Below are positions 1 through 64,000 of a DNA stretch of 64,000 nt, one piece after another (within the stretch, counting starts at the first letter, position 1; every line of letters begins with the position of its first letter). Position numbers and translations under genes: made by a program. The stretch is from a virus. The DNA lies in the IMG/VR virus record IMGVR_UViG_3300037247_000847, positions 1 to 64,000 of that record, one strand, 5' to 3'. The notes below the pieces were generated by a model. It was not told the DNA's origin. It saw only the letters and a list, made by a program, of their open reading frames with translations, and ran no database searches.

Positions 1-167
1 GGTGCCTTCTTGTACTTGTCTATATATGGGTAGACCGCACGTGCTATGTCCCCGTAGATGCCCTCAAAAGATGCTGCTGGGAGTGCATTTCGTATAATGC
101 ATGCACTATCATTGTGCATACAGAGGAGTGTCAAAAGTGACTCCTGCATCGTTTGCGAAAGATCCAT
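1..167 (-). CDS. DnaB-like replicative helicase, N-terminal part (cut by window edge)
   Basis: Only the first 55 or so codons are inside the window; the rest lies to the left. The protein starts MDLSQTMQESLLTLLCMH and continues with a pattern (leucine-rich helix, a Phe-Glu-Gly turn, then a Tyr-Ile-Asp-Lys-Tyr helix) typical of the N-terminal helical domain of phage DnaB-type helicases, which unwind DNA at the fork. The start ATG overlaps the TAA stop of the BCS1-like gene by one base, so the two are translationally coupled. The ATPase domain is not visible, so the call rests on the N-terminal pattern and on position at the end of an early operon. Confidence 0.6.
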   Translation of the reverse strand, partial: MDLSQTMQESLLTLLCMHNDSACIIRNALPAASFEGIYGDIARAVYPYIDKYKKA

Positions 168-1450
168 TAGAGTTTCTGCCCCCATTGATTTACAATCTGG
201 TTAAAAGCCTCGACTGGATCGGAGTTGTTTAACATAAGCACAGATTGAAGATCAGCAGCCGGTATAGGATTACTCATTTTCGTAGCAAGAATAGAAGCCA
301 GCTCAGACTCGTCTGGAAAAAAGTTTAGGAACAGACGTCCCATTTCTATTGGATCCAAAGGTTCAATACTCTCGTGCATATCAACACGACCAGGGCGGAT
401 AAGTGCTGCATCTAGTCTATCTGGATAGTTAGTAGTCATGATTAACAAACGACCATCTTTACTGATTACTCCATCTATTCCGTTTAGTAGCCCACTCATA
501 GTGGTCATATTAGTTTTGTTAGGTCCATCCTTCTCGTCTCCCACCTTTAGCTTACTCTCTATCTTAACCTCTCTAGCTCTACCCGCAATATCTACGTCCT
601 CAATGAGTAAAACTCCGTTTACAGGTACTGTGCATATTGCGGAGAATAGCTTGCTATCAGTCCACATATCACCAAGATTGAGAACGTAGATGGGGCGACA
701 AAAATAGCTGGCTAACGCTAATACTAAGGAGGTCTTCCCGCAGCCTGGGGGTCCAGAGAACAGATAACCTCGGCGATATGGCACTCCCCGTTCTCGGTAC
801 CAGTCTGCTGCACCAAAGAACCAATTAGCATCGCGCAGAATGCGTTCTGTTTGCTCCTTTGGAAGGACTACAGAGCTCATTTTCCTGGGTAGTTTAGAGG
901 ATACCCGCTGCCAGTAGTCCTCACTATATAGGAAAATGTCGATCTTATCCTCTTGCTTGCGTAGCTGACTAGCCTCCATCAGTAACTCTCGTATTAGAAA
1001 AGAACTTCTCCCTAGCACGCGAACCTCGATTTGCTCCCGTCTCTTAGAGGAATATTTTGACTCATCACCATCTGAAACTGTTCTTTCAAGCCACAGAGGT
1101 TGTCCTTTGTACCAGAGAAGGTGACCACCAAGTCCTGGTGATAATGACCATTTTCCCTTATTTTTAGAGTCGTCTGTATCAATACCCCAAAAAGTAGTTA
1201 ACCTGAGCCGGCGACTCTTTTGTGCGTAGGGGTGTATCGCGAGCCATTCGTTTATCCAGTCAAATGCATCGTCCTCATTATATACTATCAAGTGACAAGT
1301 GTATTGGAAGATAAAAGTTTTCCATATTTTATTAGGCAATGATCTTAATAGGTAAAGACCGGACATGAATACGGAGCCACCAATGATACCAGCAAAGATA
1401 TCATTATTGGTAAACTGTAGATGTATCCACGTGGTAATCTCTTCAATCAT
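167..1450 (-). CDS. BCS1-like membrane-anchored AAA ATPase
   Basis: This 427-residue protein has a hydrophobic segment at about residues 17-37, a BCS1_N-like region, then an AAA module. The Walker A motif GPPGCGKTS lies near residue 235, Walker B reads LLIEDVD, and the second region of homology ends in LIRPGRVDMH. The family is best known from mitochondrial Bcs1, which moves folded protein across a membrane; phage members exist but their job is not known. Here it sits between a hypothetical gene (ATGA overlap upstream) and a DnaB-like helicase, which hints at DNA metabolism, but the membrane anchor argues for a role at the envelope. Family call is firm; role is open. Confidence 0.85.
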   Translation of the reverse strand: MIEEITTWIHLQFTNNDIFAGIIGGSVFMSGLYLLRSLPNKIWKTFIFQYTCHLIVYNEDDAFDWINEWLAIHPYAQKSRRLRLTTFWGIDTDDSKNKGKWSLSPGLGGHLLWYKGQPLWLERTVSDGDESKYSSKRREQIEVRVLGRSSFLIRELLMEASQLRKQEDKIDIFLYSEDYWQRVSSKLPRKMSSVVLPKEQTERILRDANWFFGAADWYRERGVPYRRGYLFSGPPGCGKTSLVLALASYFCRPIYVLNLGDMWTDSKLFSAICTVPVNGVLLIEDVDIAGRAREVKIESKLKVGDEKDGPNKTNMTTMSGLLNGIDGVISKDGRLLIMTTNYPDRLDAALIRPGRVDMHESIEPLDPIEMGRLFLNFFPDESELASILATKMSNPIPAADLQSVLMLNNSDPVEAFNQIVNQWGQKL

Positions 1451-1992
1451 AACATTTCTTCCTCATCCGATGTGGCACTTGCATTACCTAAACTCAGTAT
1501 TACAGGCATTAATCCTGCTTGTAGATATCCGGGGAATTGTTGGTGTAGTAACGCAGGACAGTTTTGAAGTTGTGCTACGACTGTCTTTATACCAACAGGT
1601 ACATTCTCAAGATTGTGGATGTAGTCTATCGTAATAAGCACAACGATGTGGTAAAATTTGGTGCGTTGTGGAAGCCTAGCTCGTGGTTTGATTTGGCTCA
1701 AGAGTTTGTCAACCACAACCCAACTAGATTTCAAGTCGTGGTATAACTTAGGTGGTAAATAAGACGCGCTCTTCGGGAGTTTCTTACCAACTACTTCCCG
1801 CATGGTCTCGGTGAGTACACCATAGAATAGGAGGAACTTTTCGTCCTCTTCGTGAATGCTCTTAGACCGAGAACTTGGTTCGTCTACCCCCAACGTGGTG
1901 CAGGCTGCTCTAATTCTCCCACGCTCTTTGTCGGAAAGATTAGCAACAGCCATAAGAATATCGTTGACTTTGAGTCGTTTTGATTTTGTCAT
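1447..1992 (-). CDS. Hypothetical protein, coupled to the BCS1-like gene
   Basis: I do not recognise this 181-residue protein. It begins with a basic helix, has a mixed helical middle and ends in an acidic tail (DEEEML). No catalytic motif is apparent. Its TGA stop overlaps the ATG of the BCS1-like gene (ATGA), so the two are probably made together, and the acidic tail could mark a partner or adaptor of that ATPase. The start is MTKSKRLK; the upstream stretch contains the tRNA locus. Confidence 0.65.
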   Translation of the reverse strand: MTKSKRLKVNDILMAVANLSDKERGRIRAACTTLGVDEPSSRSKSIHEEDEKFLLFYGVLTETMREVVGKKLPKSASYLPPKLYHDLKSSWVVVDKLLSQIKPRARLPQRTKFYHIVVLITIDYIHNLENVPVGIKTVVAQLQNCPALLHQQFPGYLQAGLMPVILSLGNASATSDEEEML

Positions 1993-2048
1993 AGCCTTAT
2001 AAAAGAGACTAAGGTGGGGACGCCAACACTTCCCTGGCTGACGCCCCC

Positions 2049-2124
2049 TGGTTTAGATGACTGGAATTGAACCAGCTACATCCTGCTACAAGGCAGGTGC
2101 TCTATCCAAATGAGCTACATCTGG
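2049..2124 (-). tRNA. tRNA-Thr (UGU)-like gene with a 6-nt anticodon loop
   Basis: On the minus strand a 76-nt cloverleaf can be drawn. The D-arm is GCTC/GAGC with loop ATTTGGATA, the anticodon stem is CCTGC/GCAGG, and the T-arm is GCTGG/CCAGT with loop TTCAATT. The CCA end is encoded at 2049-2051. The anticodon loop is CTTGTA, only six bases, as if base 38 were missing; read normally the anticodon is UGU (Thr). The first two acceptor pairs are C-A mismatches and the other five pair. It lies just downstream, in transcription direction, of the permuted tRNA. It may be a decayed or unusual tRNA. Confidence 0.7.
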
Positions 2125-2134
2125 TATCGCTCCA

Positions 2135-2271
2135 TCAATCGGAAGCCAACACACCTTGAAACTGAGTAATGACCGCTCTACCACTGAGCTACTCCGCCAT
2201 AGAGTATTGGAGGCGGGGGTTGGATTCGAACCAACGTCTGTCATTTGATTTGGCATGTCCTATCCAATCGA
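2135..2271 (-). tRNA. Circularly permuted tRNA gene (3' half before 5' half)
   Basis: On the minus strand a 3' tRNA half (ATGAC anticodon strand, T-arm GTTGG-TTCGAAT-CCAAC, acceptor CCCCGCC, T, CCA; about 2245 to 2208) comes first. After a 9-nt linker (2207-2199) comes a 5' half (acceptor GGCGGAG, D-arm GCTC-AGTGGTA-GAGC, anticodon strand GTCAT; 2198 to about 2168). Neither half has its partner in the normal order. Across the permutation the acceptor strands pair with one mismatch and GTCAT pairs with ATGAC. The outer flanks also pair in one register: 2148-2155 with 2252-2259, 2141-2145 with 2260-2265, and 2135-2140 with 2266-2271, about 19 pairs. The anticodon cannot be assigned because the junction falls in a 12 + 6 nt internal loop. 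Confidence 0.75.
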
Positions 2272-2280
2272 GTTTCGCGG

Positions 2281-2400
2281 TTACTGACACTTAGGGGACA
2301 AAACAGAGACTTGTAGCTGGGTTGGCGCTATGCGACTTCCCGATGCTACGTTTACTGACACTGAGACTGCCACTGACACTGGCCCCTATGGACAAACGAA
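2281..2400 (-). other. Non-coding leader of the tRNA locus with GTGTCAGT repeats
   Basis: Between the stop codon of the 251-residue gene and the permuted tRNA, the minus strand carries the octamer GTGTCAGT three times and shorter relatives. TAGGGG and CCCCTA (2378-2384 and 2293-2298) could close a stem around the repeats. No group I intron core is recognisable by eye. Confidence 0.4.
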
Positions 2401-3156
2401 TTACCCCAAGATATAATCAATGATAGTCTTACCAACACGAAGATCGACAACCTCCGCTTCGTTGGCTCTCTGACGTGCCTGCTTTACGGCGCGCAAGATA
2501 GTATCAACACGGCCAATCAAGTCGGACTTTTCGGCAGGGCTTATCATGCCACTCCAAACCTGATCGCTGATCGTTCCGCACGGCTTGTCTACGGTCCAGG
2601 TATCAACCTGCGCTGGGAATTCCTTGGTCGGTTGAACGATGACCTTAGATTCCTTGATCTTCTCCGTCTTGAAACGCTTACGTGGTTCGGCGATCTTGTA
2701 CACATGACCAGCGCGGTCCTCATCGCGTACCCAGATAATACCTGGTTGGAGGGTAGGTATCGCCTCACACATGGTCCTGAACTGTCTCAAACGACTCTCC
2801 AAACCCAGTAGAAGAGTTCCGGGCAGAGCGGCAATCAGCACGTTACCATCTACTACCAAGTCGGCTCGTGCTTCTTGATTGGTGCGCTCCTTACGGGAGA
2901 TAGCGTCGTAGTATTTGACGAGATGCTTTCCGACATAGGAAAGTTTGTCACCAACCGTCGTTACCATAGCTTTGTGATCGGTGGTATTCTCGTCTTGACG
3001 CTCCTCATTGTGCATCCGCAATGAGCTGAGTTGCTCAATGAAATGCTCTGCCTTCTTGCTGAAGGTCTGAATTGCCTCCTCGATGACTTTAGTCGCCGTG
3101 TTTTGTAGATCACCTTCAACAGCGATGATCTCGTGAAGCTTCGTAGGTTTTGCCAT
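2401..3156 (-). CDS. Hypothetical 251-residue early protein
   Basis: I do not recognise a named function. The N-terminal 110 residues are predicted helical and charged (coiled-coil-like). The middle has a beta-rich segment (VDGNVLIAALPGTLL) and the C-terminal third is basic, then helical. Several phages carry conserved proteins of this size in early operons, but I cannot name the family with confidence. The start ATG has a good Shine-Dalgarno (AAAAGGAGG). The motif GCTGTATAGGTAA lies 24 bases upstream of the ATG and also precedes the next transcription unit, so this gene may have its own promoter. Confidence 0.7.
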   Translation of the reverse strand: MAKPTKLHEIIAVEGDLQNTATKVIEEAIQTFSKKAEHFIEQLSSLRMHNEERQDENTTDHKAMVTTVGDKLSYVGKHLVKYYDAISRKERTNQEARADLVVDGNVLIAALPGTLLLGLESRLRQFRTMCEAIPTLQPGIIWVRDEDRAGHVYKIAEPRKRFKTEKIKESKVIVQPTKEFPAQVDTWTVDKPCGTISDQVWSGMISPAEKSDLIGRVDTILRAVKQARQRANEAEVVDLRVGKTIIDYILG

Positions 3157-3179
3157 TTCGGCCTCCTTTTCCTCGCTAC

Positions 3180-3192
3180 TTACCTATACAGC
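3180..3192 (-). promoter_or_regulatory. GCTGTATAGGTAA motif, copy 1
   Basis: The 13-base motif GCTGTATAGGTAA on the minus strand precedes the 251-residue gene. An identical copy lies at 3811-3823 ahead of the 71-residue gene. Two identical copies upstream of two same-strand genes suggest a phage promoter or operator. This is inference; no start site is known. Confidence 0.4.
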
Positions 3193-3194
3193 GG

Positions 3195-3590
3195 CTATTT
3201 TTTATTCCAGGGTTTGAAGTTCTTTAGGTTCTCAATAGATGGCCATACTCCGGTGAAAGTGATTGCTCGGTCGTCGATGGTGACGAGAGCTGGTGGCTTC
3301 TCAGTAGGCCATTCGATCTCAGTAAACCAAGGTGGGTCTTGCATGATAATATCTGATTCGACAGCAATGATGTTATCACCAAGCCACGTCCGCATTGCAA
3401 CTTGTCCACCCGGTTGATTACTCCGGCTGGAAAAGATCATGACACGAAAATGCTTGACTACTTCACGCAAGAAGTCAATTGCTCCTGGCACAGGTGGATC
3501 AGAAATTATTCCGGCACCTTGCCAACCACTCGTGTAGCTGTGTATCACACCATCAAAGTCTAAACACAGAATTGGCTTACTCATGATCAT
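3195..3590 (-). CDS. HAD-superfamily phosphatase
   Basis: The 131-residue protein has the four HAD motifs. Motif I is LDFDGVIH with the nucleophile and acid-base Asp pair, motif II is the Ser in IFSSRSN, a Lys-rich stretch follows, and the acidic motif IV is in TIDDRAI. No cap domain is present, so the substrate could be large, such as a protein or nucleic-acid end. Related small HADs include the 3'-phosphatase part of polynucleotide kinases; a role in end healing would suit an operon full of hammerheads, but that is inference. The start overlaps the preceding gene by 14 bases; ATG at 3584 is an alternative. Confidence 0.75.
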   Translation of the reverse strand: MIMSKPILCLDFDGVIHSYTSGWQGAGIISDPPVPGAIDFLREVVKHFRVMIFSSRSNQPGGQVAMRTWLGDNIIAVESDIIMQDPPWFTEIEWPTEKPPALVTIDDRAITFTGVWPSIENLKNFKPWNKK

Positions 3591-3792
3591 TTACTTGGTT
3601 TGTAGCCCAATCTGATAAATTGGCTGCCATAGTGTTCTGGTCAATTGTCTTCTCTTGATCTTTTCCATTCTCATCTATTGCGGTCCACCCAGAGAACCAC
3701 TCGGCGATCTCTATCATCTCGTCATACGTTAGCGCCTGAACCATTTTGGCGATCTTTCTAATTCGCTCACTCATCTTTCTGTCTCCTTCCAA
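3577..3792 (-). CDS. Hypothetical small acidic protein
   Basis: A 71-residue ORF with a good Shine-Dalgarno (GGAAGGAGACAG) before the ATG. The N-terminal 35 residues form a plausible amphipathic helix (MSERIRKIAKMVQALTYDEM); the rest is acidic and polar. No family recognised. If the internal Met at residue 7 is used, the protein is 65 residues. Its 3' end overlaps the HAD phosphatase, so they are co-translated. It is the first gene after the GC-rich gap. Confidence 0.6.
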   Translation of the reverse strand: MEGDRKMSERIRKIAKMVQALTYDEMIEIAEWFSGWTAIDENGKDQEKTIDQNTMAANLSDWATNQVNDHE

Positions 3793-3810
3793 CTAGAATT
3801 TTTCCTACAT

Positions 3811-3823
3811 TTACCTATACAGC
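3811..3823 (-). promoter_or_regulatory. GCTGTATAGGTAA motif, copy 2
   Basis: Second exact copy of the 13-base motif, 19 bases upstream of the 71-residue gene on the minus strand and just downstream of the GC-rich block. It probably marks transcription start for the group running from 3,792 to the left edge. Confidence 0.4.
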
Positions 3824-4027
3824 TACACCCAAAGTCCCCTCTCCCTCGCGCGGGCGTACACAGGCAGGCAGGCGCGCTATGTGTGGCTGGGTGTGCACGC
3901 GCTCACACACCCTCCCCCCTTCAGGGGAGAGGAGGGTGGTGTGTAGGCGCACTCGTGACGCCTGCGCGCATGTACACGTAAGGGAGAACTAAACTTTTAC
4001 TCTTACCTGAGACTTAGTCTGATGTAG
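3824..4027. other. GC-rich non-coding block with strong inverted repeats
   Basis: No ORF is credible here. Positions 3,835-3,975 are strikingly GC-rich and full of alternating purine-pyrimidine runs (CGCGCGGGCG, GCGCGCATGTAC). A strong hairpin (ACACCCTCC with GGAGGGT..TGT) is centred near 3,925. The 14-mer GTAAGGGAGAACTA at 3978-3991 recurs at 17741-17754, where it is also preceded by an alternating GT/GC run. The block separates a terminator (4028-4073) from the next promoter motif. It could be a replication or regulatory site; nothing here proves it. Confidence 0.5.
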
Positions 4028-4073
4028 GCAAAAAGAAAGGGCTGTAGTGAGGGGAGACCACTACAACCCTTTA
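4028..4073 (-). terminator. Rho-independent terminator ending the hammerhead operon
   Basis: On the minus strand a hairpin of about 13 pairs (AAAGGG.TGTAGTG with CACTACA.CCCTTT) is followed by CTTTTTG. It would stop transcripts coming from the genes at 4.2-12.5 kb. Confidence 0.8.
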
Positions 4074-4081
4074 AGTTTCTC

Positions 4082-4198
4082 TAGGAGGAGATAGGACGGT
4101 TTCTAGTTATTGATTTTCACTGCCGTCCCAACAGTATCACCTCAATGATACTCTCAAGACAGCAACAAAGTTTATCTCCTCAGATAAATCTCCTCCTA
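4082..4198 (-). ncRNA. Cloverleaf-like structured RNA closed by an SD/anti-SD helix
   Basis: An 11-bp perfect inverted repeat (4082-4092 with 4188-4198) encloses three hairpins: GGACGG/CCGTCC (about 4094-4128), AGTATCA/TGATACT (4134-4153) and TTTATCT/AGATAAA (4171-4188). The closing strand TAGGAGGAGAT is the same Shine-Dalgarno box that precedes most genes of this operon, and its partner is a perfect anti-SD. No ATG follows the SD copy at a useful distance. The element lies between a tiny ORF and the operon terminator, so it would be the 3' end of the early transcript. Orientation is inferred from the neighbours. Confidence 0.5.
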
Positions 4199-4218
4199 CC
4201 TTGTTTTACACCAGAGGA

Positions 4219-4287
4219 TTATAAAAAGATAAGTATTAATATAATCCAACTGAGAAGACTTAGAAGTATCGCATCAGATGTTTTCAT
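4219..4287 (-). CDS. 22-residue putative membrane peptide
   Basis: A very short ORF (MKTSDAILLSLLSWIILIL, then IFL) with a strong Shine-Dalgarno (AAGGAGG) eight bases before the ATG. After a short polar head it is one hydrophobic segment of about 16 residues, long enough to span or lie in a membrane. It follows the SLOG gene by ten bases on the same transcript. Hydrophobicity and the strong SD support it; with no homologue known I keep confidence moderate. Confidence 0.45.
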   Translation of the reverse strand: MKTSDAILLSLLSWIILILIFL

Positions 4288-4297
4288 GATGACCTCC

Positions 4298-4792
4298 TTA
4301 TTCTGATTTTGATAACTCTCTCAGTAACCTCGAAACAACTGCCTCTACGTACATAGTGATGCCTGTGTTCTTGCTTTCTCTATTTCCAGCGACATTAAGT
4401 ATCTCAATGTTGTTCCTTTTTATCCACTTCACCAACCCTGAAATTTCTCGGATAGGTGATCTACGGTTCTCTATACTATATCGGATCCTTTTTATTGGAC
4501 GCTTGTGCCTACGACACAGCTGAAAGGTAAGTCTTGCCCCCGGTGAATTGGTGCTACCAAACCACAAGGTACCGTCGCTACCTAAAACATTACGCTTGGT
4601 GCGGGGAGGATAGGTTGGGGACTTGGTCTCCTTAAGTTTGTATTGTTTACCAAGTATCTTTTTAGGACCAGCCTCAGTACGGAAACCTTTAGGAGCCCAC
4701 CCTCCTGTCTCGATGCCTGGTGCAGTGTACGCACCAAACAAACCACCCATGTCTGCTCCGGTTTGACCTCCGGAAATGACTTTCTTTATCAT
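4298..4792 (-). CDS. SLOG-fold (circularly permuted YpsA / 'putative molybdenum carrier') protein
   Basis: The protein begins MIKKVISGGQTGADMGG. The SGGQTGAD loop is the signature of the circularly permuted YpsA branch of the SLOG superfamily, often labelled putative molybdenum carrier. SLOG proteins bind nucleotides or nucleotide-derived ligands; in conflict systems they act as sensors or effectors. Usual length is about 150-170 residues and this one is 164. I chose the ATG at 4792, placed after GGGAG at good spacing, rather than the ATG at 4807, which overlaps the preceding gene. Ligand and role in the phage are unknown. Confidence 0.75.
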   Translation of the reverse strand: MIKKVISGGQTGADMGGLFGAYTAPGIETGGWAPKGFRTEAGPKKILGKQYKLKETKSPTYPPRTKRNVLGSDGTLWFGSTNSPGARLTFQLCRRHKRPIKRIRYSIENRRSPIREISGLVKWIKRNNIEILNVAGNRESKNTGITMYVEAVVSRLLRELSKSE

Positions 4793-4794
4793 AA

Positions 4795-4986
4795 CTACTT
4801 CTCCCATAATTTTCGCTCTTCTCGTCGTTCCTTCTCAACTTTGGCTGTCCACTTTGGCTTTTCCTTTTCCCACTCCTGCAAGAATAGTATACGTTGACGA
4901 GCAATATCACGATTCCGTTCACGTAAGTTACGTACCCATTCTGGTACTAAATGATCCGGCACGTTAGAGTAATCCCTAATACTCAT
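4795..4986 (-). CDS. Hypothetical small charged protein
   Basis: A 63-residue protein (MSIRDYSNVPDHLVPEWVRN..) that becomes a highly charged helix in its second half (EKEKPKWTAKVEKERREERK). It lies between the Cys-rich gene (one-base gap) and the SLOG gene on the same strand, and its short overlap with those frames fits a compact operon. No family recognised; a nucleic-acid or protein adaptor is only a guess. Confidence 0.6.
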   Translation of the reverse strand: MSIRDYSNVPDHLVPEWVRNLRERNRDIARQRILFLQEWEKEKPKWTAKVEKERREERKLWEK

Positions 4987-4987
4987 A

Positions 4988-5236
4988 TCACTCTCCTATG
5001 ACTATCTTTTCAGTTGGAAACGCAGAATTAGGAACATACGCGTGTTCGTGATCTACGGTGTGATAACGTAAGACCGCTGCATCGTCTTTAAATGTAATCC
5101 AGCTTTTTACTGCAGGATAAACGGTCTTGCCACATTCTGGGCAGTGATTAGGTAATCTAGGATTTATCCAACAGAGTTGATGACCACAACACTCCATTAC
5201 AATTAAGCGAAATGGTATTCGTTCGATTACTTTCAT
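4988..5236 (-). CDS. Small putative zinc-ribbon protein
   Basis: An 82-residue protein with Cys-Cys-Gly-His near residue 16 and a CPECG knuckle near residue 34. Together they could hold one zinc ion. The rest is beta-rich. The Shine-Dalgarno is TAGGAGGAGATTATG, the operon's standard box, and hammerhead HH1 lies directly upstream, so its message should begin at the ribozyme cut. Function unknown; zinc-ribbon phage proteins often bind nucleic acids or polymerases. Confidence 0.65.
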   Translation of the reverse strand: MKVIERIPFRLIVMECCGHQLCWINPRLPNHCPECGKTVYPAVKSWITFKDDAAVLRYHTVDHEHAYVPNSAFPTEKIVIGE

Positions 5237-5254
5237 AATCTCCTCCTATTGGTT

Positions 5255-5317
5255 TATCTCATCAGTACTAGAATAACCAATTCTAGTAGACCAAGACTAC
5301 CTGTCTTGGTTTCGATA
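5255..5317 (-). ncRNA. Hammerhead ribozyme HH1, type II
   Basis: In order on the minus strand: GAAA, stem III CCAAGAC/GTCTTGG with loop AGGTA, cleavage triplet GTC, stem I TACTAGAAT/ATTCTAGTA with loop TGGTT, core CTGATGA, then GATA, which pairs with TATC ahead of GAAA (open stem II). The loop TTGGTT is complementary to AACCAA just before the Shine-Dalgarno. Predicted cut is between 5289 and 5288. Element E1 lies immediately upstream. Confidence 0.93.
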
Positions 5318-5321
5318 CGGT

Positions 5322-5427
5322 TAGACCTATTTTAGGACCGCCTCCAAGGCCTGCAGACGAGGATTTGACCCTTCAAGGGTAAAAACCCTACCTAATTTAG
5401 TTTCGTTGGTCTACAGACGGTCCTAGC
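5322..5427 (-). ncRNA. Repeated structured element E, copy 1
   Basis: About 105 nt on the minus strand, differing from copy 4 (63.1 kb, plus strand) at only 2 of 93 core positions. Outer stem TAGGACCG/CGGTCCTA and inner stem GTAGAC/GTCTGC enclose a core where ACCC can pair either with GGGT before it (loop TTTT) or with GGGT after it (loop TTGAA). It lies between a stop codon and hammerhead HH1. Function unknown. Confidence 0.75.
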
Positions 5428-5437
5428 CTGGTTTCGG

Positions 5438-5596
5438 TTATTTCTTCTTTTTACCTCTCATCAATCTCTCGTGCTCCCGCTGGAGCTTGTCGATCGCCTT
5501 TCGTTTTTGTGTAGCTTCATCCTTGACCCGACTACGATACCTCTTGTCGATCTTTGTCCAGAAGCGACGTTTGGCCTTGGTTTGTGCGGCGGTCAT
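5438..5596 (-). CDS. Small basic protein, 52 residues
   Basis: A short ORF starting MTAAQTKAKRRFWTKIDKR and ending in a lysine run (RGKKKK). Its ATG overlaps the TGA of the preceding gene (ATGA), a strong sign of coupling. It is highly basic and helical, suggesting nucleic-acid binding. It is one of several small KR-rich proteins in this operon. No homologue recognised. Confidence 0.6.
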   Translation of the reverse strand: MTAAQTKAKRRFWTKIDKRYRSRVKDEATQKRKAIDKLQREHERLMRGKKKK

Positions 5597-5865
5597 AATG
5601 TTTTATTCACTTCTTCAGCCTTTTTAAGTGCGTCAGCGTGTTCGCTCTCGACTGAGATACGGATTGCATTTAGCACTTCACCCACTGTCAATGTAGGCAG
5701 ATCGGCGATCATATCGATCGCACCTACGACTGCAGTAAGGGTTAGAATGTCGGCCTCGGGTTGCGGGACGTTATGGTACTCAGTGAGTTCGTGTGCCGCG
5801 CCTCGGATGCAGAGACGCACGGCCCCTTGTAACTCGTTGAGGATATGGTTATAGATTGGTAGCAT
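5593..5865 (-). CDS. Hypothetical small helical acidic protein
   Basis: A 90-residue, mostly helical, slightly acidic protein (MLPIYNHILNELQGAVRL..). Standard Shine-Dalgarno TAGGAGGAG; hammerhead HH2 lies 25-100 bases upstream. Its stop overlaps the start of the 52-residue basic protein. The acid/base pairing of adjacent coupled small genes could mean they bind each other, but this is inference. No family recognised. Confidence 0.6.
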   Translation of the reverse strand: MLPIYNHILNELQGAVRLCIRGAAHELTEYHNVPQPEADILTLTAVVGAIDMIADLPTLTVGEVLNAIRISVESEHADALKKAEEVNKTL

Positions 5866-5889
5866 TTTGATCTCCTCCTATATTTGAGA

Positions 5890-5966
5890 TACCTCATCAG
5901 GCTGTAGTCTCTCATACTACAGCGACCACATATCAAGTAATACAACTTGATATGTGGTTTCGGCTC
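5890..5966 (-). ncRNA. Hammerhead ribozyme HH2, type II
   Basis: GAAA; long stem III CCACATATCAAGT/ACTTGATATGTGG; GTC cleavage triplet; stem I GCTGTAGT/ACTACAGC with loop ATGAGAG; core CTGATGA. Open stem II is short (GGT/GCC). Loop bases TGAGA match TCTCA upstream of the Shine-Dalgarno. It starts at the stop codon of the basic 131-residue gene. Confidence 0.9.
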
Positions 5967-6360
5967 AATCATGGGTAAATAGATCGTGTAGACGACGACG
6001 TAGTCTTTTCATTTTGCGTTTATTTGCTGCTTCCAGCCTCTTTTTAGTAGAGGGACTTAGTCTCTTTCTACGTGCCCTCCTATCTTGTTTCTCGTTGAAT
6101 ATCCTCCGACTTTTTGTGGTCCATGGAAGATGATTTGGACGTTTAGGTTTGTTGCTAACTACAGGTTCCTGTTCTACCCACTTTTTGGCACGACCCTTCC
6201 GCTTTTTTAGTCTAGGACCTTTTTTGATTAGCTTGCGAGGTCCTTTACCTCTTGGCCGTTTGATGGGTTTGACTTCAGCAGTGGTTTTGACACCATCAGC
6301 GATAGCTGGAGGACAATTCTTTACCTTAGTCTTTTTGGAGCGGGTGGACTTCTTAACCAT
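5965..6360 (-). CDS. Very basic KR-rich protein
   Basis: A 131-residue protein of which nearly half is Lys or Arg, with Pro-rich spacers (KRPRGKGPRKLIKKGPRLKK, then RRARRKRLSPSTKKRL). This is typical of disordered nucleic-acid-binding or condensation proteins. Shine-Dalgarno AGGAGAGGG. It follows the HTH gene closely and has no hammerhead of its own, so the two form a unit between HH3 and HH2. The exact role is unknown. Confidence 0.65.
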   Translation of the reverse strand: MVKKSTRSKKTKVKNCPPAIADGVKTTAEVKPIKRPRGKGPRKLIKKGPRLKKRKGRAKKWVEQEPVVSNKPKRPNHLPWTTKSRRIFNEKQDRRARRKRLSPSTKKRLEAANKRKMKRLRRRLHDLFTHD

Positions 6361-6377
6361 TTTCCCTCTCCTGATTT

Positions 6378-6686
6378 CTAAAGTTTTTCGATTAGAGTGA
6401 TGGGTGTAACGACGGCACCAAGTCCGGTAGCAACCTTAGTGATGGTTTCTTCTTGCTCACGTGGGCAGCGAATAAGAAGTGTGGATTGTTTTAAACCACC
6501 CATCCGCCGAAGGATCCCTTCAGCAGCAATCTTTGTCCAGTAAGGACAAGGCATGCCTCTAAGCCAATTAGATATCGAAGCTATATCCACGCCAAAAGCT
6601 TCGGCGATCTGCTGGGTAGTAAGACCAGTATCGCGAAGTTTTTGTAGATGCATGTTGGACTCAGCCTTCTTGTGGGTCTTAGTCAT
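6378..6686 (-). CDS. HTH DNA-binding regulator
   Basis: A 102-residue protein with a clear helix-turn-helix at residues 15-45 (LRDTGLTTQQIAEAFGVDIA then SISNWLRG), of the Xre/homeodomain-like type. The remaining half could serve for dimer or ligand contact. Phage early operons often carry such small regulators. It has the standard SD and hammerhead HH3 upstream. Operator sites are not known. Confidence 0.75.
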   Translation of the reverse strand: MTKTHKKAESNMHLQKLRDTGLTTQQIAEAFGVDIASISNWLRGMPCPYWTKIAAEGILRRMGGLKQSTLLIRCPREQEETITKVATGLGAVVTPITLIEKL

Positions 6687-6704
6687 AATCTCCTCCTATG
6701 TGAC

Positions 6705-6768
6705 TTGTCATCATCAGATACTAAGTAGTCATCTTAGTGTGACCAAGACTACCTGTCTTGGTTTCGAC
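6705..6768 (-). ncRNA. Hammerhead ribozyme HH3, type II
   Basis: GAAA; stem III CCAAGAC/GTCTTGG, loop AGGTA; GTC; stem I ACACTAAG/CTTAGTAT (one mismatch), loop ATGACTA; core CTGATGA; stem II GAC/GTC with one extra T. Loop TGACT pairs with AGTCA before the Shine-Dalgarno, a different sequence from HH1 but the same pairing. It ends one base from the stop codon of the metallopeptidase/VWA gene. Confidence 0.88.
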
Positions 6769-6769
6769 T

Positions 6770-7987
6770 TTAGTTTATCATCACCATTTCTCCAAATGGT
6801 ATTTCTCTTGCTCGACATTCAGCCGGAATGGTCCAGAGCACTGGAAAGGGTGGCGGAACCTTTGGGAATGATCCGTAAGTGTCAGTCAGATAGATCATAC
6901 CCTTTGGTGTGATACACCTTTCTTCTAACCAAGAGAAGGTTGGTAGAAAGCTTGTACTACCACCACCATAGGTACGTCCCGGCTTAATTGGTAGGTCTTC
7001 TTTACCATATTCGTCAACGTGCTGTACTTTCACATCCACGTACATGATGTGTAACTTACGGAACTTTAGCACGGAGGCGATCTTGGAGACCTCACCAAGA
7101 AATTGTGGGATGTAACGTAGCGTTGAGCCAGACGTATCTAGCACTACGACAAACTCATCTACACCTTCACTCTCAAGTCCTGGCAGGTATATGTCTTGAT
7201 TTAAGAAGCGGCGATCAGGTACTAACCAAGTGAAGTCATCCTGATTGCAGTTCTCCATGAACCTTTCGAGTACCTGTTCCCAACGGATCTTGGGGTTCAG
7301 GATCTCTTCGACTAGTTCATCGAGACTACCAGGTAGCTTCCCCTGAGCCTTGGCGAAGTTCATGGCTTGAGCAATTTGCATCAGGGCTTCAGCTTCATCA
7401 AAATCTGCACCTGATAAAGCTGCGGAAGATGGTTGAGAACCATTCTCGTTATAATCATCCTGGAGACCGGTGAGGCCGGTCTCCGGCTTTTGATCTTTCT
7501 GATCCTGATTTGGTTGTGAAGGATGATCGTGAAGACCACCGCATCCACAGCCTCCCTTTTCTTCGGCCTGCTTGTTGGCCGGATCATCAGGGTCTTGTGA
7601 TAGAATGTTGTAGATCTTCTCTGCATCCATCCCTCGGAACCGATCGTCAATCAGGTAATCGTCTCCTAATTTTAGACCGCTGTCCTGGAGATACAGATTG
7701 ATCCTGTAGTCACAGGCGATATTCCAGCGCTTGGGATCTCGAAGACCTCGACGGAAGCTGTCGAGGAACATCTTGTGTCCACCCTCGTGAGCAAGATCAG
7801 TGACGAGAATGGTCTCGTTCTGCTGCTCTACGTAGTCTGGATTGAAAAACAACCTAACTCCATCTGTCACCATCGTTTGGATAACAGTGGAGGGTTGTAT
7901 CTCAAAGCCCAATATTAGGCTTCCCCAGAAGGGATACATCCTAAGCAGCCTGGTTATGCACCTGTCGACTTTCATTTGTGCATTCAT
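6770..7987 (-). CDS. Metallopeptidase-like / VWA-domain protein (DUF2201-like)
   Basis: A 405-residue protein. The N-terminal part carries LVTDLAHEGGHKMF, a His-Glu-x-x-His-like zinc site as in the putative metallopeptidase domain of DUF2201 proteins. A Cys-Gly-rich linker (GGCGCGG) follows near residue 148, and the C-terminal part is VWA-like, with the metal-ion-dependent adhesion motif DTSGS and the threonine-bearing YGGGSTS. In bacteria such proteins pair with a MoxR AAA ATPase, and a MoxR gene lies 1.6 kb upstream in the same operon. It probably works as a metal-dependent chaperone or remodelling partner of that ATPase. Confidence 0.85.
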   Translation of the reverse strand: MNAQMKVDRCITRLLRMYPFWGSLILGFEIQPSTVIQTMVTDGVRLFFNPDYVEQQNETILVTDLAHEGGHKMFLDSFRRGLRDPKRWNIACDYRINLYLQDSGLKLGDDYLIDDRFRGMDAEKIYNILSQDPDDPANKQAEEKGGCGCGGLHDHPSQPNQDQKDQKPETGLTGLQDDYNENGSQPSSAALSGADFDEAEALMQIAQAMNFAKAQGKLPGSLDELVEEILNPKIRWEQVLERFMENCNQDDFTWLVPDRRFLNQDIYLPGLESEGVDEFVVVLDTSGSTLRYIPQFLGEVSKIASVLKFRKLHIMYVDVKVQHVDEYGKEDLPIKPGRTYGGGSTSFLPTFSWLEERCITPKGMIYLTDTYGSFPKVPPPFPVLWTIPAECRAREIPFGEMVMIN

Positions 7988-8009
7988 TTTCTCCTCCTAT
8001 ATTTGAGAT

Positions 8010-8077
8010 GTCTCATCAGGTTGTAGTCTCTCACACCACAACGACCACGCCCCGTTTGCACGAGACGTGGTTTCGAC
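8010..8077 (-). ncRNA. Hammerhead ribozyme HH4, type II
   Basis: GAAA; stem III CCACG/CGTGG with a larger, partly paired loop; GTC; stem I GTTGTGGT/ACTACAAC, loop GTGAGAG; core CTGATGA; stem II GAC/GTC. Loop TGAGA is complementary to TCTCA before the SD. It lies upstream of the metallopeptidase/VWA gene. Confidence 0.9.
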
Positions 8078-8084
8078 TTTAGTC

Positions 8085-8330
8085 TTAATTTGGTTCTTTG
8101 GAGGTAATGATCTCAGCGCAACGAGCTAGGGCATCGTCGGTCATTTCAATCATTGAACCCAGACGATGCCTTAGCACCAAGAGATCCTTAATTAGCAGTC
8201 TGGGCTTACCATATTTGGTCTTTTGGTAACACCGTTTTACAGCTTCAGTGACATCACTAGCTTGGTAAAAGAGACCTCCGCTGCTGGTAGTAAAATCACC
8301 GATTTTGTTGTCTAGTGTTCTCTTAGTCAT
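8085..8330 (-). CDS. Hypothetical protein, coupled to the 302-residue gene
   Basis: An 81-residue protein, mixed alpha/beta, starting MTKRTLDNKIGDFTTSSGG. Its ATG overlaps the stop of the preceding 302-residue gene, so they are translated together without a ribozyme between them. Together with that gene it sits between MoxR and its VWA partner, so it may belong to the same complex. No family recognised. Confidence 0.6.
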   Translation of the reverse strand: MTKRTLDNKIGDFTTSSGGLFYQASDVTEAVKRCYQKTKYGKPRLLIKDLLVLRHRLGSMIEMTDDALARCAEIITSKEPN

Positions 8331-9235
8331 GAGATGTAGCCCTTCATGGATTTCAGGATCGCGTCTGCCGATTTGGCAACCTCCTTGCGATACTTAGGAT
8401 CGTTTCTGAGAGCCTTTACATCGCTGACCGAACAGATTTCCTTTTCAGTCTGCTTGATCATCGCCGCGATCTTAGGATCGTTTAGGACGTTCAGCGATGG
8501 TAGAATTTCAACCAACTCCTGGATGTTACCGATCAACGAGTCCCTGAAGACCGCATCTTTCTCGTGCAGCTTCTCTTGAACGTGTCTCAGCTGTTCATAG
8601 AGACGTATGATTGGTGCCCGGAACGCGTCCTTCATATTGTTCTGGAAGTCTGCGAACATCTGCTTTTTGAGATCCTCAGAAGCATCCGCTGACATCTTGA
8701 CCCTAAAATCATTCGGGTCCTGGATAGGAGAAGTCCGGATGTGGATACCAAACTTGGTCCGGACCCGATTAGGTTCAGGATAGTCGTCTGCGTTGAACAT
8801 ATCACCGAGACCCTTTTTATAGTCTCCTAAACCAGCATGCCACTGTTCTTTGTACTCAGCAACAAACTCATCAGCGGCTTTCATGGCTTCGCGTTGCTTC
8901 TCCCCGATGACTTCCGTGTACTTGAAGTACATGTCAGCCGGAAGGAGACCAACTCCTTCCTCCCAAGGGAGCGTATAGTATTTGTGCAGCTTACGACACT
9001 GGCGGGACAGCTTTCTAAACGTGTCGAGAGCATCACTCTTGAGAAGTTGCTTGGTGAACTTCCCAAGCTCGGCATCTGAGTTCTTACTCTTTGCCACTTC
9101 CATAGCTATCTCACTGTCGTTCCGCTTGGCACCCCAACGGTTGATTTTGAGCCTAACGAGCATGGCTCGTGTACTCAGATCACTTGGGGTAGCCTTTGTC
9201 TTAGCTGACTTCGTGGTCTGCTTTGACTTACTCAT
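8327..9235 (-). CDS. Hypothetical helical protein in the MoxR/VWA operon
   Basis: 302 residues, lysine-rich, predicted mostly helical with coiled-coil stretches. The N-terminus is a basic tail (MSKSKQTTKSAKTKATPSD). No enzyme motif is visible. It lies between MoxR (upstream) and the metallopeptidase/VWA gene (downstream). MoxR-VWA systems usually include extra subunits, so it may be an operon-specific adaptor or substrate. Standard SD; hammerhead HH5 upstream. Confidence 0.65.
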   Translation of the reverse strand: MSKSKQTTKSAKTKATPSDLSTRAMLVRLKINRWGAKRNDSEIAMEVAKSKNSDAELGKFTKQLLKSDALDTFRKLSRQCRKLHKYYTLPWEEGVGLLPADMYFKYTEVIGEKQREAMKAADEFVAEYKEQWHAGLGDYKKGLGDMFNADDYPEPNRVRTKFGIHIRTSPIQDPNDFRVKMSADASEDLKKQMFADFQNNMKDAFRAPIIRLYEQLRHVQEKLHEKDAVFRDSLIGNIQELVEILPSLNVLNDPKIAAMIKQTEKEICSVSDVKALRNDPKYRKEVAKSADAILKSMKGYIS

Positions 9236-9254
9236 AATCTCCTCCTATTGGTTT

Positions 9255-9315
9255 GTCTCATCAGTGTCAAAGTAACCAACCTTGACAGACCTAGACTACC
9301 TGTCTAGGTTTCGAC
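9255..9315 (-). ncRNA. Hammerhead ribozyme HH5, type II
   Basis: GAAA; stem III CCTAGAC/GTCTAGG, loop AGGTA; GTC; stem I TGTCAAGGT/ACTTTGACA, loop TGGTT; core CTGATGA; stem II GAC/GTC. Loop TTGGTT pairs with AACCAA before the SD. Compared with HH1, stem III and stem I differ in sequence but keep all pairs. Confidence 0.93.
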
Positions 9316-9318
9316 TTA

Positions 9319-9504
9319 CTACCACCTAGCAATATATTCTAAGATTGCCTTGTGTTTGGAGTTGAGGTTCAACACTATTGTTTCACTGGGTTTCTCATCA
9401 GTGAGACATTGACGACAGTCGATGCGTAATTCTACCTTGTCATTGGGATTGCACAACTCCATAGCGTCCCGCATTTCCTTTACGGTTGGCATATTGTTTT
9501 CCAT
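9319..9504 (-). CDS. Hypothetical small protein
   Basis: 61 residues (MENNMPTVKEMRDAMELC..), with one helix followed by beta strands. It is preceded by the standard TAGGAGGAGATTATG box and by a two-hairpin element that resembles a hammerhead without its catalytic core. No family recognised. Its place between MoxR and the 302-residue gene suggests it is produced with that set. Confidence 0.55.
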   Translation of the reverse strand: MENNMPTVKEMRDAMELCNPNDKVELRIDCRQCLTDEKPSETIVLNLNSKHKAILEYIARW

Positions 9505-9520
9505 AATCTCCTCCTATAGT

Positions 9521-9572
9521 CTTGATGCGATAGTGCATCACACAGCGCTCCTACCTGAAGCGCTGGTTGCCA
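9521..9572 (-). ncRNA. Hammerhead-like double hairpin lacking the catalytic core
   Basis: This spacer has the position and outline of a hammerhead: hairpin CAGCGCTTC/GGAGCGCTG with the same AGGTA loop as HH1, HH3, HH5 and HH6, then hairpin TGATGC/GCATCA, then the standard SD. But CTGATGA is absent and GAAA is replaced by GCAA. It is probably an inactive relative or another structure in the same role. Confidence 0.5.
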
Positions 9573-9574
9573 CA

Positions 9575-10693
9575 CTACAACATGTATTCTTGATTCTCCG
9601 TCGCCCATTGAACAAAAGCTGATGTTTCTAAGAGGCTGTTACCACGGTTCTTCACGAGAAGCATACCGAGGACTTCTACTGGCTTTTGGAACTTGTTGAT
9701 GAGTTCGACGAAGTTGTCCATTCGACCAGCATCGACGATGTCTGCCGTCGAAGTAACGAGAGCGAAGGCAACGTCAGGTCGCTGGGAAATTGGAGCAAGC
9801 CCAGCACTCACGACCTGTTTCGTTTGATCATTCCAAACATAACGCTCGAATGTCATGCCGTCGAGTGTGCTAGGATCATCGAGGATATCTTCGGGATCTG
9901 GCAGGTGAGCCCACAGCTTCAGAAAAGCTAGGAACTCAGTTGCGAAACCCTTGTCAGCTGCTCTCGAGATTAGCTCGAAGGCTGTACTCTCAGTGACAGC
10001 ACCTGAAGCCAGAAGCTGACCAACGTGATGCACCGTTCTTGGTGACCGGCTGTTTTCCAGTCCAGGCTTCGGACTAAAGTTCATCAGCATGTCCCGTTTC
10101 CAAGAGATGAATGCAGGCAAGATCGCTGGCATTGGTTCCTTGCGATCGAGCAGGCCAACATCATCGCACTGCGAAGCCCATTGCACCCAACTGTCAACAT
10201 TTACCTCTAGGTGAACGATGGTCTTGAACCTAGACTTGACATGCTCAAGGATCGGGTTGACGCCGGACTTGTCTTGGGCTCGGTTGGTTGCTGCACAGAT
10301 GCGAATATGATCACTAATTTTATTCTCGCCAATCTGACGAGCGTGGATTAGGTGACAAGTAGCATTCTGGGTAGCTGTCGAGCCTTGTCCAAAATCATCC
10401 ATGAAGAACACGGTTGGTTTCTTGGCCGTAACGAGCCGACGAAGATCGCCGATAGGAACGAAGTCCCACTCGGCTGGCTTCTTACCCGTTGCGGGCCGCG
10501 TCTGGGCTGGTATTCCACCGTAGTCGATTGGACTACGTACTGCTGGATGGGTGATGATAAGGTCCATCCCGACGTTCTTTGCCGCTTGCTCAATAAGGGC
10601 AGTCTTGCCGATGCCTGGCTCTCCTTCCGCTAGGAAGGATAACCCAGACTTGAACATGGTCTCGGCAAAGTTGATGAAATCTTGATAGTTCAT
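9575..10693 (-). CDS. MoxR-family AAA+ ATPase
   Basis: 372 residues. The Walker A motif GEPGIGKTAL is at residues 23-32, Walker B reads TVFFMDDFGQ, and sensor 1 is CAATNR. This is the compact MoxR layout. MoxR ATPases act as chaperones that remodel or insert metal into partners together with VWA proteins; the VWA/metallopeptidase gene of this operon is the likely partner. The gene has the standard SD (TAGGAGGAGAAAATG) and hammerhead HH6 upstream. Confidence 0.9.
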   Translation of the reverse strand: MNYQDFINFAETMFKSGLSFLAEGEPGIGKTALIEQAAKNVGMDLIITHPAVRSPIDYGGIPAQTRPATGKKPAEWDFVPIGDLRRLVTAKKPTVFFMDDFGQGSTATQNATCHLIHARQIGENKISDHIRICAATNRAQDKSGVNPILEHVKSRFKTIVHLEVNVDSWVQWASQCDDVGLLDRKEPMPAILPAFISWKRDMLMNFSPKPGLENSRSPRTVHHVGQLLASGAVTESTAFELISRAADKGFATEFLAFLKLWAHLPDPEDILDDPSTLDGMTFERYVWNDQTKQVVSAGLAPISQRPDVAFALVTSTADIVDAGRMDNFVELINKFQKPVEVLGMLLVKNRGNSLLETSAFVQWATENQEYML

Positions 10694-10712
10694 TTTCTCC
10701 TCCTATTGGTTT

Positions 10713-10773
10713 GTCTCATCAGTGCCAAGATAACCAATCTTGACAGACCTAGGCTACCTGCCTAGGTTTCGAC
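10713..10773 (-). ncRNA. Hammerhead ribozyme HH6, type II
   Basis: GAAA; stem III CCTAGGC/GCCTAGG, loop AGGTA; GTC; stem I TGTCAAGAT/ATCTTGGCA, loop TGGTT; core CTGATGA; stem II GAC/GTC. Loop TTGGTT pairs with AACCAA before the SD. The element touches the stop codon of the 65-residue gene upstream. Confidence 0.93.
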
Positions 10774-10971
10774 TTATATCATTTCATCACCACCGTCGAT
10801 TCTCTTATAGTTAACTGGGTCATCGGTTTCGAGGGTGTGATACCCAGTAGGTTGTGTCCAAACCATGAAACGCGCCGCTGCGCTGCAGTGAGCTTCCAAC
10901 TCGGTAGCAAAACGTTGAGCATTACCCACTACTTCACCGTTTTGAAATTCAAACATTGGTCGGTACGACAT
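10774..10971 (-). CDS. Hypothetical small protein
   Basis: 65 residues (MSYRPMFEFQNGEVVGNAQR..). The short beta-hairpin start followed by a helix (RFATELEAHCSAAARFMVW) resembles small phage proteins with an ubiquitin-like or DUF-type fold, but I cannot assign one. Standard SD; hammerhead HH7 upstream, HH6 directly downstream, so after both cuts this gene would be a monocistronic message. Confidence 0.6.
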   Translation of the reverse strand: MSYRPMFEFQNGEVVGNAQRFATELEAHCSAAARFMVWTQPTGYHTLETDDPVNYKRIDGGDEMI

Positions 10972-10993
10972 AATCTCCTCCTATATTTGAGAT

Positions 10994-11054
10994 GTCTCAT
11001 CAGGCCGTGAGCTCTCACCTCACAACAAGCGGGGTTACTCACCCCACTTTCGAC
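10994..11054 (-). ncRNA. Hammerhead ribozyme HH7, type II, overlapping a coding end
   Basis: GAAA; stem III AGTGGGG/CCCCGCT; cleavage after CTT instead of GTC; stem I GTTGTGAG/CTCACGGC, loop GTGAGAG; core CTGATGA; stem II GAC/GTC. Loop TGAGA matches TCTCA before the SD. The first 16 nt, including GAAA and one arm of stem III, are also the last codons and stop of the 198-residue gene. Confidence 0.87.
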
Positions 11055-11635
11055 TTTTTGGTTAAACGCTTCCTGCGTTTGGTAGGTTGTATATCGGCAA
11101 GATGTCTGCGCCGCTTTGGCTTAAAGAGCTGATATTGCCGTGAACTCGGCTTTTCAACATCACCTTTTTGCACCATGTTTTTTAGGCAGCGACGTGCTTC
11201 TCTTGTTTCTAGCCCTGTCTTTTTGCAGACTTGACCTACAGTGGTAGCACCATTCTTCAAAGCAGCGAGTATCAGTTCGCTGTGCGCTGATTGTGTAATC
11301 CCTTTACGTATTTTTCTGCCTTGGCGTTGGTCTAGCCGTTCTCGTCGTTCTGATTTTCTTAGATCACGCAATACTTTATGATGCCGAGCGCGTTTGGCTC
11401 GACCTCTCATTTCTTTTTGGGTGTCCTCACGATCTCTTTGCGCTTGTTTTCTCTCCTGATCTAGTTCGGCCCAGGATTCCTTGTGACGCTTCCACCGCTT
11501 CTTTGTCCACCGTTTGCGGTCTAAAAGCTTTGGTAGTGGGTAGTTGCTGAGGTACTCATTAGCCTCTTTGACCCTCAAGGCAACAGGACCTAGCTCTTTG
11601 GTGCTAGAAAGATGTTTCCTGATTCGAGTAGGCAT
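11039..11635 (-). CDS. Basic winged-helix-like protein
   Basis: 198 residues, very rich in Lys, Arg and Glu in the first 115 residues. A region at about 120-165 looks like a winged helix (HSELILAALKNGATTVGQVC, then KKTGLETREARRCLKNMV), as found in DprA-tail or Z-DNA-type wHTH domains. The C-terminus is again basic. It is probably a DNA- or RNA-binding regulator. Its last codons are part of hammerhead HH7, so the protein's C-terminal Ser-Lys-Val-Gly is constrained by the ribozyme. Confidence 0.65.
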   Translation of the reverse strand: MPTRIRKHLSSTKELGPVALRVKEANEYLSNYPLPKLLDRKRWTKKRWKRHKESWAELDQERKQAQRDREDTQKEMRGRAKRARHHKVLRDLRKSERRERLDQRQGRKIRKGITQSAHSELILAALKNGATTVGQVCKKTGLETREARRCLKNMVQKGDVEKPSSRQYQLFKPKRRRHLADIQPTKRRKRLTKKSKVG

Positions 11636-11650
11636 TAGATGTCCTCACCT

Positions 11651-11869
11651 TTATTTGGAGCGTTTCGATTTTTTCTCAGGCTCTTTCTTTTGATTTACAC
11701 CAATACACTTGTCAGCCTCAGCCTTGGTGGTAAAGCGTTCCCGTAATGGGTTCATAGTGTCTTTCGTATTGTGTACCTGGTATCCGAAGATCATACTAGG
11801 ATCTTTGGTGTGTGAATGCTTGACCACCTTCAGGCCTTTTTCCTTATTGTGGCTTACCGTTGTCAACAT
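11651..11869 (-). CDS. Hypothetical small basic protein
   Basis: 72 residues with a short beta-rich middle (MIFGYQVHNTKD) and a KKEPEKKSKRSK tail. It may bind nucleic acid. Standard SD and hammerhead HH8 upstream; it is followed at once by the wHTH gene, so the two share one processed message. No family recognised. Confidence 0.6.
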   Translation of the reverse strand: MLTTVSHNKEKGLKVVKHSHTKDPSMIFGYQVHNTKDTMNPLRERFTTKAEADKCIGVNQKKEPEKKSKRSK

Positions 11870-11888
11870 AATCTCCTCCTATTGGTTT

Positions 11889-11968
11889 GTCATCATCAGT
11901 GTCAAAGTAACCAACTTTGACAGACCCGGCGTATTCTTGTTAGTGGTCTTTTCTAACCGGGTTTCGAC
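11889..11968 (-). ncRNA. Hammerhead ribozyme HH8, type II
   Basis: GAAA; stem III CCCGG/CCGGG with an enlarged loop of about 25 nt; GTC; stem I TGTCAAAGT/ACTTTGACA, loop TGGTT; core CTGATGA; stem II GAC/GTC with one extra T as in HH3. Loop TTGGTT pairs with AACCAA before the SD. Confidence 0.9.
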
Positions 11969-11970
11969 TT

Positions 11971-12273
11971 TCACACGAAGACGATGATAGGTTGTCCTGT
12001 TGGTAACATGACAGGATCAGATTGTGATTCGCCATAGGACTCAGCGTAGGAGTTCTCGTACATACCATATTTGATAGGAACGCGAACGTGCCCTGGTCGG
12101 GTCTTCCAGGTTTTAGGTTTGCCCGATACACGACATTCTCTAACATCCCCAAATCGATCAAGGAACGTAAGAACGTAACCAGGACGCAGGTTTTGAGCTT
12201 CACCTACGATCATGAAGCGGTATTCTTGATACCCATCGAACCGTGGTGGGTAATACCCTGATTTGGCTTGCAT
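11971..12273 (-). CDS. Hypothetical beta-rich protein
   Basis: 100 residues from the ATG at 12273 (MQAKSGYYPPRFDGYQEYRF), chosen because GAGAGGACG lies at good spacing and the upstream gene ends 14 bases before; a longer in-frame reading from 12342 would overlap that gene. The sequence is beta-rich (FLDRFGDVRECRVSGKPK, then HVRVPIKYGMY), compatible with an OB- or Tudor-like barrel. No family recognised. Confidence 0.6.
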   Translation of the reverse strand: MQAKSGYYPPRFDGYQEYRFMIVGEAQNLRPGYVLTFLDRFGDVRECRVSGKPKTWKTRPGHVRVPIKYGMYENSYAESYGESQSDPVMLPTGQPIIVFV

Positions 12274-12286
12274 CGTTTTCGTCCTC

Positions 12287-12511
12287 TCACGTATGTGCGT
12301 AACCATCTTCCTCAATACCAATCCACATTTTCTGCCATTCAATCATGATGCATGTATCACCGAAAGCAAATGTGGAGCGCGAAAGAAATTCGTCGAACGT
12401 TTCGTTGGTGTAGTAGTTACGGGTCCTGAGTTCGCTGACTGCTACACGACCGTCTTCCATGGGTTGGCGTTGAAAAATCTCGAACAGGGTCTCGTGCTGT
12501 TGCGGGGTCAT
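12287..12511 (-). CDS. Hypothetical small acidic protein, first gene of the early operon
   Basis: 74 residues (MTPQQHETLFEIFQRQPMED..). The start is helical with Gln and Glu, then a mixed fold with WQKMWIGIEEDG near the end. The standard SD (TAGGAGGAGACCATG) and hammerhead HH9 lie upstream. It is the first protein-coding gene after the structured non-coding block. No family recognised. Confidence 0.6.
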   Translation of the reverse strand: MTPQQHETLFEIFQRQPMEDGRVAVSELRTRNYYTNETFDEFLSRSTFAFGDTCIMIEWQKMWIGIEEDGYAHT

Positions 12512-12530
12512 GGTCTCCTCCTATTAGTCT

Positions 12531-12601
12531 ATCTCATCAGTGTCAGGAGACTATTCCTGACAGACCAGGGTAGGTGATTGCTCACCTACCCTGATTTCGA
12601 T
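12531..12601 (-). ncRNA. Hammerhead ribozyme HH9, type II
   Basis: GAAA; stem III CAGGGTAGGTGA/TCACCTACCCTG; GTC; stem I TGTCAGGA/TCCTGACA, loop ATAGTC; core CTGATGA; stem II GAT/ATC. Loop TAGTCT pairs with AGACTA before the SD, a third independent version of the loop pairing. An anti-SD sequence (TCTCCTCCT) lies directly upstream and would be separated from the SD by self-cleavage. Confidence 0.92.
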
Positions 12602-12995
12602 TTATAGGAGGAGGAGATTTTTTCCCAACCGGGATAGTCCACTTACGAAGTGGAGGGTAACACCCTACGCGCTGCACGTGACCAATTTTCTTGTACTCGT
12701 TCCACCCCGTTGCGGTTCAAAGCGTTATACCACTTGGGGTAGCCATCGGCCTAGGTCCAGTATTGTTGCCCGTTAATGCTGGATTGACTACCAGCGGCGG
12801 TCAGCAGACAACCCGGACTAAGGTCTCTGGGGATCGTTCCACGTGTGCTTACGCAGGTTCACCCGGCTGACAGCGACTTCGCGGGAATTCCTTTCCCATC
12901 GCTGGGCCTCCTGGGGGTTCCGGCTATCCTCGCCACTACGCGTGAGGGGTGAGCTTTGCGCTTCTTCTCCCAGGGCCGCCCCATTCCCAGAGGCC
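12602..12995 (-). ncRNA. Candidate large structured non-coding RNA
   Basis: About 400 nt without a credible ORF, GC-rich against its flanks and dense in inverted repeats: CCACTT/AAGTGG (12639-12653), GGGT/ACCC (12655-12665), CCAGTATT/AATGCTGG (about 12757-12782), and CAGCGA/TCGCTG enclosing GGGAA/TTCCC (12871-12904). Hammerhead HH9 sits at its minus-strand 3' end and would release it, so I favour the minus strand. Its 3' end reads AAAAAATCTCCTCCTCC, an anti-SD. It is comparable in place and size with large phage RNAs such as GOLLD or ROOL, but I did not recognise either. Confidence 0.5.
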
Positions 12996-13407
12996 TGGAT
13001 AACTAAATTCTTATCTAACTATCCTAATACTATTGTGCGCCCTTTTAGGGACTTTCGCAAGGACTAAATAGCTCCCGAAAAGGTCAAAGAATTCAAGGAC
13101 TTACGGGGCTATTGGCACCACTATCTGGGCTATTGGCACCACGTCCTAACGAATTTTACCACTTTTTGATGGCAGGCAAAAGCGAGCATATTTCAAAGGC
13201 TTAGAAGCTTTTCGGGCTTTCTATTATCCCTTTGTAACCAGAAAGTGTGGTTATTGTGGTAATTAGTGTGTTCTAACTAATACACTAATAAAACACTAAC
13301 CAGCAAAATCAATGGCTTGTGGTAATAGACCACCCACGTTTAGTATAAAAGCCTACGTGGGGCCTTTGCGTCCTACGTTGTCTCAACCTTCATGTCATCT
13401 TGCGACT
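12996..13407. promoter_or_regulatory. Divergent intergenic region with direct repeats
   Basis: AT-rich stretch between the leftward early block and the rightward genes; no ORF. It holds two 16-bp direct repeats (13106-13121 and 13127-13142), a run of ACACTAAT-like repeats (13265-13305), and a TATAAAAG box inside a CCACGT/ACGTGG hairpin (about 13332-13358). These are plausible promoters, operators or origin iterons, but none is proven. Confidence 0.45.
13106..13142. repeat. Two 16-bp direct repeats
   Basis: GGGCTATTGGCACCAC occurs at 13106-13121 and 13127-13142, separated by five bases (21-bp period, two helical turns), which would place bound proteins on the same face of DNA. Confidence 0.8.
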
Positions 13408-13455
13408 GTCAGGGTAGATTTCTCTCCGGAGAGGTCTGCCCTGACTTCTTTTTGA
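13408..13455 (+). terminator. Rho-independent terminator
   Basis: GTCAGGGTAGA pairs with TCTGCCCTGAC around an inner CTCTCC/GGAGAG hairpin and is followed by TTCTTTTTG on the plus strand. It would stop a short plus-strand transcript starting in the AT-rich gap, which has no ORF, so a small RNA may be made there. Confidence 0.75.
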
Positions 13456-13597
13456 TTGCTCGGTGCTGCGGCAGCGGTTAGAGCCGTCCCGAGGGCGGCG
13501 CGCTGTAGGGAAGTCGATCAACCATATTCTAGACAATGCGGTTGCGATGGAGCCGGGGGTTGGTTTCCGGCCTGCAGCACTGAGCAATTCATTAGTA
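13456..13597. ncRNA. Multibranched structured element before terminase
   Basis: A 15-pair stem (ATTGCTCGGTGCTGC with GCAGCACTGAGCAAT) closes about 110 nt that contain two further hairpins, GCCGTCC/GGGCGGC and GCCGG/CCGGC. Long GC stems with G-T tolerance point to an RNA. An ORF can be forced through it, but the codons look unlike coding sequence. Strand and function unknown. Confidence 0.5.
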
Positions 13598-13683
13598 GGG
13601 ACATAAAGAACGTGGTAGCTAGACGGAAGCGATTAAATGGTAATATAGGTAGTACCCTCTCTGTTGTACCCACACGCAATCAT

Positions 13684-13710
13684 TTGACATCAGTAATAGT
13701 CTCTAAATAT
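13684..13710 (+). promoter_or_regulatory. Possible sigma70-like promoter for the terminase operon
   Basis: TTGACA at 13684-13689 is a perfect -35 box, and TAAATA 14 bases later, or ATATCC at 17, could serve as -10. It lies 22-48 bases upstream of the first terminase start codon. Spacing is not ideal. Confidence 0.35.
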
Positions 13711-13784
13711 CCCAACATAGCTAGACGTAGAATGGAGAAGATAAAGTTCAATCTCCCACTCTTGGAGCGTCTAGCTATGTTGGG
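13711..13784 (+). promoter_or_regulatory. 17-bp inverted repeat around the terminase small subunit start
   Basis: CCCAACATAGCTAGACG (13711-13727) and its exact reverse complement (13768-13784) flank the ATG at 13732. In mRNA this makes a hairpin with the first ATG in its 40-nt loop and the second in-frame ATG (13777) inside the stem. In DNA it could also be an operator. Confidence 0.7.
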
Positions 13785-14274
13785 TATGCCTGATAAGGAC
13801 ATTGCTAAGGCACTAGATATTAAACCAGCCAGGTTTAGTAAATATAAAAAGAAGCACTCTTCTATCAGGGCGACACTGCGGAAGGGTCGAATAATATCAT
13901 CAGCTAATGTAGTGGAGTCTCTCTACAAGAAAGCGAATGGTTTTTCGGTTCCTGAGGAGAAGTTGTTCTATAGTGCCAAGTACAATAGAGTGGTAAGAGC
14001 TAATACCCGAAAGTATTATCCACCTGACACTGTTGCTCAGATATTCTGGCTGAAAAACAACTTCCCAGATTTCTGGCGTGATAAGAAGGAGGTAGAGAAT
14101 ACTGGTGGTGTTGGAACAATTCAATCAGTGAAGTTCATATTGGTTCAGCCAGGAACGTCAGGTGAAAAGAGTGAAAAAGTAATTGATGGAGATTTCAAGA
14201 TACTTCCAGGAGCTGGACAAGAGGGGAGAGAACAGCAAGCTGGGTCTGGTAATACGAGTAAGGAAGTAGAATAA
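13732..14274 (+). CDS. Terminase small subunit-like DNA-binding protein
   Basis: A helix-turn-helix at residues 9-41 (MLGMPDKDIAKALDIKPARF) is of the kind found at the N-terminus of phage small terminase subunits, which bind the packaging site and feed DNA to the large subunit. The rest is helical with a hydrophilic Gly/Glu-rich tail. Length is 180 residues from ATG 13732. ATG 13777 has a better SD (GGAG) and would give 165 residues but lose the first HTH helix. Position near the large subunit supports the call. Confidence 0.7.
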   Translation: MEKIKFNLPLLERLAMLGMPDKDIAKALDIKPARFSKYKKKHSSIRATLRKGRIISSANVVESLYKKANGFSVPEEKLFYSAKYNRVVRANTRKYYPPDTVAQIFWLKNNFPDFWRDKKEVENTGGVGTIQSVKFILVQPGTSGEKSEKVIDGDFKILPGAGQEGREQQAGSGNTSKEVE

Positions 14275-14957
14275 TGGGAGATAACCTAGGACGACGACGT
14301 GAGTTTACTTTTTTACCAGATAGTGAGATTGTTAAGACTATGTCTGAGACTATTTTAGTAGTAGGACAAAAGGCTGCTAACCCACCAGTGATGCCAAAAC
14401 CTGATCGCTTTGCTCTGTCCTTAAAAGTTGTGCGGCGTTGGGAAGGTGGTCTAGTTGATCACCCTTCTGACCCTGGTGGTATTACCAAGTGGGGCATTTC
14501 ACTGCGCTTCCTCCGTGCTATTGGTATTGATATTAACGGTGACGGTGTAATTGATGGTAGAGACATTAGGTCTTTGAATGAGAAGCAGGTTGAGAAGCTC
14601 TATCACGATCACTTCTGGTCAAAGTGTCATTGTGATTTTCTACCTGCTGGTGTTGATCTTGCTGTATTCGATTGTGGAGTGAACCAAGGACCAAACCGTG
14701 CGAAGGGGTTCCTCCAGAAAGCTTTGAAAGTCAAGGTTGATGGAAGAGTTGGTCCTATTACGCTCGCTGCTGTTGATAAGGCTGATCCTGCTGAGTTGTT
14801 GGGTGAGTTCATGGTCAGACGAGCTGTACACTATTCTGGTCTAGTAAACATGACCATATTTGGTCTAGGTTGGTTTAGGAGGATCTTTGATATTTACCGA
14901 GAAGCATTGGCTGTATTGAATACTAGTGATAATTTAACAGAAGAGGTGTTGAAATGA
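14274..14957 (+). CDS. Endolysin: GH108 muramidase with an N-terminal portal-derived segment
   Basis: A glycosyl hydrolase 108 (N-acetylmuramidase) core starts near residue 44; the catalytic Glu is in RRWEGGL (E57), followed by DPGGITKWGIS. A peptidoglycan-binding_3-type part (DGRVGPITLAAV) follows. It should cut the host wall at lysis. Residues 14-38 are not part of the family: LPDSEIVKTMSETILVVGQK plus AANPP matches the portal protein of this same phage, and the DNA (14313-14387) is nearly identical to 32921-32995. The start overlaps the terminase small subunit stop (TAATG). Confidence 0.85.
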   Translation: MGDNLGRRREFTFLPDSEIVKTMSETILVVGQKAANPPVMPKPDRFALSLKVVRRWEGGLVDHPSDPGGITKWGISLRFLRAIGIDINGDGVIDGRDIRSLNEKQVEKLYHDHFWSKCHCDFLPAGVDLAVFDCGVNQGPNRAKGFLQKALKVKVDGRVGPITLAAVDKADPAELLGEFMVRRAVHYSGLVNMTIFGLGWFRRIFDIYREALAVLNTSDNLTEEVLK

Positions 14958-15418
14958 CTATAGTGGATGGAATTGCGCGGGATATTGAGAGTATATTTGA
15001 TAGTATCACATCAGATAGGGAGGGATGGGAGCTAATATCTGCGCTACAAGAGGTTGTCGAGGCCCAGGTGAAAAGGGTCGAGGAGAAGGCGTGCGGTAAA
15101 TTCTCCAATCCAGCGAGTGTGAAGTCCTGCTGTCGAGCTACTGTAGTGAAAATAAAAAAGTTTAGTTGTGCTGAGTTGAGAGAAGGTGACGAGATAGTTT
15201 GTGATGACTGTGATGGGCAGATGGTTTGGCGTGAGGGAGCTTGGAGCGTAAATGATCAACGAAGCCGAGCTATGAGATCTTTTACCTGTGATTATAATAT
15301 TGGTGGTGGAGGTGATCCGTGTTGGGTTCAGAGAGGACAAGAATTTGTTTGGAGCCCTTGGTCGGAGGGTTTTCGCTATTGTGTACCACATTTTAAAGAA
15401 ATCTTAAGTGAAGATTAG
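14954..15418 (+). CDS. Cys-rich hypothetical protein
   Basis: 154 residues with at least ten Cys, including CDDCDG near residue 84 and CXYN..CWV later, and two Trp-rich segments. The cysteines could bind zinc or make disulfides. The N-terminal 50 residues are helical. The start ATG overlaps the endolysin stop. The function is unknown; place in the lysis/terminase cluster does not settle it. Confidence 0.6.
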   Translation: MTIVDGIARDIESIFDSITSDREGWELISALQEVVEAQVKRVEEKACGKFSNPASVKSCCRATVVKIKKFSCAELREGDEIVCDDCDGQMVWREGAWSVNDQRSRAMRSFTCDYNIGGGGDPCWVQRGQEFVWSPWSEGFRYCVPHFKEILSED

Positions 15419-15435
15419 AGTAGGAGAATTGGAAA

Positions 15436-15750
15436 ATGACTGATAAATATATGACAGCAACTGAAGTACAAGTCAGGATGAAGGAATCACTCAAACGTTT
15501 TCCAACTCCTAATTTTAATGGTATAATAAATGATATTGCCAGGAGATTACGACGGATAGCTCTTCAAGATGCATTACAAGGTTCATCTCAAGATCGTTTG
15601 AATTATTGTTTCGGTAGAGCAACTGCAAAACCAATTACTGATTTAGCATGTTATGGTACAGCTGTGTATGATCCAAACAAGCTGAGTGAATTGGCTATCA
15701 GGTGGTTCATACGTCTAGAGCGTTTGGCTCGGGGAAAAACAAAATGTTAG
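15436..15750 (+). CDS. Hypothetical protein with a portal-like MTATEV motif
   Basis: 104 residues. Residues 5-16 read YMTATEVQVRMKE. MTATEV.xR is the hallmark of podovirus portals and is present in this phage's portal at 33,226 as MTATEVITRKEE. The rest is helical and ends in a basic tail (RLERLARGKTKC). It overlaps the next gene by seven bases. I read it as a small independent protein that shares one portal segment; chance similarity cannot be excluded for such a short motif. Confidence 0.6.
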   Translation: MTDKYMTATEVQVRMKESLKRFPTPNFNGIINDIARRLRRIALQDALQGSSQDRLNYCFGRATAKPITDLACYGTAVYDPNKLSELAIRWFIRLERLARGKTKC

Positions 15751-15995
15751 AATTTACTCGTCGAAAGTTTATGTGTTTAACTCCAGTCTCAATTGGGGCA
15801 GTTGCTTTGGGAGCTGTGGTTCTGCCGGAGATCACTCCACCGAAACGTAAAGTTACTGAGGCGATGTTAATCGCTGGTCAAAAGGCTGCTAATCCTCCTT
15901 TAATATATGGGCCAAATACTTTCTCAGGTGGTGTTTCATACACCGACTTTGAAAAGATTGGTGATCAATTGTTCTCTAGGGGAGAACTAGAATAA
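15744..15995 (+). CDS. Small signal-anchored protein carrying a portal segment
   Basis: 83 residues from ATG 15744 (GGGGA at nine bases). The N-terminus has a twin-arginine-like signal (FTRRKFMCLTPVSIGAVALG), then residues 37-78 match the portal: EAMLIAGQKAANPP followed by FSGGVSYTD, against ETILVAGQKAADPP and FSGGISYYD in the portal. Differences are largely synonymous at DNA level, so the peptide itself seems conserved. It may be exported or membrane-anchored. It lies three bases ahead of the large terminase. Role unknown. Confidence 0.7.
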   Translation: MLEFTRRKFMCLTPVSIGAVALGAVVLPEITPPKRKVTEAMLIAGQKAANPPLIYGPNTFSGGVSYTDFEKIGDQLFSRGELE

Positions 15996-15998
15996 ACA

Positions 15999-17252
15999 AT
16001 GGATCTGAGTATTAAGGTTGCAGAGATATTTAGACCTCTCCTGTCTCCGTCAAGATACAAAGGTGCACACGGCGGACGAGGGTCAGGTAAGAGCCATTTC
16101 TTTGCAGGAACTGCAGTCGCACTCTGTATACAATCTCCTGGGTCTCGCATCGTCTGTGCACGAGAGGTTCAGCGATCATTGAGAGACAGTGTAAAACTTC
16201 TCGTCGAGGACAAGATAAGAGAGTTTGGAGTTGAGAATCATTTCAAGATCATGTACGATCATATCAGAACTCCAGGACAGGGTCTGATCGTCTTTCAGGG
16301 ACTACAGGATCATACAGCAGAGAGTATTAAATCTTTAGAAGGATTTGACGCTGCATATTTAGAAGAGGCTCACACGATCACCAAGAGATCTCTTGAGCTA
16401 CTTCGACCAACGATCCGGAAGCCTGGATCTCAGATATGGGCGTCTTGGAACCCAAGACTAGCGACTGATCCAATCGATACACTGTTGAGAGGAGAGTTCC
16501 CTCCTCCTAGCTCGATTGTCGTCAAGGCAGACTGGAGAGACAATCCCTGGTTCCCTGAGTCTTTAGAGGAGGAGCGATCCTACGACGAGATAGTCAATCC
16601 AGTGCGTTATGCTCATATTTGGGAGGGTGAGTACGAACCACAAGTCGTCGGTGCACTCTGGAACCGAGAGATGATCATAGCAGGGAGGGTGAATGCTCCT
16701 CCTCATCTCAAGAGAGTTGTGATTGGGGTTGACCCTCCTACATCGTCTGAGGAGGATGCAGATGAGTGTGGGATCATTGCTGTAGGTTTAGGTGATGACG
16801 GACATGGTTATGTTCTAGCTGATGAAAGTATTCAAGGTAAACCTGAAACTTGGGCGAGACGTGTTGTAGCTCTCCATGATATACTCGAAGCTAATACTGT
16901 TGTAGCAGAGGTGAATCAGGGTGGGGATATGGTTGAACATACGATTCACTCTGTTAGAAAGGCTGTTAGGGTCATTAAGGTTCGTGCGATTAAAGGTAAG
17001 GTTCTGAGAGCAGAACCTATCAGTGCTCTTTATTCATTAGGGAGAATTCATCACGTTGGATCCTTCCCCAAACTCGAAGGTCAGATGTGTCAGATTACCT
17101 CAGATGGATATCACGGTAATGGATCGCCGGATCGTGTTGATGCTATGGTATATGGATTAACTAATTTGTTTGGACCTATGACGCGTCGTCCTCTCCCTCC
17201 AGGAGCTTCAAGACCTAGTCGAACGGTAGCAAGAGCTGGAATGAGGGTGTGA
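15999..17252 (+). CDS. Terminase large subunit (PBSX-like)
   Basis: 417 residues, the usual length. The packaging ATPase has Walker A GGRGSGKS at about residues 25-32 and Walker B with catalytic Glu in AAYLEEAH (near 118). The RNase-H-like nuclease has acidic residues in VIGVDPPTS, VVAEVNQGGD and PDRVDAMVYG. It cuts concatemers and drives DNA into the prohead through the portal. It follows the signal-anchored protein by three bases, and its stop overlaps the next gene. Confidence 0.95.
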   Translation: MDLSIKVAEIFRPLLSPSRYKGAHGGRGSGKSHFFAGTAVALCIQSPGSRIVCAREVQRSLRDSVKLLVEDKIREFGVENHFKIMYDHIRTPGQGLIVFQGLQDHTAESIKSLEGFDAAYLEEAHTITKRSLELLRPTIRKPGSQIWASWNPRLATDPIDTLLRGEFPPPSSIVVKADWRDNPWFPESLEEERSYDEIVNPVRYAHIWEGEYEPQVVGALWNREMIIAGRVNAPPHLKRVVIGVDPPTSSEEDADECGIIAVGLGDDGHGYVLADESIQGKPETWARRVVALHDILEANTVVAEVNQGGDMVEHTIHSVRKAVRVIKVRAIKGKVLRAEPISALYSLGRIHHVGSFPKLEGQMCQITSDGYHGNGSPDRVDAMVYGLTNLFGPMTRRPLPPGASRPSRTVARAGMRV

Positions 17253-17446
17253 TGATTAGATCTAAATGTTATAGACATATTTGGACTAAGCTGGTTGCAA
17301 CGGTGATATCACCAGTGTATCGAGAGGATGGGATGATAATTACTCGTCCAAATGTGAGATGTAAGTTTTGTAATGTTAGTTATGATAAGTATTTCAGTGT
17401 CTCTCGGTCTGATGATGATCTTCCTCGTGATACTCTAACAAATTGA
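17252..17446 (+). CDS. Hypothetical small CxxC protein
   Basis: 64 residues. One Cys-Lys-Phe-Cys pair (VRCKFCNVSYD) and an upstream Cys-His pair could bind zinc. The start ATG overlaps the terminase stop (TGATG) and has GAGG ahead. No family recognised. It resembles the small zinc-binding gene at 40.6 kb in overall plan (basic start, then CxxC). Confidence 0.6.
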   Translation: MIRSKCYRHIWTKLVATVISPVYREDGMIITRPNVRCKFCNVSYDKYFSVSRSDDDLPRDTLTN

Positions 17447-17453
17447 GGTGTAG

Positions 17454-17648
17454 GTGGTGTCAATAGGGAAACGTAGTGGTATGAAGTTTATTGCTGAGGT
17501 AAGTAAGAGGGGTAAGTTGTTAGTGTATGAAGATCTTATTTTTGTTATTCGACCTAATTGTCCTATTTGTGAATTAACTGCTGATGGGCTCAGAGAGATA
17601 AACTATGTGCCTCCAAGCTTACTCGCTCATGTTGAGTATGTGTTATAG
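17454..17648 (+). CDS. Hypothetical small protein
   Basis: 64 residues from a GTG start (GAGGTG upstream); ATG at 17481 would give 55 residues. It contains a Cys-Pro-Ile-Cys pair (RPNCPICELTADG) that could be half of a zinc site. Beta-rich N-terminus. Seven bases after the preceding gene on the same strand. Function unknown. Confidence 0.5.
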   Translation: MVSIGKRSGMKFIAEVSKRGKLLVYEDLIFVIRPNCPICELTADGLREINYVPPSLLAHVEYVL

Positions 17649-17740
17649 TGTACTTGCAGTATGCTCCAGTGGATGTTGTGAAGAGGGAGCATTTTTCACT
17701 AACAGAGTGTTAATCCTAACGTGTGCGTGTGAGCGCGTGC

Positions 17741-17754
17741 GTAAGGGAGAACTA
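17741..17754 (+). repeat. 14-mer shared with the GC-rich block at 4 kb
   Basis: GTAAGGGAGAACTA here and at 3978-3991, each preceded by an alternating purine-pyrimidine run. Here it directly precedes the SD of a small gene. Confidence 0.7.
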
Positions 17755-17768
17755 GGAGGAGAGTGATT

Positions 17769-17975
17769 ATGAGGTTGTTTTTCTTTCACAGATATTCTTG
17801 GGACAACTGCGCAATTAGTCTCGCAGGAGGATTTGATTTACGAGTTCTGAAGTGGTGGTTCACCTTTGTACCAAAAGCAATCAAATGGAGTAGACCGAGT
17901 TATTGGTATGTGTCGCGTGATGCTACTCCTAAGACATCTATTGTAGGTAGTCGCTGCAGATATTGGTCGCCGTAG
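17769..17975 (+). CDS. Hypothetical small aromatic-rich protein
   Basis: 68 residues, rich in Trp, Phe, Tyr and Arg (MRLFFFHRYSWDNCAISLAG, later FTFVPKAIKW). ATG 17769 was chosen because AGGAGGAGA lies at proper spacing; the GTG at 17763 touches the SD. The composition suggests an amphipathic or membrane-surface peptide. It is followed directly by structured element E copy 2. Confidence 0.45.
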   Translation: MRLFFFHRYSWDNCAISLAGGFDLRVLKWWFTFVPKAIKWSRPSYWYVSRDATPKTSIVGSRCRYWSP

Positions 17976-17977
17976 AG

Positions 17978-18087
17978 CCTAGACCTATTTTTAGACCCAC
18001 TAGGACATACTGTAGACCAACTTCTTACCTCAGAATAGGGTATTCGCCCTTGAAGTCGTCGTCGTTGGTCTACGTCATGTCCTAGAG
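17978..18087 (+). ncRNA. Repeated structured element E, copy 2 (divergent)
   Basis: Two nested perfect stems (CTAGGACAT/ATGTCCTAG and GTAGACCAAC/GTTGGTCTAC) enclose the same core TAGGGT....CCCTTGAAG as the other copies. The second GGGT arm of copies 1, 3 and 4 is missing. The stem sequences differ from copy 3 while pairing is kept, which supports a folded RNA. Confidence 0.65.
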
Positions 18088-18380
18088 CTGTATAGTTAAT
18101 TGTGGAGTGTAGAGAGCACTTGTGGTTGCGGGATGCTCGTAAGCACGGCGGATGAGGCGGCGTCACTGGCATCGCAGCTTTCGGTTTCGGACGTATCCGA
18201 GTTGTCAGATCCACAGTTACTTCAAGTCGTCGTAAGTCGGCGCCACTGGCGTGTTCTGATGTGGTCTGGTCTGGTCAGCCTTGAAGTCGCAAGTCGTCGT
18301 CGCAAGTCGGCACCCTATCCAGGATCCGTATGCGTATAAGAATAACCAGTTAACGTAAGCGACGCGCCAAAATGCGGGCA
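18088..18380. repeat. Non-coding stretch with AAGTCGTCG-type repeats
   Basis: About 290 bases with several imperfect copies of AAGTCGTCG and AAGTCGGCGCC/AAGTCGGCACC, and short GGTCTGGTCTGG repeats. An open frame exists but is made of these repeats, so I do not call a gene. It lies between element E copy 2 and a minus-strand gene pair. Confidence 0.5.
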
Positions 18381-18418
18381 AAGAAAAACCCCACGAAGCT
18401 TTCGCCGCGTGGGGTTTC
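18381..18418 (-). terminator. Rho-independent terminator (minus strand)
   Basis: On the minus strand ACCCCACG/CGTGGGGT forms a GC-rich hairpin with a CGGCGAAAGCTT loop, followed by TTTTTCTTTG. It ends the minus-strand gene at 18,424. Confidence 0.85.
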
Positions 18419-18423
18419 AAGGT

Positions 18424-18738
18424 TTAGCCACCTTTCCCTTCATCCATTTCGGCTTTCAGGACGAGGCAGAAGTAGGAAATTGCATCATACCACATTCCGT
18501 AGGTGGTAAGAACCGTTTCCATTTCGACGTTCTTGACGACTTTTCCATCGATGACGTAAACTTCGCGTACCGTAACACGGCCAGGGTCTTCTAGCTTTTC
18601 ACCTTCGACCATTATTAACGCCTGACCTTCTTCAATATCCAGCGGAATATTAGCAAGGCCTGGATCGTTTTCGTAAACTAGCCGTGGTTCGCAATACGGA
18701 TTTTGGATATCAATCATGTAGTAGTATCGGGTTTCCAT
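18424..18738 (-). CDS. Hypothetical acidic protein in a minus-strand insert
   Basis: 104 residues, acidic and beta-rich (METRYYYMIDIQNPYCEPRL), with a C-terminal helix. Codons and flanks differ from neighbouring phage genes: many TTCG/CGAA steps and a strong private terminator. It is transcribed against the surrounding genes. This looks like a moron, an independent cassette gained by transfer. No family recognised. Confidence 0.6.
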   Translation of the reverse strand: METRYYYMIDIQNPYCEPRLVYENDPGLANIPLDIEEGQALIMVEGEKLEDPGRVTVREVYVIDGKVVKNVEMETVLTTYGMWYDAISYFCLVLKAEMDEGKGG

Positions 18739-18756
18739 AGCGTTTCCCCTTTCGGG

Positions 18757-18787
18757 AAAAGAAGGGGCGGCGCTAACCGCCCCTTCA
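18757..18787 (-). terminator. Rho-independent terminator (minus strand)
   Basis: GAAGGGGCGG/CCGCCCCTTC hairpin with loop TTAGCG, followed by TTTTCCC on the minus strand, just after the basic gene at 18,807. Confidence 0.8.
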
Positions 18788-18806
18788 AAGGTTTCGGGGA
18801 AACTAT

Positions 18807-19175
18807 CTAGCTAAGGCTTACCCGACCTTGCGAAATTTGCGCCCGGATAAACTTTCGCCGCCCGCGAAACCCCTTCGCCTTTTGCGCCGCCAAACAAGCG
18901 GAAACCGTTTGGCCGGTTTTGAAACAAGGCGCGCGGGAAGGGATTTCTTTTCCCTTCAATACGCGAAGCTTCGAATCGTTACCAAAATCGGAAAGGGCTT
19001 TTCCGCCGCCGGTACGGACTTTTCCGTTTGTCCTACCGTTAGCCTTAGAAGCCTTGCGACCCTTCGAAGTCTTGCGGGAAGCCTTGGCGGTCCGCTTAAC
19101 GGCCTTGCGGCCCCTTTGCGCCTTTGCCTTCGCCTTGGAAGGCTTGCGGGTTTCGGTTTTGGTTTTGGTAGTCAT
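18807..19175 (-). CDS. Histone H1-like basic protein in the minus-strand insert
   Basis: 122 residues. The first 65 are a Lys/Ala/Arg-rich disordered tail (KTETRKPSKAKAKAQRGRK), like bacterial H1-type DNA-condensing proteins. The C-terminal half is more ordered (FKTGQTVSACLAAQKAKGF, RRKFIRAQISQG). It probably binds DNA or RNA. It has its own terminator and the same foreign composition as its partner gene. Confidence 0.65.
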   Translation of the reverse strand: MTTKTKTETRKPSKAKAKAQRGRKAVKRTAKASRKTSKGRKASKANGRTNGKVRTGGGKALSDFGNDSKLRVLKGKEIPSRAPCFKTGQTVSACLAAQKAKGFRGRRKFIRAQISQGRVSLS

Positions 19176-19701
19176 AACAAACGCCTTTCGTAAGCCCGAA
19201 AGAAGTACGAAACGCCAAGGCCGGATTAAAACCGGGCAAGGCTTCGCCTTTTGTAACGGGCGGTATCAAATCGGAAATCCGCGGGTTTCGCCTTTGGCCC
19301 TACTACGGGTAAATCGCCGGGTACCTTTGGGCCGATTTGATAAATAAAATACTACGCCCTAATTTGATTTTTTGCAAGGGGATAGTGGATTTATTCGCGT
19401 ATTTTTGACATTTTATCGAAGGCGTATATTCGGGACTTTCGAAAGTTTTCCCTTTAGAAATGGCGTGGCGTGGCCTGGCGTGATGTGGGATGGAATGGCG
19501 TGGATCCGGCCGCGAAAGTCGATGGGGGGGCGGGCTGCACGATGCCTCACTGATTTCCGTCTACCCAAATGCTAATGAAACCATCATCAGAAAACACTCC
19601 TTGGATCATAGTGAAAAGACAACCGCTAAGTCCAAATTTTTTGGAGATCCAGTGATAAGGAGACTGTATACGTCCCTAGGAATAGAATAGGAGCCTAACC
19701 C
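19176..19701. other. Non-coding region with TGGCG simple repeats
   Basis: Upstream of the minus-strand insert. Positions 19,200-19,330 share its CGAA/TTCG-rich composition. At 19,455-19,500 there is a run of TGGCG/TGGCCTGGCG/TGATGTGGGATGG repeats. The last 120 bases return to phage composition and could code for a short C-terminal peptide (ending YTSLGIE) without a clear start; I do not call it. Confidence 0.45.
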
Positions 19702-19911
19702 ATGGAACGACAATCAGTGTCTTCGTCCAATCTCTCGTCCGTAGGTTACGACGAGAGTACCGAAACCTTGGAAGTGCAGTTTCAAAATGGCTCTGTGTTT
19801 CAGTATCACGATGTACCGGCAGAAACCCACGGACAGCTAGTAAATGCTAGGTCGGTAGGGAGTTTCTTCAGCAGCAACATAAGAAATTCCTTTGCACACT
19901 CCAAACTCTAA
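19702..19911 (+). CDS. KTSC-domain protein
   Basis: 69 residues that fit the small KTSC domain: SSSNLSSVGYDESTETLEVQ then FQNGSVFQYHDVPAETHGQL. This beta-rich domain is common in phages and next to lysyl-tRNA synthetase domains; its function is not established. SD is TAGGAG. It is the first plus-strand gene after the insert. Confidence 0.85.
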   Translation: MERQSVSSSNLSSVGYDESTETLEVQFQNGSVFQYHDVPAETHGQLVNARSVGSFFSSNIRNSFAHSKL

Positions 19912-19926
19912 ACACAGGAGATAAAT

Positions 19927-20052
19927 ATGCCACAACATCCAGGTTCCGGGGGACGTCCAAAGCCGAGACCAAAACCTGTCAAGAAACCGAAGCCTTTTTA
20001 TGCAGGTGATTGGGTAGATAAATTAAACGAAGCTATCGTGAAGAAATCATAA
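19927..20052 (+). CDS. 41-residue basic protein carrying a capsid-protein peptide
   Basis: Starts MPQHPGSGGRPKPRPKPVKK, a Pro/Lys-rich tail, then FYAGDWVDKLNEAIVKKS. The peptide FYAGDWVDKLxEA is the same as residues 77-89 of this phage's own major capsid protein. At DNA level most differences are in third codon positions, so the peptide has been kept. SD is CAGGAGATAA. The ORF stops at the A of the next gene's ATG. It may bind the same partner as that capsid segment. Confidence 0.7.
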   Translation: MPQHPGSGGRPKPRPKPVKKPKPFYAGDWVDKLNEAIVKKS

Positions 20053-20255
20053 TGGCAACAGTAGTCCCCTATAGTGCCAACAAACAACACGTGCGGCTGT
20101 TTGAGGTAGGAGACACCGCACGTGAAGGGCCTCATAAGACATTTACTCTAAACGCCGGTGAGATACCTGGCTACGAGATGGTACGCGAGGTGAGTGACTT
20201 TATTGGTTCTCCTACTGGTGAAGTAACTGGTGTTCTTACAATCACAGCTACGTAA
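20052..20255 (+). CDS. Hypothetical small protein, decoration-like
   Basis: 67 residues, beta-rich with a C-terminal strand VTGVLTITAT. A similar ending (SGTVTVTIS) occurs in the small gene at 40,348, and both are followed by lysis- or surface-related genes. The start ATG overlaps the preceding stop (TAATG). Possibly a small virion or decoration protein; not recognised. Confidence 0.55.
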   Translation: MATVVPYSANKQHVRLFEVGDTAREGPHKTFTLNAGEIPGYEMVREVSDFIGSPTGEVTGVLTITAT

Positions 20256-20269
20256 ACCTAATTTTTTGT

Positions 20270-20587
20270 ATGAACACTCTTTTTCGCCTGATGACTTTCC
20301 CTGCGGGGGCCTTTTTCATACTGGCCACCTGCGCCACGCCCGCGCTGACCCAGCCCTCACCGCAGACCTGTGACACCCGTGATAGGGTACTGGCTCATCT
20401 GGCCGCCAAGTACGCCGAGGCCCCGGTGGCGATCGGGGTCACCAACAAAGGAGCGTTGGTCGAGGTGTTGGCCACCAGCAACGGCAGCACTTGGACCATC
20501 ATCGTCTCGATGCCGAACGGCACCTCCTGTATAGTCGCCGCCGGCGAGGGCTGGCGCGGCATGGAGCGCGAGGAACCAGCCACGTGA
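20270..20587 (+). CDS. Secreted small protein with signal peptide
   Basis: 105 residues. An N-terminal signal peptide (FRLMTFPAGAFFILATCATP, cleavage near ALTQ) precedes a domain with two cysteines (QTCDTRD, GTSCIV) that could pair in the periplasm. The GC-rich codon use is more like a host gene than like flanking phage genes. Similar small periplasmic proteins are common in Proteobacteria. Role in the phage unknown; its place ahead of lysis-like genes suggests envelope action. Confidence 0.65.
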   Translation: MNTLFRLMTFPAGAFFILATCATPALTQPSPQTCDTRDRVLAHLAAKYAEAPVAIGVTNKGALVEVLATSNGSTWTIIVSMPNGTSCIVAAGEGWRGMEREEPAT

Positions 20588-20652
20588 TGACAGACCGAAT
20601 CAAGATAAAAGACGACGATGAATTCATATTTCCCACTGAGGACCGGGCATGA
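20587..20652 (+). CDS. 21-residue linker ORF
   Basis: MTDRIKIKDDDEFIFPTEDR then A: a tiny ORF whose ATG overlaps the stop of the secreted protein and whose stop overlaps the ATG of the next gene (ATGA). Perfect double overlap argues that ribosomes pass through it. It may be a real peptide or just a coupling device. Confidence 0.45.
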   Translation: MTDRIKIKDDDEFIFPTEDRA

Positions 20653-20978
20653 ACGACAAAATGAAGCAATTCGTCAACGGTGGTGCTCCGGCGCGCTTGC
20701 GGCATGTGCTCTCCCTTGCTGGGACGTTGCTCGCTGGAGCATTTGCCGTGGGGATGCTGTGGTCCGACGTGCTGGCGACGGAGAAAAAGGCCAACGATAA
20801 TTCTAAGCGCGTCCAGGCAATCGAAGCGTCTATTAACGAGGTCACGACGCAGCAACGGCTTCTCCTGCAAAGCTCGGAAACCGACCGAGCGCATAGTAAG
20901 GAATTCCGTGATAAGACCGCCCGCACGCTGGAGCGAATCCTCGAGCGATTGCCACGGTCGAATGGGCTACCACGATAA
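20649..20978 (+). CDS. Membrane/coiled-coil lysis protein candidate
   Basis: 109 residues: a basic N-terminus, one transmembrane segment at about 19-39 (VLSLAGTLLAGAFAVGMLW), then a soluble coiled coil (KKANDNSKRVQAIEASINEV). This one-TM plus coiled-coil plan fits an inner-membrane spanin or a XhlA/holin-like protein. The next gene is a lipoprotein, which would be the natural outer partner. Assignment by topology and context only. Confidence 0.6.
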   Translation: MNDKMKQFVNGGAPARLRHVLSLAGTLLAGAFAVGMLWSDVLATEKKANDNSKRVQAIEASINEVTTQQRLLLQSSETDRAHSKEFRDKTARTLERILERLPRSNGLPR

Positions 20979-21011
20979 TTATCCAGTCCAATTTTCACAG
21001 AGGAGATTACC

Positions 21012-21419
21012 ATGCAAAAGCTTTTCTGCGCCCTGGCCCTGTTTCTCCTCCTCGGTGGTTGCGCCACCTTTGAGAAGGGGGTCCTTGTTGCGAGACAGCA
21101 AGTTCTAACGAGCCCCGAGTTTGCAGAGATGACGCTCAAGGATGTGGAGAACGCAGGGAAGCTTGCACTCTTGACAGATGATAAGCTGTCAATCCTATGT
21201 TGGGACTATATCGAAGACTTTGTGAGAACACACGCTCCAGAGGCTGGGGTCGAGACTGGGGAGGTAGTCGGCCCCCTCTCAGCGTATCAGAAGGCTCGAA
21301 ACATCCGTCGCACTGTGGTTGATATTGAAATATCAGACCCCTTCCGAGTAGCTTGTGGTCCAATGCTAACAGACAGTATGTCTATGATTGGTAAGATTGG
21401 GATTAGGATTGCTCTATGA
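21012..21419 (+). CDS. Lipoprotein, possible outer-membrane spanin
   Basis: 135 residues with a signal peptide and lipobox LLGGC (Cys near residue 17). The mature part is helical with two further Cys. Together with the one-TM protein just upstream it could bridge inner and outer membranes at lysis. It is longer than most o-spanins, so another envelope function is possible. Good SD (AGAGGAGAT) and overlap with the hydrolase gene. Confidence 0.6.
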   Translation: MQKLFCALALFLLLGGCATFEKGVLVARQQVLTSPEFAEMTLKDVENAGKLALLTDDKLSILCWDYIEDFVRTHAPEAGVETGEVVGPLSAYQKARNIRRTVVDIEISDPFRVACGPMLTDSMSMIGKIGIRIAL

Positions 21420-22300
21420 TAACTAATCCCGGTGTCTCGATCCGCGATGAATTAGTTTATCACCTGGACCGTAACGGCATGCCCAAGGGTGCCGGCTGGC
21501 ACAAACAGGCTTTCCCTTGGCTGGGGTTGTGTCAGCGAGCTCGTGGTACTGTACCACTCATCCTTGTTCATGGGTTCGGTTACGACCCTTGGGCAGCTAG
21601 TGATGATAACCCACACTATTTACACCAATCTGGTTTCGGCAAAATCTCGACCTTTGGTCTGTGGCGTCGTGACTTGATTCCAGAGCGCGCCGCTATTGGT
21701 TTTGGTTGGTATTCGGTACCTTTCGGTTGGCGGGGGTTATGGGGGTCCATCCGTCATCGTCGATGGAACAGATATAGATGGGCCTGGGACCTTGCTTGGG
21801 GGGCTGGAGGAGTAATGGCGACCATGCTGCGGCGTATGGATGGTCAGGTCGATGTACTGTGTCATTCACTTGGCTCGCGTGTGGTGCTGGCGGCGCTGGC
21901 TCAGGAGAGTGGACTGCCAGTTCGTAATATTCTGTTTATGAATGGGGCTGAATTCGCTAAGCCTGCACGGATTGAAGCGATGACTAATAGCCATATTAGG
22001 TTCGTGAACCTTGTAGTTAAGGAAGATGATGTACTGTCCAAACTCGATACTCACTTTGCGCCGGTATCTGGTCAAGGTCCACCTATTGGTCTCGACGGCT
22101 TGGGTGGTGCAACACCTGAAAACTGGATTGACATCGCGCTTGACGATCCGGAGGTCCAAGTCTGGGGCGCAAGCCACGGTTGGCACCTGCAAGGTGATAA
22201 TCCGAAGCAATATGCTGATCATTGGTTTACTTACAAACATAAGGGTAATCGTGGTCTGATCCGTGCAGCGTTAGATAGTGAGATTTTAAATCCACCCTAA
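21416..22300 (+). CDS. Alpha/beta-hydrolase (lipase/esterase-like)
   Basis: 294 residues with an oxyanion HGFG motif (LILVHGFGYDPW), the nucleophile elbow CHSLGSRV (GxSxG class, Ser as nucleophile), an acidic residue in the following strand region and a C-terminal His in GASHGWHL. The usual fold is 250-300 residues. Substrate unknown; in phages such enzymes could act on envelope lipids or on O-acetyl groups of surface glycans. The start overlaps the lipoprotein stop. No signal peptide. Confidence 0.8.
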   Translation: MITNPGVSIRDELVYHLDRNGMPKGAGWHKQAFPWLGLCQRARGTVPLILVHGFGYDPWAASDDNPHYLHQSGFGKISTFGLWRRDLIPERAAIGFGWYSVPFGWRGLWGSIRHRRWNRYRWAWDLAWGAGGVMATMLRRMDGQVDVLCHSLGSRVVLAALAQESGLPVRNILFMNGAEFAKPARIEAMTNSHIRFVNLVVKEDDVLSKLDTHFAPVSGQGPPIGLDGLGGATPENWIDIALDDPEVQVWGASHGWHLQGDNPKQYADHWFTYKHKGNRGLIRAALDSEILNPP

Positions 22301-22318
22301 CTTTGAGAAGGTGAAACG

Positions 22319-22804
22319 ATGAAAACCTTACTAACCACACTGGTTGCGGTGCTTCTCTTCGCCAGCCCGGCTCATGCGGTGAGTTTCTGGGTGGTTGACA
22401 GCAACTCCGATTACATCGAACTGACCGAAGGCGGCACGACGTTTCGTATCTATCTCGACACTTTGCGCCAGGGCAGTGATGCCTTGCGGGCCGCGGACTT
22501 GATCGAACGGGTTCAGACCTTCACACAGGTCCGCATGAACAAGGCCGGGATTGCCGATCTGGATGAACCCACCCGTATGGTCGATCCCGGTGGGTATGAG
22601 GGTGGGGGCTTTGGTGAAAAGTTCTTCTGGTGCGATGAGGACGGCACGCCCACGCCAGGAGATCAGGAGGTGACCACCCACGTCTGCGCACAGGGCTCGC
22701 TGGTCAGTGATGCTTTTTGGGATGAGGTGGGCCAGATGTTCGTGTTGACGATCCGCAACTCGCGGGATTGCTCGCAAGATGCTACTTTTGTGAGCTGTCA
22801 ATAA
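22319..22804 (+). CDS. Secreted protein, paralogue A
   Basis: 161 residues with a classical signal peptide (MKTLLTTLVAVLLFASPAHA, then VSFW). The mature part has paired Cys residues. A segment DEPTRMVDPGG...FGEKFFWCDEDG is echoed in the next gene as DEPTKTVDPAP..FGERFFWEGHG, so the two are distant duplicates, one exported and one cytoplasmic. SD GAGAAGGTG. Function unknown. Confidence 0.65.
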   Translation: MKTLLTTLVAVLLFASPAHAVSFWVVDSNSDYIELTEGGTTFRIYLDTLRQGSDALRAADLIERVQTFTQVRMNKAGIADLDEPTRMVDPGGYEGGGFGEKFFWCDEDGTPTPGDQEVTTHVCAQGSLVSDAFWDEVGQMFVLTIRNSRDCSQDATFVSCQ

Positions 22805-22806
22805 CG

Positions 22807-23187
22807 ATGCCTAACTCCTGGATTACCAAGTCAGACTCTAACGAAATCCGCCTCGCGCACCCGCACAACCGCGACGGTATGGCCGATGGCGAGCGCGAGC
22901 GCAGCTACGACCTGATTAACGACCCGCGCTTTCAGGACGCGGACAAGACCAAGACTGCGTTGGTGCTCAAGACGCTGTTGCAGGAGGATCTCACGACCCG
23001 GACCCGCTTGCGTGACTTGCCTGACGACGAGCCGACCAAGACTGTCGATCCCGCGCCGCAGTTTGGCGAGCGGTTCTTCTGGGAGGGCCATGGGGCGAAC
23101 CGCGTGGTGGTGTCCCGCTCGACGATTGTTAAGGACTGTGTTTGGCTGGTCGATCACTATCACTTCGAGTTGCGGCGGGCGCGGTAG
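22807..23187 (+). CDS. Cytoplasmic protein, paralogue B
   Basis: 126 residues from ATG 22807. It shares the DEPT..VDP..FGExFFW block with the preceding secreted protein but has no signal peptide and no Cys pairs in that block. It is charged and GC-rich. Probably a virion or baseplate-associated part, since fibre-like genes follow; unproven. Confidence 0.6.
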   Translation: MPNSWITKSDSNEIRLAHPHNRDGMADGERERSYDLINDPRFQDADKTKTALVLKTLLQEDLTTRTRLRDLPDDEPTKTVDPAPQFGERFFWEGHGANRVVVSRSTIVKDCVWLVDHYHFELRRAR

Positions 23188-23189
23188 CT

Positions 23190-24341
23190 ATGGCACTCAC
23201 GCTCAATAATTTCACCGGGTTTGAGACGCAGGGCACGGAGGAAGCAGCAAGTGTTGTAAGCAGTCCTGCGGTAGTAACAACTGATCCTCGCTTTGGTGCT
23301 GCGCATTTGGAACTGACTTCAAACTCTGACAGCTATCGACTGCCGTGGGTTATCGGTACTGATGCCGGGAATGATTACATTGTTGGCGTAGCAATAAAGG
23401 CCCCAGATAATACGTCGGGAGTAGGCCCATATGATCTGATAGTAGTTAGAGACAGCGGCCCTGCTACTGTTTTAAGTCTTGCATTCAAAACAGGTAACGA
23501 GATACTGGTCCGTGATGCAACAGGGGCGACAATTCGAACTATAGGCGCCGCACTTTCGACAACGGAATATAAATATTTCGAGATTTATTTTCAACATTCC
23601 GACCCTGGTACAATTGAGGTTTTCATTGATGACGACTCTCAGGGGGAAGATACGGGCCAGGATTTAACAAACGGAAATTCTTTAGATGATACGGGCCGTT
23701 TGTCTTTAGATGGTTCAGATAGCGCCACAATTCGATTCGACGATGTTTACATCCTCTCTGGTGCTACCTCTGCCTCCGACCGCCTTGGCAACTGGGCCGT
23801 AAAAACCAACCAGTCCACCGATGTAGGCGCGACCGACCAGGGCGACACACTGGCGGACGGCACCTGGGCGCTGGTGAGCGAAACACCGGGCAATAGCGGC
23901 ACGTCAAATGATGCACAGTACCAGGACACGGGGAACCTGACGGGTAGTACGATCACGGACGGAGGCGATAGGCCAGGACCGTCAGGCGACAGCGATGTAA
24001 CCGGCGCGACAATCGTGGGCGCAAAGTACATCTCCAACCTGATGCGCGGTGCGGGCGGCGGACGTGAACATAAAATTCTCTACGGCAACAGTGGCGACGG
24101 TGTAACGGCCACGGCCAATCTGGGGTTGACCACAGATTTTATCATCTATGAAGTGCTGTCGGAATCGGCTTCCATCGTACCTACCGAATCCGAATTTATG
24201 CAAATGGGCTTTAGCAAGGACCTCACCGGAGGCCAGGACGTATTTTGCGGCGATCAGTGGGCCATGCTGGGGTATGTGCCGGCATCAGGGATCACTATGC
24301 CGATTTTCGACCACCATTACCGAGCCATGAGGGCTAGATAG
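23190..24341 (+). CDS. Structural protein with a LamG-like region (fibre or appendage)
   Basis: 383 residues from ATG 23190. The first 200 residues alternate strands with motifs of concanavalin/LamG-like folds (LSLAFKTGNEILVRDATG, KYFEIYFQH, EVFIDDD, IRFDDVYI). The C-terminal part carries DGTWALVSETPGNSGTSND-like repeats seen in metagenomic phage appendage proteins. It probably binds a surface glycan. It precedes two further appendage genes. Confidence 0.65.
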   Translation: MALTLNNFTGFETQGTEEAASVVSSPAVVTTDPRFGAAHLELTSNSDSYRLPWVIGTDAGNDYIVGVAIKAPDNTSGVGPYDLIVVRDSGPATVLSLAFKTGNEILVRDATGATIRTIGAALSTTEYKYFEIYFQHSDPGTIEVFIDDDSQGEDTGQDLTNGNSLDDTGRLSLDGSDSATIRFDDVYILSGATSASDRLGNWAVKTNQSTDVGATDQGDTLADGTWALVSETPGNSGTSNDAQYQDTGNLTGSTITDGGDRPGPSGDSDVTGATIVGAKYISNLMRGAGGGREHKILYGNSGDGVTATANLGLTTDFIIYEVLSESASIVPTESEFMQMGFSKDLTGGQDVFCGDQWAMLGYVPASGITMPIFDHHYRAMRAR

Positions 24342-25010
24342 ATGCTTTATTTGAAGCAATCAACTGCCAGCCAAGCTGTCCTGATAGGACCATTCATCGA
24401 CGATACGGATGGCAAGACAGCCGAAACGGGCCTAACCATTGCAAACACGGACATTCGCCTGTCTGCCAACGGTGGCAATATGTTCCCCAAGACTTCCGGA
24501 GGCGGTACACACGACGAGGCCGGTTGGTACACCATTACCCTGGATGCGACCGACACGGCCACCGTGGGACGTTTGCAGATCAGCACGGATGTGACGGGTG
24601 CCCTACCAACATGGTCAGAATTTCAGGTAGTCGAACAAGACACGTATGAATTTCTCTATGCTGATGGCGCTACACCGGACGCGGACATTGCGGCCATTTT
24701 GTCAGACACCACGGTGCTGGTTGATACCCGAATTCCCGATACGATCTCACTGGCCAACATTCTTGCAGAGGTCAATACTGCACTGGATACCGCAATCAGT
24801 GAATTGAGTCAGGGTATTCCAACTGCCACGCCGTCTGTTCGAACTGGAATTATGCTGATGTATATGGCTCTGCGGAACAAGCTGGATGTGGCTACGGTAG
24901 CGACCGACACGCTGGAGATACACAGTGATGACGGAACTAGGATTGCACAGAAGCTGTTGACCGATGATGGCTCGGACTATTCCGAGGCCAAGATGATCTC
25001 GGGGGCATAG
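24342..25010 (+). CDS. Fibre/appendage-associated protein
   Basis: 222 residues. The first 110 form a beta sandwich-like region (ETGLTIANTDIRLSANGGNM, EAGWYTITLDATDT, STDVTGALPTW) often found at the attachment end of phage fibre proteins. The second half is a helical coiled region (LANILAEVNTALDTAISELS). It likely docks the large 1379-residue protein to the virion. No enzyme motif. Confidence 0.65.
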   Translation: MLYLKQSTASQAVLIGPFIDDTDGKTAETGLTIANTDIRLSANGGNMFPKTSGGGTHDEAGWYTITLDATDTATVGRLQISTDVTGALPTWSEFQVVEQDTYEFLYADGATPDADIAAILSDTTVLVDTRIPDTISLANILAEVNTALDTAISELSQGIPTATPSVRTGIMLMYMALRNKLDVATVATDTLEIHSDDGTRIAQKLLTDDGSDYSEAKMISGA

Positions 25011-25011
25011 C

Positions 25012-25248
25012 ATGGCCCTGGACAGCAAAGAGAAACGCGCGGGCGTGATCGGCGTTGGCCGGCCGTGGATGCGGGACAAGTTCCCGGTCGCAACCCCTGA
25101 CGAGCAGTGGCGGGCCACCACGGGCCTGACCTACGGCGGTAATGCACTGACGCCAGCCGTGGGGCGCGTCATGTCCAGTCTGGCGGGTCATGGGGGCTTG
25201 GCAGGCCATGGCGGCATTGCTGGGCCTGGCGGAGGGCTGGCTGGATGA
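25012..25248 (+). CDS. Small Gly-rich linker protein
   Basis: 78 residues with a Gly-His-Gly-Gly repeat at the end (HGGLAGHGGIAGPGGGLAG). It overlaps the large fibre gene. The 53-residue ORF at 29,384 has a similar central phrase, suggesting that small peptides bracket the fibre. Function unknown. Confidence 0.5.
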   Translation: MALDSKEKRAGVIGVGRPWMRDKFPVATPDEQWRATTGLTYGGNALTPAVGRVMSSLAGHGGLAGHGGIAGPGGGLAG

Positions 25249-28200
25249 GTCTTGACCGGGTAAAGGGAGACACGTTCACCTTTCGGTTCACCACGCGCGC
25301 TTTCGCAACGGGGATGCCGACAGTGTTGGCTGGCAGTCCCGTGCTGTCAGCGATGGAGGACGCGGTCGACACGCCGTTCACCACGGGCGTCAGCTTCACC
25401 GCGAGTTCGGTGGCGGGTTTGAATCTTTGCACGATTGACAGCAGCCAGGCGGATTTCGAGGCCGGCAAGGAATATGACGTTTACCTTTCCGCCGGTACGG
25501 TCGATAGCGTCTCGGTTATTGGGGAAGTGGTGGGGCATTTCTCACTATCTCGTGAAGCCGCCGCAGTAGACCTGGCCAATGGTACTGATGGCCTTAGCGC
25601 GCTGAAAACTATCGTGGACGCGATCCAGACCGTAACAAATAAGTTTGCCTTTACGGTAGCGAACCAAGTTGATTGCAACCTTTTAAGGTGGATTGGCGTA
25701 GCTCCAGCAGCCTTGGTCACTCAAAAAGTCCAGACGGATGTAGCAGCCATTTCGGGGGATATCAATGCGGCGAATGTTCTAGGAGATTGGCTGAACCGGG
25801 GCAAAATATCCACGGCGGATGCTGGGGGATCAACTACTACCTTAGTAGATACGGCGCTTGGTGCAGGAGTGGATGATAAGTGGAATGGTATGCTACTGCT
25901 GTTTACCAGTGGAAGCAATCTTAACTATACAGCCATTACCACCGATTATGATAGTGCTTCGGCCACTCTTACCTTCACGCCCGCTGTGCCGTTTGCTGTG
26001 ACGGGGGGGACATACGTTCTCGTTCCAGGGTTGAGTTGGTCTGATCTTCAGGCCGCGCTTGGTGACGTGCAGAGTGTGACCGACCTCAAGGACTTCGCCG
26101 ACGCCGGATATGACCCAGGGAGCAATAAGATAACGGGATGTACCCTTACGGATACTGTTACTACAGTCACCAATCAACTCTCAGCGGCGACTATCGGAAA
26201 CCAAGTGTGGGACACGGATGCAACAGGTCGCCAGTCTGCCGGCACATTTGGTCAAGCGATTGGAGACCCAGGCGCGAACGCGGAAACGATGTACGATGCT
26301 GTTGTGACCGATGCCGCCGGAACCAATATCGCGGCGGATATCATCGTGATCGAGGGTCAAACCGATGATATAGGTGTCGCGGGCGCTGGCTTGACAGACC
26401 TCGGCGGAATGTCTGACGGGATGAAGGCCGAGGTAGAGAGTGAGGCCAATGATGCCTTGGTTGCTCAGAAGCTCGACCACCTTGTCGCTGTTGCGGAAAA
26501 TGATGATCCCGTAGACGACAGTATCTTTGCCAAGATCGCCGATGCAGGAACGGGAACATCCGATTGGTCGGCGTTTATACCTGCCGAGGACAGCTTACGT
26601 GCCATTAGCGAGCAAGTAAGGAACGTCGGTTCTGGTGCTGCCGGTGCTGTCAACATCGAGGCCATTGAAGACAACTCTGGCGGTGCCATTATTGACGGCG
26701 TGGTTAAGGTTGGCACAATCACAGGGGATTTCAATAATCTCGACGCAGAGGACGGCTCTATTGTCTCAATTCTCCACGATAACGATGTCATTGATTATGT
26801 CGTTGGTTATCAAGTCGGGGGCAGCAGAACGGCGACGTTCGCTTCTGTTACAGTGAACGTAAATGGCAATAATGATGAAATCGCAGTCAAGGCTTTCGAT
26901 CATGTATCAACTTGGGACGTTATTGGTATTGTTGATGGAAGCGGCGGTTCGACTTATCAAAATGAGAATTTCCCGCTCTTGGTTAAACACACTGGCACCG
27001 GTGCTGAACTAGGCAAGGTTTACATTCGTTATGCTACAGATACGACTACGCCAGCGCTCCTAGAAATTGACAAGGGCCTGGTGCTTGCCACTAACATTGG
27101 ACAATCTTCCGGCTATGCCAACGGCCAGATATGGGTAGATACTGTTTCTGGTGTCGCCGGGACAGAGGCTTATGTCAATGGAACGGCGGATAATCCTGTA
27201 CGGACCTGGGCGGACGCTCTGACCCTTTCGGCTGCTGTAGGTCTTACGGATTTCCACATCATCAACGGATCGACAATTCAACTGTCCGCCAACAGCGATA
27301 ATCATTCTCTGTTTGGTGATAATTGGATATTAGATTTGAACACCCAATCGGTGGATGGCGCGCATTTTGCCGGTGCCATTGTGAGTGGCACATTTACAGG
27401 GACACCTGAATTTTCTCATTGCGAGATTAACGCCCTTACCGGCCCATCGGCACATCTTGATGATTGCGCGCTGAATAATACGATCACGGCGAACGCCGTG
27501 GGTGATTGGGTATTTCATGATTCCAAATCGAATATCGCTGGGCCAACCACGCCGATATTTGATTTTGGCACCGATGTTGGCGTATCGTCGAATGTGATTT
27601 TCGCAGATCATCAGAACGGGATTGAATTTAGAAATTACAACAATTCAGGGACTGATCTTTTAAGTCTTTCTGGAGTAGGGCAGGTAATCTATGCGGCTTC
27701 GAGCAGTGGATCGGTTCAGCAACGGGGTGACTGGAAGGTTACCAACACTGGCGGCGTGACGATTGTCGAGGACGATAACACGGCCAATCTGGCGGCGGTG
27801 TTGGTTGACACCATCGAGATTGGAACAGCCGGTGCCGGTCTGACTGATCTTGGCGGCATGTCAGACGGCATGAAAGCGGAAGTCGAATCGGAAGCCAATG
27901 ACGCGCTGGTCGCTCAGAAGCTCGATCACCTGGTTGCGGCGGCAGACGGCGACGACCCGGTTAATGGTTCGATCATGTCACACATTGTCTCGGTGACCGA
28001 GGACTGGAGCACGTTTGTTCCGAGCACTGATTCCTTGCAGGCCTTGAGGGACCGTGGCGATGCGGCTTGGATTACGGCAACTGGCTTCTCAACACATAAT
28101 GCCGCGGCTGTTTGGTCGGTTGCTACGCGAGCCTTGACCGACAAGGTGGGATTCTCACTCTCGACGGCCGGCATTTTGGCAATTTGGCACCAGGCCGTAA

Positions 28201-29384
28201 GTGCCATCGTGACTGCGGGAACCATCGGGAAACTACTCATAGACGAAATCACCTCCGCTCGCATGGCGACGCTGACAGACTGGATCAACGGTGGAAGGCT
28301 AGATACTATCCTCGATGCTCGCATGGCCGAAGCCTCGATCAGCACGACGGGGGGTGCTGTCGATACGGTAACCAGTGTGACCAACGATGTTGGTATTACG
28401 GCCGCAGCAGTAGACGATATCTGGGATGAGGTACTTTCCATGGCGGCCCACAACGGCGCACAATCCGCTGGTAAGCGTTTGCGGCAAATCAGTACGTCCA
28501 TCACGATAGATGGCACGGTCAACGATGCTTCGGCCTCGACGACGGCATTCGATACGGATTTGACGGGCGCCGACGATTTTTGGAATGACGCTTTAATAAT
28601 CTTTACTTCCGGGGCGCTTGCAGGTCAATCCAGGCCAATACTCACTTATGTAAATGCCAGCGGCCGGATAACGGTTGATGAGGCGTTGACGTCGGCCCCG
28701 GCGAATGGTGTAGAGTTTGTTATCGAGTCTACCCATATTCATCCAATCGCGCAAATCACTGCCGGTGTTTTGGCGGGTAGTCTGTCGAGCGAGACGACAG
28801 CCGGGACGCTTAGTAAGGCAATCTCGGATATTGAAACCGACACAGCGGAGATTGGCACGGCGGGGGCGGGTCTGAGCAACATTGACCTCCCCGATCAAAC
28901 GATGGACATAACCGGCAGTCTTTCCGGATCGGTCGGTAGTGTGACGGGAGCAGTAGGTTCGGTGGCGGGCAATGTCGATGGCAACGTGACGGGCTCTGTC
29001 GGATCGTTGGCGGCGCAAGCCAAAGCTGATGTCCAGGCCGAAGTTGATACATCCTTGGCAAGCTATGACGGTCCGACTAATGCCGAGATGGAAGCCCGCA
29101 CCCTCGACGCTGGCCCGCTTGCCCAGCTTAGCCAGAATCTTGACAACTGTTTAACGGGCACCGCGTCCGGCACGCCGACGACCACCACCATGGTTTCGGA
29201 TATTGGGGTGACGGTGGACGATCAATTCAACGGTCGTATCATCACCTTCGATGACGATACGACGACAGCGGCGCTCCGGGAGCAGTCCACGGACATAACC
29301 GGGTGTACGGCATCCAGTAACACCCTGACCTTTACCGCGCTGACCACCGCTCCGGTTAGTGGTGACACGTTTGTAATTACCTGA
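25245..29384 (+). CDS. Giant fibre/appendage protein (1379 residues)
   Basis: An N-terminal domain like that of the preceding gene (residues 1-110) is followed by mosaic repeats. The module AGAGLTDLGGMSDGMKAEVE with ANDALVAQKLDHLVA occurs twice (about 26,385 and 27,830) and in part once more (28,855). A second module, about 90 residues, ending in TFT..TAPVSGDTFVI-like strands, occurs three times. A long beta-helix-like middle (27,050-27,700) could bind glycan. Such proteins make the adsorption apparatus. The codon use is GC-rich. Confidence 0.7.
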   Translation: MSLDRVKGDTFTFRFTTRAFATGMPTVLAGSPVLSAMEDAVDTPFTTGVSFTASSVAGLNLCTIDSSQADFEAGKEYDVYLSAGTVDSVSVIGEVVGHFSLSREAAAVDLANGTDGLSALKTIVDAIQTVTNKFAFTVANQVDCNLLRWIGVAPAALVTQKVQTDVAAISGDINAANVLGDWLNRGKISTADAGGSTTTLVDTALGAGVDDKWNGMLLLFTSGSNLNYTAITTDYDSASATLTFTPAVPFAVTGGTYVLVPGLSWSDLQAALGDVQSVTDLKDFADAGYDPGSNKITGCTLTDTVTTVTNQLSAATIGNQVWDTDATGRQSAGTFGQAIGDPGANAETMYDAVVTDAAGTNIAADIIVIEGQTDDIGVAGAGLTDLGGMSDGMKAEVESEANDALVAQKLDHLVAVAENDDPVDDSIFAKIADAGTGTSDWSAFIPAEDSLRAISEQVRNVGSGAAGAVNIEAIEDNSGGAIIDGVVKVGTITGDFNNLDAEDGSIVSILHDNDVIDYVVGYQVGGSRTATFASVTVNVNGNNDEIAVKAFDHVSTWDVIGIVDGSGGSTYQNENFPLLVKHTGTGAELGKVYIRYATDTTTPALLEIDKGLVLATNIGQSSGYANGQIWVDTVSGVAGTEAYVNGTADNPVRTWADALTLSAAVGLTDFHIINGSTIQLSANSDNHSLFGDNWILDLNTQSVDGAHFAGAIVSGTFTGTPEFSHCEINALTGPSAHLDDCALNNTITANAVGDWVFHDSKSNIAGPTTPIFDFGTDVGVSSNVIFADHQNGIEFRNYNNSGTDLLSLSGVGQVIYAASSSGSVQQRGDWKVTNTGGVTIVEDDNTANLAAVLVDTIEIGTAGAGLTDLGGMSDGMKAEVESEANDALVAQKLDHLVAAADGDDPVNGSIMSHIVSVTEDWSTFVPSTDSLQALRDRGDAAWITATGFSTHNAAAVWSVATRALTDKVGFSLSTAGILAIWHQAVSAIVTAGTIGKLLIDEITSARMATLTDWINGGRLDTILDARMAEASISTTGGAVDTVTSVTNDVGITAAAVDDIWDEVLSMAAHNGAQSAGKRLRQISTSITIDGTVNDASASTTAFDTDLTGADDFWNDALIIFTSGALAGQSRPILTYVNASGRITVDEALTSAPANGVEFVIESTHIHPIAQITAGVLAGSLSSETTAGTLSKAISDIETDTAEIGTAGAGLSNIDLPDQTMDITGSLSGSVGSVTGAVGSVAGNVDGNVTGSVGSLAAQAKADVQAEVDTSLASYDGPTNAEMEARTLDAGPLAQLSQNLDNCLTGTASGTPTTTTMVSDIGVTVDDQFNGRIITFDDDTTTAALREQSTDITGCTASSNTLTFTALTTAPVSGDTFVIT

Positions 29385-29545
29385 TGGCAATTTCCGCAGC
29401 ACGTGTTACTCGGTTAGGTATGAGTGGGTACATGACCAAGCCTTACGGTAGTTTTGCGGGGAAGACACCCACCGTTCCACCGCTAGCTGTTGTGCAACGT
29501 ATCCGTGGCTTTACACGTAATATCGGAAGACTTATGAACCCATGA
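29384..29545 (+). CDS. 53-residue hypothetical protein
   Basis: A short ORF, too small for routine calling, starting MAISAARVTRLGMSGYMTKP and ending in RGFTRNIGRLMNP. Its ATG overlaps the stop of the giant fibre protein (TGATG). Basic with Gly/Pro turns. It is probably a small structural or chaperone peptide of the fibre locus. Confidence 0.5.
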   Translation: MAISAARVTRLGMSGYMTKPYGSFAGKTPTVPPLAVVQRIRGFTRNIGRLMNP

Positions 29546-29557
29546 TGGGAGACTAAC

Positions 29558-29854
29558 ATGGCTACACTCTTTTTCACAGTGTTTTTGGGAGCAGTTGAGA
29601 CTGCTAGTGGTGATCCAATCCAGGAGGATAAGGTTACTATTGGAGCGGGTTCACTTCAGTCGACTGTTATAGATGGAACTGGTAGGAAACGTCGACGTGT
29701 ACGGGTCTTTGCTGATACGAACTGTTTTGCGACGTGGGGGGAGAGCCCGACTGCAAAGGACGATGGCACTGCCGGACGCGCATTGGAAGCTGGTTCTGCT
29801 GAATACTTTGATATTGAGGCAGGTCACAAGATTGCTGTCATTGAGCGTACCTAA
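29558..29854 (+). CDS. Small beta-rich virion protein
   Basis: 98 residues, all-beta pattern (LFFTVFLGAVETASGD, RRRVRVFADTNCFATWG, AEYFDIEAGHKIAVIERT). Small proteins of this layout often decorate phage capsids. SD GGGAG before ATG. Not recognised beyond that. It is close to the coiled-coil protein and 2 kb ahead of the portal. Confidence 0.6.
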   Translation: MATLFFTVFLGAVETASGDPIQEDKVTIGAGSLQSTVIDGTGRKRRRVRVFADTNCFATWGESPTAKDDGTAGRALEAGSAEYFDIEAGHKIAVIERT

Positions 29855-29880
29855 TTGGTTAATATGGAGGAACATGTAAA

Positions 29881-30531
29881 ATGGTAGGATCTGTCGGAAT
29901 GGTTAGGGGTCTTTCTCGTCCTGGTTCATTGGTAATCCAGGAGGCACTCAATCTCCTTTCAGCTTTAGGTGGTGATAGTGAGGGAACTACTACAAAGCTG
30001 CTAATGGAGATGAGAGGTGTTCAAGATAACAACTTGATTGTGTTAGCAAATGCTAAAACAGCAGTAGTAGAAGCTAACAAACGTGAAGCTGAGGTTGTCG
30101 AGGAGGAAGCCGAGCTGGTACGAAATCTTAGGGAGGCAGAAGAGTTATATGCTGGCCGTCTCTCAGATATTGTCAATAGTGAGGAGGGACTTCAACGTAG
30201 GGTGGAGGAAGTTGATGCTCGGGTAAGTGAGGAGAATAATAGTATCAGGGAACGTGAAGGTGAATTGGATCGTAAGCTGGGGGAGTATCGAGAATCTCTT
30301 CGTACGAGTAAAGAGGAACTTGTAAGAAGGGAGAATATACTCAAAGAAGATAGGGATGCTTTAAAAGAACTTGAATCTTCCCTCAAGAATCGTGAGGAAG
30401 ATATCAAAAGTGTTGAAATAACACTGGATGATCTTCAGGTCTCACTGGATGAACGCAAGTTGGAGCTCGATAAGAGAGACGCGCGTGTGCTTGCTGCTAT
30501 GGAAGGTAGGGTTGTTGTCGAGGGAAGATAA
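29881..30531 (+). CDS. Coiled-coil protein
   Basis: 216 residues. After residue 55 it is a long charged coiled coil (EAEVVEEEAELVRNLREAEE.. to the end), typical of scaffolding or structural rods. Good SD (ATGGAGGAAC). Its end overlaps the start of the next reading frame by about 17 bases. A scaffold-like role ahead of the portal is possible. Confidence 0.65.
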   Translation: MVGSVGMVRGLSRPGSLVIQEALNLLSALGGDSEGTTTKLLMEMRGVQDNNLIVLANAKTAVVEANKREAEVVEEEAELVRNLREAEELYAGRLSDIVNSEEGLQRRVEEVDARVSEENNSIREREGELDRKLGEYRESLRTSKEELVRRENILKEDRDALKELESSLKNREEDIKSVEITLDDLQVSLDERKLELDKRDARVLAAMEGRVVVEGR

Positions 30532-30787
30532 GCTCCCTATCACGATCTCTCGACCAACTTGGTTGGGGAAGGTCACAGGTAGGTCTGTTTCAGAAGTAGA
30601 GCTTAAGGATGCAAAGGAGCATATTGAGGCAGATCCTGACTATGCTCGTAATGGTTGGACACCGGAGACTCTCGCTATTTATTTCAAGGAGCGTCGTGAG
30701 GCGCAGTCAAATACTGTGTTACACCGACAGAAGGTAAAACCAACTCGTACACGAGGATGGCATAATGCTCATAAATGGAGAAGGTAA
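30515..30787 (+). CDS. Hypothetical small basic protein (TTG start)
   Basis: 90 residues read from TTG 30515, with GGAAGG eight bases upstream; no ATG is available without running far into the coiled-coil gene. The alternative is a +1 frameshift product of that gene. The protein has an ordered middle (EVELKDAKEHIEADPDYARN) and a basic tail (TRTRGWHNAHKWRR). It overlaps the next gene. Confidence 0.5.
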   Translation: MSREDKLPITISRPTWLGKVTGRSVSEVELKDAKEHIEADPDYARNGWTPETLAIYFKERREAQSNTVLHRQKVKPTRTRGWHNAHKWRR

Positions 30788-31229
30788 AGAGATAGAGTTC
30801 GCGATATGGTATGATGCTAATGAACATTTAGACCCAATAAACTCATGTGGTGAATCAATCAAAGATGCGTTGGGTGCTATATGTGTCAAGAATAAAATTG
30901 GTCACGGTAAGATTAGTTATGAGATTTTAAAGCCTGGAGATGATCGTGTACCATCTGTTCCGCTTTGGTTAGAGACTACCAATGGTGCTATCCCTAGATT
31001 ACTGGTGGCTACTACTGAGACGTCAAATTGTCTTTATCAGGGACCGATAGGTATTATTGGAGATTTAGACAAGAAGGATATAGCTCGGTTGAGGGTGATA
31101 GTACAACGAGTACATCAGAAATTTCATCCTAAAACTACCCCTCTAACCGATCCAGAATGTGATAAGATTATTGACCAACAAGGTATGGATGTTGTAATGG
31201 ATCAACTTAGGTCCAGTACTGTTAATTAG
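30765..31229 (+). CDS. Hypothetical protein
   Basis: 154 residues, alpha/beta (IEFAIWYDANEHLDPINSCG; GPIGIIGDLDKKDIARLRVI), starting inside the end of the preceding gene. No motif recognised. Position ahead of portal and scaffold suggests a head-assembly or connector role. Confidence 0.55.
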   Translation: MLINGEGKEIEFAIWYDANEHLDPINSCGESIKDALGAICVKNKIGHGKISYEILKPGDDRVPSVPLWLETTNGAIPRLLVATTETSNCLYQGPIGIIGDLDKKDIARLRVIVQRVHQKFHPKTTPLTDPECDKIIDQQGMDVVMDQLRSSTVN

Positions 31230-31269
31230 GGTTGAGTAGTTAGCAGCCGAACTGAAAGGATAAAATATC

Positions 31270-32067
31270 ATGGGACACGCTAAGGACATGGTCCCGGCAT
31301 TGATGATGCCTGGAGAGTTTGCCGTCCCGCCGGACCGGCTGACGCCTGAAACGCTTGCGGCCATCAAGTCTGATTTGAAAGCCAACGGTATTGCCTTCGA
31401 TGACCACATCGTCGGCAGTCCGTCGGTCCCCATCGATCCCGACTCCGGCCTGCCGATGTTCAATGGTGGTGCCGGTGGCGGTGCCGGTAGCGGTCTCGGT
31501 GGTGGTAGTAGAGGTGGTCGGGACCGTGGCGGACGCGCTGGTGGTGTTGGTACCGCGAATGTAGGTGGTGGTTTCAGTAGCACTTCCGCGAACAAGGCTC
31601 GAGCAGAGAGATCACAGAGCCCATCGAAAGCACTTGGCCTAGATCCTATTTCAGCGGCTGCTATTCCTGGTATCGGGGCAGCTGATCTCGCACATAGTCT
31701 TGCTAAGGCAATTGGGCCAGCAATTCAAGGAGCCTTCGAAAGTGTCTTCGGGGTAAAAGGAACTGCTCCTGCTATTGATACAAGTTTCACCGATGTCCCT
31801 GGTGTTGATGACAGGCCTGATCGCCGCCGTGTGAGAAGTTCAATTCTCCTTGCGGACGCACTTGGGAAGATTACACCTATAACAGCCAATGCAGAGAATG
31901 TTGTAAATACCCCTACTTCAGCAGACAAAGCTGCTGAACGAGTACGTTTAGCAGCGAAAAAGAGAAGAGGCAGACGTGCATCGATCTTAGCTAATATTAG
32001 TGAAGAGGAGGCTCAGTTGACTAATATTAGTCGTCCAGGAGCTGGTTCGCTGACCTTTGGTGGTTAG
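31270..32067 (+). CDS. Gly-rich hypothetical structural protein
   Basis: 265 residues. The first 75 form an ordered start (MGHAKDMVPALMMPGEFAVP), then a Gly/Arg linker (GGAGSGLGGGSRGGRDRGGR), then a helical, Ser/Ala-rich part. The start region is GC-rich while the second half matches the AT-rich portal, so the N-terminus may have been joined on. SD GAAAGGAT. It ends four bases before the portal ATG; probably a head protein. Confidence 0.55.
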   Translation: MGHAKDMVPALMMPGEFAVPPDRLTPETLAAIKSDLKANGIAFDDHIVGSPSVPIDPDSGLPMFNGGAGGGAGSGLGGGSRGGRDRGGRAGGVGTANVGGGFSSTSANKARAERSQSPSKALGLDPISAAAIPGIGAADLAHSLAKAIGPAIQGAFESVFGVKGTAPAIDTSFTDVPGVDDRPDRRRVRSSILLADALGKITPITANAENVVNTPTSADKAAERVRLAAKKRRGRRASILANISEEEAQLTNISRPGAGSLTFGG

Positions 32068-32071
32068 AATA

Positions 32072-33757
32072 ATGGCTAGTAATTTGGTAAGAGCGAAACG
32101 CCGTATAGAGCGTTGGAGGAGTTTTAAGACCAATAAAGGTCAGTGGTTGTCACACTGGGAGGACCTTGCACGTCTTATGTTGCCAAGACGTATGGGATTT
32201 ATTACTCAGATGACAGAGGGTGAGCGTCGTACTGAAGAGATTTATGACTCTACTGCTATGCGTGCTGCTCGAGGTCTAGCCAATGCTGTGGGTCAACTAC
32301 TTCGGCCTGAGGGAGAAAAGTTTTTCTTTATCCGAGCTGAGGATGACGGATTGAACCAATCTGATGAGGTCCAAGATTGGTTAAAAAGATCTGAGGACCG
32401 TCTTCATAATTCAATTTTCAATCCCAAAGCTAGATTTAGACAAGCCACTGGTGAAGCCGATATGGACTTGGTAGTTTTCGGTACAGCTGTTAATTTTGTA
32501 GGGCTATCACGTAAGGCACGACGTCTAAAGTTTCTTACCATAGACCTCAAGGATGTTGACATAGTTCTTGATGAAGAAGGTAATCCAGACACGGTTTTTC
32601 AACATCGACGTTTTACCTTGAGACAAGCAGGGCAGAGATTTACTAAAGAGAGATTGAGTGAGGATCTTAGAAGACGTCTTGAAGATCAGAGTGATGCTAA
32701 TCTCGATACGAAATATGACTTCTTACGTGTCGTAGAGCCGCGTGCAAATGGTAAGGTCGACGCTGCCTTGGCGCGAAACATGCCATTTACAAATGATTGG
32801 ATAGAGATCGATTCAGCGCATGAAGTAAGTGAAGGGGGTTTTAGAGAATTCCCGTTTGTAATCCCTCGTTGGGACACTTCTTCTGGAGAAGTCTATGGTC
32901 GTAGTCCTGGTATGATAGCTCTACCAGATAGTGAGACGTCTAATGCTATGTCTGAGACTATTTTAGTAGCAGGACAAAAGGCTGCTGACCCACCATTTTT
33001 TGCACCGAATGATAGTTCATTTGATGCCATAAATTCATTTTCTGGTGGAATATCCTATTATGATGTGGATACTGCAGTACAACTTCGTGGTAATCCCTTT
33101 TTCTCTATGAAAAATGATTATAACTTACCAATTACAAGAGATATGCAGTTTGATACTCGTCAACAGATAGAAGCAGCATTTTTTAAGAACGTATTTAATC
33201 TACCTATACGTGGGCCAGAAATGACAGCTACTGAGGTGATTACTCGTAAGGAAGAGTTTATTCGGGAGATGGGTGCTACATTTGGTAGGCTCGAGAGTGA
33301 TTATTTAGCTCCTCAAGTTGAGAAATCTTTTAGTCTATTACTTAGGGCTGGGGAATTTGACCCCATCCCAGAAATACTGTTAGAACGCGACGTGCGTTTT
33401 GAATATACGTCACCAATTAAGAGGATTCGTGAGCAGGCTGAAGCGGCTGCTACCAGGTTGTGGGTACAGGAGTTAATAGAGCTAGAACCTATCAAACCAG
33501 AAATCATGGATAACGCGAACTTAGACGAAGTTGCTCGTCACGCGGCTCGTGCTCTAGACCTACCAACAGGTGTGGTTACGTCACAAGATGATGTAGTAGA
33601 AATAAGAACCCAACGTGCAGAAGCAGAGAGTGATGCTCTTGAACGAGAAAGGGTTGCTCAAGAAGCAGGGATCGCGGCTACTGGTGGTAAGGCAGTTAAG
33701 GATATAAGTCAGGCTTTGGAGGGGGTTTCCCCTGAAGCTTTGCAGGAGATAGTTTAA
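32072..33757 (+). CDS. Portal (head-tail connector) protein, podovirus type
   Basis: 561 residues from ATG 32072. The N-terminal part reads RRIERWRSFKTNKGQWLSHW, then the conserved ETILVAGQKAADPP segment and the FSGGISYYD tunnel-loop region, then MTATEVITRKEE, the hallmark of T7-like portals. The ring of twelve subunits is the DNA gate at one vertex and the dock for terminase and tail. The segment at about residues 284-330 and the MTATEV motif recur in small genes near the terminase. Length fits the family. Confidence 0.92.
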   Translation: MASNLVRAKRRIERWRSFKTNKGQWLSHWEDLARLMLPRRMGFITQMTEGERRTEEIYDSTAMRAARGLANAVGQLLRPEGEKFFFIRAEDDGLNQSDEVQDWLKRSEDRLHNSIFNPKARFRQATGEADMDLVVFGTAVNFVGLSRKARRLKFLTIDLKDVDIVLDEEGNPDTVFQHRRFTLRQAGQRFTKERLSEDLRRRLEDQSDANLDTKYDFLRVVEPRANGKVDAALARNMPFTNDWIEIDSAHEVSEGGFREFPFVIPRWDTSSGEVYGRSPGMIALPDSETSNAMSETILVAGQKAADPPFFAPNDSSFDAINSFSGGISYYDVDTAVQLRGNPFFSMKNDYNLPITRDMQFDTRQQIEAAFFKNVFNLPIRGPEMTATEVITRKEEFIREMGATFGRLESDYLAPQVEKSFSLLLRAGEFDPIPEILLERDVRFEYTSPIKRIREQAEAAATRLWVQELIELEPIKPEIMDNANLDEVARHAARALDLPTGVVTSQDDVVEIRTQRAEAESDALERERVAQEAGIAATGGKAVKDISQALEGVSPEALQEIV

Positions 33758-33768
33758 GGAGAAAAAAC

Positions 33769-34053
33769 ATGGCGGCAGATGAACAATTCTGGATTAATCG
33801 AGCGCAAACAGCAGAGGCTAAGTTGGCTACACTCAAGGAGAACCTTGAACCAGCACTGGAACGGGTGAAGAAATTCAAGGCAAACTTTGGTATTCGTGAA
33901 AAGTCTGACGGCTCTATTGATATTGACTTTGAGAAAATGGTTGATAAATTAGGCCCAGAGGCCAGTTTGGAATTGAGATCCGTTATTAATGATAAGTATA
34001 CAATTCGCCCTCGGCGTCACTTGAATCCGCAGATACACATGAATGCTTCTTAG
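33769..34053 (+). CDS. Hypothetical helical protein
   Basis: 94 residues, mostly helical (MAADEQFWINRAQTAEAKLA), with a basic end. SD AAGGAG. Lies between portal and scaffold; small helical proteins here often help head assembly. Not recognised. Confidence 0.6.
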   Translation: MAADEQFWINRAQTAEAKLATLKENLEPALERVKKFKANFGIREKSDGSIDIDFEKMVDKLGPEASLELRSVINDKYTIRPRRHLNPQIHMNAS

Positions 34054-34057
34054 TAAG

Positions 34058-34357
34058 ATGGACGAATATCTAGAGCTTCTAGCTGATCTTTCTGTTCCAG
34101 AGGACTATGATAGTGTGGATCGATACAACGATTTCCGAAAGGTCTTTTTAGAGACTGATCCAGGTCGTAGAGTGCTTAAACAGATATTAGGATGGGGTAG
34201 TTTGCTTAAAGTTCATCCTATGAGATCCCCAATCGATCCATATATGACAGAACGATTAGAAGGACAACGCAATCTCTCGTTAAAGATATTTGCCATTATG
34301 TTGGTCAAACCTAAGAAAAAACCAGATAGGCAGGCTACAGTATCGAAGGAGGAATGA
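34058..34357 (+). CDS. Bbp19-like phage protein
   Basis: 99 residues from ATG 34058 (an ATG at 34043 overlaps the preceding gene). DFRKVFLETDPGRRVLKQIL resembles the conserved core of the Bbp19 family found next to portal/scaffold genes in podoviruses. Function not known. C-terminal Lys-rich tail. Confidence 0.6.
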   Translation: MDEYLELLADLSVPEDYDSVDRYNDFRKVFLETDPGRRVLKQILGWGSLLKVHPMRSPIDPYMTERLEGQRNLSLKIFAIMLVKPKKKPDRQATVSKEE

Positions 34358-34363
34358 ACAGTT

Positions 34364-34567
34364 ATGGCGAAGAAAACAAAGAAGTCTAAATCAGTTGTAG
34401 CAGACGTATCTTCGGACACGGACTTCCATGCCGAGAATGATATGCGTACTCTTATCGACGCTGAGAAGATCAAAAAAGATAAAGGGCGTATGTCTGCTGC
34501 TCTGAAAAAAGGTAAGGAGCAGCGTGTTGCTCTTGAGAGTGTAATAGACAAGAAAAAGGAGACTTAA
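34364..34567 (+). CDS. Small lysine-rich hypothetical protein
   Basis: 67 residues, charged and helical (KKTKKSKSVVADVSSDTD; RMSAALKKGKEQ). SD GAAGGAGGAA. Possibly an accessory scaffold peptide, since it sits four bases ahead of the scaffold gene. Confidence 0.55.
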   Translation: MAKKTKKSKSVVADVSSDTDFHAENDMRTLIDAEKIKKDKGRMSAALKKGKEQRVALESVIDKKKET

Positions 34568-34571
34568 TATC

Positions 34572-35669
34572 ATGGCTGATGTTGGAAGTGCTGCTGCAGC
34601 TACTATAGAAGATCTTGACCTTCTCTCTACTTTGGACGTTGGAGAGGGTGAAGAGAAGGGTGAAGAGAAGGGTGAAGAGAAAGGTGAAGAGAAAGGTGAA
34701 GAGAAGGGTGAAGAGAAGGGTGAAGAGAAGGGTGAAGAGGATCCTAAGTGGTTTGAAGAGGGCATCGAAGATCTGAACCTTAGAAAATTTGCCAGTGGAT
34801 TTGAGACCCAAGACGCTCTTATGGAGACTATGAGTGGATTGCAAAAGGCTCTTGGTGTAGAATCTGTTAAGGACTGGCGAAAAGATATAGAAGATGAACA
34901 GTTAAAAGAGCATGCTTATCGCTTTACCTCACCGGCTGACGTTGTAAAACATCATCTTGAGCTACGTCAGATACTGAGTTCAGCATTGATCCCTCCTAGT
35001 AAGAGTACTAGTAAGGAAGACAAGGAAGTCTTTGCATCCAGATTGTCTAAAATGCTTGGCGTTCCAGAAACGTCAGAGGGTTACGAATTTCCAGCCCCAG
35101 CGAAAGGTGTAGAACTTACGGATGAAGATAAGAAGTCTCGTGCGGATTTGGCTAGTTTCTTTCATCAGATACATCTACCTAAGCCTATGGCAGATGCTAT
35201 TCTTAATCGGGGTGTTGAGGAAGCTGTAGCCGCTAAGATAGCTGACAAGGAAGCTGACGACCGTTTCGCTGAAAAGTCTACAGCGCAACTTGAAGTTGAA
35301 TGGGGTGATGATTATGATGTTAATCGCACAGTTGCGGTCAGAGCCGGTAGAGAACTTTTTGGGGATGAATTTGATGATGTCATGCGGGCGAAATTGTCCG
35401 ATGACCGTCTTCTTATGGATAGTACATTCATGTTGCGCGCTCTTGCGCGGGTTGGTCGCGAGATGAGTGAAGGTAGTATGGATGTTATGACCGAAAATGA
35501 GCGTGACACTATTGACGATCAGGTCAAGGATGTGCGGCAACGCGCTGCTGATGCTAAAGATGAAGGTAACACACGATTGGCTAATAAGCTATTCAAAGAG
35601 GAGCAGGAACTTCTCACTAGGGTCGTTGGTAAAAAGCCAATTGTTGGTAGTGGTGCCCGTACCGTTTAG
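34572..35669 (+). CDS. Capsid scaffolding protein
   Basis: 365 residues, strongly acidic and helical. Residues 25-56 are a perfect GEEK repeat (12-bp unit). The remainder is helical (LEVEWGDDYDVNRTVAVRAG; NTRLANKLFKEEQELLTRVV), as in T7 gp9-like scaffolds that shape the prohead and then leave. It lies between portal and major capsid protein, the classical scaffold place. Followed by structured element E copy 3. Confidence 0.8.
   Translation: MADVGSAAAATIEDLDLLSTLDVGEGEEKGEEKGEEKGEEKGEEKGEEKGEEKGEEDPKWFEEGIEDLNLRKFASGFETQDALMETMSGLQKALGVESVKDWRKDIEDEQLKEHAYRFTSPADVVKHHLELRQILSSALIPPSKSTSKEDKEVFASRLSKMLGVPETSEGYEFPAPAKGVELTDEDKKSRADLASFFHQIHLPKPMADAILNRGVEEAVAAKIADKEADDRFAEKSTAQLEVEWGDDYDVNRTVAVRAGRELFGDEFDDVMRAKLSDDRLLMDSTFMLRALARVGREMSEGSMDVMTENERDTIDDQVKDVRQRAADAKDEGNTRLANKLFKEEQELLTRVVGKKPIVGSGARTV
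34641..34740 (+). repeat. 12-bp tandem repeat (GEEK codons) in the scaffold gene
   Basis: About seven copies of GGTGAAGAGAAG in tandem, with G/A changes only at the last codon. It encodes a flexible acidic spacer and could vary in number by slippage. Confidence 0.9.
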
Positions 35670-35682
35670 TATGACCAATCAT

Positions 35683-35786
35683 CTACCTCCAAGGCCCGCA
35701 GGTAGCGGAGACTAAATTAACGGGGTTTTTACCCTTGAAGGGTCAAATCCTCCCCTGCAGGCCTTGGAGGCGGTCCTAAAATACTA
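35683..35786 (+). ncRNA. Repeated structured element E, copy 3
   Basis: A long stem (CTCCAAGGCC-CGCAGG with CCTGCA-GGCCTTGGAG) encloses the conserved core: CTAAATTA, GGGTTTTTACCC, TTGAAGGGTCAAATCCTC. The outer stem on the 5' side differs from copies 1, 2 and 4 but remains paired. It lies between the scaffold stop and the capsid leader. Confidence 0.75.
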
Positions 35787-35981
35787 TCTAAGCTATTTAT
35801 TAGGTCTTTTCGGTGGCTCCTTACATTATCTATGTAACCCCACTTAAGATCACCGAGGACTCAGACAGCCCACTGATGCGCTAACCACGTTCCAGCATTG
35901 CTGGCCCCCGTGGCTGAGTATTAAGTGCTCCCTGAGTAGAGGTCTTCGCTCTTGCACAATCGCAATAACAGGAGCGAAAAA
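35787..35981 (+). promoter_or_regulatory. Structured leader of the major capsid gene
   Basis: About 195 non-coding bases. CGGTG/CACCG encloses TTACAT/ATGTAA (35811-35859), and CCACG/CGTGG encloses CCAGC/GCTGG (35887-35913). It ends at the capsid SD AGGAG. It could stabilise the abundant capsid mRNA or set translation. No ORF is credible. Confidence 0.45.
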
Positions 35982-36875
35982 ATGAGTACGTCTATCGATC
36001 AGGCATTTATCACCTCTTTCGAGGCGAAAGTGCATGAAGTGTTTCAGCGGAAGGGAGCCTATCTCAAGGATGCCGTCCGTCTGAAAACCGATGTGGTTGG
36101 TGCCACTGCCGTCTTCCAGAAAGTCGGTAAGGGTACTGCTACGACAAAGTCTCGGCATGGTACAATCGTGCCGATGAACCAAGAGCATACAGCACCGTCT
36201 GTTACTCTGCAAGACTTCTATGCAGGTGACTGGGTGGACAAGCTCGATGAAGCGAAGATTAACATCAATGATCGTGATGTGATCGCTTCAGGCGGTGCTC
36301 AGGCATTGGGTAGGAAGGTTGATGACCAGATTACTACGGTTCTCGATACTACTACCCAGGCCGCAGTCACCCTAACCCTTTCCAACAAAGGTAATGTCCT
36401 TGCCTCACTGTTGGAGTTGGTCGAAGCGGTGTGGGCGAATGACGTGCCAAATGATGGGGAGAACTTCGCTGTTATGACACCTCGTCTTTGGTCTCAGGCC
36501 ATGACGCTCGATCAGTTCAACCGGGCGGAGTACGTAGGAGCTGATGGGATGGTCTTCAAGCAGGGACCTAAAATCGGTGTTGCTGCGTGGAAGAACTGGA
36601 TGAACATCAAGTGGAAGATGCAGACTGGGCTTCCTGGAGCTGCTACGGCTTCAGGCAAGTCTTGGGTCTGGAACATGATGGCTATCGGCTACGCTATCGC
36701 GAAGTCGGCAGGTAATGTTGCTGGACGTGAGTCTGTTTCAGCGGACATCACTTGGCACGGTGATCGTGCAGCTCACTTCGTCAACAACATGATGAGTGGT
36801 AATGCTGTCATGATCGACGATACGGGTGTCATTGAAGCAAACTTCAATGATACAACCGCAATCGTTACGTCGTAG
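35982..36875 (+). CDS. Major capsid protein
   Basis: 297 residues from ATG 35982 (AGGAG at seven bases). It follows the scaffold and is the right size for a podovirus capsid protein with HK97 fold. LQDFYAGDWVDKLDEAKIN sits in an early domain, and the rest alternates helices and strands (WANDVPNDGENFAVMTP; DITWHGDRAAHFVNNM). The peptide FYAGDWVDKL is reused in a 41-residue protein at 19.9 kb. Confidence 0.85.
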   Translation: MSTSIDQAFITSFEAKVHEVFQRKGAYLKDAVRLKTDVVGATAVFQKVGKGTATTKSRHGTIVPMNQEHTAPSVTLQDFYAGDWVDKLDEAKININDRDVIASGGAQALGRKVDDQITTVLDTTTQAAVTLTLSNKGNVLASLLELVEAVWANDVPNDGENFAVMTPRLWSQAMTLDQFNRAEYVGADGMVFKQGPKIGVAAWKNWMNIKWKMQTGLPGAATASGKSWVWNMMAIGYAIAKSAGNVAGRESVSADITWHGDRAAHFVNNMMSGNAVMIDDTGVIEANFNDTTAIVTS

Positions 36876-36889
36876 AGGAGGGATAGAAA

Positions 36890-37189
36890 ATGGCATACGT
36901 ACCAGGAAATCTAGCTCTCCTTAACTCGGTCAATGGTTTTGAGTTGTATCGGTATGATTCGACTGATGGCATTACGACCGTGGATACGGCGGGCTACTTC
37001 AACAACGTTGACGACTCGCTTCTGCTGCGTGCCGGTGCCTTGATCCATGTGATCACGTGGGTTGGGGCGGTACGTACAGGGACTATTGGTGATGTGTCCC
37101 TTGTGATCGTCACAACCGTTGACAGTGAAGGTGTTGTCAACGTTTCGTCGGACATCTTCGAAAAGGGCATTTACTCAAGCGCCGATTAG
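36890..37189 (+). CDS. Capsid-linked decoration or fibre protein
   Basis: 99 residues, beta-rich (NSVNGFELYRYDSTDGITTV; ALIHVITWVGAVRTGTI). It follows the capsid gene by 14 bases with SD GGAGGG. Small proteins at this site often stabilise capsids. Family not named. Confidence 0.6.
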   Translation: MAYVPGNLALLNSVNGFELYRYDSTDGITTVDTAGYFNNVDDSLLLRAGALIHVITWVGAVRTGTIGDVSLVIVTTVDSEGVVNVSSDIFEKGIYSSAD

Positions 37190-37753
37190 ATGTCTCGAAC
37201 TTCAAAGGGTGGGGGCCTTGCGTCCCCACCTTACTCTTTATCTCATTCTGGACCTGTACTGGTATGTGGTAATGCTTACAATCTACACGACGACCTCGAA
37301 CGCGCCCGGCAGTTATATCCAAACGCACCTGTGATTGCCGTTAACGGTGCGACGGGAGAATTGCAGGCCTTTGCGTTGTATTCTAAACATCCAGAGAAGA
37401 TGCCACAATGGATTAAACGGCAACGGCAGTTTGGTAATGACTTCACGGTTCATGGCTCGAAATACAATCCCGACTGTCCTTGGGTGAATCATTGGTGGGA
37501 AGATGCCAGAGGTGGTGGTGGTTCGGCCTGGGGTGCACGTAAATTAGCAACCCTAATGGGTTTCTATCCGGTGATCCTTTGTGGTGCACCTCTTGATCCT
37601 GGGGGCTATGTGTCAAGCCCCATTGCTAAACTGATGCGACGTGAGGATGTGATTGACAATTTCAGACGGGAGATTGAGAGTGATGTTGAATGGCATGAGG
37701 GTGTGATGAGTATGTCGGGTTGGACACGAGAATTTTTAGGAGAGCCAAAATGA
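37190..37753 (+). CDS. DUF115/MptE-like protein
   Basis: 187 residues. A Rossmann-like start (GPVLVCGNAYNLHDDLERAR; APVIAVNGATGELQAFALYS), with a later GFYPVILCGAPLDPGGY, matches the 6-hydroxymethylpterin diphosphokinase MptE-like/DUF115 fold, a group often found with glycosylation genes and able to act in sugar transfer. It opens the island of sugar genes and directly follows a virion gene. Confidence 0.65.
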   Translation: MSRTSKGGGLASPPYSLSHSGPVLVCGNAYNLHDDLERARQLYPNAPVIAVNGATGELQAFALYSKHPEKMPQWIKRQRQFGNDFTVHGSKYNPDCPWVNHWWEDARGGGGSAWGARKLATLMGFYPVILCGAPLDPGGYVSSPIAKLMRREDVIDNFRREIESDVEWHEGVMSMSGWTREFLGEPK

Positions 37754-37947
37754 AATATATACTGGTTACTATGCTGGCGCAGATTGCCGATGATGAACCC
37801 GCACCAAAAGTTCCTGATGATTGGCCAGATAAGTCATATTGGACTGCTGACTTTTTCAATAATTCTGAGTTAGTAAATAATGTCATGAAAGACGCTCAAG
37901 TGGCTATGGGTCGAAAAATCACGCAGGATGGTATGCCGGGATGCTAA
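37750..37947 (+). CDS. Hypothetical small protein
   Basis: 65 residues from ATG 37750 (TTTTAGGAG upstream), overlapping the previous stop. It starts MKYILVTMLAQIADDEPAPK and contains an aromatic DKSYWTADFFNN. Not recognised. Confidence 0.5.
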   Translation: MKYILVTMLAQIADDEPAPKVPDDWPDKSYWTADFFNNSELVNNVMKDAQVAMGRKITQDGMPGC

Positions 37948-38492
37948 CAGTTGCCTGTGTATTATCCGAAGGTCCAAAGCGTGTCTACAATATAGAGCAC
38001 GTTCGCCGCTTGCAAGATATGGTAACACAATATCTCAAAAGGCGTTATCATTTTGTTTGTATTACTGATTCCCCATATCCTGGTTGGTGGGCTAAAGTCA
38101 GCCTATTCGAGCCAGGGCGTTTTAAAGGCCGTGTACTTTACCTCGATTTAGACGTAACCATTGTTGGTTTTCTGAATGATTTAGCACTTTACCCTGCACC
38201 CTTTGTAGCTATCAAGGACTGGCTACGACCAACCATCAATTCCTCCGTTATGGCTTGGGATGCCGGTAAGATGGATCATCTGTTTACCAAGTTTGATAAA
38301 TCCGTCATGGACCGGCTCAAGGGTGATCAGGATTGGATCACTGGGCAGATGCCTAAAGCTGAGACGTTTCCGCGAGATTGGTGTGTATCGTATCGAAAGT
38401 CTGTGAAGATGTTTGGTGTGGTACCACCTAATGCTAAAATAGTTGTATTTCACGGGTTTCCTAAACCTTGGGAGGTTCCTGCAGTTGTTTGA
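37941..38492 (+). CDS. Glycosyltransferase (GT-A, family 8-like)
   Basis: 183 residues with a GT-A start (MLTVACVLSEGPKRVYNIEH) and the DxD metal site in VLYLDLDVTIVG, followed by the acceptor-like region SSVMAWDAG and, at the C-terminus, FHGFPKPWE, as in family 8 enzymes. It should transfer a sugar from a nucleotide donor. It is short for the family (usually about 250-300), like other phage-borne transferases. Confidence 0.75.
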   Translation: MLTVACVLSEGPKRVYNIEHVRRLQDMVTQYLKRRYHFVCITDSPYPGWWAKVSLFEPGRFKGRVLYLDLDVTIVGFLNDLALYPAPFVAIKDWLRPTINSSVMAWDAGKMDHLFTKFDKSVMDRLKGDQDWITGQMPKAETFPRDWCVSYRKSVKMFGVVPPNAKIVVFHGFPKPWEVPAVV

Positions 38493-39927
38493 TATAGTTT
38501 TAATCAATCCAGGTGCCACGCAAGCTATTTATCAGGGTCTTTCAGATGAATTTACTGCTATTGAGCCTCCAACCTGGGCTCGTATGATTGCTGGCTGGCT
38601 CAGAGATCGTGATTACAAGGTTGCGATCATTGACCAAGAAGCGGAAGCACTTGGTACAGACGATATCTTGACAAGACTTGAGAAAATGGGTAATCCACTT
38701 GTCGCTATTATCGTATCTGGACACCAACCATCTGCGTCGACACAACAGATGGTGGGGGCACATACTGTTGCTAATGCTATTGGAACACAATGTACTACTA
38801 TAATGGTAGGTAATCATCCGTCGGCCTTACCAGAGCGTACATTAGAGGAAGAACCAGTTGAGTTTGTATGTGATGGTGAAGGTCCTATAACCATTGCTGC
38901 AATTTTGGACGGTGTATCTATTGTAGACGTACCTGGTCTTGTTTGGGCAGTTGATCCAAAACTTGATCGTGTTTGCAACCCCCGTGCTCCGCTCATTCCA
39001 ATGGATGAGCTCTATGGCGATGTATGGGATCTTCTGCCAATGGATCGCTACCGTGCTCATAATTGGCAGTGCTTTGATGGTAGCCCACGTCAACCCTACG
39101 CTTCGATCTACACCTCACTTGGTTGTCCGTTTAAGTGTTCGTTTTGTATGATCAATATATTTCAGCATACTAATCGTTATCGTATGCGAGAGCCGAAAAG
39201 TGTGGTTGCGGAAATCGAGATGCTTTACACTGATCATGGTGTACAAACTCTCAAAATTGCCGATGAGATGTTTGTCCTGAACGACCAGCATGTGACGGAA
39301 ATTTGTGAAGGGTTAGCAAAGAAACCGTTCGTTGATGAACTTAACATCTGGGCCTACGCTCGGATCGATACGGTAAAGTCCTACCAGCCGAGATTGCTGC
39401 GCCGTGCTGGCATTCGCTGGTTGGCATTAGGTATTGAGAGTGCTAGTTCACATGTTCGGAATGGTATCTACAAATCGTTCACCCAAGATGATATTTTTGC
39501 GGTTGTTAGAATGATTCAGGAGGCAGGTATCAACGTGATTGGCAATTTTATCTTTGGATTGCCGGATGATACATTAGAATCCATGCGTGAGACCCTGGAT
39601 ATGGCGGAGGAGCTAAACTGTGAGTTTGCGAATTTCTATGTGGCTCAAGGATATCCAGGTAGCAAATTATTTACAGAAACACCAGTTAAGGATTTGCCAG
39701 ATAGTTGGGTAGGATATTCACAACACGCCCATGAAACGTGCCCTCTACCAACAGCTACATTATCGAGTGCAGAGGTACTGAGTTTTAGAGATTGGGCGTT
39801 TCAACATTATTTTACTGGTGAACAGTATCTCGATATGATTAATAAAAAATTTGGTACTAATGTTGTAGAAGAAATCAAGCGTATGACATCTGTTAAGATG
39901 TCGCGAAAACTATTGGAAGTAACATGA
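38485..39927 (+). CDS. B12-binding-type radical SAM enzyme 1
   Basis: 480 residues from a TTG start at 38485, supported by GGAGG at nine bases. The N-terminal domain is cobalamin-binding-like (DIVLINPGATQAIYQ; VAIIVSGHQPSASTQQ), then the radical SAM cluster motif CPFKCSFC, with a TIM-barrel ending FIFGLPDDTLESM. Such enzymes make radical methylations or rearrangements. Here it lies in a sugar island and could alter a sugar or lipid carrier; substrate unknown. The usual His for B12 is not evident. Confidence 0.85.
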   Translation: MFDIVLINPGATQAIYQGLSDEFTAIEPPTWARMIAGWLRDRDYKVAIIDQEAEALGTDDILTRLEKMGNPLVAIIVSGHQPSASTQQMVGAHTVANAIGTQCTTIMVGNHPSALPERTLEEEPVEFVCDGEGPITIAAILDGVSIVDVPGLVWAVDPKLDRVCNPRAPLIPMDELYGDVWDLLPMDRYRAHNWQCFDGSPRQPYASIYTSLGCPFKCSFCMINIFQHTNRYRMREPKSVVAEIEMLYTDHGVQTLKIADEMFVLNDQHVTEICEGLAKKPFVDELNIWAYARIDTVKSYQPRLLRRAGIRWLALGIESASSHVRNGIYKSFTQDDIFAVVRMIQEAGINVIGNFIFGLPDDTLESMRETLDMAEELNCEFANFYVAQGYPGSKLFTETPVKDLPDSWVGYSQHAHETCPLPTATLSSAEVLSFRDWAFQHYFTGEQYLDMINKKFGTNVVEEIKRMTSVKMSRKLLEVT

Positions 39928-40331
39928 TGGAAATAGTAATTGACTTTCCACCGATCTATGACGAGATAAAGTCTGTATTCCCAATGGCTGGTCGCGGTGT
40001 TATTTATGCTTGGGGCAACAAGATCTATAATCCATCTAATGTGTATATTCCACTACAACTTATTGCTCATGAGCGGACGCACGGGCGAAGGCAAGGTAAT
40101 GACGTGGATGGTTGGTGGCGTCGTTATTTAGATGAGAAGAAATTTAGGTTGGTTGAGGAGATATTAGCCCATGCTACCGAGATGGAGTGTTTGTTAGGTC
40201 CAAACCCGAATAGGCAGATGAGACGACAAGTTATTAAATCTACTGCAAAACGTCTTTCAAATCCACTTTATCGTTATGGTATTTCACGAGTACAAGCACA
40301 AGTTCTGTTAAAAAAGAAACTCGCAGCATGA
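39924..40331 (+). CDS. Zinc metalloprotease-like protein (HExxH)
   Basis: 135 residues. LIAHERTHGRRQG is a HExxH zinc site and EEILAHATEMECLL may supply a third ligand. Small HExxH proteins are found across phages with unknown substrates. Start overlaps the radical SAM stop (ATGATGG). C-terminal basic helix. Confidence 0.65.
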   Translation: MMEIVIDFPPIYDEIKSVFPMAGRGVIYAWGNKIYNPSNVYIPLQLIAHERTHGRRQGNDVDGWWRRYLDEKKFRLVEEILAHATEMECLLGPNPNRQMRRQVIKSTAKRLSNPLYRYGISRVQAQVLLKKKLAA

Positions 40332-40347
40332 ACGGAAGGACGATGAT

Positions 40348-40563
40348 ATGGCAGTCACCTTTACGATGACTTGGGCCGATGGCTTGGATTCCAACGTCAA
40401 TATAGGTTTTGTTCTAACCGATGACCGAGGACGTATTACACCATGGATAGTACCAACCGATTCGATTGGTAACTGTCCAGATCACGCAGCGCGGGCCGTA
40501 GCTGACGAACTTCATAATCAGAGTGGTGCAGCTTCAGGAACGGTTACGGTCACTATCTCATGA
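40348..40563 (+). CDS. Hypothetical small beta-rich protein
   Basis: 71 residues (MAVTFTMTWADGLDSNVNIG), all-beta with ending SGTVTVTIS, like the small protein at 20,052. Could be a decoration protein. SD GGAAGGACGA. Confidence 0.55.
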   Translation: MAVTFTMTWADGLDSNVNIGFVLTDDRGRITPWIVPTDSIGNCPDHAARAVADELHNQSGAASGTVTVTIS

Positions 40564-40784
40564 GGCGCGTTTACGCCCCTTATGGGTTTAACTGGCGGGG
40601 GATCGAGAATAATTCTGTTGCTCGATGTACCAAGTGCAATCTTGAGTACGAGACTCGCCACGCTATCCGCAAGGAGGGTGATGAACTCGTGCAGTATTTT
40701 TCCCATCTTTGTCCTGGGTGCGATAACCTAGATCATATATTTGGTGTTAGTTCCCCACCAGAAAAGATGACCCTTCATGGATGA
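40560..40784 (+). CDS. Small zinc-finger-like protein
   Basis: 74 residues with CTKCN near residue 23 and CPGCDN near 51, spaced as in a CxxC...CxxC zinc ribbon. Basic start. Overlaps both neighbours. Function unknown; perhaps regulatory. Confidence 0.65.
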   Translation: MRRVYAPYGFNWRGIENNSVARCTKCNLEYETRHAIRKEGDELVQYFSHLCPGCDNLDHIFGVSSPPEKMTLHG

Positions 40785-41376
40785 TCTTATGACTCCTGAT
40801 GACTTGATCGTCTTCGAGGAGGAGATTGCTGCTGAGTTCAACGCTGGTAAGATTCCCTATCCGGTCCATTTGAGCGATGGCAATGAAGCGCAGCTAATCG
40901 AAATCTTCAGGGATGTGCGACCTCAGGACTGGGTTTTCACGACTTGGCGGTCGCATTACCACGCGCTGCTCAAAGGTGTTTCATGTGAAACATTGCGAGC
41001 CGCTATCTTCCGTGGTGAATCCATGCGGCTCCGGTTTCCCGACCATCGTGTCTACGGCTCGTCGATTGTTGGTGGAACAATTTCGCACGCTCTAGGAGTC
41101 TCATTGGCAATTAAGCGTAGAGGCGTTAACGAAAAAGTTTGGGCCTTCGTTGGTGACATGGCTGCCCATAGTGGTGTCTTTTATGAATGTCGTCACTACG
41201 CTGCGGCTCATGATTTACCACTTGAGTTAGTAATCGAAGACAACAGGGCGAGCGTTTGTACTCCAACCTACGATGTTTGGGGCACCTCGCCACCACTACC
41301 ATGGATGTGGGTGAGGAAATATGAATATCAGTCCAAATATCCCCATGCCGGAGCCGGGAAGCGTGTGCAGTTCTGA
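40777..41376 (+). CDS. TPP-dependent dehydrogenase E1 alpha-like subunit (short)
   Basis: 199 residues. VYGSSIVGGTISHALGVSLA and GDMAAHSGVFYECRHYAAAH, with IEDNRAS, follow the thiamine pyrophosphate-binding pattern of E1-alpha subunits (GDG...N; here GDM...N). Usual E1-alpha chains are about 330 residues, so N- and C-terminal parts are missing. It overlaps the beta-like gene by 56 bases. The pair may form a small transketolase-like enzyme for an unusual sugar. Confidence 0.75.
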   Translation: MDDLMTPDDLIVFEEEIAAEFNAGKIPYPVHLSDGNEAQLIEIFRDVRPQDWVFTTWRSHYHALLKGVSCETLRAAIFRGESMRLRFPDHRVYGSSIVGGTISHALGVSLAIKRRGVNEKVWAFVGDMAAHSGVFYECRHYAAAHDLPLELVIEDNRASVCTPTYDVWGTSPPLPWMWVRKYEYQSKYPHAGAGKRVQF

Positions 41377-41875
41377 CTACCGGGCCGCGCTTTCGCAGGC
41401 TATGGAGGAAATGGCCTGTGATCCCCGCGTGGTGTTCCTGGGTCAAGGGGTACGCGATCCGGGTACGTTCATGTCTACGACCTTGCAGGACGTACCACTG
41501 GATAAGCGTATTGAGATGCCGGTTATGGAGGAAACTCAGCTCGGGATGTCGATCGGTATGACGCTGGCTGGTATGGTACCCGTTTCGATCTTCCCACGGT
41601 GGAACTTCCTCCTACTCGCTGCGAACCAGTTGGTAAACCATCTGGACAAGATGCAGGTCCGTGTGATCGTGCGGGTGGGGATTGGTAGTTCCAAACCACT
41701 CGATCCGGGGGTTCAACATACGTCCGATTTCACCGAGGCCTTTCGCCTCATGATGCCTAATACATACATTAGGAGATTGAACAATGCGAGCGATGTCATT
41801 ACAGAATATCGACAGGCGCTTGAGCGAAAAGGCCCCAGTATCCTCGTCGAAATCGCAGACCTCTATGCAGGTTAA
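41321..41875 (+). CDS. TPP-dependent dehydrogenase E1 beta-like subunit (short)
   Basis: 184 residues. SSDYRAALSQAMEEMACDPR, RDPGTF, EMPVMEETQLGMSIGMTLAG and PVSIFPRWNFLLLAANQLVN match the pyrimidine-binding domain of E1-beta/transketolase, including the catalytic Glu in EET. The C-terminal transketolase domain is absent (usual length about 325). It starts at ATG 41321 (GTGAGGAA upstream), overlapping the alpha gene in another frame. Confidence 0.75.
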   Translation: MNISPNIPMPEPGSVCSSDYRAALSQAMEEMACDPRVVFLGQGVRDPGTFMSTTLQDVPLDKRIEMPVMEETQLGMSIGMTLAGMVPVSIFPRWNFLLLAANQLVNHLDKMQVRVIVRVGIGSSKPLDPGVQHTSDFTEAFRLMMPNTYIRRLNNASDVITEYRQALERKGPSILVEIADLYAG

Positions 41876-43046
41876 GCTCCACGAGCCCACATTTGGTGAG
41901 GATGAGATCGCCGCCGCTGTCGCGGTAATGCGCTCTACTATGGTGACCTCGGGTGCTAAGGTACGGGAGTTTGAATCCCACTTCGGTCCGAACGCGGTCA
42001 TGTGCAACTCGGGTTCGTCAGCCAATCTGCTAGCTATCGCGGCCTTGTGCAATCCGATGACGCCGACCCACCTGGAACCGGGTGACGAGGTGATCGTCTC
42101 GGCGCTGTCATGGTCGACTACCGTCTGGCCGTTGGTGCAGCATGGGCTGGTGCCGAAGATCGTCGACATCGATCCCTGGACACTCAACATCGATGGGGCA
42201 GAAGTCGAGCGAGCTATCGCGCGCAAAACCAGAGCCATCATGCCAGTCCACGTCTACGGCAATCCATGTGACTTGCAGGAGATCAATCTTATCGCCGATA
42301 AACACGGCCTGTACTTGATCGAGGATTGCTGTGAGGCTCTTGGGGCAACCTATCTAAATCAGCCAGTGGGGCACGGTGCGAATTTCGCGACATATAGCTT
42401 CTACTTTTCGCATCACATCACCACGCTCGAAGGTGGTTTGGTTACGACGGCGAGTACTAATATTGATCTCCTCCGCATCCTGCGCGCCCACGGCTGGACC
42501 CGCGATCTTGAGGACGACACGGCCTATCGCGACAAGCACCCCGACATCGACCCCAAGTTCCTGTTCGTCAATGCGGGCTACAACCTGCGGGCCAGCGAGG
42601 TCAACGCGGCCATCGGGCTGGTGCAGTTACCCAAGCTGCCCGGCTTCGTCGAGGCCCGGCGCGCGGCTGCGGCCCATTTGATCGAGGCCTTCCGGCCCCA
42701 CAAGGAGTTTCTGTCGGTCCAGAAGGAGACGCCCGGCGGCAAATCATCTTGGTTTGGCTTCCCGGTGATAGTCAGCAAGGACGCCCCCTTCGAGGCCAAG
42801 GCTCTCAGAACTCACTTCGAGCGCCATGGCATCGAGACCAGGGCCATTATCTGCGGCAACATCGCGCGTCAGCCCGGCATGCAGATTTGGCCGCATGTCA
42901 AGGTCGGCTCGCTCAAGCATGCGGATCATGTGATGAGCCACGGGTTCTCGATTGGCTGCCACCAGGGCGTGGATGCCGCGGCCTGCGATCACGTTCGCAC
43001 CGTCCTCGATGACTTCATGGGTCTGGTCAGATGCGCGCCTTCATAA
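41784..43046 (+). CDS. DegT/DnrJ/EryC1 fold PLP enzyme with His at the lysine site (3-dehydratase-like)
   Basis: 420 residues from ATG 41784 (AGGAG at eight bases). It has the PLP fold of sugar aminotransferases: CNSGSSANLLAIAALC, IPVHVYGN-like MPVHVYGNPCDL, and LIEDCCEALG. At the usual Schiff-base lysine it reads YFSHHITTLEGG. The His in place of Lys is typical of ColD and RfbH/E1-type sugar 3-dehydratases, which deoxygenate rather than aminate. It should act on an NDP-4-keto sugar. The second half is clearly more GC-rich than the flanks, a sign of recent transfer. Confidence 0.85.
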   Translation: MRAMSLQNIDRRLSEKAPVSSSKSQTSMQVKLHEPTFGEDEIAAAVAVMRSTMVTSGAKVREFESHFGPNAVMCNSGSSANLLAIAALCNPMTPTHLEPGDEVIVSALSWSTTVWPLVQHGLVPKIVDIDPWTLNIDGAEVERAIARKTRAIMPVHVYGNPCDLQEINLIADKHGLYLIEDCCEALGATYLNQPVGHGANFATYSFYFSHHITTLEGGLVTTASTNIDLLRILRAHGWTRDLEDDTAYRDKHPDIDPKFLFVNAGYNLRASEVNAAIGLVQLPKLPGFVEARRAAAAHLIEAFRPHKEFLSVQKETPGGKSSWFGFPVIVSKDAPFEAKALRTHFERHGIETRAIICGNIARQPGMQIWPHVKVGSLKHADHVMSHGFSIGCHQGVDAAACDHVRTVLDDFMGLVRCAPS

Positions 43047-44020
43047 CCGGCATCGCGGGCTTCGTCGGCTCGCACTTGGCCGAATACTTGATGGCGAATA
43101 CGGATTGGGAGATCGCGGGCCTGACGCGCTGGTCCGATCCGCTGGACAACCTCGCGGCCTTGATGCCCTGGATCAACACGGGCCAGCGCGTGCGGCTGAT
43201 CGAGGGTGATCTGAATGACCCCGCGTCGCTTGCTCGAGCGGTCAAGGCTTCACGACCTGATTATGTATTCCATTTAGCGGCGCAGTCCTACGTGCCGGCG
43301 AGTTTTATCAGCCCGGCCGAGACGCTGCGGACCAATATCATCGGGACCAGTAATCTGTTGGAGGCATTGCGGCAGGAGGTGCCGGAAGCCTGGGTGCATA
43401 TCTGCTCGTCCTCGGAGGTCTACGGGCGGGCGCAAGGAACCCTGGCCGAAGATTCACCGTTGCATGCAACAAGTCCCTATTCCGTCTCCAAGATTGGAAC
43501 CGATTTCCTGGGTCGCTTTTACGCCGAGGCCTATGGGCTTAAGACGGTGACGACACGGATGTTTACCCATACAGGCCCGCGTCGAGGCGATGTGTTTGCC
43601 GAATCATCCTTCGCTAAACAGATTGCTATGAAGGAGGTGGGACAACTCAGTGGGCCTATCCAAGTTGGTAATCTGAACGCGGTGCGGACAATAGCGGACG
43701 TGCGTGATGCCGTCCGGGCCTATCATATGCTACTGACCGTCAATCCCCAGGCAGGCGCGGTTTACAACATAGGTGGTACCCATACCTGTACGATCAGCCA
43801 GGTACTCGATATCCTGTTCGAAGTGGCTGGTCAGCGCTACGAAGTTGAAGTCGACCCGGAGCGGTTGCGACCCATCGATGCTGATCATCAGGTGCCGGAC
43901 TGTTCTGCATTCATGGAGCACACAGGTTGGAAGCCAGAGATTTCTTTCGAGCAGACCATGGCCGACCTGCTGAAATATTGGCGTGAGAAGGTCAAACACA
44001 GGAGGCTGTTACAACGATGA
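43031..44020 (+). CDS. NAD(P)-dependent sugar epimerase/dehydratase (GDP-mannose 4,6-dehydratase-like)
   Basis: 329 residues. The Rossmann motif GIAGFVGSH, the catalytic Ser in ICSSSEVYG and the YSVSK dyad (YxxxK) mark an extended SDR of the GMD/GDP-6-deoxyheptose type. It would make the 4-keto-6-deoxy sugar needed by the PLP enzyme before it. The first 400 bases are GC-rich like the end of the preceding gene. It overlaps both neighbours. Confidence 0.85.
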   Translation: MRAFITGIAGFVGSHLAEYLMANTDWEIAGLTRWSDPLDNLAALMPWINTGQRVRLIEGDLNDPASLARAVKASRPDYVFHLAAQSYVPASFISPAETLRTNIIGTSNLLEALRQEVPEAWVHICSSSEVYGRAQGTLAEDSPLHATSPYSVSKIGTDFLGRFYAEAYGLKTVTTRMFTHTGPRRGDVFAESSFAKQIAMKEVGQLSGPIQVGNLNAVRTIADVRDAVRAYHMLLTVNPQAGAVYNIGGTHTCTISQVLDILFEVAGQRYEVEVDPERLRPIDADHQVPDCSAFMEHTGWKPEISFEQTMADLLKYWREKVKHRRLLQR

Positions 44021-44415
44021 TCGTTCTCTGTTCGGGTGGGTTTGACCCACTTCATGCTGGCCACCTTAATCATCTCATGGAAGCAAGCAAGTTAGGCACG
44101 GTTGCCGTGGCTCTGACCTCTGATGATTGGCTAATGCGAAAGAAAGGCTACGTCTTTATGTCGTGGAAGGATCGAGCGTTCATTTTGGCTGGGTTGTCTT
44201 GTGTTGCCTCCGTCCATCCGGTCGCAGATGAGGACGATACGGTTTGTGCGGCATTGAGAACTATAAGGCCGGATATTCATGCCAATGGTGGTGACCGTGT
44301 AGAGCCACTTCCTGCAGAAGATGCAGTCTGCAAAGAGCTTGGAATTAGACAGGTGTTTGGTATCGGTGGCGACAAGACACATTCATCAAGCAAACTCGTT
44401 GAGGCGGTCAGATGA
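44017..44415 (+). CDS. Sugar-phosphate nucleotidylyltransferase (HldE C-terminal/RfaE2-like)
   Basis: 132 residues. CSGGFDPLHAGHLNHL is the HxGH cytidylyltransferase motif and ANGGDRVEP with GIGGDKTHSSS completes the fold, as in the adenylyltransferase half of HldE. It should activate a heptose 1-phosphate. The kinase for the sugar is the next gene. Confidence 0.8.
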   Translation: MIVLCSGGFDPLHAGHLNHLMEASKLGTVAVALTSDDWLMRKKGYVFMSWKDRAFILAGLSCVASVHPVADEDDTVCAALRTIRPDIHANGGDRVEPLPAEDAVCKELGIRQVFGIGGDKTHSSSKLVEAVR

Positions 44416-45392
44416 TTATTTCTAGAACTCCCTACAGAATTAGTTTCTTCGGTGGTGGCTCGGATTACGAGGCTCAGTATTCTCGGCATGGTGGCGCGGT
44501 CCTGAGTGCTACGATCGACAAATACTGTTACATCTCGCTCCGGCGCATGCCACCGTTTCTTGGTAGTAAGTACCGGGTTTTTTGGTCGCAAATGGAGGCT
44601 GTCGACCACCGTGAGGACATTCAGCATGCCGGTGTGCGCGGGTGCCTTGAATTTCTCGATATCGATGATGGGATAGAAATAAACCATGCTGGTGATCTTC
44701 CGGCTCGAAGTGGGTTAGGTTCATCCTCGGCCTTTACCGTGGGTATGCTCTCTGCTCTACACGCGCTTCGTGGTGAAACACCTAGCAGAGCACAGCTTGC
44801 AAATGAGGCTATAAAGGTAGAGCAGGAGGTCTTGTGTGAAACTGTTGGTATTCAGGATCAAATTGCTTGTGCCTGGGGTGGGCTAAACATGATTGAGATC
44901 AACCGTGGGGGTAATTACGGTATCATACCTGTATTGTTGCCCGCGGAGCGCCGGACCATGCTAGAAAGTCATTTGATGTTGTTTTTTACCGGCATCCAGC
45001 GTCATGCATCTGAGATAGCTAAGACACAGATTGATAATACCGAGCGGAACGTAGATGCGCTTGGAGCGATTACCGAACAAGTGCGACAGGCGTTTGTTAT
45101 TCTTAAGGAAGGAGATATGGATGAATTTGGTCATTTGCTTGGTGAGGGTTGGAAACTGAAGCGACAATTGAGTGACAAGATATCGAGCCCAGAGATTGAT
45201 GCGCTATATGCTGCCGCCTGTGCTGCCGGTGCGTTGGGGGGAAAAGTGATTGGAGCCGGTGGTGGGGGCTTCATGCTTTTCTACGTTCCTCTTGAGCGCC
45301 AGACCGCTGTACGTGGGGCACTAGGGGGATTGATCGACATCCCGGTTCGGTTTGAGAATGGTGGTAGTCAGATTGTATTAAATGCCCAATAA
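44412..45392 (+). CDS. GHMP sugar kinase (D-glycero-D-manno-heptose 7-phosphate kinase-like)
   Basis: 326 residues. The start SRTPYRISFFGGGSDY and the ATP loop LPARSGLGSSSAF, plus GKVIGAGGGGFMLFY, are hallmarks of HddA-type heptose kinases. Together with the nucleotidylyltransferase it would supply an activated heptose. Gmh isomerase and phosphatase genes are not in the island, so it may draw host sedoheptulose-derived intermediates. Confidence 0.85.
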   Translation: MIISRTPYRISFFGGGSDYEAQYSRHGGAVLSATIDKYCYISLRRMPPFLGSKYRVFWSQMEAVDHREDIQHAGVRGCLEFLDIDDGIEINHAGDLPARSGLGSSSAFTVGMLSALHALRGETPSRAQLANEAIKVEQEVLCETVGIQDQIACAWGGLNMIEINRGGNYGIIPVLLPAERRTMLESHLMLFFTGIQRHASEIAKTQIDNTERNVDALGAITEQVRQAFVILKEGDMDEFGHLLGEGWKLKRQLSDKISSPEIDALYAAACAAGALGGKVIGAGGGGFMLFYVPLERQTAVRGALGGLIDIPVRFENGGSQIVLNAQ

Positions 45393-47199
45393 ATCGGTTT
45401 ACTTTAACGAATATAACATCCGTATGGGGTCACTGTCGTATCTACCCTTGGTATCAGGGTTGTTGCGTGCTCATGCGGAAACGTCGGAGATGGTCAGGCG
45501 GGAATATACGTTCAAGCCATTTATCTATGTTAATGACGCACCACAAACCATTCTTGACCGTTACAACAGCCCAGCGGTTGCCGCATTCTCATCCTTTATG
45601 TGGAATGAGCAACTCAACCATACGATCGCGCGAGAGGTTAAGGCATCTTGGCCTGAGTGCCTGATTGTATTTGGTGGACCGCAAGTTCCTCATCATCCAA
45701 TGGAGTACATGAAAGAACGACCTTGGATCGACGTGTGTGTCCGTGCCGAGGGTGAAGTGGCCTTCACCGAGGTGCTAGAGCGCTTCGTTGAAACAACTGA
45801 TTTCTCGGCTATTCCTGGTATAACATGGCAAGGAGGTGAAAACCATGGGGAGCGTCCTTTCTCACGTGATCTCGACGAATTGCCATCGCCTTATTTGGAG
45901 GGACTCTATGATACGTTGGTTGAAGGTGGAGATAGTTTCCAAGCCATTATCGAAACTAACCGTGGATGCCCCTTTCACTGCACATTCTGCTATTGGGGTA
46001 AGGGTGGCCTTAGTCGAAAATATAAATATTTCGGATTGGAGCGGATCTATCGTGAATTAGAATGGTGTGCCAAACACAAAATAAAGTACATCTTCAATGC
46101 CGACAGTAATTTCGGCATGAACAAACGCGATACCGAGATTGCAGATTTTCTGGTTGATCTCAAGGAACGAACCGGGTTCCCCGATAAGTTCCGCACATGT
46201 TACGGCAAGAATACGGACGAAAAGATATTTGCTATTGGCTCACTGTTTCACAAGCACAAGTTGGAAAAGGGCATCACGTTGGCTCGGCAGTCCAATGACA
46301 AAACGGTGTTGAAGAATATCAAGCGTGGTAATATATCTATGGATACCTACAAGAACCTACAGGAGCGTTTCAACCACGAAAATATCCCAATTTATTCGGA
46401 GTTGATCCTTGGATTACCAGGGGAGACGGTTGAGAGTTGGCGGAATGGTATTGATGAATTGTTGAGGGCTGGGCTCAAGAATCAACTGTTTGTTTATTTC
46501 TGCCAGGTCTACCCAAATACTGATCTCGGAGATCCGGGGTATCAGAAAGAATTTGGTATTGTTACCCAGCAGGTACCACTTAACGAAATTCATGGAACGA
46601 TTCATTATGAAGCATTTTGGGTAACGGAATACGAGGAAATCGTAGTCGCTACTGATAGTATGCCAACCGAGGATTGGCGGCAGATGGCTATTCTATCGTG
46701 GGTCACGATGTTGATGCATAGTCTCAAGCTGGGCTACTTTGTGATGGAGTGGATGCATGACGAACATGACGTACCTCATATTGAGTTTTTGGAATACCTC
46801 GCTACAGGTTTAGGAGATGGTCCGATAGCCCGTGAAATAGCAATTTTCAATGCTACGCTTGATGACATGCTGGTTGGGAAGGGACGTGGTTGTGTCATTG
46901 ATGACTGTGGTAATACCTATTGGGATATCGAGGAAGCCAGTTTTATCCGCTGTATGCGAAGTCCACATGATTTTTATTGGGAAGACCTGTACTTTCAAGT
47001 TAAAATGTTTCTCTTTGATTATTGGAGAAAAAATGGCTTCGGCGAGCGCTCAAAGATAAAAAGAAGTTTATCTGAAGTGATCGAATATCAGAAGTCGCGT
47101 ATACCAACCATCGAGATGTTTGACGGTAACGTAGAACGCTGGGCTCGTGAGACCATCTTATGGGGTCGCAAGAGTGGAACGATGTTGGTGCCTGAATGA
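45382..47199 (+). CDS. B12-binding-type radical SAM enzyme 2
   Basis: 605 residues. A cobalamin-like N-terminal domain (SPAVAAFSSFMWNEQ; LIVFGGPQVPHHP) precedes the CPFHCTFCYWG radical SAM cluster and a barrel ending ELILGLPGETVESW. The C-terminal 200 residues are unusual for the class and may bind substrate. It sits between sugar kinase and three glycosyltransferases, so sugar or carrier modification is likely. It overlaps the kinase gene. Confidence 0.85.
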   Translation: MPNKSVYFNEYNIRMGSLSYLPLVSGLLRAHAETSEMVRREYTFKPFIYVNDAPQTILDRYNSPAVAAFSSFMWNEQLNHTIAREVKASWPECLIVFGGPQVPHHPMEYMKERPWIDVCVRAEGEVAFTEVLERFVETTDFSAIPGITWQGGENHGERPFSRDLDELPSPYLEGLYDTLVEGGDSFQAIIETNRGCPFHCTFCYWGKGGLSRKYKYFGLERIYRELEWCAKHKIKYIFNADSNFGMNKRDTEIADFLVDLKERTGFPDKFRTCYGKNTDEKIFAIGSLFHKHKLEKGITLARQSNDKTVLKNIKRGNISMDTYKNLQERFNHENIPIYSELILGLPGETVESWRNGIDELLRAGLKNQLFVYFCQVYPNTDLGDPGYQKEFGIVTQQVPLNEIHGTIHYEAFWVTEYEEIVVATDSMPTEDWRQMAILSWVTMLMHSLKLGYFVMEWMHDEHDVPHIEFLEYLATGLGDGPIAREIAIFNATLDDMLVGKGRGCVIDDCGNTYWDIEEASFIRCMRSPHDFYWEDLYFQVKMFLFDYWRKNGFGERSKIKRSLSEVIEYQKSRIPTIEMFDGNVERWARETILWGRKSGTMLVPE

Positions 47200-48059
47200 A
47201 GGCTCTATTTGTCACGCCAGAATCTCATGAGCTTGTCTTAGCGTGGAATTCGTGGAATGAGCCAGCTACGCACAAGACGTTTAATGTTTGGGACGAGCCC
47301 GACGATGAAAGCATATTGCAAATTGTTAGAGACACTGCGCCGGATGTGATCTTTTATGTTGGTGGTAATGCAGGTAAAGGCTTACCATCATTCAAGACGT
47401 TTCGGGATCTTCGAAACCTGGCACCTCTTATTCATTTATGTTGGGATGCAACTGACGTCGCTTGGCACGCGACCCTTGCGGAATACAAAAGATACGAGTG
47501 TTTCAATCTCCAGGTTGCAATGGATGGAGGAACGGACTCTCCGGTAGATATGGCTACATTGACGCCGTGTGATCCACGGCCATATGAACGAAGCAGTGAC
47601 GTAAGAAATATCAGGTGTGCTTTTGCTGGGCAGAATGTCAACAGAGCGTTTAATCCTATTGATCAACACCCTCGGTGGAATATCCTGATGCCCCTGGTTA
47701 AAATGAAGTTGGTCAAATACCGGAAACGAAATGCTGGACCATATAGTGATTATGTAGAGTATATTAAGAACTGTCAGATATTGCTCAACATCTCACATAC
47801 TGGATCGGGTAGGGCTCATCATGTCAAGGTACGTGTTATTGAAGCTGGACTTGCTGGATGTGCCCTTTTGGAAATGAGACAAGCACCAACTAGTAAATGG
47901 ATACCGAAGGAATTGTTATTTCAGTATAGAAATATTAAAGAAGCAGCAGAGATAATTCGTTCAGCCGAGATAGAGGACAAGGCTTCTGCATTAGGTACGT
48001 ATGTGCGTGAGAATTATAGTCCACAGCGGATTTACGAAAGCATTCTGGATCGGCTATGA
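47196..48059 (+). CDS. CgeB-like glycosyltransferase, tandem copy 1
   Basis: 287 residues. APDVIFYVGGNAGKGLPSFK, NLAPLIHLCWDATD, then the C-terminal signature SHTGSGRAHHVKVRVIEAGL and GCALLEMRQAP match the group-1 type 2 (CgeB/spore maturation) transferases. Two further copies follow. Each ends with an ATGA overlap, so they are one unit. Confidence 0.8.
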   Translation: MKALFVTPESHELVLAWNSWNEPATHKTFNVWDEPDDESILQIVRDTAPDVIFYVGGNAGKGLPSFKTFRDLRNLAPLIHLCWDATDVAWHATLAEYKRYECFNLQVAMDGGTDSPVDMATLTPCDPRPYERSSDVRNIRCAFAGQNVNRAFNPIDQHPRWNILMPLVKMKLVKYRKRNAGPYSDYVEYIKNCQILLNISHTGSGRAHHVKVRVIEAGLAGCALLEMRQAPTSKWIPKELLFQYRNIKEAAEIIRSAEIEDKASALGTYVRENYSPQRIYESILDRL

Positions 48060-48928
48060 AAGCGGTCTTTGTAACGACATTTCCTAATGACGTAGCCAAT
48101 GTGATTGCAGCTTGGGATTGCTGGAATGAGGTTAAATCCGAGCGGATTATTTTTGACTTCCGTCAAGTTATCGACGACGCAGATATTTTGCGCCGTGCGG
48201 AGGCAGCTTCACCGGACGTAATTTTTTATGTTGGTGGTTGTGGTGGACCAATGCACTTACCCACCATTGCGACGCTCCAAGCATTGAAGGAAATGGCCCC
48301 TTCTATTAATTTGATTTTTGACGGTATCGAGGATGCATGGTATGAAATGATTGCGAAATACAAGCAGCATGAATGCTTCAATTTGCAGGTTACTATTGAC
48401 GGGTGTCCCGACGCTCCTGTTGATTTGGTCACCACTGCTCCGGTTGATACGAGGTTGTTTGCGGGGGAAGATCCACCCAAGGATATCCCCTGCGGGATTT
48501 CGGGAAACATTGGCCGTGGTGATAAGAGGTCGAAAATCATCAATCCGTTGATATGGGAAGGTCTAGTAGAAATGAGGAGGAGGGATGTGGTTGGGGATGG
48601 GTTCCCGGAGCACGTTGCCTTTATGCGAAGATGCCAAATGATCATTAACACGTCTTTTACAGGTTCAGGCAACAAACATCATGTAAAGCAGCGTGTGTTC
48701 GAAACCGGGTTTGCTGGAGCTGCCTTACTTGAATGTGAAGCAGCCCCAACACATTTCTGGATACCACAGTCATATTTCTTTAGGTACAAAAATACTTTAC
48801 ACGCAAGTCAGATTATTAAGACACTCGACGCGAGGGAGATTGCGGAAAAGGGTCAAATGTTGCAACAATATGTTAGGGCTCATTATATGCCAGAGCAAGT
48901 ATATGGTGCAATGTTGGATCGATTATGA
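48056..48928 (+). CDS. CgeB-like glycosyltransferase, tandem copy 2
   Basis: 290 residues, the same plan as copy 1: SPDVIFYVGGCGGPMHLPTI, CFNLQVTIDGCPDAPVDLVT, TSFTGSGNKHHVKQRVFETG. The three copies keep the KHHVK/HHVK/THQIK-like sugar-binding block but differ strongly elsewhere, suggesting different acceptors or donors. Confidence 0.8.
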   Translation: MKAVFVTTFPNDVANVIAAWDCWNEVKSERIIFDFRQVIDDADILRRAEAASPDVIFYVGGCGGPMHLPTIATLQALKEMAPSINLIFDGIEDAWYEMIAKYKQHECFNLQVTIDGCPDAPVDLVTTAPVDTRLFAGEDPPKDIPCGISGNIGRGDKRSKIINPLIWEGLVEMRRRDVVGDGFPEHVAFMRRCQMIINTSFTGSGNKHHVKQRVFETGFAGAALLECEAAPTHFWIPQSYFFRYKNTLHASQIIKTLDAREIAEKGQMLQQYVRAHYMPEQVYGAMLDRL

Positions 48929-49953
48929 GGGCATTATTCGTTACCAGCTCGACGTCCGATGTAGATAGTCTCGTTCGTGCCTGGGATTGCTGGCAGCCTG
49001 ACAAATCTATCCGCGTGATGTTTCCCCACATGGGGGAGCCTAGAGACGAGAAAATTCTGGCTATAGCTAGGGAAATGCGACCGGATATTATTTTCTACAT
49101 TGGAGCCAATGAAGGTTCAGGTATTCCTTCGATGGAAACGTTTTTGAGACTTCGGGAAATGGCTCCGTCGATCAACCTTTGTTGCGATGCTGGGGATACG
49201 CCGTGGTACGAACCTTTGAAGCGTTACAAAAAAGCGGGGTGTTTCAATCTGCAAGTTGCGCTTGATGGCTATCTTAATGCTCCGGTCGATCTTGTGACCA
49301 TAACCCCGGTCGATCCTGCACCGTACATTCAGCCTGTCGCGTGGAAACGCTTCATCCGGTGTGGGTTTTCGGGAGGGGTATCTTCCAAGGAAAGGCTTGC
49401 TGTTTTCAAAGTAAGCTTTGCAAGCCGGATGCCACCAAAGATCGTTAAGAAGCGCCCTCGCAATGCGTTGCCTGCTTGGAAGCCACTGTATAAGAAACAT
49501 CCCGACATGCCACCTCCAGTGCCAACCACACAGCGGGACAAGATCGTTTGGGGTCTTGAGAACATGAAAGACATTATCACTGTGCGGCGGCGAACATCCA
49601 AGGCCCCTTATTCCGATCACGTCGCATTTATGCAGTCGTGTCATATAATCATAAATACGTCAACCAGTGGAACGGGAGACACACATCAAATTAAGGGGCG
49701 TGTTCTCGAAGCTGGATGGGCTAAATGCGCGCTACTTGAATCAGTAGGCTCGCCAATAGCCGAGTGGCTACCAGAAGAAAGTTATTTCATTTACCGTGAT
49801 GCTGATCATGCGAAGGACCTGATCAAAAGTCTAACAGTTGAGCAAGTCACAAAATCAGCGCTCGTACTAAATGAATATGTGGAGAATCATTATCACCCTC
49901 GTCAGATTTACGGCGAGATTTTGGAGCGAGCTGGTGTGGATTATTCCGTCTAG
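48925..49953 (+). CDS. CgeB-like glycosyltransferase, tandem copy 3
   Basis: 342 residues, longer because of an extra basic stretch (ASRMPPKIVKKRPRNALPAW) near residue 155. Otherwise as copies 1 and 2: RPDIIFYIGANEGSGIPSME, GDTHQIKGRVLEAGWAKCAL. Its end overlaps the following transferase. Confidence 0.8.
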   Translation: MRALFVTSSTSDVDSLVRAWDCWQPDKSIRVMFPHMGEPRDEKILAIAREMRPDIIFYIGANEGSGIPSMETFLRLREMAPSINLCCDAGDTPWYEPLKRYKKAGCFNLQVALDGYLNAPVDLVTITPVDPAPYIQPVAWKRFIRCGFSGGVSSKERLAVFKVSFASRMPPKIVKKRPRNALPAWKPLYKKHPDMPPPVPTTQRDKIVWGLENMKDIITVRRRTSKAPYSDHVAFMQSCHIIINTSTSGTGDTHQIKGRVLEAGWAKCALLESVGSPIAEWLPEESYFIYRDADHAKDLIKSLTVEQVTKSALVLNEYVENHYHPRQIYGEILERAGVDYSV

Positions 49954-50518
49954 GGGGCGACCTCAAAATATTAATCGTTTGGCTGAAGCTTTTCGGGACA
50001 CTGGAGTAACAACGCCCGTTCGGTTACGGCTCGATGATGATGATCCGTGCGGATATGTTTGTCCAGCTCACTGGGAAGTAGTTACTGGGCCGCGAGCACC
50101 TTTAAGCCAATACTACAACGAAGTGTTTGATCGCAGCCTCGATTGGTACGGGCTCTTTGCCGACGATGTAGTACCAGAAACGCCGTACTGGGATATACTT
50201 CTAATCGAAGCTGCCGGTTCCGATGGTGTAGCTTATGGTAATGATGGGATTGGTACTAGGCCAACACACTTTGTGGTCGGTGGGCAGCTTGCCCGCGAGA
50301 TTGGCTGGCTGGCGCTGCCTGGCTTATCACGTATCTACATCGACACGGTTTGGCACGATATCGCGACCAAGCGCAACGTGTTGCGGTTTCTTCCTGATGT
50401 TCGGATTCCGCATCTGCATTTTTCTAACCGGCTGGCGTTGTTCGACCGAACGTATCGCAAGTCTACTAAGGACCAGGACCGCGCTCTCTATCAGGCGTGG
50501 CGCAATCGAGAAGGATGA
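49934..50518 (+). CDS. Short GT-A glycosyltransferase-like protein
   Basis: 194 residues from GTG 49934 with GGAG at seven bases; an ATG at 49871 would overlap copy 3 heavily. MWIIPSRGRPQNINRLAEAF and RLRLDDDDPCG give the GT-A nucleotide site and a DDDD metal site; YGLFADDVVPETPYWD follows as a second acidic site. Probably the last transfer step of the island. Confidence 0.7.
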   Translation: MWIIPSRGRPQNINRLAEAFRDTGVTTPVRLRLDDDDPCGYVCPAHWEVVTGPRAPLSQYYNEVFDRSLDWYGLFADDVVPETPYWDILLIEAAGSDGVAYGNDGIGTRPTHFVVGGQLAREIGWLALPGLSRIYIDTVWHDIATKRNVLRFLPDVRIPHLHFSNRLALFDRTYRKSTKDQDRALYQAWRNREG

Positions 50519-51048
50519 GTATCATGAGACAGGCGAAACGGGTGTTAAAGCCGCAGGTCATAAATGTGTTTGATAATGCGGTTGTGCAGGTAAAATGTAT
50601 ACCTAGTGAGGACGAAATCGACGTTGCGACCCTCTTGGGTCATTCATTAGCACGATTCGAGTTTATTATTGGTACGTCGTTCGATCTACAATTTCTTTCT
50701 ATGGACGGATCACAGTTGCTAGGTATCCGTCGTTATATTGTTAATGAGGTGACGGACAGAATAGCTGTCAATGATGTTAATCACTACCAAACATTGTCAA
50801 AGACAGTTTTTGATCGGAAGTGTGAACCTATTGGAGATTGGTTCTTTTTCCATGAGGAGGGTAATCAACTACAAAAAAATCTTGTAGGTGATAAACCTAA
50901 TAATAAGACTAAAGACTTTCGTAATATGAGTGTAGCCGATCTCCAGGGTACTATGAAGGGATTGAGAGGGAGTGGATTTAAAGTAGGTACTAAACACGGC
51001 GCAATGGTTAAAGCTATTCGTAAGCACCTATCGACTGTCCAGGAGTAG
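50515..51048 (+). CDS. Hypothetical virion-associated protein
   Basis: 177 residues from ATG 50515, overlapping the transferase stop. N-terminal alpha/beta part and a helical basic C-terminus (SVADLQGTMKGLRGSGFKVG). Precedes the tail tubular protein; perhaps a connector. No family recognised. Confidence 0.55.
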   Translation: MSIMRQAKRVLKPQVINVFDNAVVQVKCIPSEDEIDVATLLGHSLARFEFIIGTSFDLQFLSMDGSQLLGIRRYIVNEVTDRIAVNDVNHYQTLSKTVFDRKCEPIGDWFFFHEEGNQLQKNLVGDKPNNKTKDFRNMSVADLQGTMKGLRGSGFKVGTKHGAMVKAIRKHLSTVQE

Positions 51049-51053
51049 TATCA

Positions 51054-51674
51054 ATGACTTCTGATATTGATGTAGTTAATGTGGCTCTTCGACGTGTTAG
51101 TGCAAGCCGAATTACTTCATTTACGGAAGATTCAGCGTCAGCTACCGTAGCTAATGATCTTTATGATGAGGTCTTAGACGATCTTCTTCGTCAGCACGCT
51201 TGGAACTTTGCTACGAAGAGAGCAAAACTAGCCCAACTATCGGAAACTCCTACCTTTGAGTTCGATCATGCTTATACGATGCCACCAGACTGGATTAGAA
51301 CAATATCAGTACACCCGAATTCAGCAGGTGCTGGTACTATGTTTTATCGAGAAGAGCAACTTGATGATAAACGGGTGATACTTACGAGTGCTGATGAAGT
51401 ATATTTACGCTATATAGTCAGGGTTACAGATCCCAACTTGTGGCCACCAGACTTTAGAAATGCATTTAGTATGACTTTATCTCGCGACTTTGCAATACCG
51501 CTTGGCAATTCTAACACTATGCATGCTAGTTTTGACAGACTTAGTAGGAGTGCTCTAGCTAGAGCACGCTCTACTGATGCGATGGGATCTTCACCAGAGA
51601 GACGACCACGTGGCTCTTGGGTGACGCGGAGGGGTGGTCCCTCGAGACCAATTGTTGGTAATACAACTACGTAG
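51054..51674 (+). CDS. Tail tubular protein A-like (T7 gp11 type)
   Basis: 206 residues. VVNVALRRVSASRITSFTED, LRQHAWNFATKRAKLAQL and MPPDWIRTISVHP are the hallmark pattern of podovirus tail tubular protein A, the adaptor ring between portal and nozzle. Length fits (about 190-210). The C-terminus is basic and Gly-rich. Followed by the nozzle protein. Confidence 0.9.
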   Translation: MTSDIDVVNVALRRVSASRITSFTEDSASATVANDLYDEVLDDLLRQHAWNFATKRAKLAQLSETPTFEFDHAYTMPPDWIRTISVHPNSAGAGTMFYREEQLDDKRVILTSADEVYLRYIVRVTDPNLWPPDFRNAFSMTLSRDFAIPLGNSNTMHASFDRLSRSALARARSTDAMGSSPERRPRGSWVTRRGGPSRPIVGNTTT

Positions 51675-51700
51675 GTATGGGTATTTAGAAGGATCGTAAT

Positions 51701-54700
51701 ATGACGAAAATAGATCCCCTCCAAGCCTCATTTAATGCTGGGGAACTGAGCCCACGTCTGCATGCTAGAACAGATTTTGTCAAATACCCATCTGGATTAG
51801 AAGAGTGTCAAAATCTTATTCCTCTACCTGAAGGTGGTTTAACCCGTAGGCCAGGCACACGATTTGTTGCTGAAGTAGCAGACTCTGCCGTAAAAGGTCG
51901 ACTGTTCGGTTTTGAGGCAACTGCAGAGCAACATCACGTATTAGAGTTAGGTGAGAACAAAATACGGTTTTATTTTCGTCAGGGTCAACAGGTTGTCTTA
52001 GATACCGATGCAGTGATTACTAACGGACTGTTTCCGTCAGATATATCTGATTGGGATGATCGCTCGACTGGTGGTGCTGGTAATCAGATAAGTCACGATG
52101 CTACGAACGATCGTCTGACATTGGAGACTAGTGGTGTAGCAGCAGATGATATAGGCTGGGCGGAGCAGGATGTTACTACTACAGATACTGACCAAGAACA
52201 TGTTATAAAATTTGAGGTAATTGGTGATCCAGGTGATAAGATTGAGTTTCAAGTTGGAACTACTTCAACTGGGTCAGAGACACTTGGTCCTGTAGAGAAA
52301 TTGGTGGGATTCCATTGTGTTGCCTTTACTCCTACAACGTCACCGTTCTACATTCAATTCCGTAATCTCGGTAGTAATGCTGATAAAGACATTCAAATTG
52401 ATAACGTGTCTATCATTGATAATTCAGCATTAGAAATAGACTCCCCTTATGTAGAGTTGCAACTTTTTCAGATAATGGGTGCACAGTCCAATGATGTTAA
52501 ATATCTTTTCCGTTCTGGTGTAGCACCTTATAAATTAGAGCGACGTGAGCTTGCCTCCTGGTCTCTGATTAGGGTTGCTTGGCAGGATGGTCCATATATT
52601 ACGCAAAATACTACAGCAACTACCCTAACTCCAGCAGCTACTAGTGGAGTTGCAGTTACGATAACAGCTTCCTCTATTGTAGGTATTAATGATGGCCTAG
52701 GTTTTTTATCAACAGATGTAGGTCGACTCGTACGAATTGATAACGGTGCATTTTGGGGATGGGGTATAATTGTTACTTTCACAAGCACCACAAGCGTTGA
52801 TATTCATGTAAAGAAAGACTTTGCAGATACTATCGCAACTGTTGATTGGAGATTAGGCGCGTGGTCAGATACTACTGGGTGGCCAAAGACAGGTGGATTT
52901 TTTGAGCAGCGTTTATATGTAGCAAGTACTGATGATCAATCACAAACCTTATGGGGCTCTCAAACTGGAGACTTTGAAAATTTCAAACCAGATGATGATA
53001 CTGGTACAATAGAAGCTGATGACGCTCTTAACTTTACCCTCTCAGCTGATAGTGTCAATGAGATTCGCTGGATGTCAGCTGGAGAAGACACTCTAGCTAT
53101 CGGTACTACAGGTGGGGAATGGGTACCATCAGCAAGTGGTATTGTTATAACACCTTTGGATATTACTATTCGTCGACAGACTACACATGGATCAGCTTTG
53201 ATTGCTCCACTTAGAATTGATCACGTAGTCTTGTTCGTACAAAGGGCCAGGCGCAAAATTCGTGAGTTCGTATTCAACTTTGAGATCGATAGTTTTCTAG
53301 CACCTGATCTTACTAGGTTAGCTCAGCATATTACTGCTCCTAGTATAAATGAAATGGCTTTCCAGCAAGAGCCAGATAGTCTAGTATGGATAATACGCTC
53401 AGACGGAGTAATGGCATCTCTAACTTTTAGAAGAGATGAAGACGTTGTTGGTTGGGCGAGGCATGTTATAGGTGGTTCGGGATCCACAGGTGCGGAAGGG
53501 AGTTTTGAGATTACTGGAGGCTCGGTGGGCGCAAGTAATCAGATAACATCCATCACGGTTGCAGGGGAAGAAATTCTTGCCGCGCCAGCCACTTGGGCGG
53601 AGAGCAACGAAGTCACCGCCGAATGGATCAAGACCATTGTTGGTACGTTCATCAAGTTACCACCGGGGCCTGACGTTAATTCCTTCAATCCGGTCGAGAA
53701 CAATTTTCAATCGGGCATGGCCTTCTCCTCTGATGGCACGAAGATGTACCTTAACGTGGGGGCCAATAACGAAATCAGTCAGTATTCTCTTTCCACCCCC
53801 AGGGACATAACAACGGCAACTCTTGATGCCGAGACCTTTGATTACAGCACCGGCGTAGCGTGGGAATCGGAAACCCTCGCCGGTGGTGATGGTACGTCAC
53901 AATTCGGGTTTGGTGATCCAATCGGCATCACGTTTTCTCCAGATGGCCAAACGCTTTGGTTCTGTGACAATACATACAAAACCATATACAAAGTCGCGCT
54001 GGCTACCGCCTGGGATATATCAACCGGGACGCATACCTACGGGCAAAGGTGGCGTGTTCCTAGCGGTCGCCGGCCGCAGAGTGTGGATTTCAATAACGAT
54101 GGCACCAAGATATATGTCTTTGATGACAACACCGTAATTCGCGAATACAATCTTTCCTCCGCGTATAATATCCAAGGTGGCGCTTACGGCGGTGTTGAAT
54201 TTGATCCGGAGGATCAAGTTACTATTGCTGGGGAGGTGAGTTCGGTTTTCCATCCTAATGGATATCAATTCTTTGTTCTCGGCGTTAATGACGGAACAAT
54301 CTATCAATACTCTATGCGAACGCAGTGGGATTTATCCACGGCAATTTACGATGTTAGAACTTTTGTTCCCGGCAGCGTCCAGCCCCAACCAAAGGTGATG
54401 GCCATCAGCCCCGATGGTGGAATAATTTATGTGGCTAGCATTAATAACAGTGCTATTGTTACCCAGTATTCATTCATCACAGCACTCTACGTCGTGAACG
54501 TGATTGGTAGCACGGTGACTATATCTACGGTCAGTGGTTTCACAGGTGCAGGTTCGGAAGTCGTGATTATAACGACTGGAGATATGACGGTTGATAGTAG
54601 TTCTTTTTCCTTGGTCTCGACTGGTATCTCGCTGTCGAACTCGGTCATAACTATCTCTGGTAACGATGATCCAGGCCAGGTGCAAAACTCGGAAGATCGT

Positions 54701-55324
54701 AATGAGGTTTGGATTTTGATCGAGAGAACCATAAATGGTGAAACCAAGCGGTACGTGGAGTTTTTTGAGGGTTATTATGATAATCTTCTACACGACCAAG
54801 AGGATGCCTACTATGCAGACTCTATCATTACTTACGATGGGTTATCAACCAATATTATTACTGGTCTTAATCATCTTGAGGGTGAGACCGTAAAAGTTTG
54901 GGGTGATGGAGCTATTTTACCAGATGTAGTAGTATCTAATGGACAGGTAACTCTATCAACTGCTGTAAAGGTTGCACAAATTGGATTGGCATATACACAT
55001 CGTCTTAAAACTTTGAAAGTAGAAGGTGGGAATCCTGCTGGAACTGCTATGGGTAAGAAAAAGCGTATTAATAGTATAACTTTCGTCCTACAGAATAGTC
55101 ATACTCTTACCTTTGGTCCTGACGACAATAATCTCTTCGAGACAGATTTCAGACTGGTTAGTGATCCTATGGACGCTGGGGTACCTTTGTTTACTGGTGA
55201 ACAATTTAGGGGATTTGATGGTGGTCTGGCTACTGATACACGGATTATTGTGGAATCAGACGATCCAGCACCTTTCACACTTCTTGCAATGATACCGGAA
55301 ATAAAAGTTAATCCTTCTAAATAG
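51701..55324 (+). CDS. Tail tubular protein B (nozzle) with an inserted beta-propeller domain
   Basis: 1207 residues, against about 800 for T7 gp12. The start (ASFNAGELSPRLHARTDFVK; PLPEGGLTRRPGTRF) and end belong to the nozzle family. A part of about 400 residues (positions 53,470-54,750) is inserted, with repeats of PDG..IY...N...I.QYS and a DIST motif, as in beta-propellers. The inserted DNA is more GC-rich. It may contact the receptor or carry a fibre. Confidence 0.88.
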   Translation: MTKIDPLQASFNAGELSPRLHARTDFVKYPSGLEECQNLIPLPEGGLTRRPGTRFVAEVADSAVKGRLFGFEATAEQHHVLELGENKIRFYFRQGQQVVLDTDAVITNGLFPSDISDWDDRSTGGAGNQISHDATNDRLTLETSGVAADDIGWAEQDVTTTDTDQEHVIKFEVIGDPGDKIEFQVGTTSTGSETLGPVEKLVGFHCVAFTPTTSPFYIQFRNLGSNADKDIQIDNVSIIDNSALEIDSPYVELQLFQIMGAQSNDVKYLFRSGVAPYKLERRELASWSLIRVAWQDGPYITQNTTATTLTPAATSGVAVTITASSIVGINDGLGFLSTDVGRLVRIDNGAFWGWGIIVTFTSTTSVDIHVKKDFADTIATVDWRLGAWSDTTGWPKTGGFFEQRLYVASTDDQSQTLWGSQTGDFENFKPDDDTGTIEADDALNFTLSADSVNEIRWMSAGEDTLAIGTTGGEWVPSASGIVITPLDITIRRQTTHGSALIAPLRIDHVVLFVQRARRKIREFVFNFEIDSFLAPDLTRLAQHITAPSINEMAFQQEPDSLVWIIRSDGVMASLTFRRDEDVVGWARHVIGGSGSTGAEGSFEITGGSVGASNQITSITVAGEEILAAPATWAESNEVTAEWIKTIVGTFIKLPPGPDVNSFNPVENNFQSGMAFSSDGTKMYLNVGANNEISQYSLSTPRDITTATLDAETFDYSTGVAWESETLAGGDGTSQFGFGDPIGITFSPDGQTLWFCDNTYKTIYKVALATAWDISTGTHTYGQRWRVPSGRRPQSVDFNNDGTKIYVFDDNTVIREYNLSSAYNIQGGAYGGVEFDPEDQVTIAGEVSSVFHPNGYQFFVLGVNDGTIYQYSMRTQWDLSTAIYDVRTFVPGSVQPQPKVMAISPDGGIIYVASINNSAIVTQYSFITALYVVNVIGSTVTISTVSGFTGAGSEVVIITTGDMTVDSSSFSLVSTGISLSNSVITISGNDDPGQVQNSEDRNEVWILIERTINGETKRYVEFFEGYYDNLLHDQEDAYYADSIITYDGLSTNIITGLNHLEGETVKVWGDGAILPDVVVSNGQVTLSTAVKVAQIGLAYTHRLKTLKVEGGNPAGTAMGKKKRINSITFVLQNSHTLTFGPDDNNLFETDFRLVSDPMDAGVPLFTGEQFRGFDGGLATDTRIIVESDDPAPFTLLAMIPEIKVNPSK

Positions 55325-55339
55325 GGTGGAGAAATCTGA

Positions 55340-56689
55340 ATGACCTTAACAGCAGGAAACCGTGTTCGATATAATGGTGATGACGTCACCATTTCTTTCC
55401 CTATTACGTTCGTCTTTTGGAAACCTGATGACCCACAAGCCACACTGGCCGACGTCGATGGTGTAGAAACGACTTGGATTAGGGGTACACATTATACCAT
55501 ATCAGGTGGCTCAGGATCGTCTGGTACGTTAACGGTTATTACCTTACCAACCGATTACACTCCTGCTACGGGTGAAACGCTTACAATCAAATCTGATCTT
55601 GCTAATACACAACCTAGTAAATTTCCGTTAGGTGGACCTTTTCCGTCTGTCGCTGTGGAACTACAGCTTGACCAAATCGTCCGTCAAATACAGCAAATAT
55701 CCGAGGAGATTAGTCGCTCTATTCAGCTCAAGATTTCTTCTTCAGAGAGTGATATTTTCATTGATGATCTCTTAGGTAATGCCGCCAAGTTCCTTCGGGT
55801 TAAAACCGCCGAAGAAGGGATTGAGCTCGCTGCAGTCGTACCAAGTGGTTCGATTGGTGTTCCAGTAGCAGTTAATGAGGGTGGCACAGCTGCCACCACC
55901 GCAGCGATTGCGTTGACTAATCTAGGGGCGGCTGGGACAGGTATTACCAACACCTTTATCAAAAACCAAGTATGGAATAAGGGTGCCGATTTGACTAGTG
56001 CCACCCCATTGGTGCTTGGATCGGATGGCAATTTCTGGGATGTAGCTGGCACGATTGGGTTCTCTCAAATCACATGTACGGCTGGCACTCTGTTCATGTT
56101 ACAGTTCGACGACGCGCTTATCATGACTGATGGTGCGAATCTCGATTTAGGTGGGACTAATATTACTACGGCGACCGGGGACCGGGGGTTGTTCTTCGCC
56201 ATCGCGGCCGATACGGCGATACTGCTTACCTTCAAGCACGAATCGCAGCGGCGGGTCATTAACAGCCACGCCAAAATCGGAGCTACGGCAGGCTGGGCAG
56301 TCAATACCACAGACGATATTGGGTTGCTTGCGACCTGTCCAGCTTCGCAGACGAATTCTACGCTGGTCGTGCCGGTATCAGGTCTCAAGGTAGGGGATAA
56401 GATCACCTCATTCAGTATTGTAGGTCAGATCGAGAGTGGTGGTAATGCGGTGACTCTCGATGCTAATCTGCGCAAGATGACCGCTGCCACATCAGATGTG
56501 ACTGATGCTTCGGTGGGTTCAATTACACAGATTTCTGTCACGGCGGATGCTATTATAAGCGCCGAAAAAACTGGACTTACAGAAGTTGTGGGGGCTAACG
56601 AGACTTTTTACATTTTACTTACTGCCACTACTCTAGGTTCGACTGATATCGCACTGCAAGGTGCTACCATCACGGTTTCCGAGGGATAA
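55340..56689 (+). CDS. Tail fibre protein, T7 gp17-like N-terminus
   Basis: 449 residues. The N-terminal 150 residues have the T7-type attachment domain (NRVRYNGDDVTISFPITFVF; LPTDYTPATGETLTIKSDLA; EEISRSIQLKI). The rest is a beta-rich, Ala/Thr/Gly-rich receptor-binding part without tailspike enzyme motif. GC-rich central section. Confidence 0.85.
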   Translation: MTLTAGNRVRYNGDDVTISFPITFVFWKPDDPQATLADVDGVETTWIRGTHYTISGGSGSSGTLTVITLPTDYTPATGETLTIKSDLANTQPSKFPLGGPFPSVAVELQLDQIVRQIQQISEEISRSIQLKISSSESDIFIDDLLGNAAKFLRVKTAEEGIELAAVVPSGSIGVPVAVNEGGTAATTAAIALTNLGAAGTGITNTFIKNQVWNKGADLTSATPLVLGSDGNFWDVAGTIGFSQITCTAGTLFMLQFDDALIMTDGANLDLGGTNITTATGDRGLFFAIAADTAILLTFKHESQRRVINSHAKIGATAGWAVNTTDDIGLLATCPASQTNSTLVVPVSGLKVGDKITSFSIVGQIESGGNAVTLDANLRKMTAATSDVTDASVGSITQISVTADAIISAEKTGLTEVVGANETFYILLTATTLGSTDIALQGATITVSEG

Positions 56690-56743
56690 TGTAGTGATAA
56701 ATATACGTAAAGTAGTTACATCTTATAGGGGGGTTATATCACT

Positions 56744-57262
56744 ATGTCGTTAGCAAGTGTAATTTCTGGTGTATCTACGTTAGTTTCTGTTGTAGGATCT
56801 ATTGTTAAAGGTAATGCAGCAGCTAAACGAGTTAAAGCAGAGGCTGAAGCAGGAGCTAGACAAAGTGAGGCACAAGCTGCAGCCGATCGTGAGCAGGCCG
56901 CGCGTGAAAGAGAGGTAGCAGCGCAACAAGAAGGAGATTTTCGTTCAAGACAACGTTTTGCTGCTGGTGCTATAAGAGCAGCGGTTGGTGCGCGTGGTGT
57001 TATGACTGACGTAGGTTCTATCTTACTAACGGCGGAAGATTTTGCTAGGCAGTCTGAAATTCAAGCCCTGCGTATTCGTGAGGGTGGTGAAGTTAGATCT
57101 TCAAGACTAGAACAACAAGCTGATCTCTTAACTAGCCAGGCTGGCTCCATACGCTCGTTAGGTAGTTCGAGGGCTTCTGCGGCTCGTACCGCTGGATTTT
57201 TTGGGGCTGGAACTAGTCTCCTAAGCGGTGGTTTCCGTACAGCTAGGATCTTGCAGGAATAA
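56744..57262 (+). CDS. Internal virion protein B-like (T7 gp14 type)
   Basis: 172 residues. A hydrophobic start (SVISGVSTLVSVVGSIVKG), then a long Ala/Glu/Arg/Gln-rich coiled coil, then a Gly/Ser/Arg tail: the layout of gp14-like proteins that form a channel in the outer membrane on infection. Start after AGGGGGG, which is an unusually strong SD. Confidence 0.75.
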   Translation: MSLASVISGVSTLVSVVGSIVKGNAAAKRVKAEAEAGARQSEAQAAADREQAAREREVAAQQEGDFRSRQRFAAGAIRAAVGARGVMTDVGSILLTAEDFARQSEIQALRIREGGEVRSSRLEQQADLLTSQAGSIRSLGSSRASAARTAGFFGAGTSLLSGGFRTARILQE

Positions 57263-57289
57263 TAAACTCTAATAGAAGAGGATAATATT

Positions 57290-60200
57290 GTGGTTAGGAT
57301 CGCTCCTTCAGGTGGCAGAACTCGTAGAAAAGGTGGAGCCATCTCATTAGCAGGTGCTGACGTACCCATTGTAACACCTGCTCGAGACCCTGGGCTAAAC
57401 GTTCCCCTTATTCCAATCCCAGGAGGTGAAATGGGGGGTGTTATAGGGGAGGGACTTCAGTCTTTAGGGAATGTACTTGATCAGGGTGCTAATCTAGCTT
57501 TACAGGTGGTTCAACGCGATGAGGGTCTAGCTAGAGACGCTGACGAGACTTCATATTCTGACACATTGCAGGATACAATTAGGGATCTTCAGAAAACAGC
57601 TGATCTTTCAGACAGCGCACTGGTAGAAGCTGCTGGTGAAAAGATGTTTCAGGAGAAGATGCGTATCCTAAGTGAGCACAAGGGTGGGAAAATAAGTAGC
57701 ACTCTACTCGATAATCGCCTAACAAAAATGCATAATCGTTTCGCTGACACACTTGCAGTAATAAATATTAATGCAGCTGATACCCGTTTGAACCTGGCTG
57801 TTGATAGGAAAATATCATCTATTGCTAGAGATGTACTCACTGATCCTGATGTACTTATGTCAGAAGATCCGTTAGAGTCTTTTCGTTTCCATACAGGTCA
57901 GCTTGAAGAGGAAATAGATTTCCTTGAGCTTAGACCAGATCAAGCTCGTATAGTAAGACAGGTTGGGAGGTCTGAGATTGCTTTGTCAATGATTACACCC
58001 CTTATCAAAAATGGTCAATTTGAGCGAGCTAAGGTGCTGCTACGAAGTGATGAGATAGCAGAGGTATTGTCACCTGGGCAGCATCGCGACGCAATACAGA
58101 GAGTAATTGATGCAGAAAGAAAATCAGTTGAGGTGAAAAACGAAGGACAGGAGTTTCTTAATACAGCTAGGACTATTCTTGGTCCAACTGCTACTGACGA
58201 TGACGTTCGTGATGCAGCTGCACAGATGGCAGGTATGGAACAAGATGGGGGATTTAAGATAGTAGATGTGGGGGGAGGTAAAGTTGTTGCTGTAAATGAA
58301 GATACTTTAGAAGTTCAGACACTTGTTTCAGGTCCAACTGAAGACGAGAAAGTTGCGCTAGAGAGTCGATTAGAGAATGCCAGACTTATAGCAAGAAAAG
58401 ATGTCATGAGTAGTATGGCTGTAGACGCTGGACTTGGTCAGCTGTTTGGAGTAGCACCAACTGAACCTGTTAGTGGTGAAGGAGAAAAATCTAAACCTGC
58501 TGCACCCACTGCAACTGAGAAAGAGGGTGCACCTGCTGGACCAGAAGTGGTACCACCATTATCCGAGGAGGCTGTTTCTACCCCATTTGGTCCTGAAGAG
58601 GAGCCAGCTAGTAGTGATATGCAATCGGTATTAGGCCTAATGGCTCTTTCACGGAGATTTTTCCTTATTGGTGATAATGTATCAGCAAATGGTTTGCTGA
58701 GTCAGGCTCGTATGATCGTAGATAACAGTCGTGAAATACAAGAACAGAGGGAGCTAGACAAACCAATTACAAATGTGGAAATGCTTAGAGAGCTGGGTCT
58801 ACCACTTGGTGCAACAATGAGACAGGGTGCTGGTAGAATGCTACAATCTGCTGAGCAACTCCAGTCAGTTCGACAGAAGGGTGAGCGTATAACTCTTGAT
58901 GAGGCACGTGAATTTCAGGTACCTACAACTATTAATAGAGGTGAGTTAGAGGCTATCCAACGTGATCGAGAGAGATCAGGAGCAGGGTCGGCTGTTCCTC
59001 GTACTTTTGAGGAGAAAGCTCAGGCTGGATCTCTTGCTAGTGCACGTGGTAGGAATCAGGCGCAAGCGGAAGTACAAATGAGATTTGTGTTTGAGACTCA
59101 TCAGCAGGTTACTGATATATTAGAAGAGATAAAAGATGATCCAACTCTAGTGGGTACTGTTGGTGCTATGCGTGCTACAGGTCGTACAGCTCTTACCCTG
59201 TTAGCCGATCTCGGCTTTGATAATTTCGTAGATGCGGCTAGGGATATCGCATCTGACCAGTCCGATTTGGGGGCTGATGAGATATTTGATTTCTTCGATG
59301 ACCCTTTACTATCGGCTCTTGACCTTTTGTCTAATTCGATTGGTATAAATCGGGCTCGCTTACGTAATCCCATTGGTCGCGTACCTGTTGAGATTATTAA
59401 GAGGTCCATTAAGGATTCTGACCTAACAAAATTTGGTGGTTCCGAAAAGATTATTGATGTGTTGAATAGAGTTCTTAAGGACGAGCTAGGTCGTCGTAGG
59501 AATGTTCTTAAGAAGCAATTCCCAGGTATGTTTGATCCTTTCGAGGACGGGGGTGAAATTTCTGAGGAACAAGTTATCCCACCTGGCATTCCTGAGTTCC
59601 GTCTTGAGGGTGGTAAATTCGTTCCTGTAATTCCTGATGAAGCCTCAGGAGGTGGCTCCCCGGAGATCCCTTTTAAGGGTGAAGTGGAACAAGATGAGAT
59701 TGATAAAGCTCGTTTGGAAGCTGAAGAGCGTTTCCCCTTTATCAAGCAATTTAGTCAAGTGCAGGTTGCACCCTCAACCGTGCAGAATAAGGGAGGTTTG
59801 GGTGAATTTGTCGAGCCAGATAGCCCAGACAATCCTTTACCGGGTCAGTTTACTATTACTATTGGAGAGGGATCACGAGGCTTACAGGGTGGAGTAGCTG
59901 ATACGGTTGTCGCCGATATGGTACACGCTGCTGCTGAGTTCAGCCCTGAATTCCAATCTCTTAAGAAAAAGTTGGTTAAAAGTTTTAGTAAAAGTGAGTT
60001 GGAGCTTGCACGACGCAGATACAACGACGACTTTAAGGGAAAGTTTACTGGATCAAACTTTTCAACATTTGAAAATTTCCTGGAGAGTTTTTGGACGGAG
60101 GGCATGGTTCAGCATCTCTTATTGCCTGAAAATTCTGAAATTGGGTCTATCCAAAAAAATAATCCGAAGGCAGTTCCCATATTGAACGACATTGAAGCAT

Positions 60201-60778
60201 TGTTCAAGAGAGAGCCGGTTAGTCCTACAGATAGTTCGGGAGAAATTTCTGGTAGTGAAGGTGTAGATGAGTTACGAGGTGAAGCCCCCAACGCGTCTCT
60301 TGAAACGATCTTGGTCTCTAACGCCAGTGGCGAATCAACTGTTGACGAAACCGTGGCTGCGGTTGATCAACTATTTGGTGGTGGTGAATTTCTCAAGCGT
60401 GTGGCCAAGGTAGAAAGTAATTTTGGTGCTGATAAAGGTACCTTTAGAAAGAGGGGTGACCGGGGTATTTGGCAGCTCAATCAAAAGACAGGCTTCGAGG
60501 CAACTAAAGACGTCAAAGCACATCCTGGTCTTAAAAAGGCACATGAAAAAATTCGTGAGGAATTTGGGATCGACTGGAATGAGGTATCGTTCGAGGACTT
60601 AGGGAAGCCACTAATCTCCGCCCTTGCGGCGCGGTTGTTCCTGCTCACTATCCCTGAGAAAATCCCCGATACACTTGAAGGACAAGCTGTGTACTGGAAG
60701 AAGCACTATAATACGGTTAAAGGTAAAGGTACGACTAAGAAGTTTATCGAGGACAACTCAATCGAAGTTGAAGGGTAG
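57290..60778 (+). CDS. Large internal virion protein with a C-terminal lytic transglycosylase-like domain
   Basis: 1162 residues from GTG 57290. Most is helical (internal core). Near the C-terminus, RVAKVESNFGADKG and GIWQLNQKTGF resemble the catalytic Glu and GIWQ motifs of soluble lytic transglycosylases, as carried by T7 gp16 (there at the N-terminus). This would help local wall penetration at DNA entry. The domain is at the opposite end to T7's. Confidence 0.8.
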   Translation: MVRIAPSGGRTRRKGGAISLAGADVPIVTPARDPGLNVPLIPIPGGEMGGVIGEGLQSLGNVLDQGANLALQVVQRDEGLARDADETSYSDTLQDTIRDLQKTADLSDSALVEAAGEKMFQEKMRILSEHKGGKISSTLLDNRLTKMHNRFADTLAVININAADTRLNLAVDRKISSIARDVLTDPDVLMSEDPLESFRFHTGQLEEEIDFLELRPDQARIVRQVGRSEIALSMITPLIKNGQFERAKVLLRSDEIAEVLSPGQHRDAIQRVIDAERKSVEVKNEGQEFLNTARTILGPTATDDDVRDAAAQMAGMEQDGGFKIVDVGGGKVVAVNEDTLEVQTLVSGPTEDEKVALESRLENARLIARKDVMSSMAVDAGLGQLFGVAPTEPVSGEGEKSKPAAPTATEKEGAPAGPEVVPPLSEEAVSTPFGPEEEPASSDMQSVLGLMALSRRFFLIGDNVSANGLLSQARMIVDNSREIQEQRELDKPITNVEMLRELGLPLGATMRQGAGRMLQSAEQLQSVRQKGERITLDEAREFQVPTTINRGELEAIQRDRERSGAGSAVPRTFEEKAQAGSLASARGRNQAQAEVQMRFVFETHQQVTDILEEIKDDPTLVGTVGAMRATGRTALTLLADLGFDNFVDAARDIASDQSDLGADEIFDFFDDPLLSALDLLSNSIGINRARLRNPIGRVPVEIIKRSIKDSDLTKFGGSEKIIDVLNRVLKDELGRRRNVLKKQFPGMFDPFEDGGEISEEQVIPPGIPEFRLEGGKFVPVIPDEASGGGSPEIPFKGEVEQDEIDKARLEAEERFPFIKQFSQVQVAPSTVQNKGGLGEFVEPDSPDNPLPGQFTITIGEGSRGLQGGVADTVVADMVHAAAEFSPEFQSLKKKLVKSFSKSELELARRRYNDDFKGKFTGSNFSTFENFLESFWTEGMVQHLLLPENSEIGSIQKNNPKAVPILNDIEALFKREPVSPTDSSGEISGSEGVDELRGEAPNASLETILVSNASGESTVDETVAAVDQLFGGGEFLKRVAKVESNFGADKGTFRKRGDRGIWQLNQKTGFEATKDVKAHPGLKKAHEKIREEFGIDWNEVSFEDLGKPLISALAARLFLLTIPEKIPDTLEGQAVYWKKHYNTVKGKGTTKKFIEDNSIEVEG

Positions 60779-60783
60779 ACGTC

Positions 60784-62649
60784 ATGGGTGAAATGTTAAT
60801 ACGGGATGAAGAAGGAAATGCTATTGGTATTTTCAATATTGAAGGTGATAGCCCTAATGAGGTGGAGACACAAGCTCTTATTGAGTTTATGGGGCGTTCT
60901 GAAGATGAAGGCGAAGAAGATCCTCTTCCTTTACCTACACGTACTGTTTCTAACATTAGGGGTGGTGGTCGTACTGGGGTCCTAAGTATTGTAGAGGGAT
61001 TAGAACCACCACCTGTTAATATTCCAGATCGTGAAGGACCTCTCGGTCTGATGCCACTTGAATCTAGAATGGGTGTTAGAAGGGGAGTTGAAGCGCAGCC
61101 AGGTCTCGTTCAGTTTGTTACCGAAATGACACCTAGTGCTTTAGGAACTGCTGGTGGTGCGACCCTAGGAGGAGTACTCACGGCTGGTAATCCTCTCGGG
61201 ATCATAGGTGGTGGTGTATTAGGAGGTTTTCTTGGTGAGCTTGCTGCTCAGGAGACTGGTATCGCTCCGACGAGTGAACTAAATCTATTACTTGCAGGTG
61301 GAGGTCCCTTAGGAGGCCCACTCGTGGGTGGAGTTCTAAAAGGGATTAAACGTGGGGCTGGCGCTGGGTTTACGAAGTTATTTCCTGCTGCTAGAGTAGC
61401 TAGAGCTCGTAATGTCATGGGTCGTGCTGTGAGTGAATTTGAAAGTATCGGTGCGACTATACTTAATAAAATATCAGGTGTATCTACTCTTCCTGCTAGT
61501 GAACTCTATAAGGCAACCGCTCGAGCAAAAATTCGTATCCCTGTTGACCAATTAAAGAGCACACGAGATGAGATTGCTGCACTAGTTAAAAGGCTCACTC
61601 CTTTATCTGCACTACCCGACGTAGGGCAGTCTCTAAAGGCTTTAGAGCAAGTTAGCGCGACTATGTTGAATAATCCTAAAGGGGTTCTTTTATCAGAGTT
61701 TATTGAAGCTCGTGGTTTTATTGGTGCTATTATTGGTAACTTGACAAAGAAAGGTGGAACCAAGTTAAATGTCTCTAAGAGAGTCTTTGCTAAAATGACT
61801 GACGATCTAGATAGGTTCGCTAAGAGTCCTTTCAGAAAGGGTCGTCAAGCACGTTTGGCTAAATCAGCTATTAAGAGAGCAAAACTAGAATTTGCTGTAG
61901 AGAGAATACAAGGAAAGGTAGCACAATTTACTCAACGAAACGTCAAGGGTATTCCACCAGATGATACAGTAGTTAATTTTAAGAGTTTATCGAAATGGCT
62001 TGATGATGTTACCAATCCAAAACATAAGGCAAAATTTGACAAGAACTTTACAGAATCGCTGAAAGAACTCCTACCTGAGTTAAAAAAGAGAATAGATGTG
62101 CTTGCCAAGATGAGTGCAACTGGTAGTCCAGCTGGTCCTGGTTCTATCGTAATTCGAGGACAATCAGCAAAGCTTGGTAGAGGACTCGTTGGTGGTGCAC
62201 TAGGTTTTCTAGGTACAGGAGGTTCTGCAGCAGGCGCCGCAATCGGTGGCTTAGCATTTGCTCAGCTTCCAGAGATGATGGTTGCAATGCTTGTAACTAA
62301 GCCAGGTGCTGCTTTCTTAGAAGCTGCTGCAAAAGCGGGTAAGGGTACTATTAATCATCGTGCTTGGCTTACGGCCTCAGAGATCGTGTTCCGTGTTCTT
62401 GGAGAAACTGGGGCGGGTAAAGGTGGTGTCCTTCGAGATGTCCTTGAGGATCTTGAGCCTTCTGCGGTTAAGAAGGGTGTATCCCCAAGAGGTGGGGGTC
62501 GAACAGGACCTTCGTCTAAATCCAAGGTCAAGACCAAAGCCAAAGCCAAAGAGACAGCTACTGGTGAAGTTACTATCGAGCCGAAGCGTACTCGTAAGCG
62601 TCTCTCGGAAGAGACAAAGGGTTTTTTGCGACCGCCAATCGCTAACTAA
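60784..62649 (+). CDS. Internal virion protein with Gly-rich membrane-active segments
   Basis: 621 residues. Two Gly/Leu-rich hydrophobic stretches (SALGTAGGATLGGVLTAGNP; GALGFLGTGGSAAGAAIGGL) could insert into a membrane during genome ejection. The C-terminus is basic (KSKVKTKAKAKETATG). It follows the transglycosylase protein by five bases. Likely part of the ejection complex. Confidence 0.7.
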   Translation: MGEMLIRDEEGNAIGIFNIEGDSPNEVETQALIEFMGRSEDEGEEDPLPLPTRTVSNIRGGGRTGVLSIVEGLEPPPVNIPDREGPLGLMPLESRMGVRRGVEAQPGLVQFVTEMTPSALGTAGGATLGGVLTAGNPLGIIGGGVLGGFLGELAAQETGIAPTSELNLLLAGGGPLGGPLVGGVLKGIKRGAGAGFTKLFPAARVARARNVMGRAVSEFESIGATILNKISGVSTLPASELYKATARAKIRIPVDQLKSTRDEIAALVKRLTPLSALPDVGQSLKALEQVSATMLNNPKGVLLSEFIEARGFIGAIIGNLTKKGGTKLNVSKRVFAKMTDDLDRFAKSPFRKGRQARLAKSAIKRAKLEFAVERIQGKVAQFTQRNVKGIPPDDTVVNFKSLSKWLDDVTNPKHKAKFDKNFTESLKELLPELKKRIDVLAKMSATGSPAGPGSIVIRGQSAKLGRGLVGGALGFLGTGGSAAGAAIGGLAFAQLPEMMVAMLVTKPGAAFLEAAAKAGKGTINHRAWLTASEIVFRVLGETGAGKGGVLRDVLEDLEPSAVKKGVSPRGGGRTGPSSKSKVKTKAKAKETATGEVTIEPKRTRKRLSEETKGFLRPPIAN

Positions 62650-62701
62650 TTAGGTTCCTGTATTCATGTATATGAGGTTATACAGAAAATAGGAGGTGGC
62701 T

Positions 62702-63106
62702 GTGCATGAAGTAATTGAAAGTGGTATGATCAAACCACTAATGTATGGTGAGGTATCAACTACTTGTCCTTGTTGTGGTCATGTGTCATACTCAACAACT
62801 GGTTTAATCAGTTTTGATTATTGGAAGGGGTTGGTCTTTAAGAAAGATAAACGGATATGTTTAGAGCCTATGGAAGCTGATCTGTTAAAGATCTTGCTAG
62901 ATAATTGGCCTAAAATCTGCTCTAGAGAGAAATTATTAGTAGGTCTCTACGGGGGTAATTATTGTGAAAGAGTATCTAGTGATAATGTTGGTGTACTTAT
63001 ATCTAAGCTTAGACATAAGATCAAGATATTTGATATTGAAATAAAGAACACTAAACGTCGGGGGTGGTTGCTTGTTAAGAAACCTACAGAACGACGATTT
63101 AATTAA
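62702..63106 (+). CDS. Winged-helix (OmpR/PhoB C-terminal-type) regulator with zinc site
   Basis: 134 residues from GTG 62702 (AGGAGG at six bases). A CPCCGHVSY zinc-like knuckle lies near residue 24, followed by a winged-helix region (EADLLKILLDNWPKICSREK; DNVGVLISKLRHKIK; RRGWLLVKK) that fits the Trans_reg_C domain without a receiver. It likely controls late or early phage genes. It is the last plus-strand gene. Confidence 0.75.
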   Translation: MHEVIESGMIKPLMYGEVSTTCPCCGHVSYSTTGLISFDYWKGLVFKKDKRICLEPMEADLLKILLDNWPKICSREKLLVGLYGGNYCERVSSDNVGVLISKLRHKIKIFDIEIKNTKRRGWLLVKKPTERRFN

Positions 63107-63123
63107 GAGATAAAGAGACCCCT

Positions 63124-63230
63124 CACAAGCCCGTAGACCAACGAAACCAAATTAGGTAGGGTTTTTACCCTTGAAGGGTCAAATCCTCGTCTGCAGGCCT
63201 TGGAGGCGGTCCTAAAATAGGTTTAGACCT
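63124..63230 (+). ncRNA. Repeated structured element E, copy 4
   Basis: On the plus strand; 91 of 93 core positions match copy 1 (minus strand, 5.3 kb). Stem CAAG.CC..GTAGAC with GTCTGC.GG.CTTG replaces copy 1's outer stem. The core again holds GGGTTTTTACCC and ACCCTTGAAGGGT as alternative hairpins. It lies after the regulator gene. Confidence 0.75.
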
Positions 63231-63241
63231 ACATACGAAGA

Positions 63242-63274
63242 TAGCCCCGGCACCTGTAATGGATGCCGGGGCTA
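63242..63274. terminator. Terminator-like hairpin between convergent genes
   Basis: TAGCCCCGGCA/TGCCGGGGCTA with an 11-nt loop. Sits between a plus-strand and a minus-strand gene, so probably works both ways. T-runs are poor on each side. Confidence 0.6.
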
Positions 63275-63293
63275 CATTCACGACCGGGTTTTG

Positions 63294-63716
63294 CTAGATT
63301 TCTCCAGCAGCCGCTTTTTTGAGATTCACAAGGGCGCGAATTTTTACCCGCTTAGACGCTGGGCGGCCCTTACTCGGGACCATCCCACCAGTTGCAGGTG
63401 AACGAACCATAGTACCCTTCTTAATCGCAGGTTTGGTTTTCAGAGTGACTTTGAACAGTCTTGGCATCATGAATTCACCTGCACCACCTGGACGAATAGA
63501 CTTTTGGATGGCGTCAGTAAGACCGTCCATTGTCGCAGTTATGAGTTTCTTCATACTCTTCGACGTTATTTCTGATGTGATCTCTTCTTCTTGTTCCTCA
63601 ACGTAATTCACCAAATAACCAACGAGTTGTGATTTGGTCATCTTGGTCTTGATAGTCTTCGATCCTGCCATTTTAGCTGCAGGACGAGACCCTTTGTTCT
63701 TACGCTTTTTTGCCAT
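63294..63716 (-). CDS. HU/IHF-like DNA-binding protein
   Basis: 140 residues. A basic N-terminal tail (35 residues) precedes an HU-like body: helical dimer part (TKSQLVGYLVNYVEEQEEEI), then strands RLFKVTLKTKPAIKKG and the arm with GRPASKRVKIRALVNLKKA. HU proteins bend and wrap DNA. The tail is longer than in host HU (about 90 residues). SD AAAGGAGTAC; no hammerhead upstream, unlike the early operon. Confidence 0.8.
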   Translation of the reverse strand: MAKKRKNKGSRPAAKMAGSKTIKTKMTKSQLVGYLVNYVEEQEEEITSEITSKSMKKLITATMDGLTDAIQKSIRPGGAGEFMMPRLFKVTLKTKPAIKKGTMVRSPATGGMVPSKGRPASKRVKIRALVNLKKAAAGEI

Positions 63717-63775
63717 TGGTAGTACTCCTTTAGAGGTTTGAGATTACTTATCACTCTTATAATACAGGAAAACTA

Positions 63776-64000
63776 CTAAATCTTGTTAGATAGTCTCTTA
63801 CGGTGACGAGGGATAATAGATTTATCTCTTCCGAGTATACCTTGTAACCATGGATCCCATCCTGGTAACCCAGCTCGAAAACAGGCTTCTATACTAGCAT
63901 ACATGGAGCCATTCTTATTTATTATGTCAGCACGAACTTGTTTGTATTGAATACCAGGGAACTGAGTTTCCCAACTTTTAACAACACGTTTTGCCTCTCG
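63776..64000 (-). CDS. C-terminal fragment of an unknown protein (cut by window edge)
   Basis: The last 74 codons of a minus-strand gene whose start is beyond the right edge. It ends RHRKRLSNKI. The visible part has WETQFPGIQYKQVRADIINK and GLPGWDPWLQGILGR. No family recognised. Open with no stop over its whole visible length, so a real gene is likely. Confidence 0.55.
   Translation of the reverse strand, partial: REAKRVVKSWETQFPGIQYKQVRADIINKNGSMYASIEACFRAGLPGWDPWLQGILGRDKSIIPRHRKRLSNKI

Follow-up and report, generated by a model that had tools for sequence, protein, structure and literature searches.

The leftward operon described here raises the question of how a polycistronic phage message might be divided among its genes. 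The window comprises positions 1 to 64,000 (64,000 nucleotides) of the 96 kb virus record IMGVR_UViG_3300037247_000847. The operon contains 17 ORFs on the minus strand (4298-12511), is divergent from the terminase and structural genes, and encodes among others a TrmB-like HTH protein (11039-11635), an AAA ATPase (9575-10693), a DUF2201/VWA protein (6770-7987) and a cpYpsA SLOG protein (4298-4807). Promoter-like matches at the operon did not exceed chance, and a search for a minus-strand terminator gave no credible candidate. An initial annotation had proposed nine type II hammerhead ribozymes along it, each with GAAA, stem III, a UH cleavage site, stem I and CTGATGA, and with stem II open.

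The nine type II hammerheads are confirmed. All are on the minus strand, span 5248-12602 and contain, in order, GAAA, stem III, NUH, stem I, CTGATGA and a short stem II (3-4 bp). Stems I (7-9 bp) and III (6-13 bp) are closed and stem II is open; H17 is C in eight copies and U in one. A structural scan found nine matches in the window and none in 60 first-order Markov versions of it (3.84 Mb). The expectation that the Rfam Hammerhead_II model (RF02276) would recognize the copies held for three, which exceed the gathering score of 37 bits, and nearly so for one more at 35.9 bits, but five were missed. Rfam was therefore dropped as the sole detector, and a covariance model (R1) was built from 23 hammerheads on other contigs, with none from the window. 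R1 recovers all nine copies (E 7e-11 to 1.5e-3, 247 kb searched) and has no further match in the whole record. In 4800-13300 other RNA families gave only chance-level matches. The copies share with Hammerhead_II the core, the three helices with stem II open, the short stem II and a pseudoknot between loop I and the 3' tail. They depart from it in an extra U after A9 (two copies) and a CUU cleavage site (one copy).

In every copy loop I pairs with the strand just 5' of the Shine-Dalgarno sequence (SD), forming a covarying pseudoknot of 5-7 bp in four sequence classes (permutation p 4e-4). For each copy the span, the first base of CTGATGA, the predicted cut and the score are given in brackets. 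Four copies pair UGGUU/AACCA: hammerhead 2 (11881-11969; 11899; 11923/11922; R1 41.5 bits, E 1.9e-8), hammerhead 4 before the AAA ATPase gene (10705-10774; 10722; 10746/10745; Rfam 40.6 bits, R1 46.8 bits), hammerhead 5 (9247-9316; 9264; 9288/9287; Rfam 38.7 bits, R1 47.7 bits) and hammerhead 9, slightly under the Rfam gathering score (5248-5317; 5265; 5289/5288; R1 40.0 bits). Three pair UGAGA/UCUCA: hammerhead 3 (10983-11055; 11003; 11027/11026; R1 23.4 bits, E 1.5e-3), hammerhead 6 before the DUF2201/VWA gene (7999-8078; 8019; 8043/8042; R1 36.7 bits) and hammerhead 8 (5880-5965; 5900; 5924/5923; R1 33.2 bits). Hammerhead 1, the first of the array, pairs UAGUC/GACUA (12523-12602, with GAAA at 12598-12595; 12540; 12563/12562; Rfam 40.8 bits, R1 50.4 bits), and hammerhead 7 pairs UGACU/AGUCA (6698-6769; 6717; 6741/6740; R1 31.6 bits).

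Some copies are irregular. Hammerhead 3 is the weakest, with CUU instead of GUC at the cleavage site and the stop codon of the upstream gene inside stem III. Hammerheads 2 and 7 have an extra core U, inserted between A9 and stem II; stem III of the former is long and partly unpaired, and stem I of the latter has a single C-A mismatch. All 12 hammerheads of G046 also carry the extra U, and an additional core nucleotide is known from the hammerhead of the viroid CChMVd. In an earlier study 4 of 18 consensus-conforming hammerheads were inactive in vitro (PMC3088659).

The pseudoknot is not peculiar to the window. It exceeds permutation in a distant relative (p 5e-5), in G046 (1.5e-4) and in G037 and G009 (each below 5e-5); in the Streptomyces phage Spernnie the same rule does no better than permutation (p 0.76). 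In an alignment of 23 sequences, where a pseudoknot of at least 4 bp was one of the grounds for picking the seeds, pairs form in 97.6% of pair cells and 108 double changes are seen versus 28 expected from shuffles. Among 213 hammerheads not picked for the pseudoknot, 69% form 5 bp or more versus 27% when permuted. The proposal that the copies are maintained is thus borne out by helix and pseudoknot covariation, and also by four Streptomyces phage gene families whose hammerhead is intact in every one of the five genomes compared. Loss of the core beside intact genes was sought in these Streptomyces arrays, and the core was kept wherever orthologues matched.

The sequence classes (four copies with UUGGUU, three with UGAGA) and the uniform SD indicate that hammerhead-SD cassettes do duplicate. 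They could therefore be read as a selfish cassette that spread along the operon and is useless to the phage. This is very unlikely, given that core and pairing are retained while the stems diverge, that orthologous copies persist in five Streptomyces phages and that the copies occupy the exact interval from stop codon to SD.

That placement, claimed initially for every copy, holds fully for six of the nine, with the stop codon 3-10 nt 5' of GAAA. At the copy at 11003 the stop codon of the upstream gene lies 13 nt inside the ribozyme, the copy at 12540 sits ahead of the first gene of the operon, and the copy at 5265 follows 120 nt of non-coding RNA. Junctions with a hammerhead measure 67-201 nt, whereas the others measure -4 to +17 nt, a spacer with two hairpins excepted. 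Between predicted cut and start codon lie 51-58 nt in the window and, elsewhere, 50-66 nt (median 55). In 196 of 213 hammerheads an ORF of at least 60 codons ends near GAAA, at a median of 4 nt upstream; an SD, start codon and ORF follow within 90 nt in 133 of 177, compared with 12.7% of random sites. These positions support a role of the hammerheads as putative intergenic punctuation of the operon. The predicted units would mostly fall within the one to three genes first suggested, since units 1-8 hold one or two genes each, but the last unit runs on.

The excepted spacer (9505-9574, minus strand) precedes a tenth gene with the array SD (9319-9504, 61 aa) and has two hairpins and no hammerhead core. 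It has no Rfam match and was rejected as a known ribozyme. Two such spacers also occur in the distant relative, which would suit an explanation in which the hairpins are RNase III sites, decay barriers or pause sites and catalysis is irrelevant. Hairpins alone need no core, so the retention of GAAA, NUH and CUGANGA across more than 200 elements whose helices vary freely counts against this explanation and makes it the least probable of those considered.

The reading that we prefer for these observations of motif, covariation, orientation, position and recurrence in other phages is that the nine hammerheads act in cis and cut the leftward transcript, most likely co-transcriptionally, into one- or two-gene units and a longer last one (probability roughly 0.8). 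Cleavage of tandem hammerheads has been seen while they are transcribed in vitro and, for the Agrobacterium triple, in E. coli as well (PMC3088659). Going by established hammerhead chemistry, a 2',3'-cyclic phosphate would terminate the upstream unit at its stem III hairpin. On the downstream unit the stem I hairpin would come first and bear the 5'-OH; after it CUGAUGA, the strand of the pseudoknot and finally the SD would make up a uniform leader of 51-58 nt. The type II topology would place the cut between two closed hairpins, so that both new ends are capped. The benefit that we infer is insulation or stability: capped ends could insulate neighbouring units from one another, give each a fixed leader and protect it from 3' exonucleases and 5'-phosphate-dependent decay. 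The array loci are uniform in type (51 Rfam hits in 103 kb, all type II, and no other ribozyme class among them), and this composition suggests a rationale for type II, the only topology in which each side of the cut keeps a hairpin.

Ends with a 2',3'-cyclic phosphate and a 5'-OH are also substrates of RtcB-type ligases. The cuts might then be meant for rejoining into circular or spliced RNAs, much as hammerhead pairs of retrozymes yield circular RNAs (PMC7761336). We regard this as highly improbable: the units carry ordinary genes, RtcB was not found in the phage record, although a host enzyme could serve, and Perreault et al. detected neither spliced nor circular products (PMC3088659).

A further feature links the array to translation. 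Within the 96 kb record the array SD (ATAGGAGGAG) is found solely at the ten array genes, and its complement ATCTCCTCCTCCTAT lies just 5' of the first ribozyme in both the window and the distant relative. This anti-SD leader (AUCUCCUCCUCCUAU; 12604-12618, minus strand) starts 20 nt upstream of the GAAA of hammerhead 1 and pairs 10 bp with each array SD. An identical 15-mer occupies the same place in the relative (L010:10403-10417), in surrounding non-coding DNA that has diverged. The pairing energy is -17 kcal/mol for all ten array SDs, and 66 other GGAG..ATG sites have a median of -11.4; at least one of the latter reaches -20.7, so exclusivity is not absolute. The leader is not an SD of a rightward gene, since on the plus strand it is not followed by a start codon in the window or in the relative. 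It was not seen before the other arrays examined, and an anti-SD as a general rule of arrays was rejected. At 13 further loci a similar string precedes GTCGAAAC with no hammerhead, which doubles as a control of the scanner. Given its position, the first cut would release a leader RNA complementary to the ten array SDs. Tentatively, this leader may pair with the SD that the genes of the punctuated operon all share and that hardly any other gene has, and the self-cutting RNA would then be both message splitter and its own translational regulator, in cis for the first gene or in trans for the whole set. We found no published description of an array-only SD or of such a leader.

These data also bear on the alternative that the ribozymes are mainly translational. 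On that view the SD stays buried in the fold until the RNA is cut or unfolds, so that cleavage would switch translation on and the separation of units would be incidental. The 3' strand of the pseudoknot ends 1-4 nt before the SD, and in the first copy a 10-bp pairing of leader and SD encloses the entire ribozyme (fold z -6.1). However, this clamp exists in the first copy only, the pseudoknot strand stops before the SD and may persist after the cut, and the short loops lack an aptamer-like domain and hence any sign of regulated cleavage. We consider a primarily translational role rather unlikely, and message splitting remains the preferred reading.

Clustered phage hammerheads as message punctuation were published in 2011, and the idea is not new. 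Perreault et al. described clusters flanking prophage genes in A. tumefaciens (a triple), A. caulinodans and C. scindens, with cleavage shown in vitro and, for the triple, in E. coli (PMC3088659). There too several hammerheads separate single genes or short blocks in phage DNA, and the same processing hypothesis was advanced. The window differs in having nine copies per operon (10-12 elsewhere), all type II and SD-joined with a constant leader, a uniform array-only SD, and the anti-SD leader ahead of the first copy. A variant hammerhead of haloviruses HF1/HF2 likewise precedes an early helicase gene, there 13 nt before a start codon, and the mapped 5' end falls no more than 3 nt from the predicted cut, but it is a single copy with a variant core (PMC3088659). 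The T7 early transcript, also a polycistronic phage message of ~7 kb, is converted by RNase III into mono- and dicistronic mRNAs through several co-transcriptional cuts (PMC4858673), of the kind that we infer here. In T7 a host protein enzyme cuts, whereas in the window the RNA itself is predicted to do so, and the end groups differ. In RiboJ-type insulators of synthetic biology, self-cleavage standardizes the 5' leader and leaves a hairpin; these are engineered, have another topology and lack an upstream unit in need of protection. The role of prokaryotic hammerheads has been termed an open question in the field (PMC6155905).

The number of copies, initially considered exceptional, is not. 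Megablast of the window against 50,697 phage records gave no match, DUF2201 and ATPase queries yielded no other close relative, and L005, 99.9% identical to the window, was set aside because it is the same phage and not an independent test. At least eight further phage genomes or contigs have arrays of 9-12 copies, and the arrangement is therefore recurrent and not a one-off. The distant relative shares ~20 proteins with the window at 26-56% identity and keeps a 10-copy array, although its cargo genes are mostly different. Two other PolA relatives have arrays of about 10-12 copies. Most PolA relatives lack them, which speaks against the preferred reading: arrays are present in 3 of 38 records, many of which are fragments. 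Array punctuation would thus be a recurrent, little-tested way for phages to handle messages. The constant geometry of arrays of 9-12 (stop codon, ~4 nt, ribozyme, SD, ~55 nt from cut to start) clearly predicts that one operon should yield 5'-OH ends at ten fixed positions. This is testable at once in cultured phages, because each of the Streptomyces phages Spernnie, Sentinel, Caelum and Animus has 10-11 copies, at loci where no ribozyme is annotated.

The minus strand of the window carries nine hammerhead motifs, each upstream of one gene in a leftward operon. We name them by the first base of CTGATGA (12540, 11899, 11003, 10722, 9264, 8019, 6717, 5900 and 5265, first to ninth). A scanner for the structural pattern of GAAA, stem III, UH, stem I, CTGANGA and stem II (at most one mismatch per stem) picked out these nine and no others in the window, and gave no match in 3.84 Mb of first-order Markov sequence (60 versions of the window). 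In the Infernal-type search that the initial annotation had asked for, three of the nine pass the curated cut-off of Rfam Hammerhead_II and a fourth falls just below. A covariance model derived from 23 hammerheads, all from other phage contigs, recovers 9/9 and nothing further across the 96 kb record (window, L015, L016). The nine proposed type II hammerheads are thus confirmed.

The order on the minus strand is a stop codon, 3-10 nt, AGUC, GAAA, the stem III hairpin, UC and the predicted cut, followed by the stem I hairpin, CUGAUGA, GAC, a pseudoknot strand, AUAGGAGGAGAUU and AUG. The predicted cut lies 51, 53, 55, 52, 52, 55, 54, 58 and 52 nt from the start codon in the nine copies. The strand immediately 5' of the Shine-Dalgarno site (SD) pairs with loop I. 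Four pseudoknot classes occur (UUGGUU/AACCAA, UGAGA/UCUCA, UGACU/AGUCA, UAGUC/GACUA), and strands pair best inside their own class (permutation p 4e-4). Copies 6717 and 11899 have an additional U after A9, and copy 11003 has a CUU cleavage site. The proposed placement of each ribozyme between a stop codon and the next SD stands as the general layout, but not for every copy: 11003 contains the stop codon of the upstream gene, 12540 has no preceding gene, and 5265 is preceded by a 120 nt non-coding stretch. This stretch (5318-5437, minus strand), between a 52 aa ORF and the ninth hammerhead, has a fold closed by a helix (z -1.6) and could be a small RNA with a ribozyme-made 3' end.

Hammerhead-bearing junctions measure 67-201 nt and the others -4 to +17 nt, except at the 61 aa gene (9319-9504). 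This gene has the array SD, the site common to ten genes of the operon, preceded by a two-hairpin spacer (9505-9574, minus strand). Similar spacers with the array SD and no hammerhead core occur in two loci of the relative described below (L009:1225-1302 and L014:1088-1153, both plus strand). In all three a long hairpin comes first and a short one, GAURC...GYAUC, lies immediately 5' of the SD. They are possibly dead hammerheads or another processing element.

In the whole record ATAGGAGGAG is found at the ten array SDs and at one opposite-strand site, 12604, and nowhere else. The minus-strand transcript at 12604 reads AUCUCCUCCUCCUAU, immediately 5' of the first hammerhead. A distant relative, IMG/VR contig 3300032105_000042 (79.8 kb), has about 20 proteins in common with the window phage (26-56% identity) and a similar array of ten hammerheads. 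Most cargo genes are replaced; a TrmB-like gene alone is recognisably common to both (25.7%). There ATAGGAGGAG occurs at 11 sites on the array strand, at array genes only, and at two opposite-strand sites, one of which gives the identical 15-mer immediately before the first hammerhead. This anti-SD string (E 4e-4) is all that the non-coding regions upstream of the two arrays share at a significant level. The exact signature is absent elsewhere in the viral contigs searched, excepting L005, a contig 99.9% identical to the window phage, and no anti-SD leader was seen in other arrays. The first copy is predicted to fold with its ribozyme enclosed by an anti-SD/SD helix of 10 bp (z -6.1), and the 15-mer is computed to pair with every array SD at about -17 kcal/mol. 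The leader may act as a cis clamp on gene 1 or as a trans regulator of the whole array gene set.

Nine copies in about 7 kb had been considered exceptional, a view that does not hold given arrays of 10-12 copies in other phages. We compared 38 further records that encode a related PolA: arrays are present in three (12, 11 and 4 copies) and absent from the others, many of them fragments; array presence is therefore patchy. Unrelated arrays include ten hammerheads in 3.4 kb (viral sequence G011) and those of the Streptomyces phages Spernnie, Sentinel and Caelum (10 each) and Animus (11), and no ribozyme is entered in the annotation of those regions. Hammerheads of this pattern are common in viral contigs, since a pattern scan gave at least 120 stretches. 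Within 103 kb of array loci, each of the 51 ribozyme matches belongs to type II. In these loci a stop codon precedes 196 of 213 hammerheads (median 4 nt), and an SD, start and ORF lie within 90 nt downstream of 133/177 unique hammerheads vs 12.7% at random sites. Directly abutting pairs occur in Spernnie and Sentinel (L166:5135-5269; L169:3855-3993); if both members cut, a fragment of about 68 nt would be freed.

The initial annotation argued that sequences differ while pairing is kept, so that the ribozymes are maintained. The alignment behind the covariance model agrees: 97.6% of pair cells hold standard pairs, both-sided changes number 108 vs 28 in shuffles, and slid controls lower the paired fraction to 32-40%. 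Its seeds were picked partly for having the pseudoknot. In the 213 hammerheads, for which the pseudoknot was not a selection criterion, it reaches at least 4 bp in 91% (51% with permuted tails) and at least 5 bp in 69% (27%). Within-genome permutation gave p 5e-5 in the relative, 1.5e-4 in G046 and <5e-5 in G037 and G009, three other array-bearing genomes, and 0.76 in Spernnie. Core loss beside intact genes had been named beforehand as evidence against the proposal; four gene families compared across five Streptomyces phages retain an intact upstream hammerhead in at least four of the phages, three of these families in all five, and stem III pairing is kept although length and sequence vary. 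In 12/12 hammerheads of L239 (G046:33000-43500) and most of those of G037, A9 and stem II are separated by an additional U, a consistently kept core variant.

Type II is the sole permutation whose cut parts two closed hairpins. In the window phage the polycistronic message would most likely cut itself, each unit starting with stem I and finishing with stem III. We infer cleavage from established hammerhead chemistry and from tandem natural hammerheads, which cut in vitro and, in the case of an Agrobacterium triple, inside E. coli as well (PMC3088659). The benefit may, by further inference, be a uniform leader together with protection of the ends. The closest functional parallel is the T7 early message, which RNase III cuts into mono- and dicistronic mRNAs (PMC4858673). 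A weak scan of the operon found no promoters or terminators above chance, which fits ends generated by cleavage. Between the divergent operons lies about 0.85 kb without convincing genes (12619-13455); it contains the direct repeat GGGCTATTGGCACCAC around 13100-13140 and is likely the promoter region of the array operon.

Perreault et al. 2011 (PMC3088659) reported type II hammerheads with their pseudoknot, as well as clusters that flank prophage genes, and put forward the processing hypothesis; later reviews term the hammerhead role open (PMC6155905). Arrays of this size and an anti-SD leader were not found described in the freely available papers searched. The array itself therefore belongs to a known kind, of which the SD-joined geometry with an anti-SD leader is a variant.

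Other minus-strand genes of the phage include a PolA polymerase with a fused N-terminal uracil-DNA-glycosylase-like domain (L015:14011-16755, about 77010-79754 of the record) and a tRNA-like gene (2049-2124; Rfam tRNA 48 bits), to which ARAGORN assigns no anticodon. A MoxR-like AAA ATPase (9575-10693) and a DUF2201/VWA protein (6770-7987) lie in the same operon in separate ribozyme-bounded units. The ATPase matches Pseudomonas phages, including KPP21 and PA26, at 24-25% identity.
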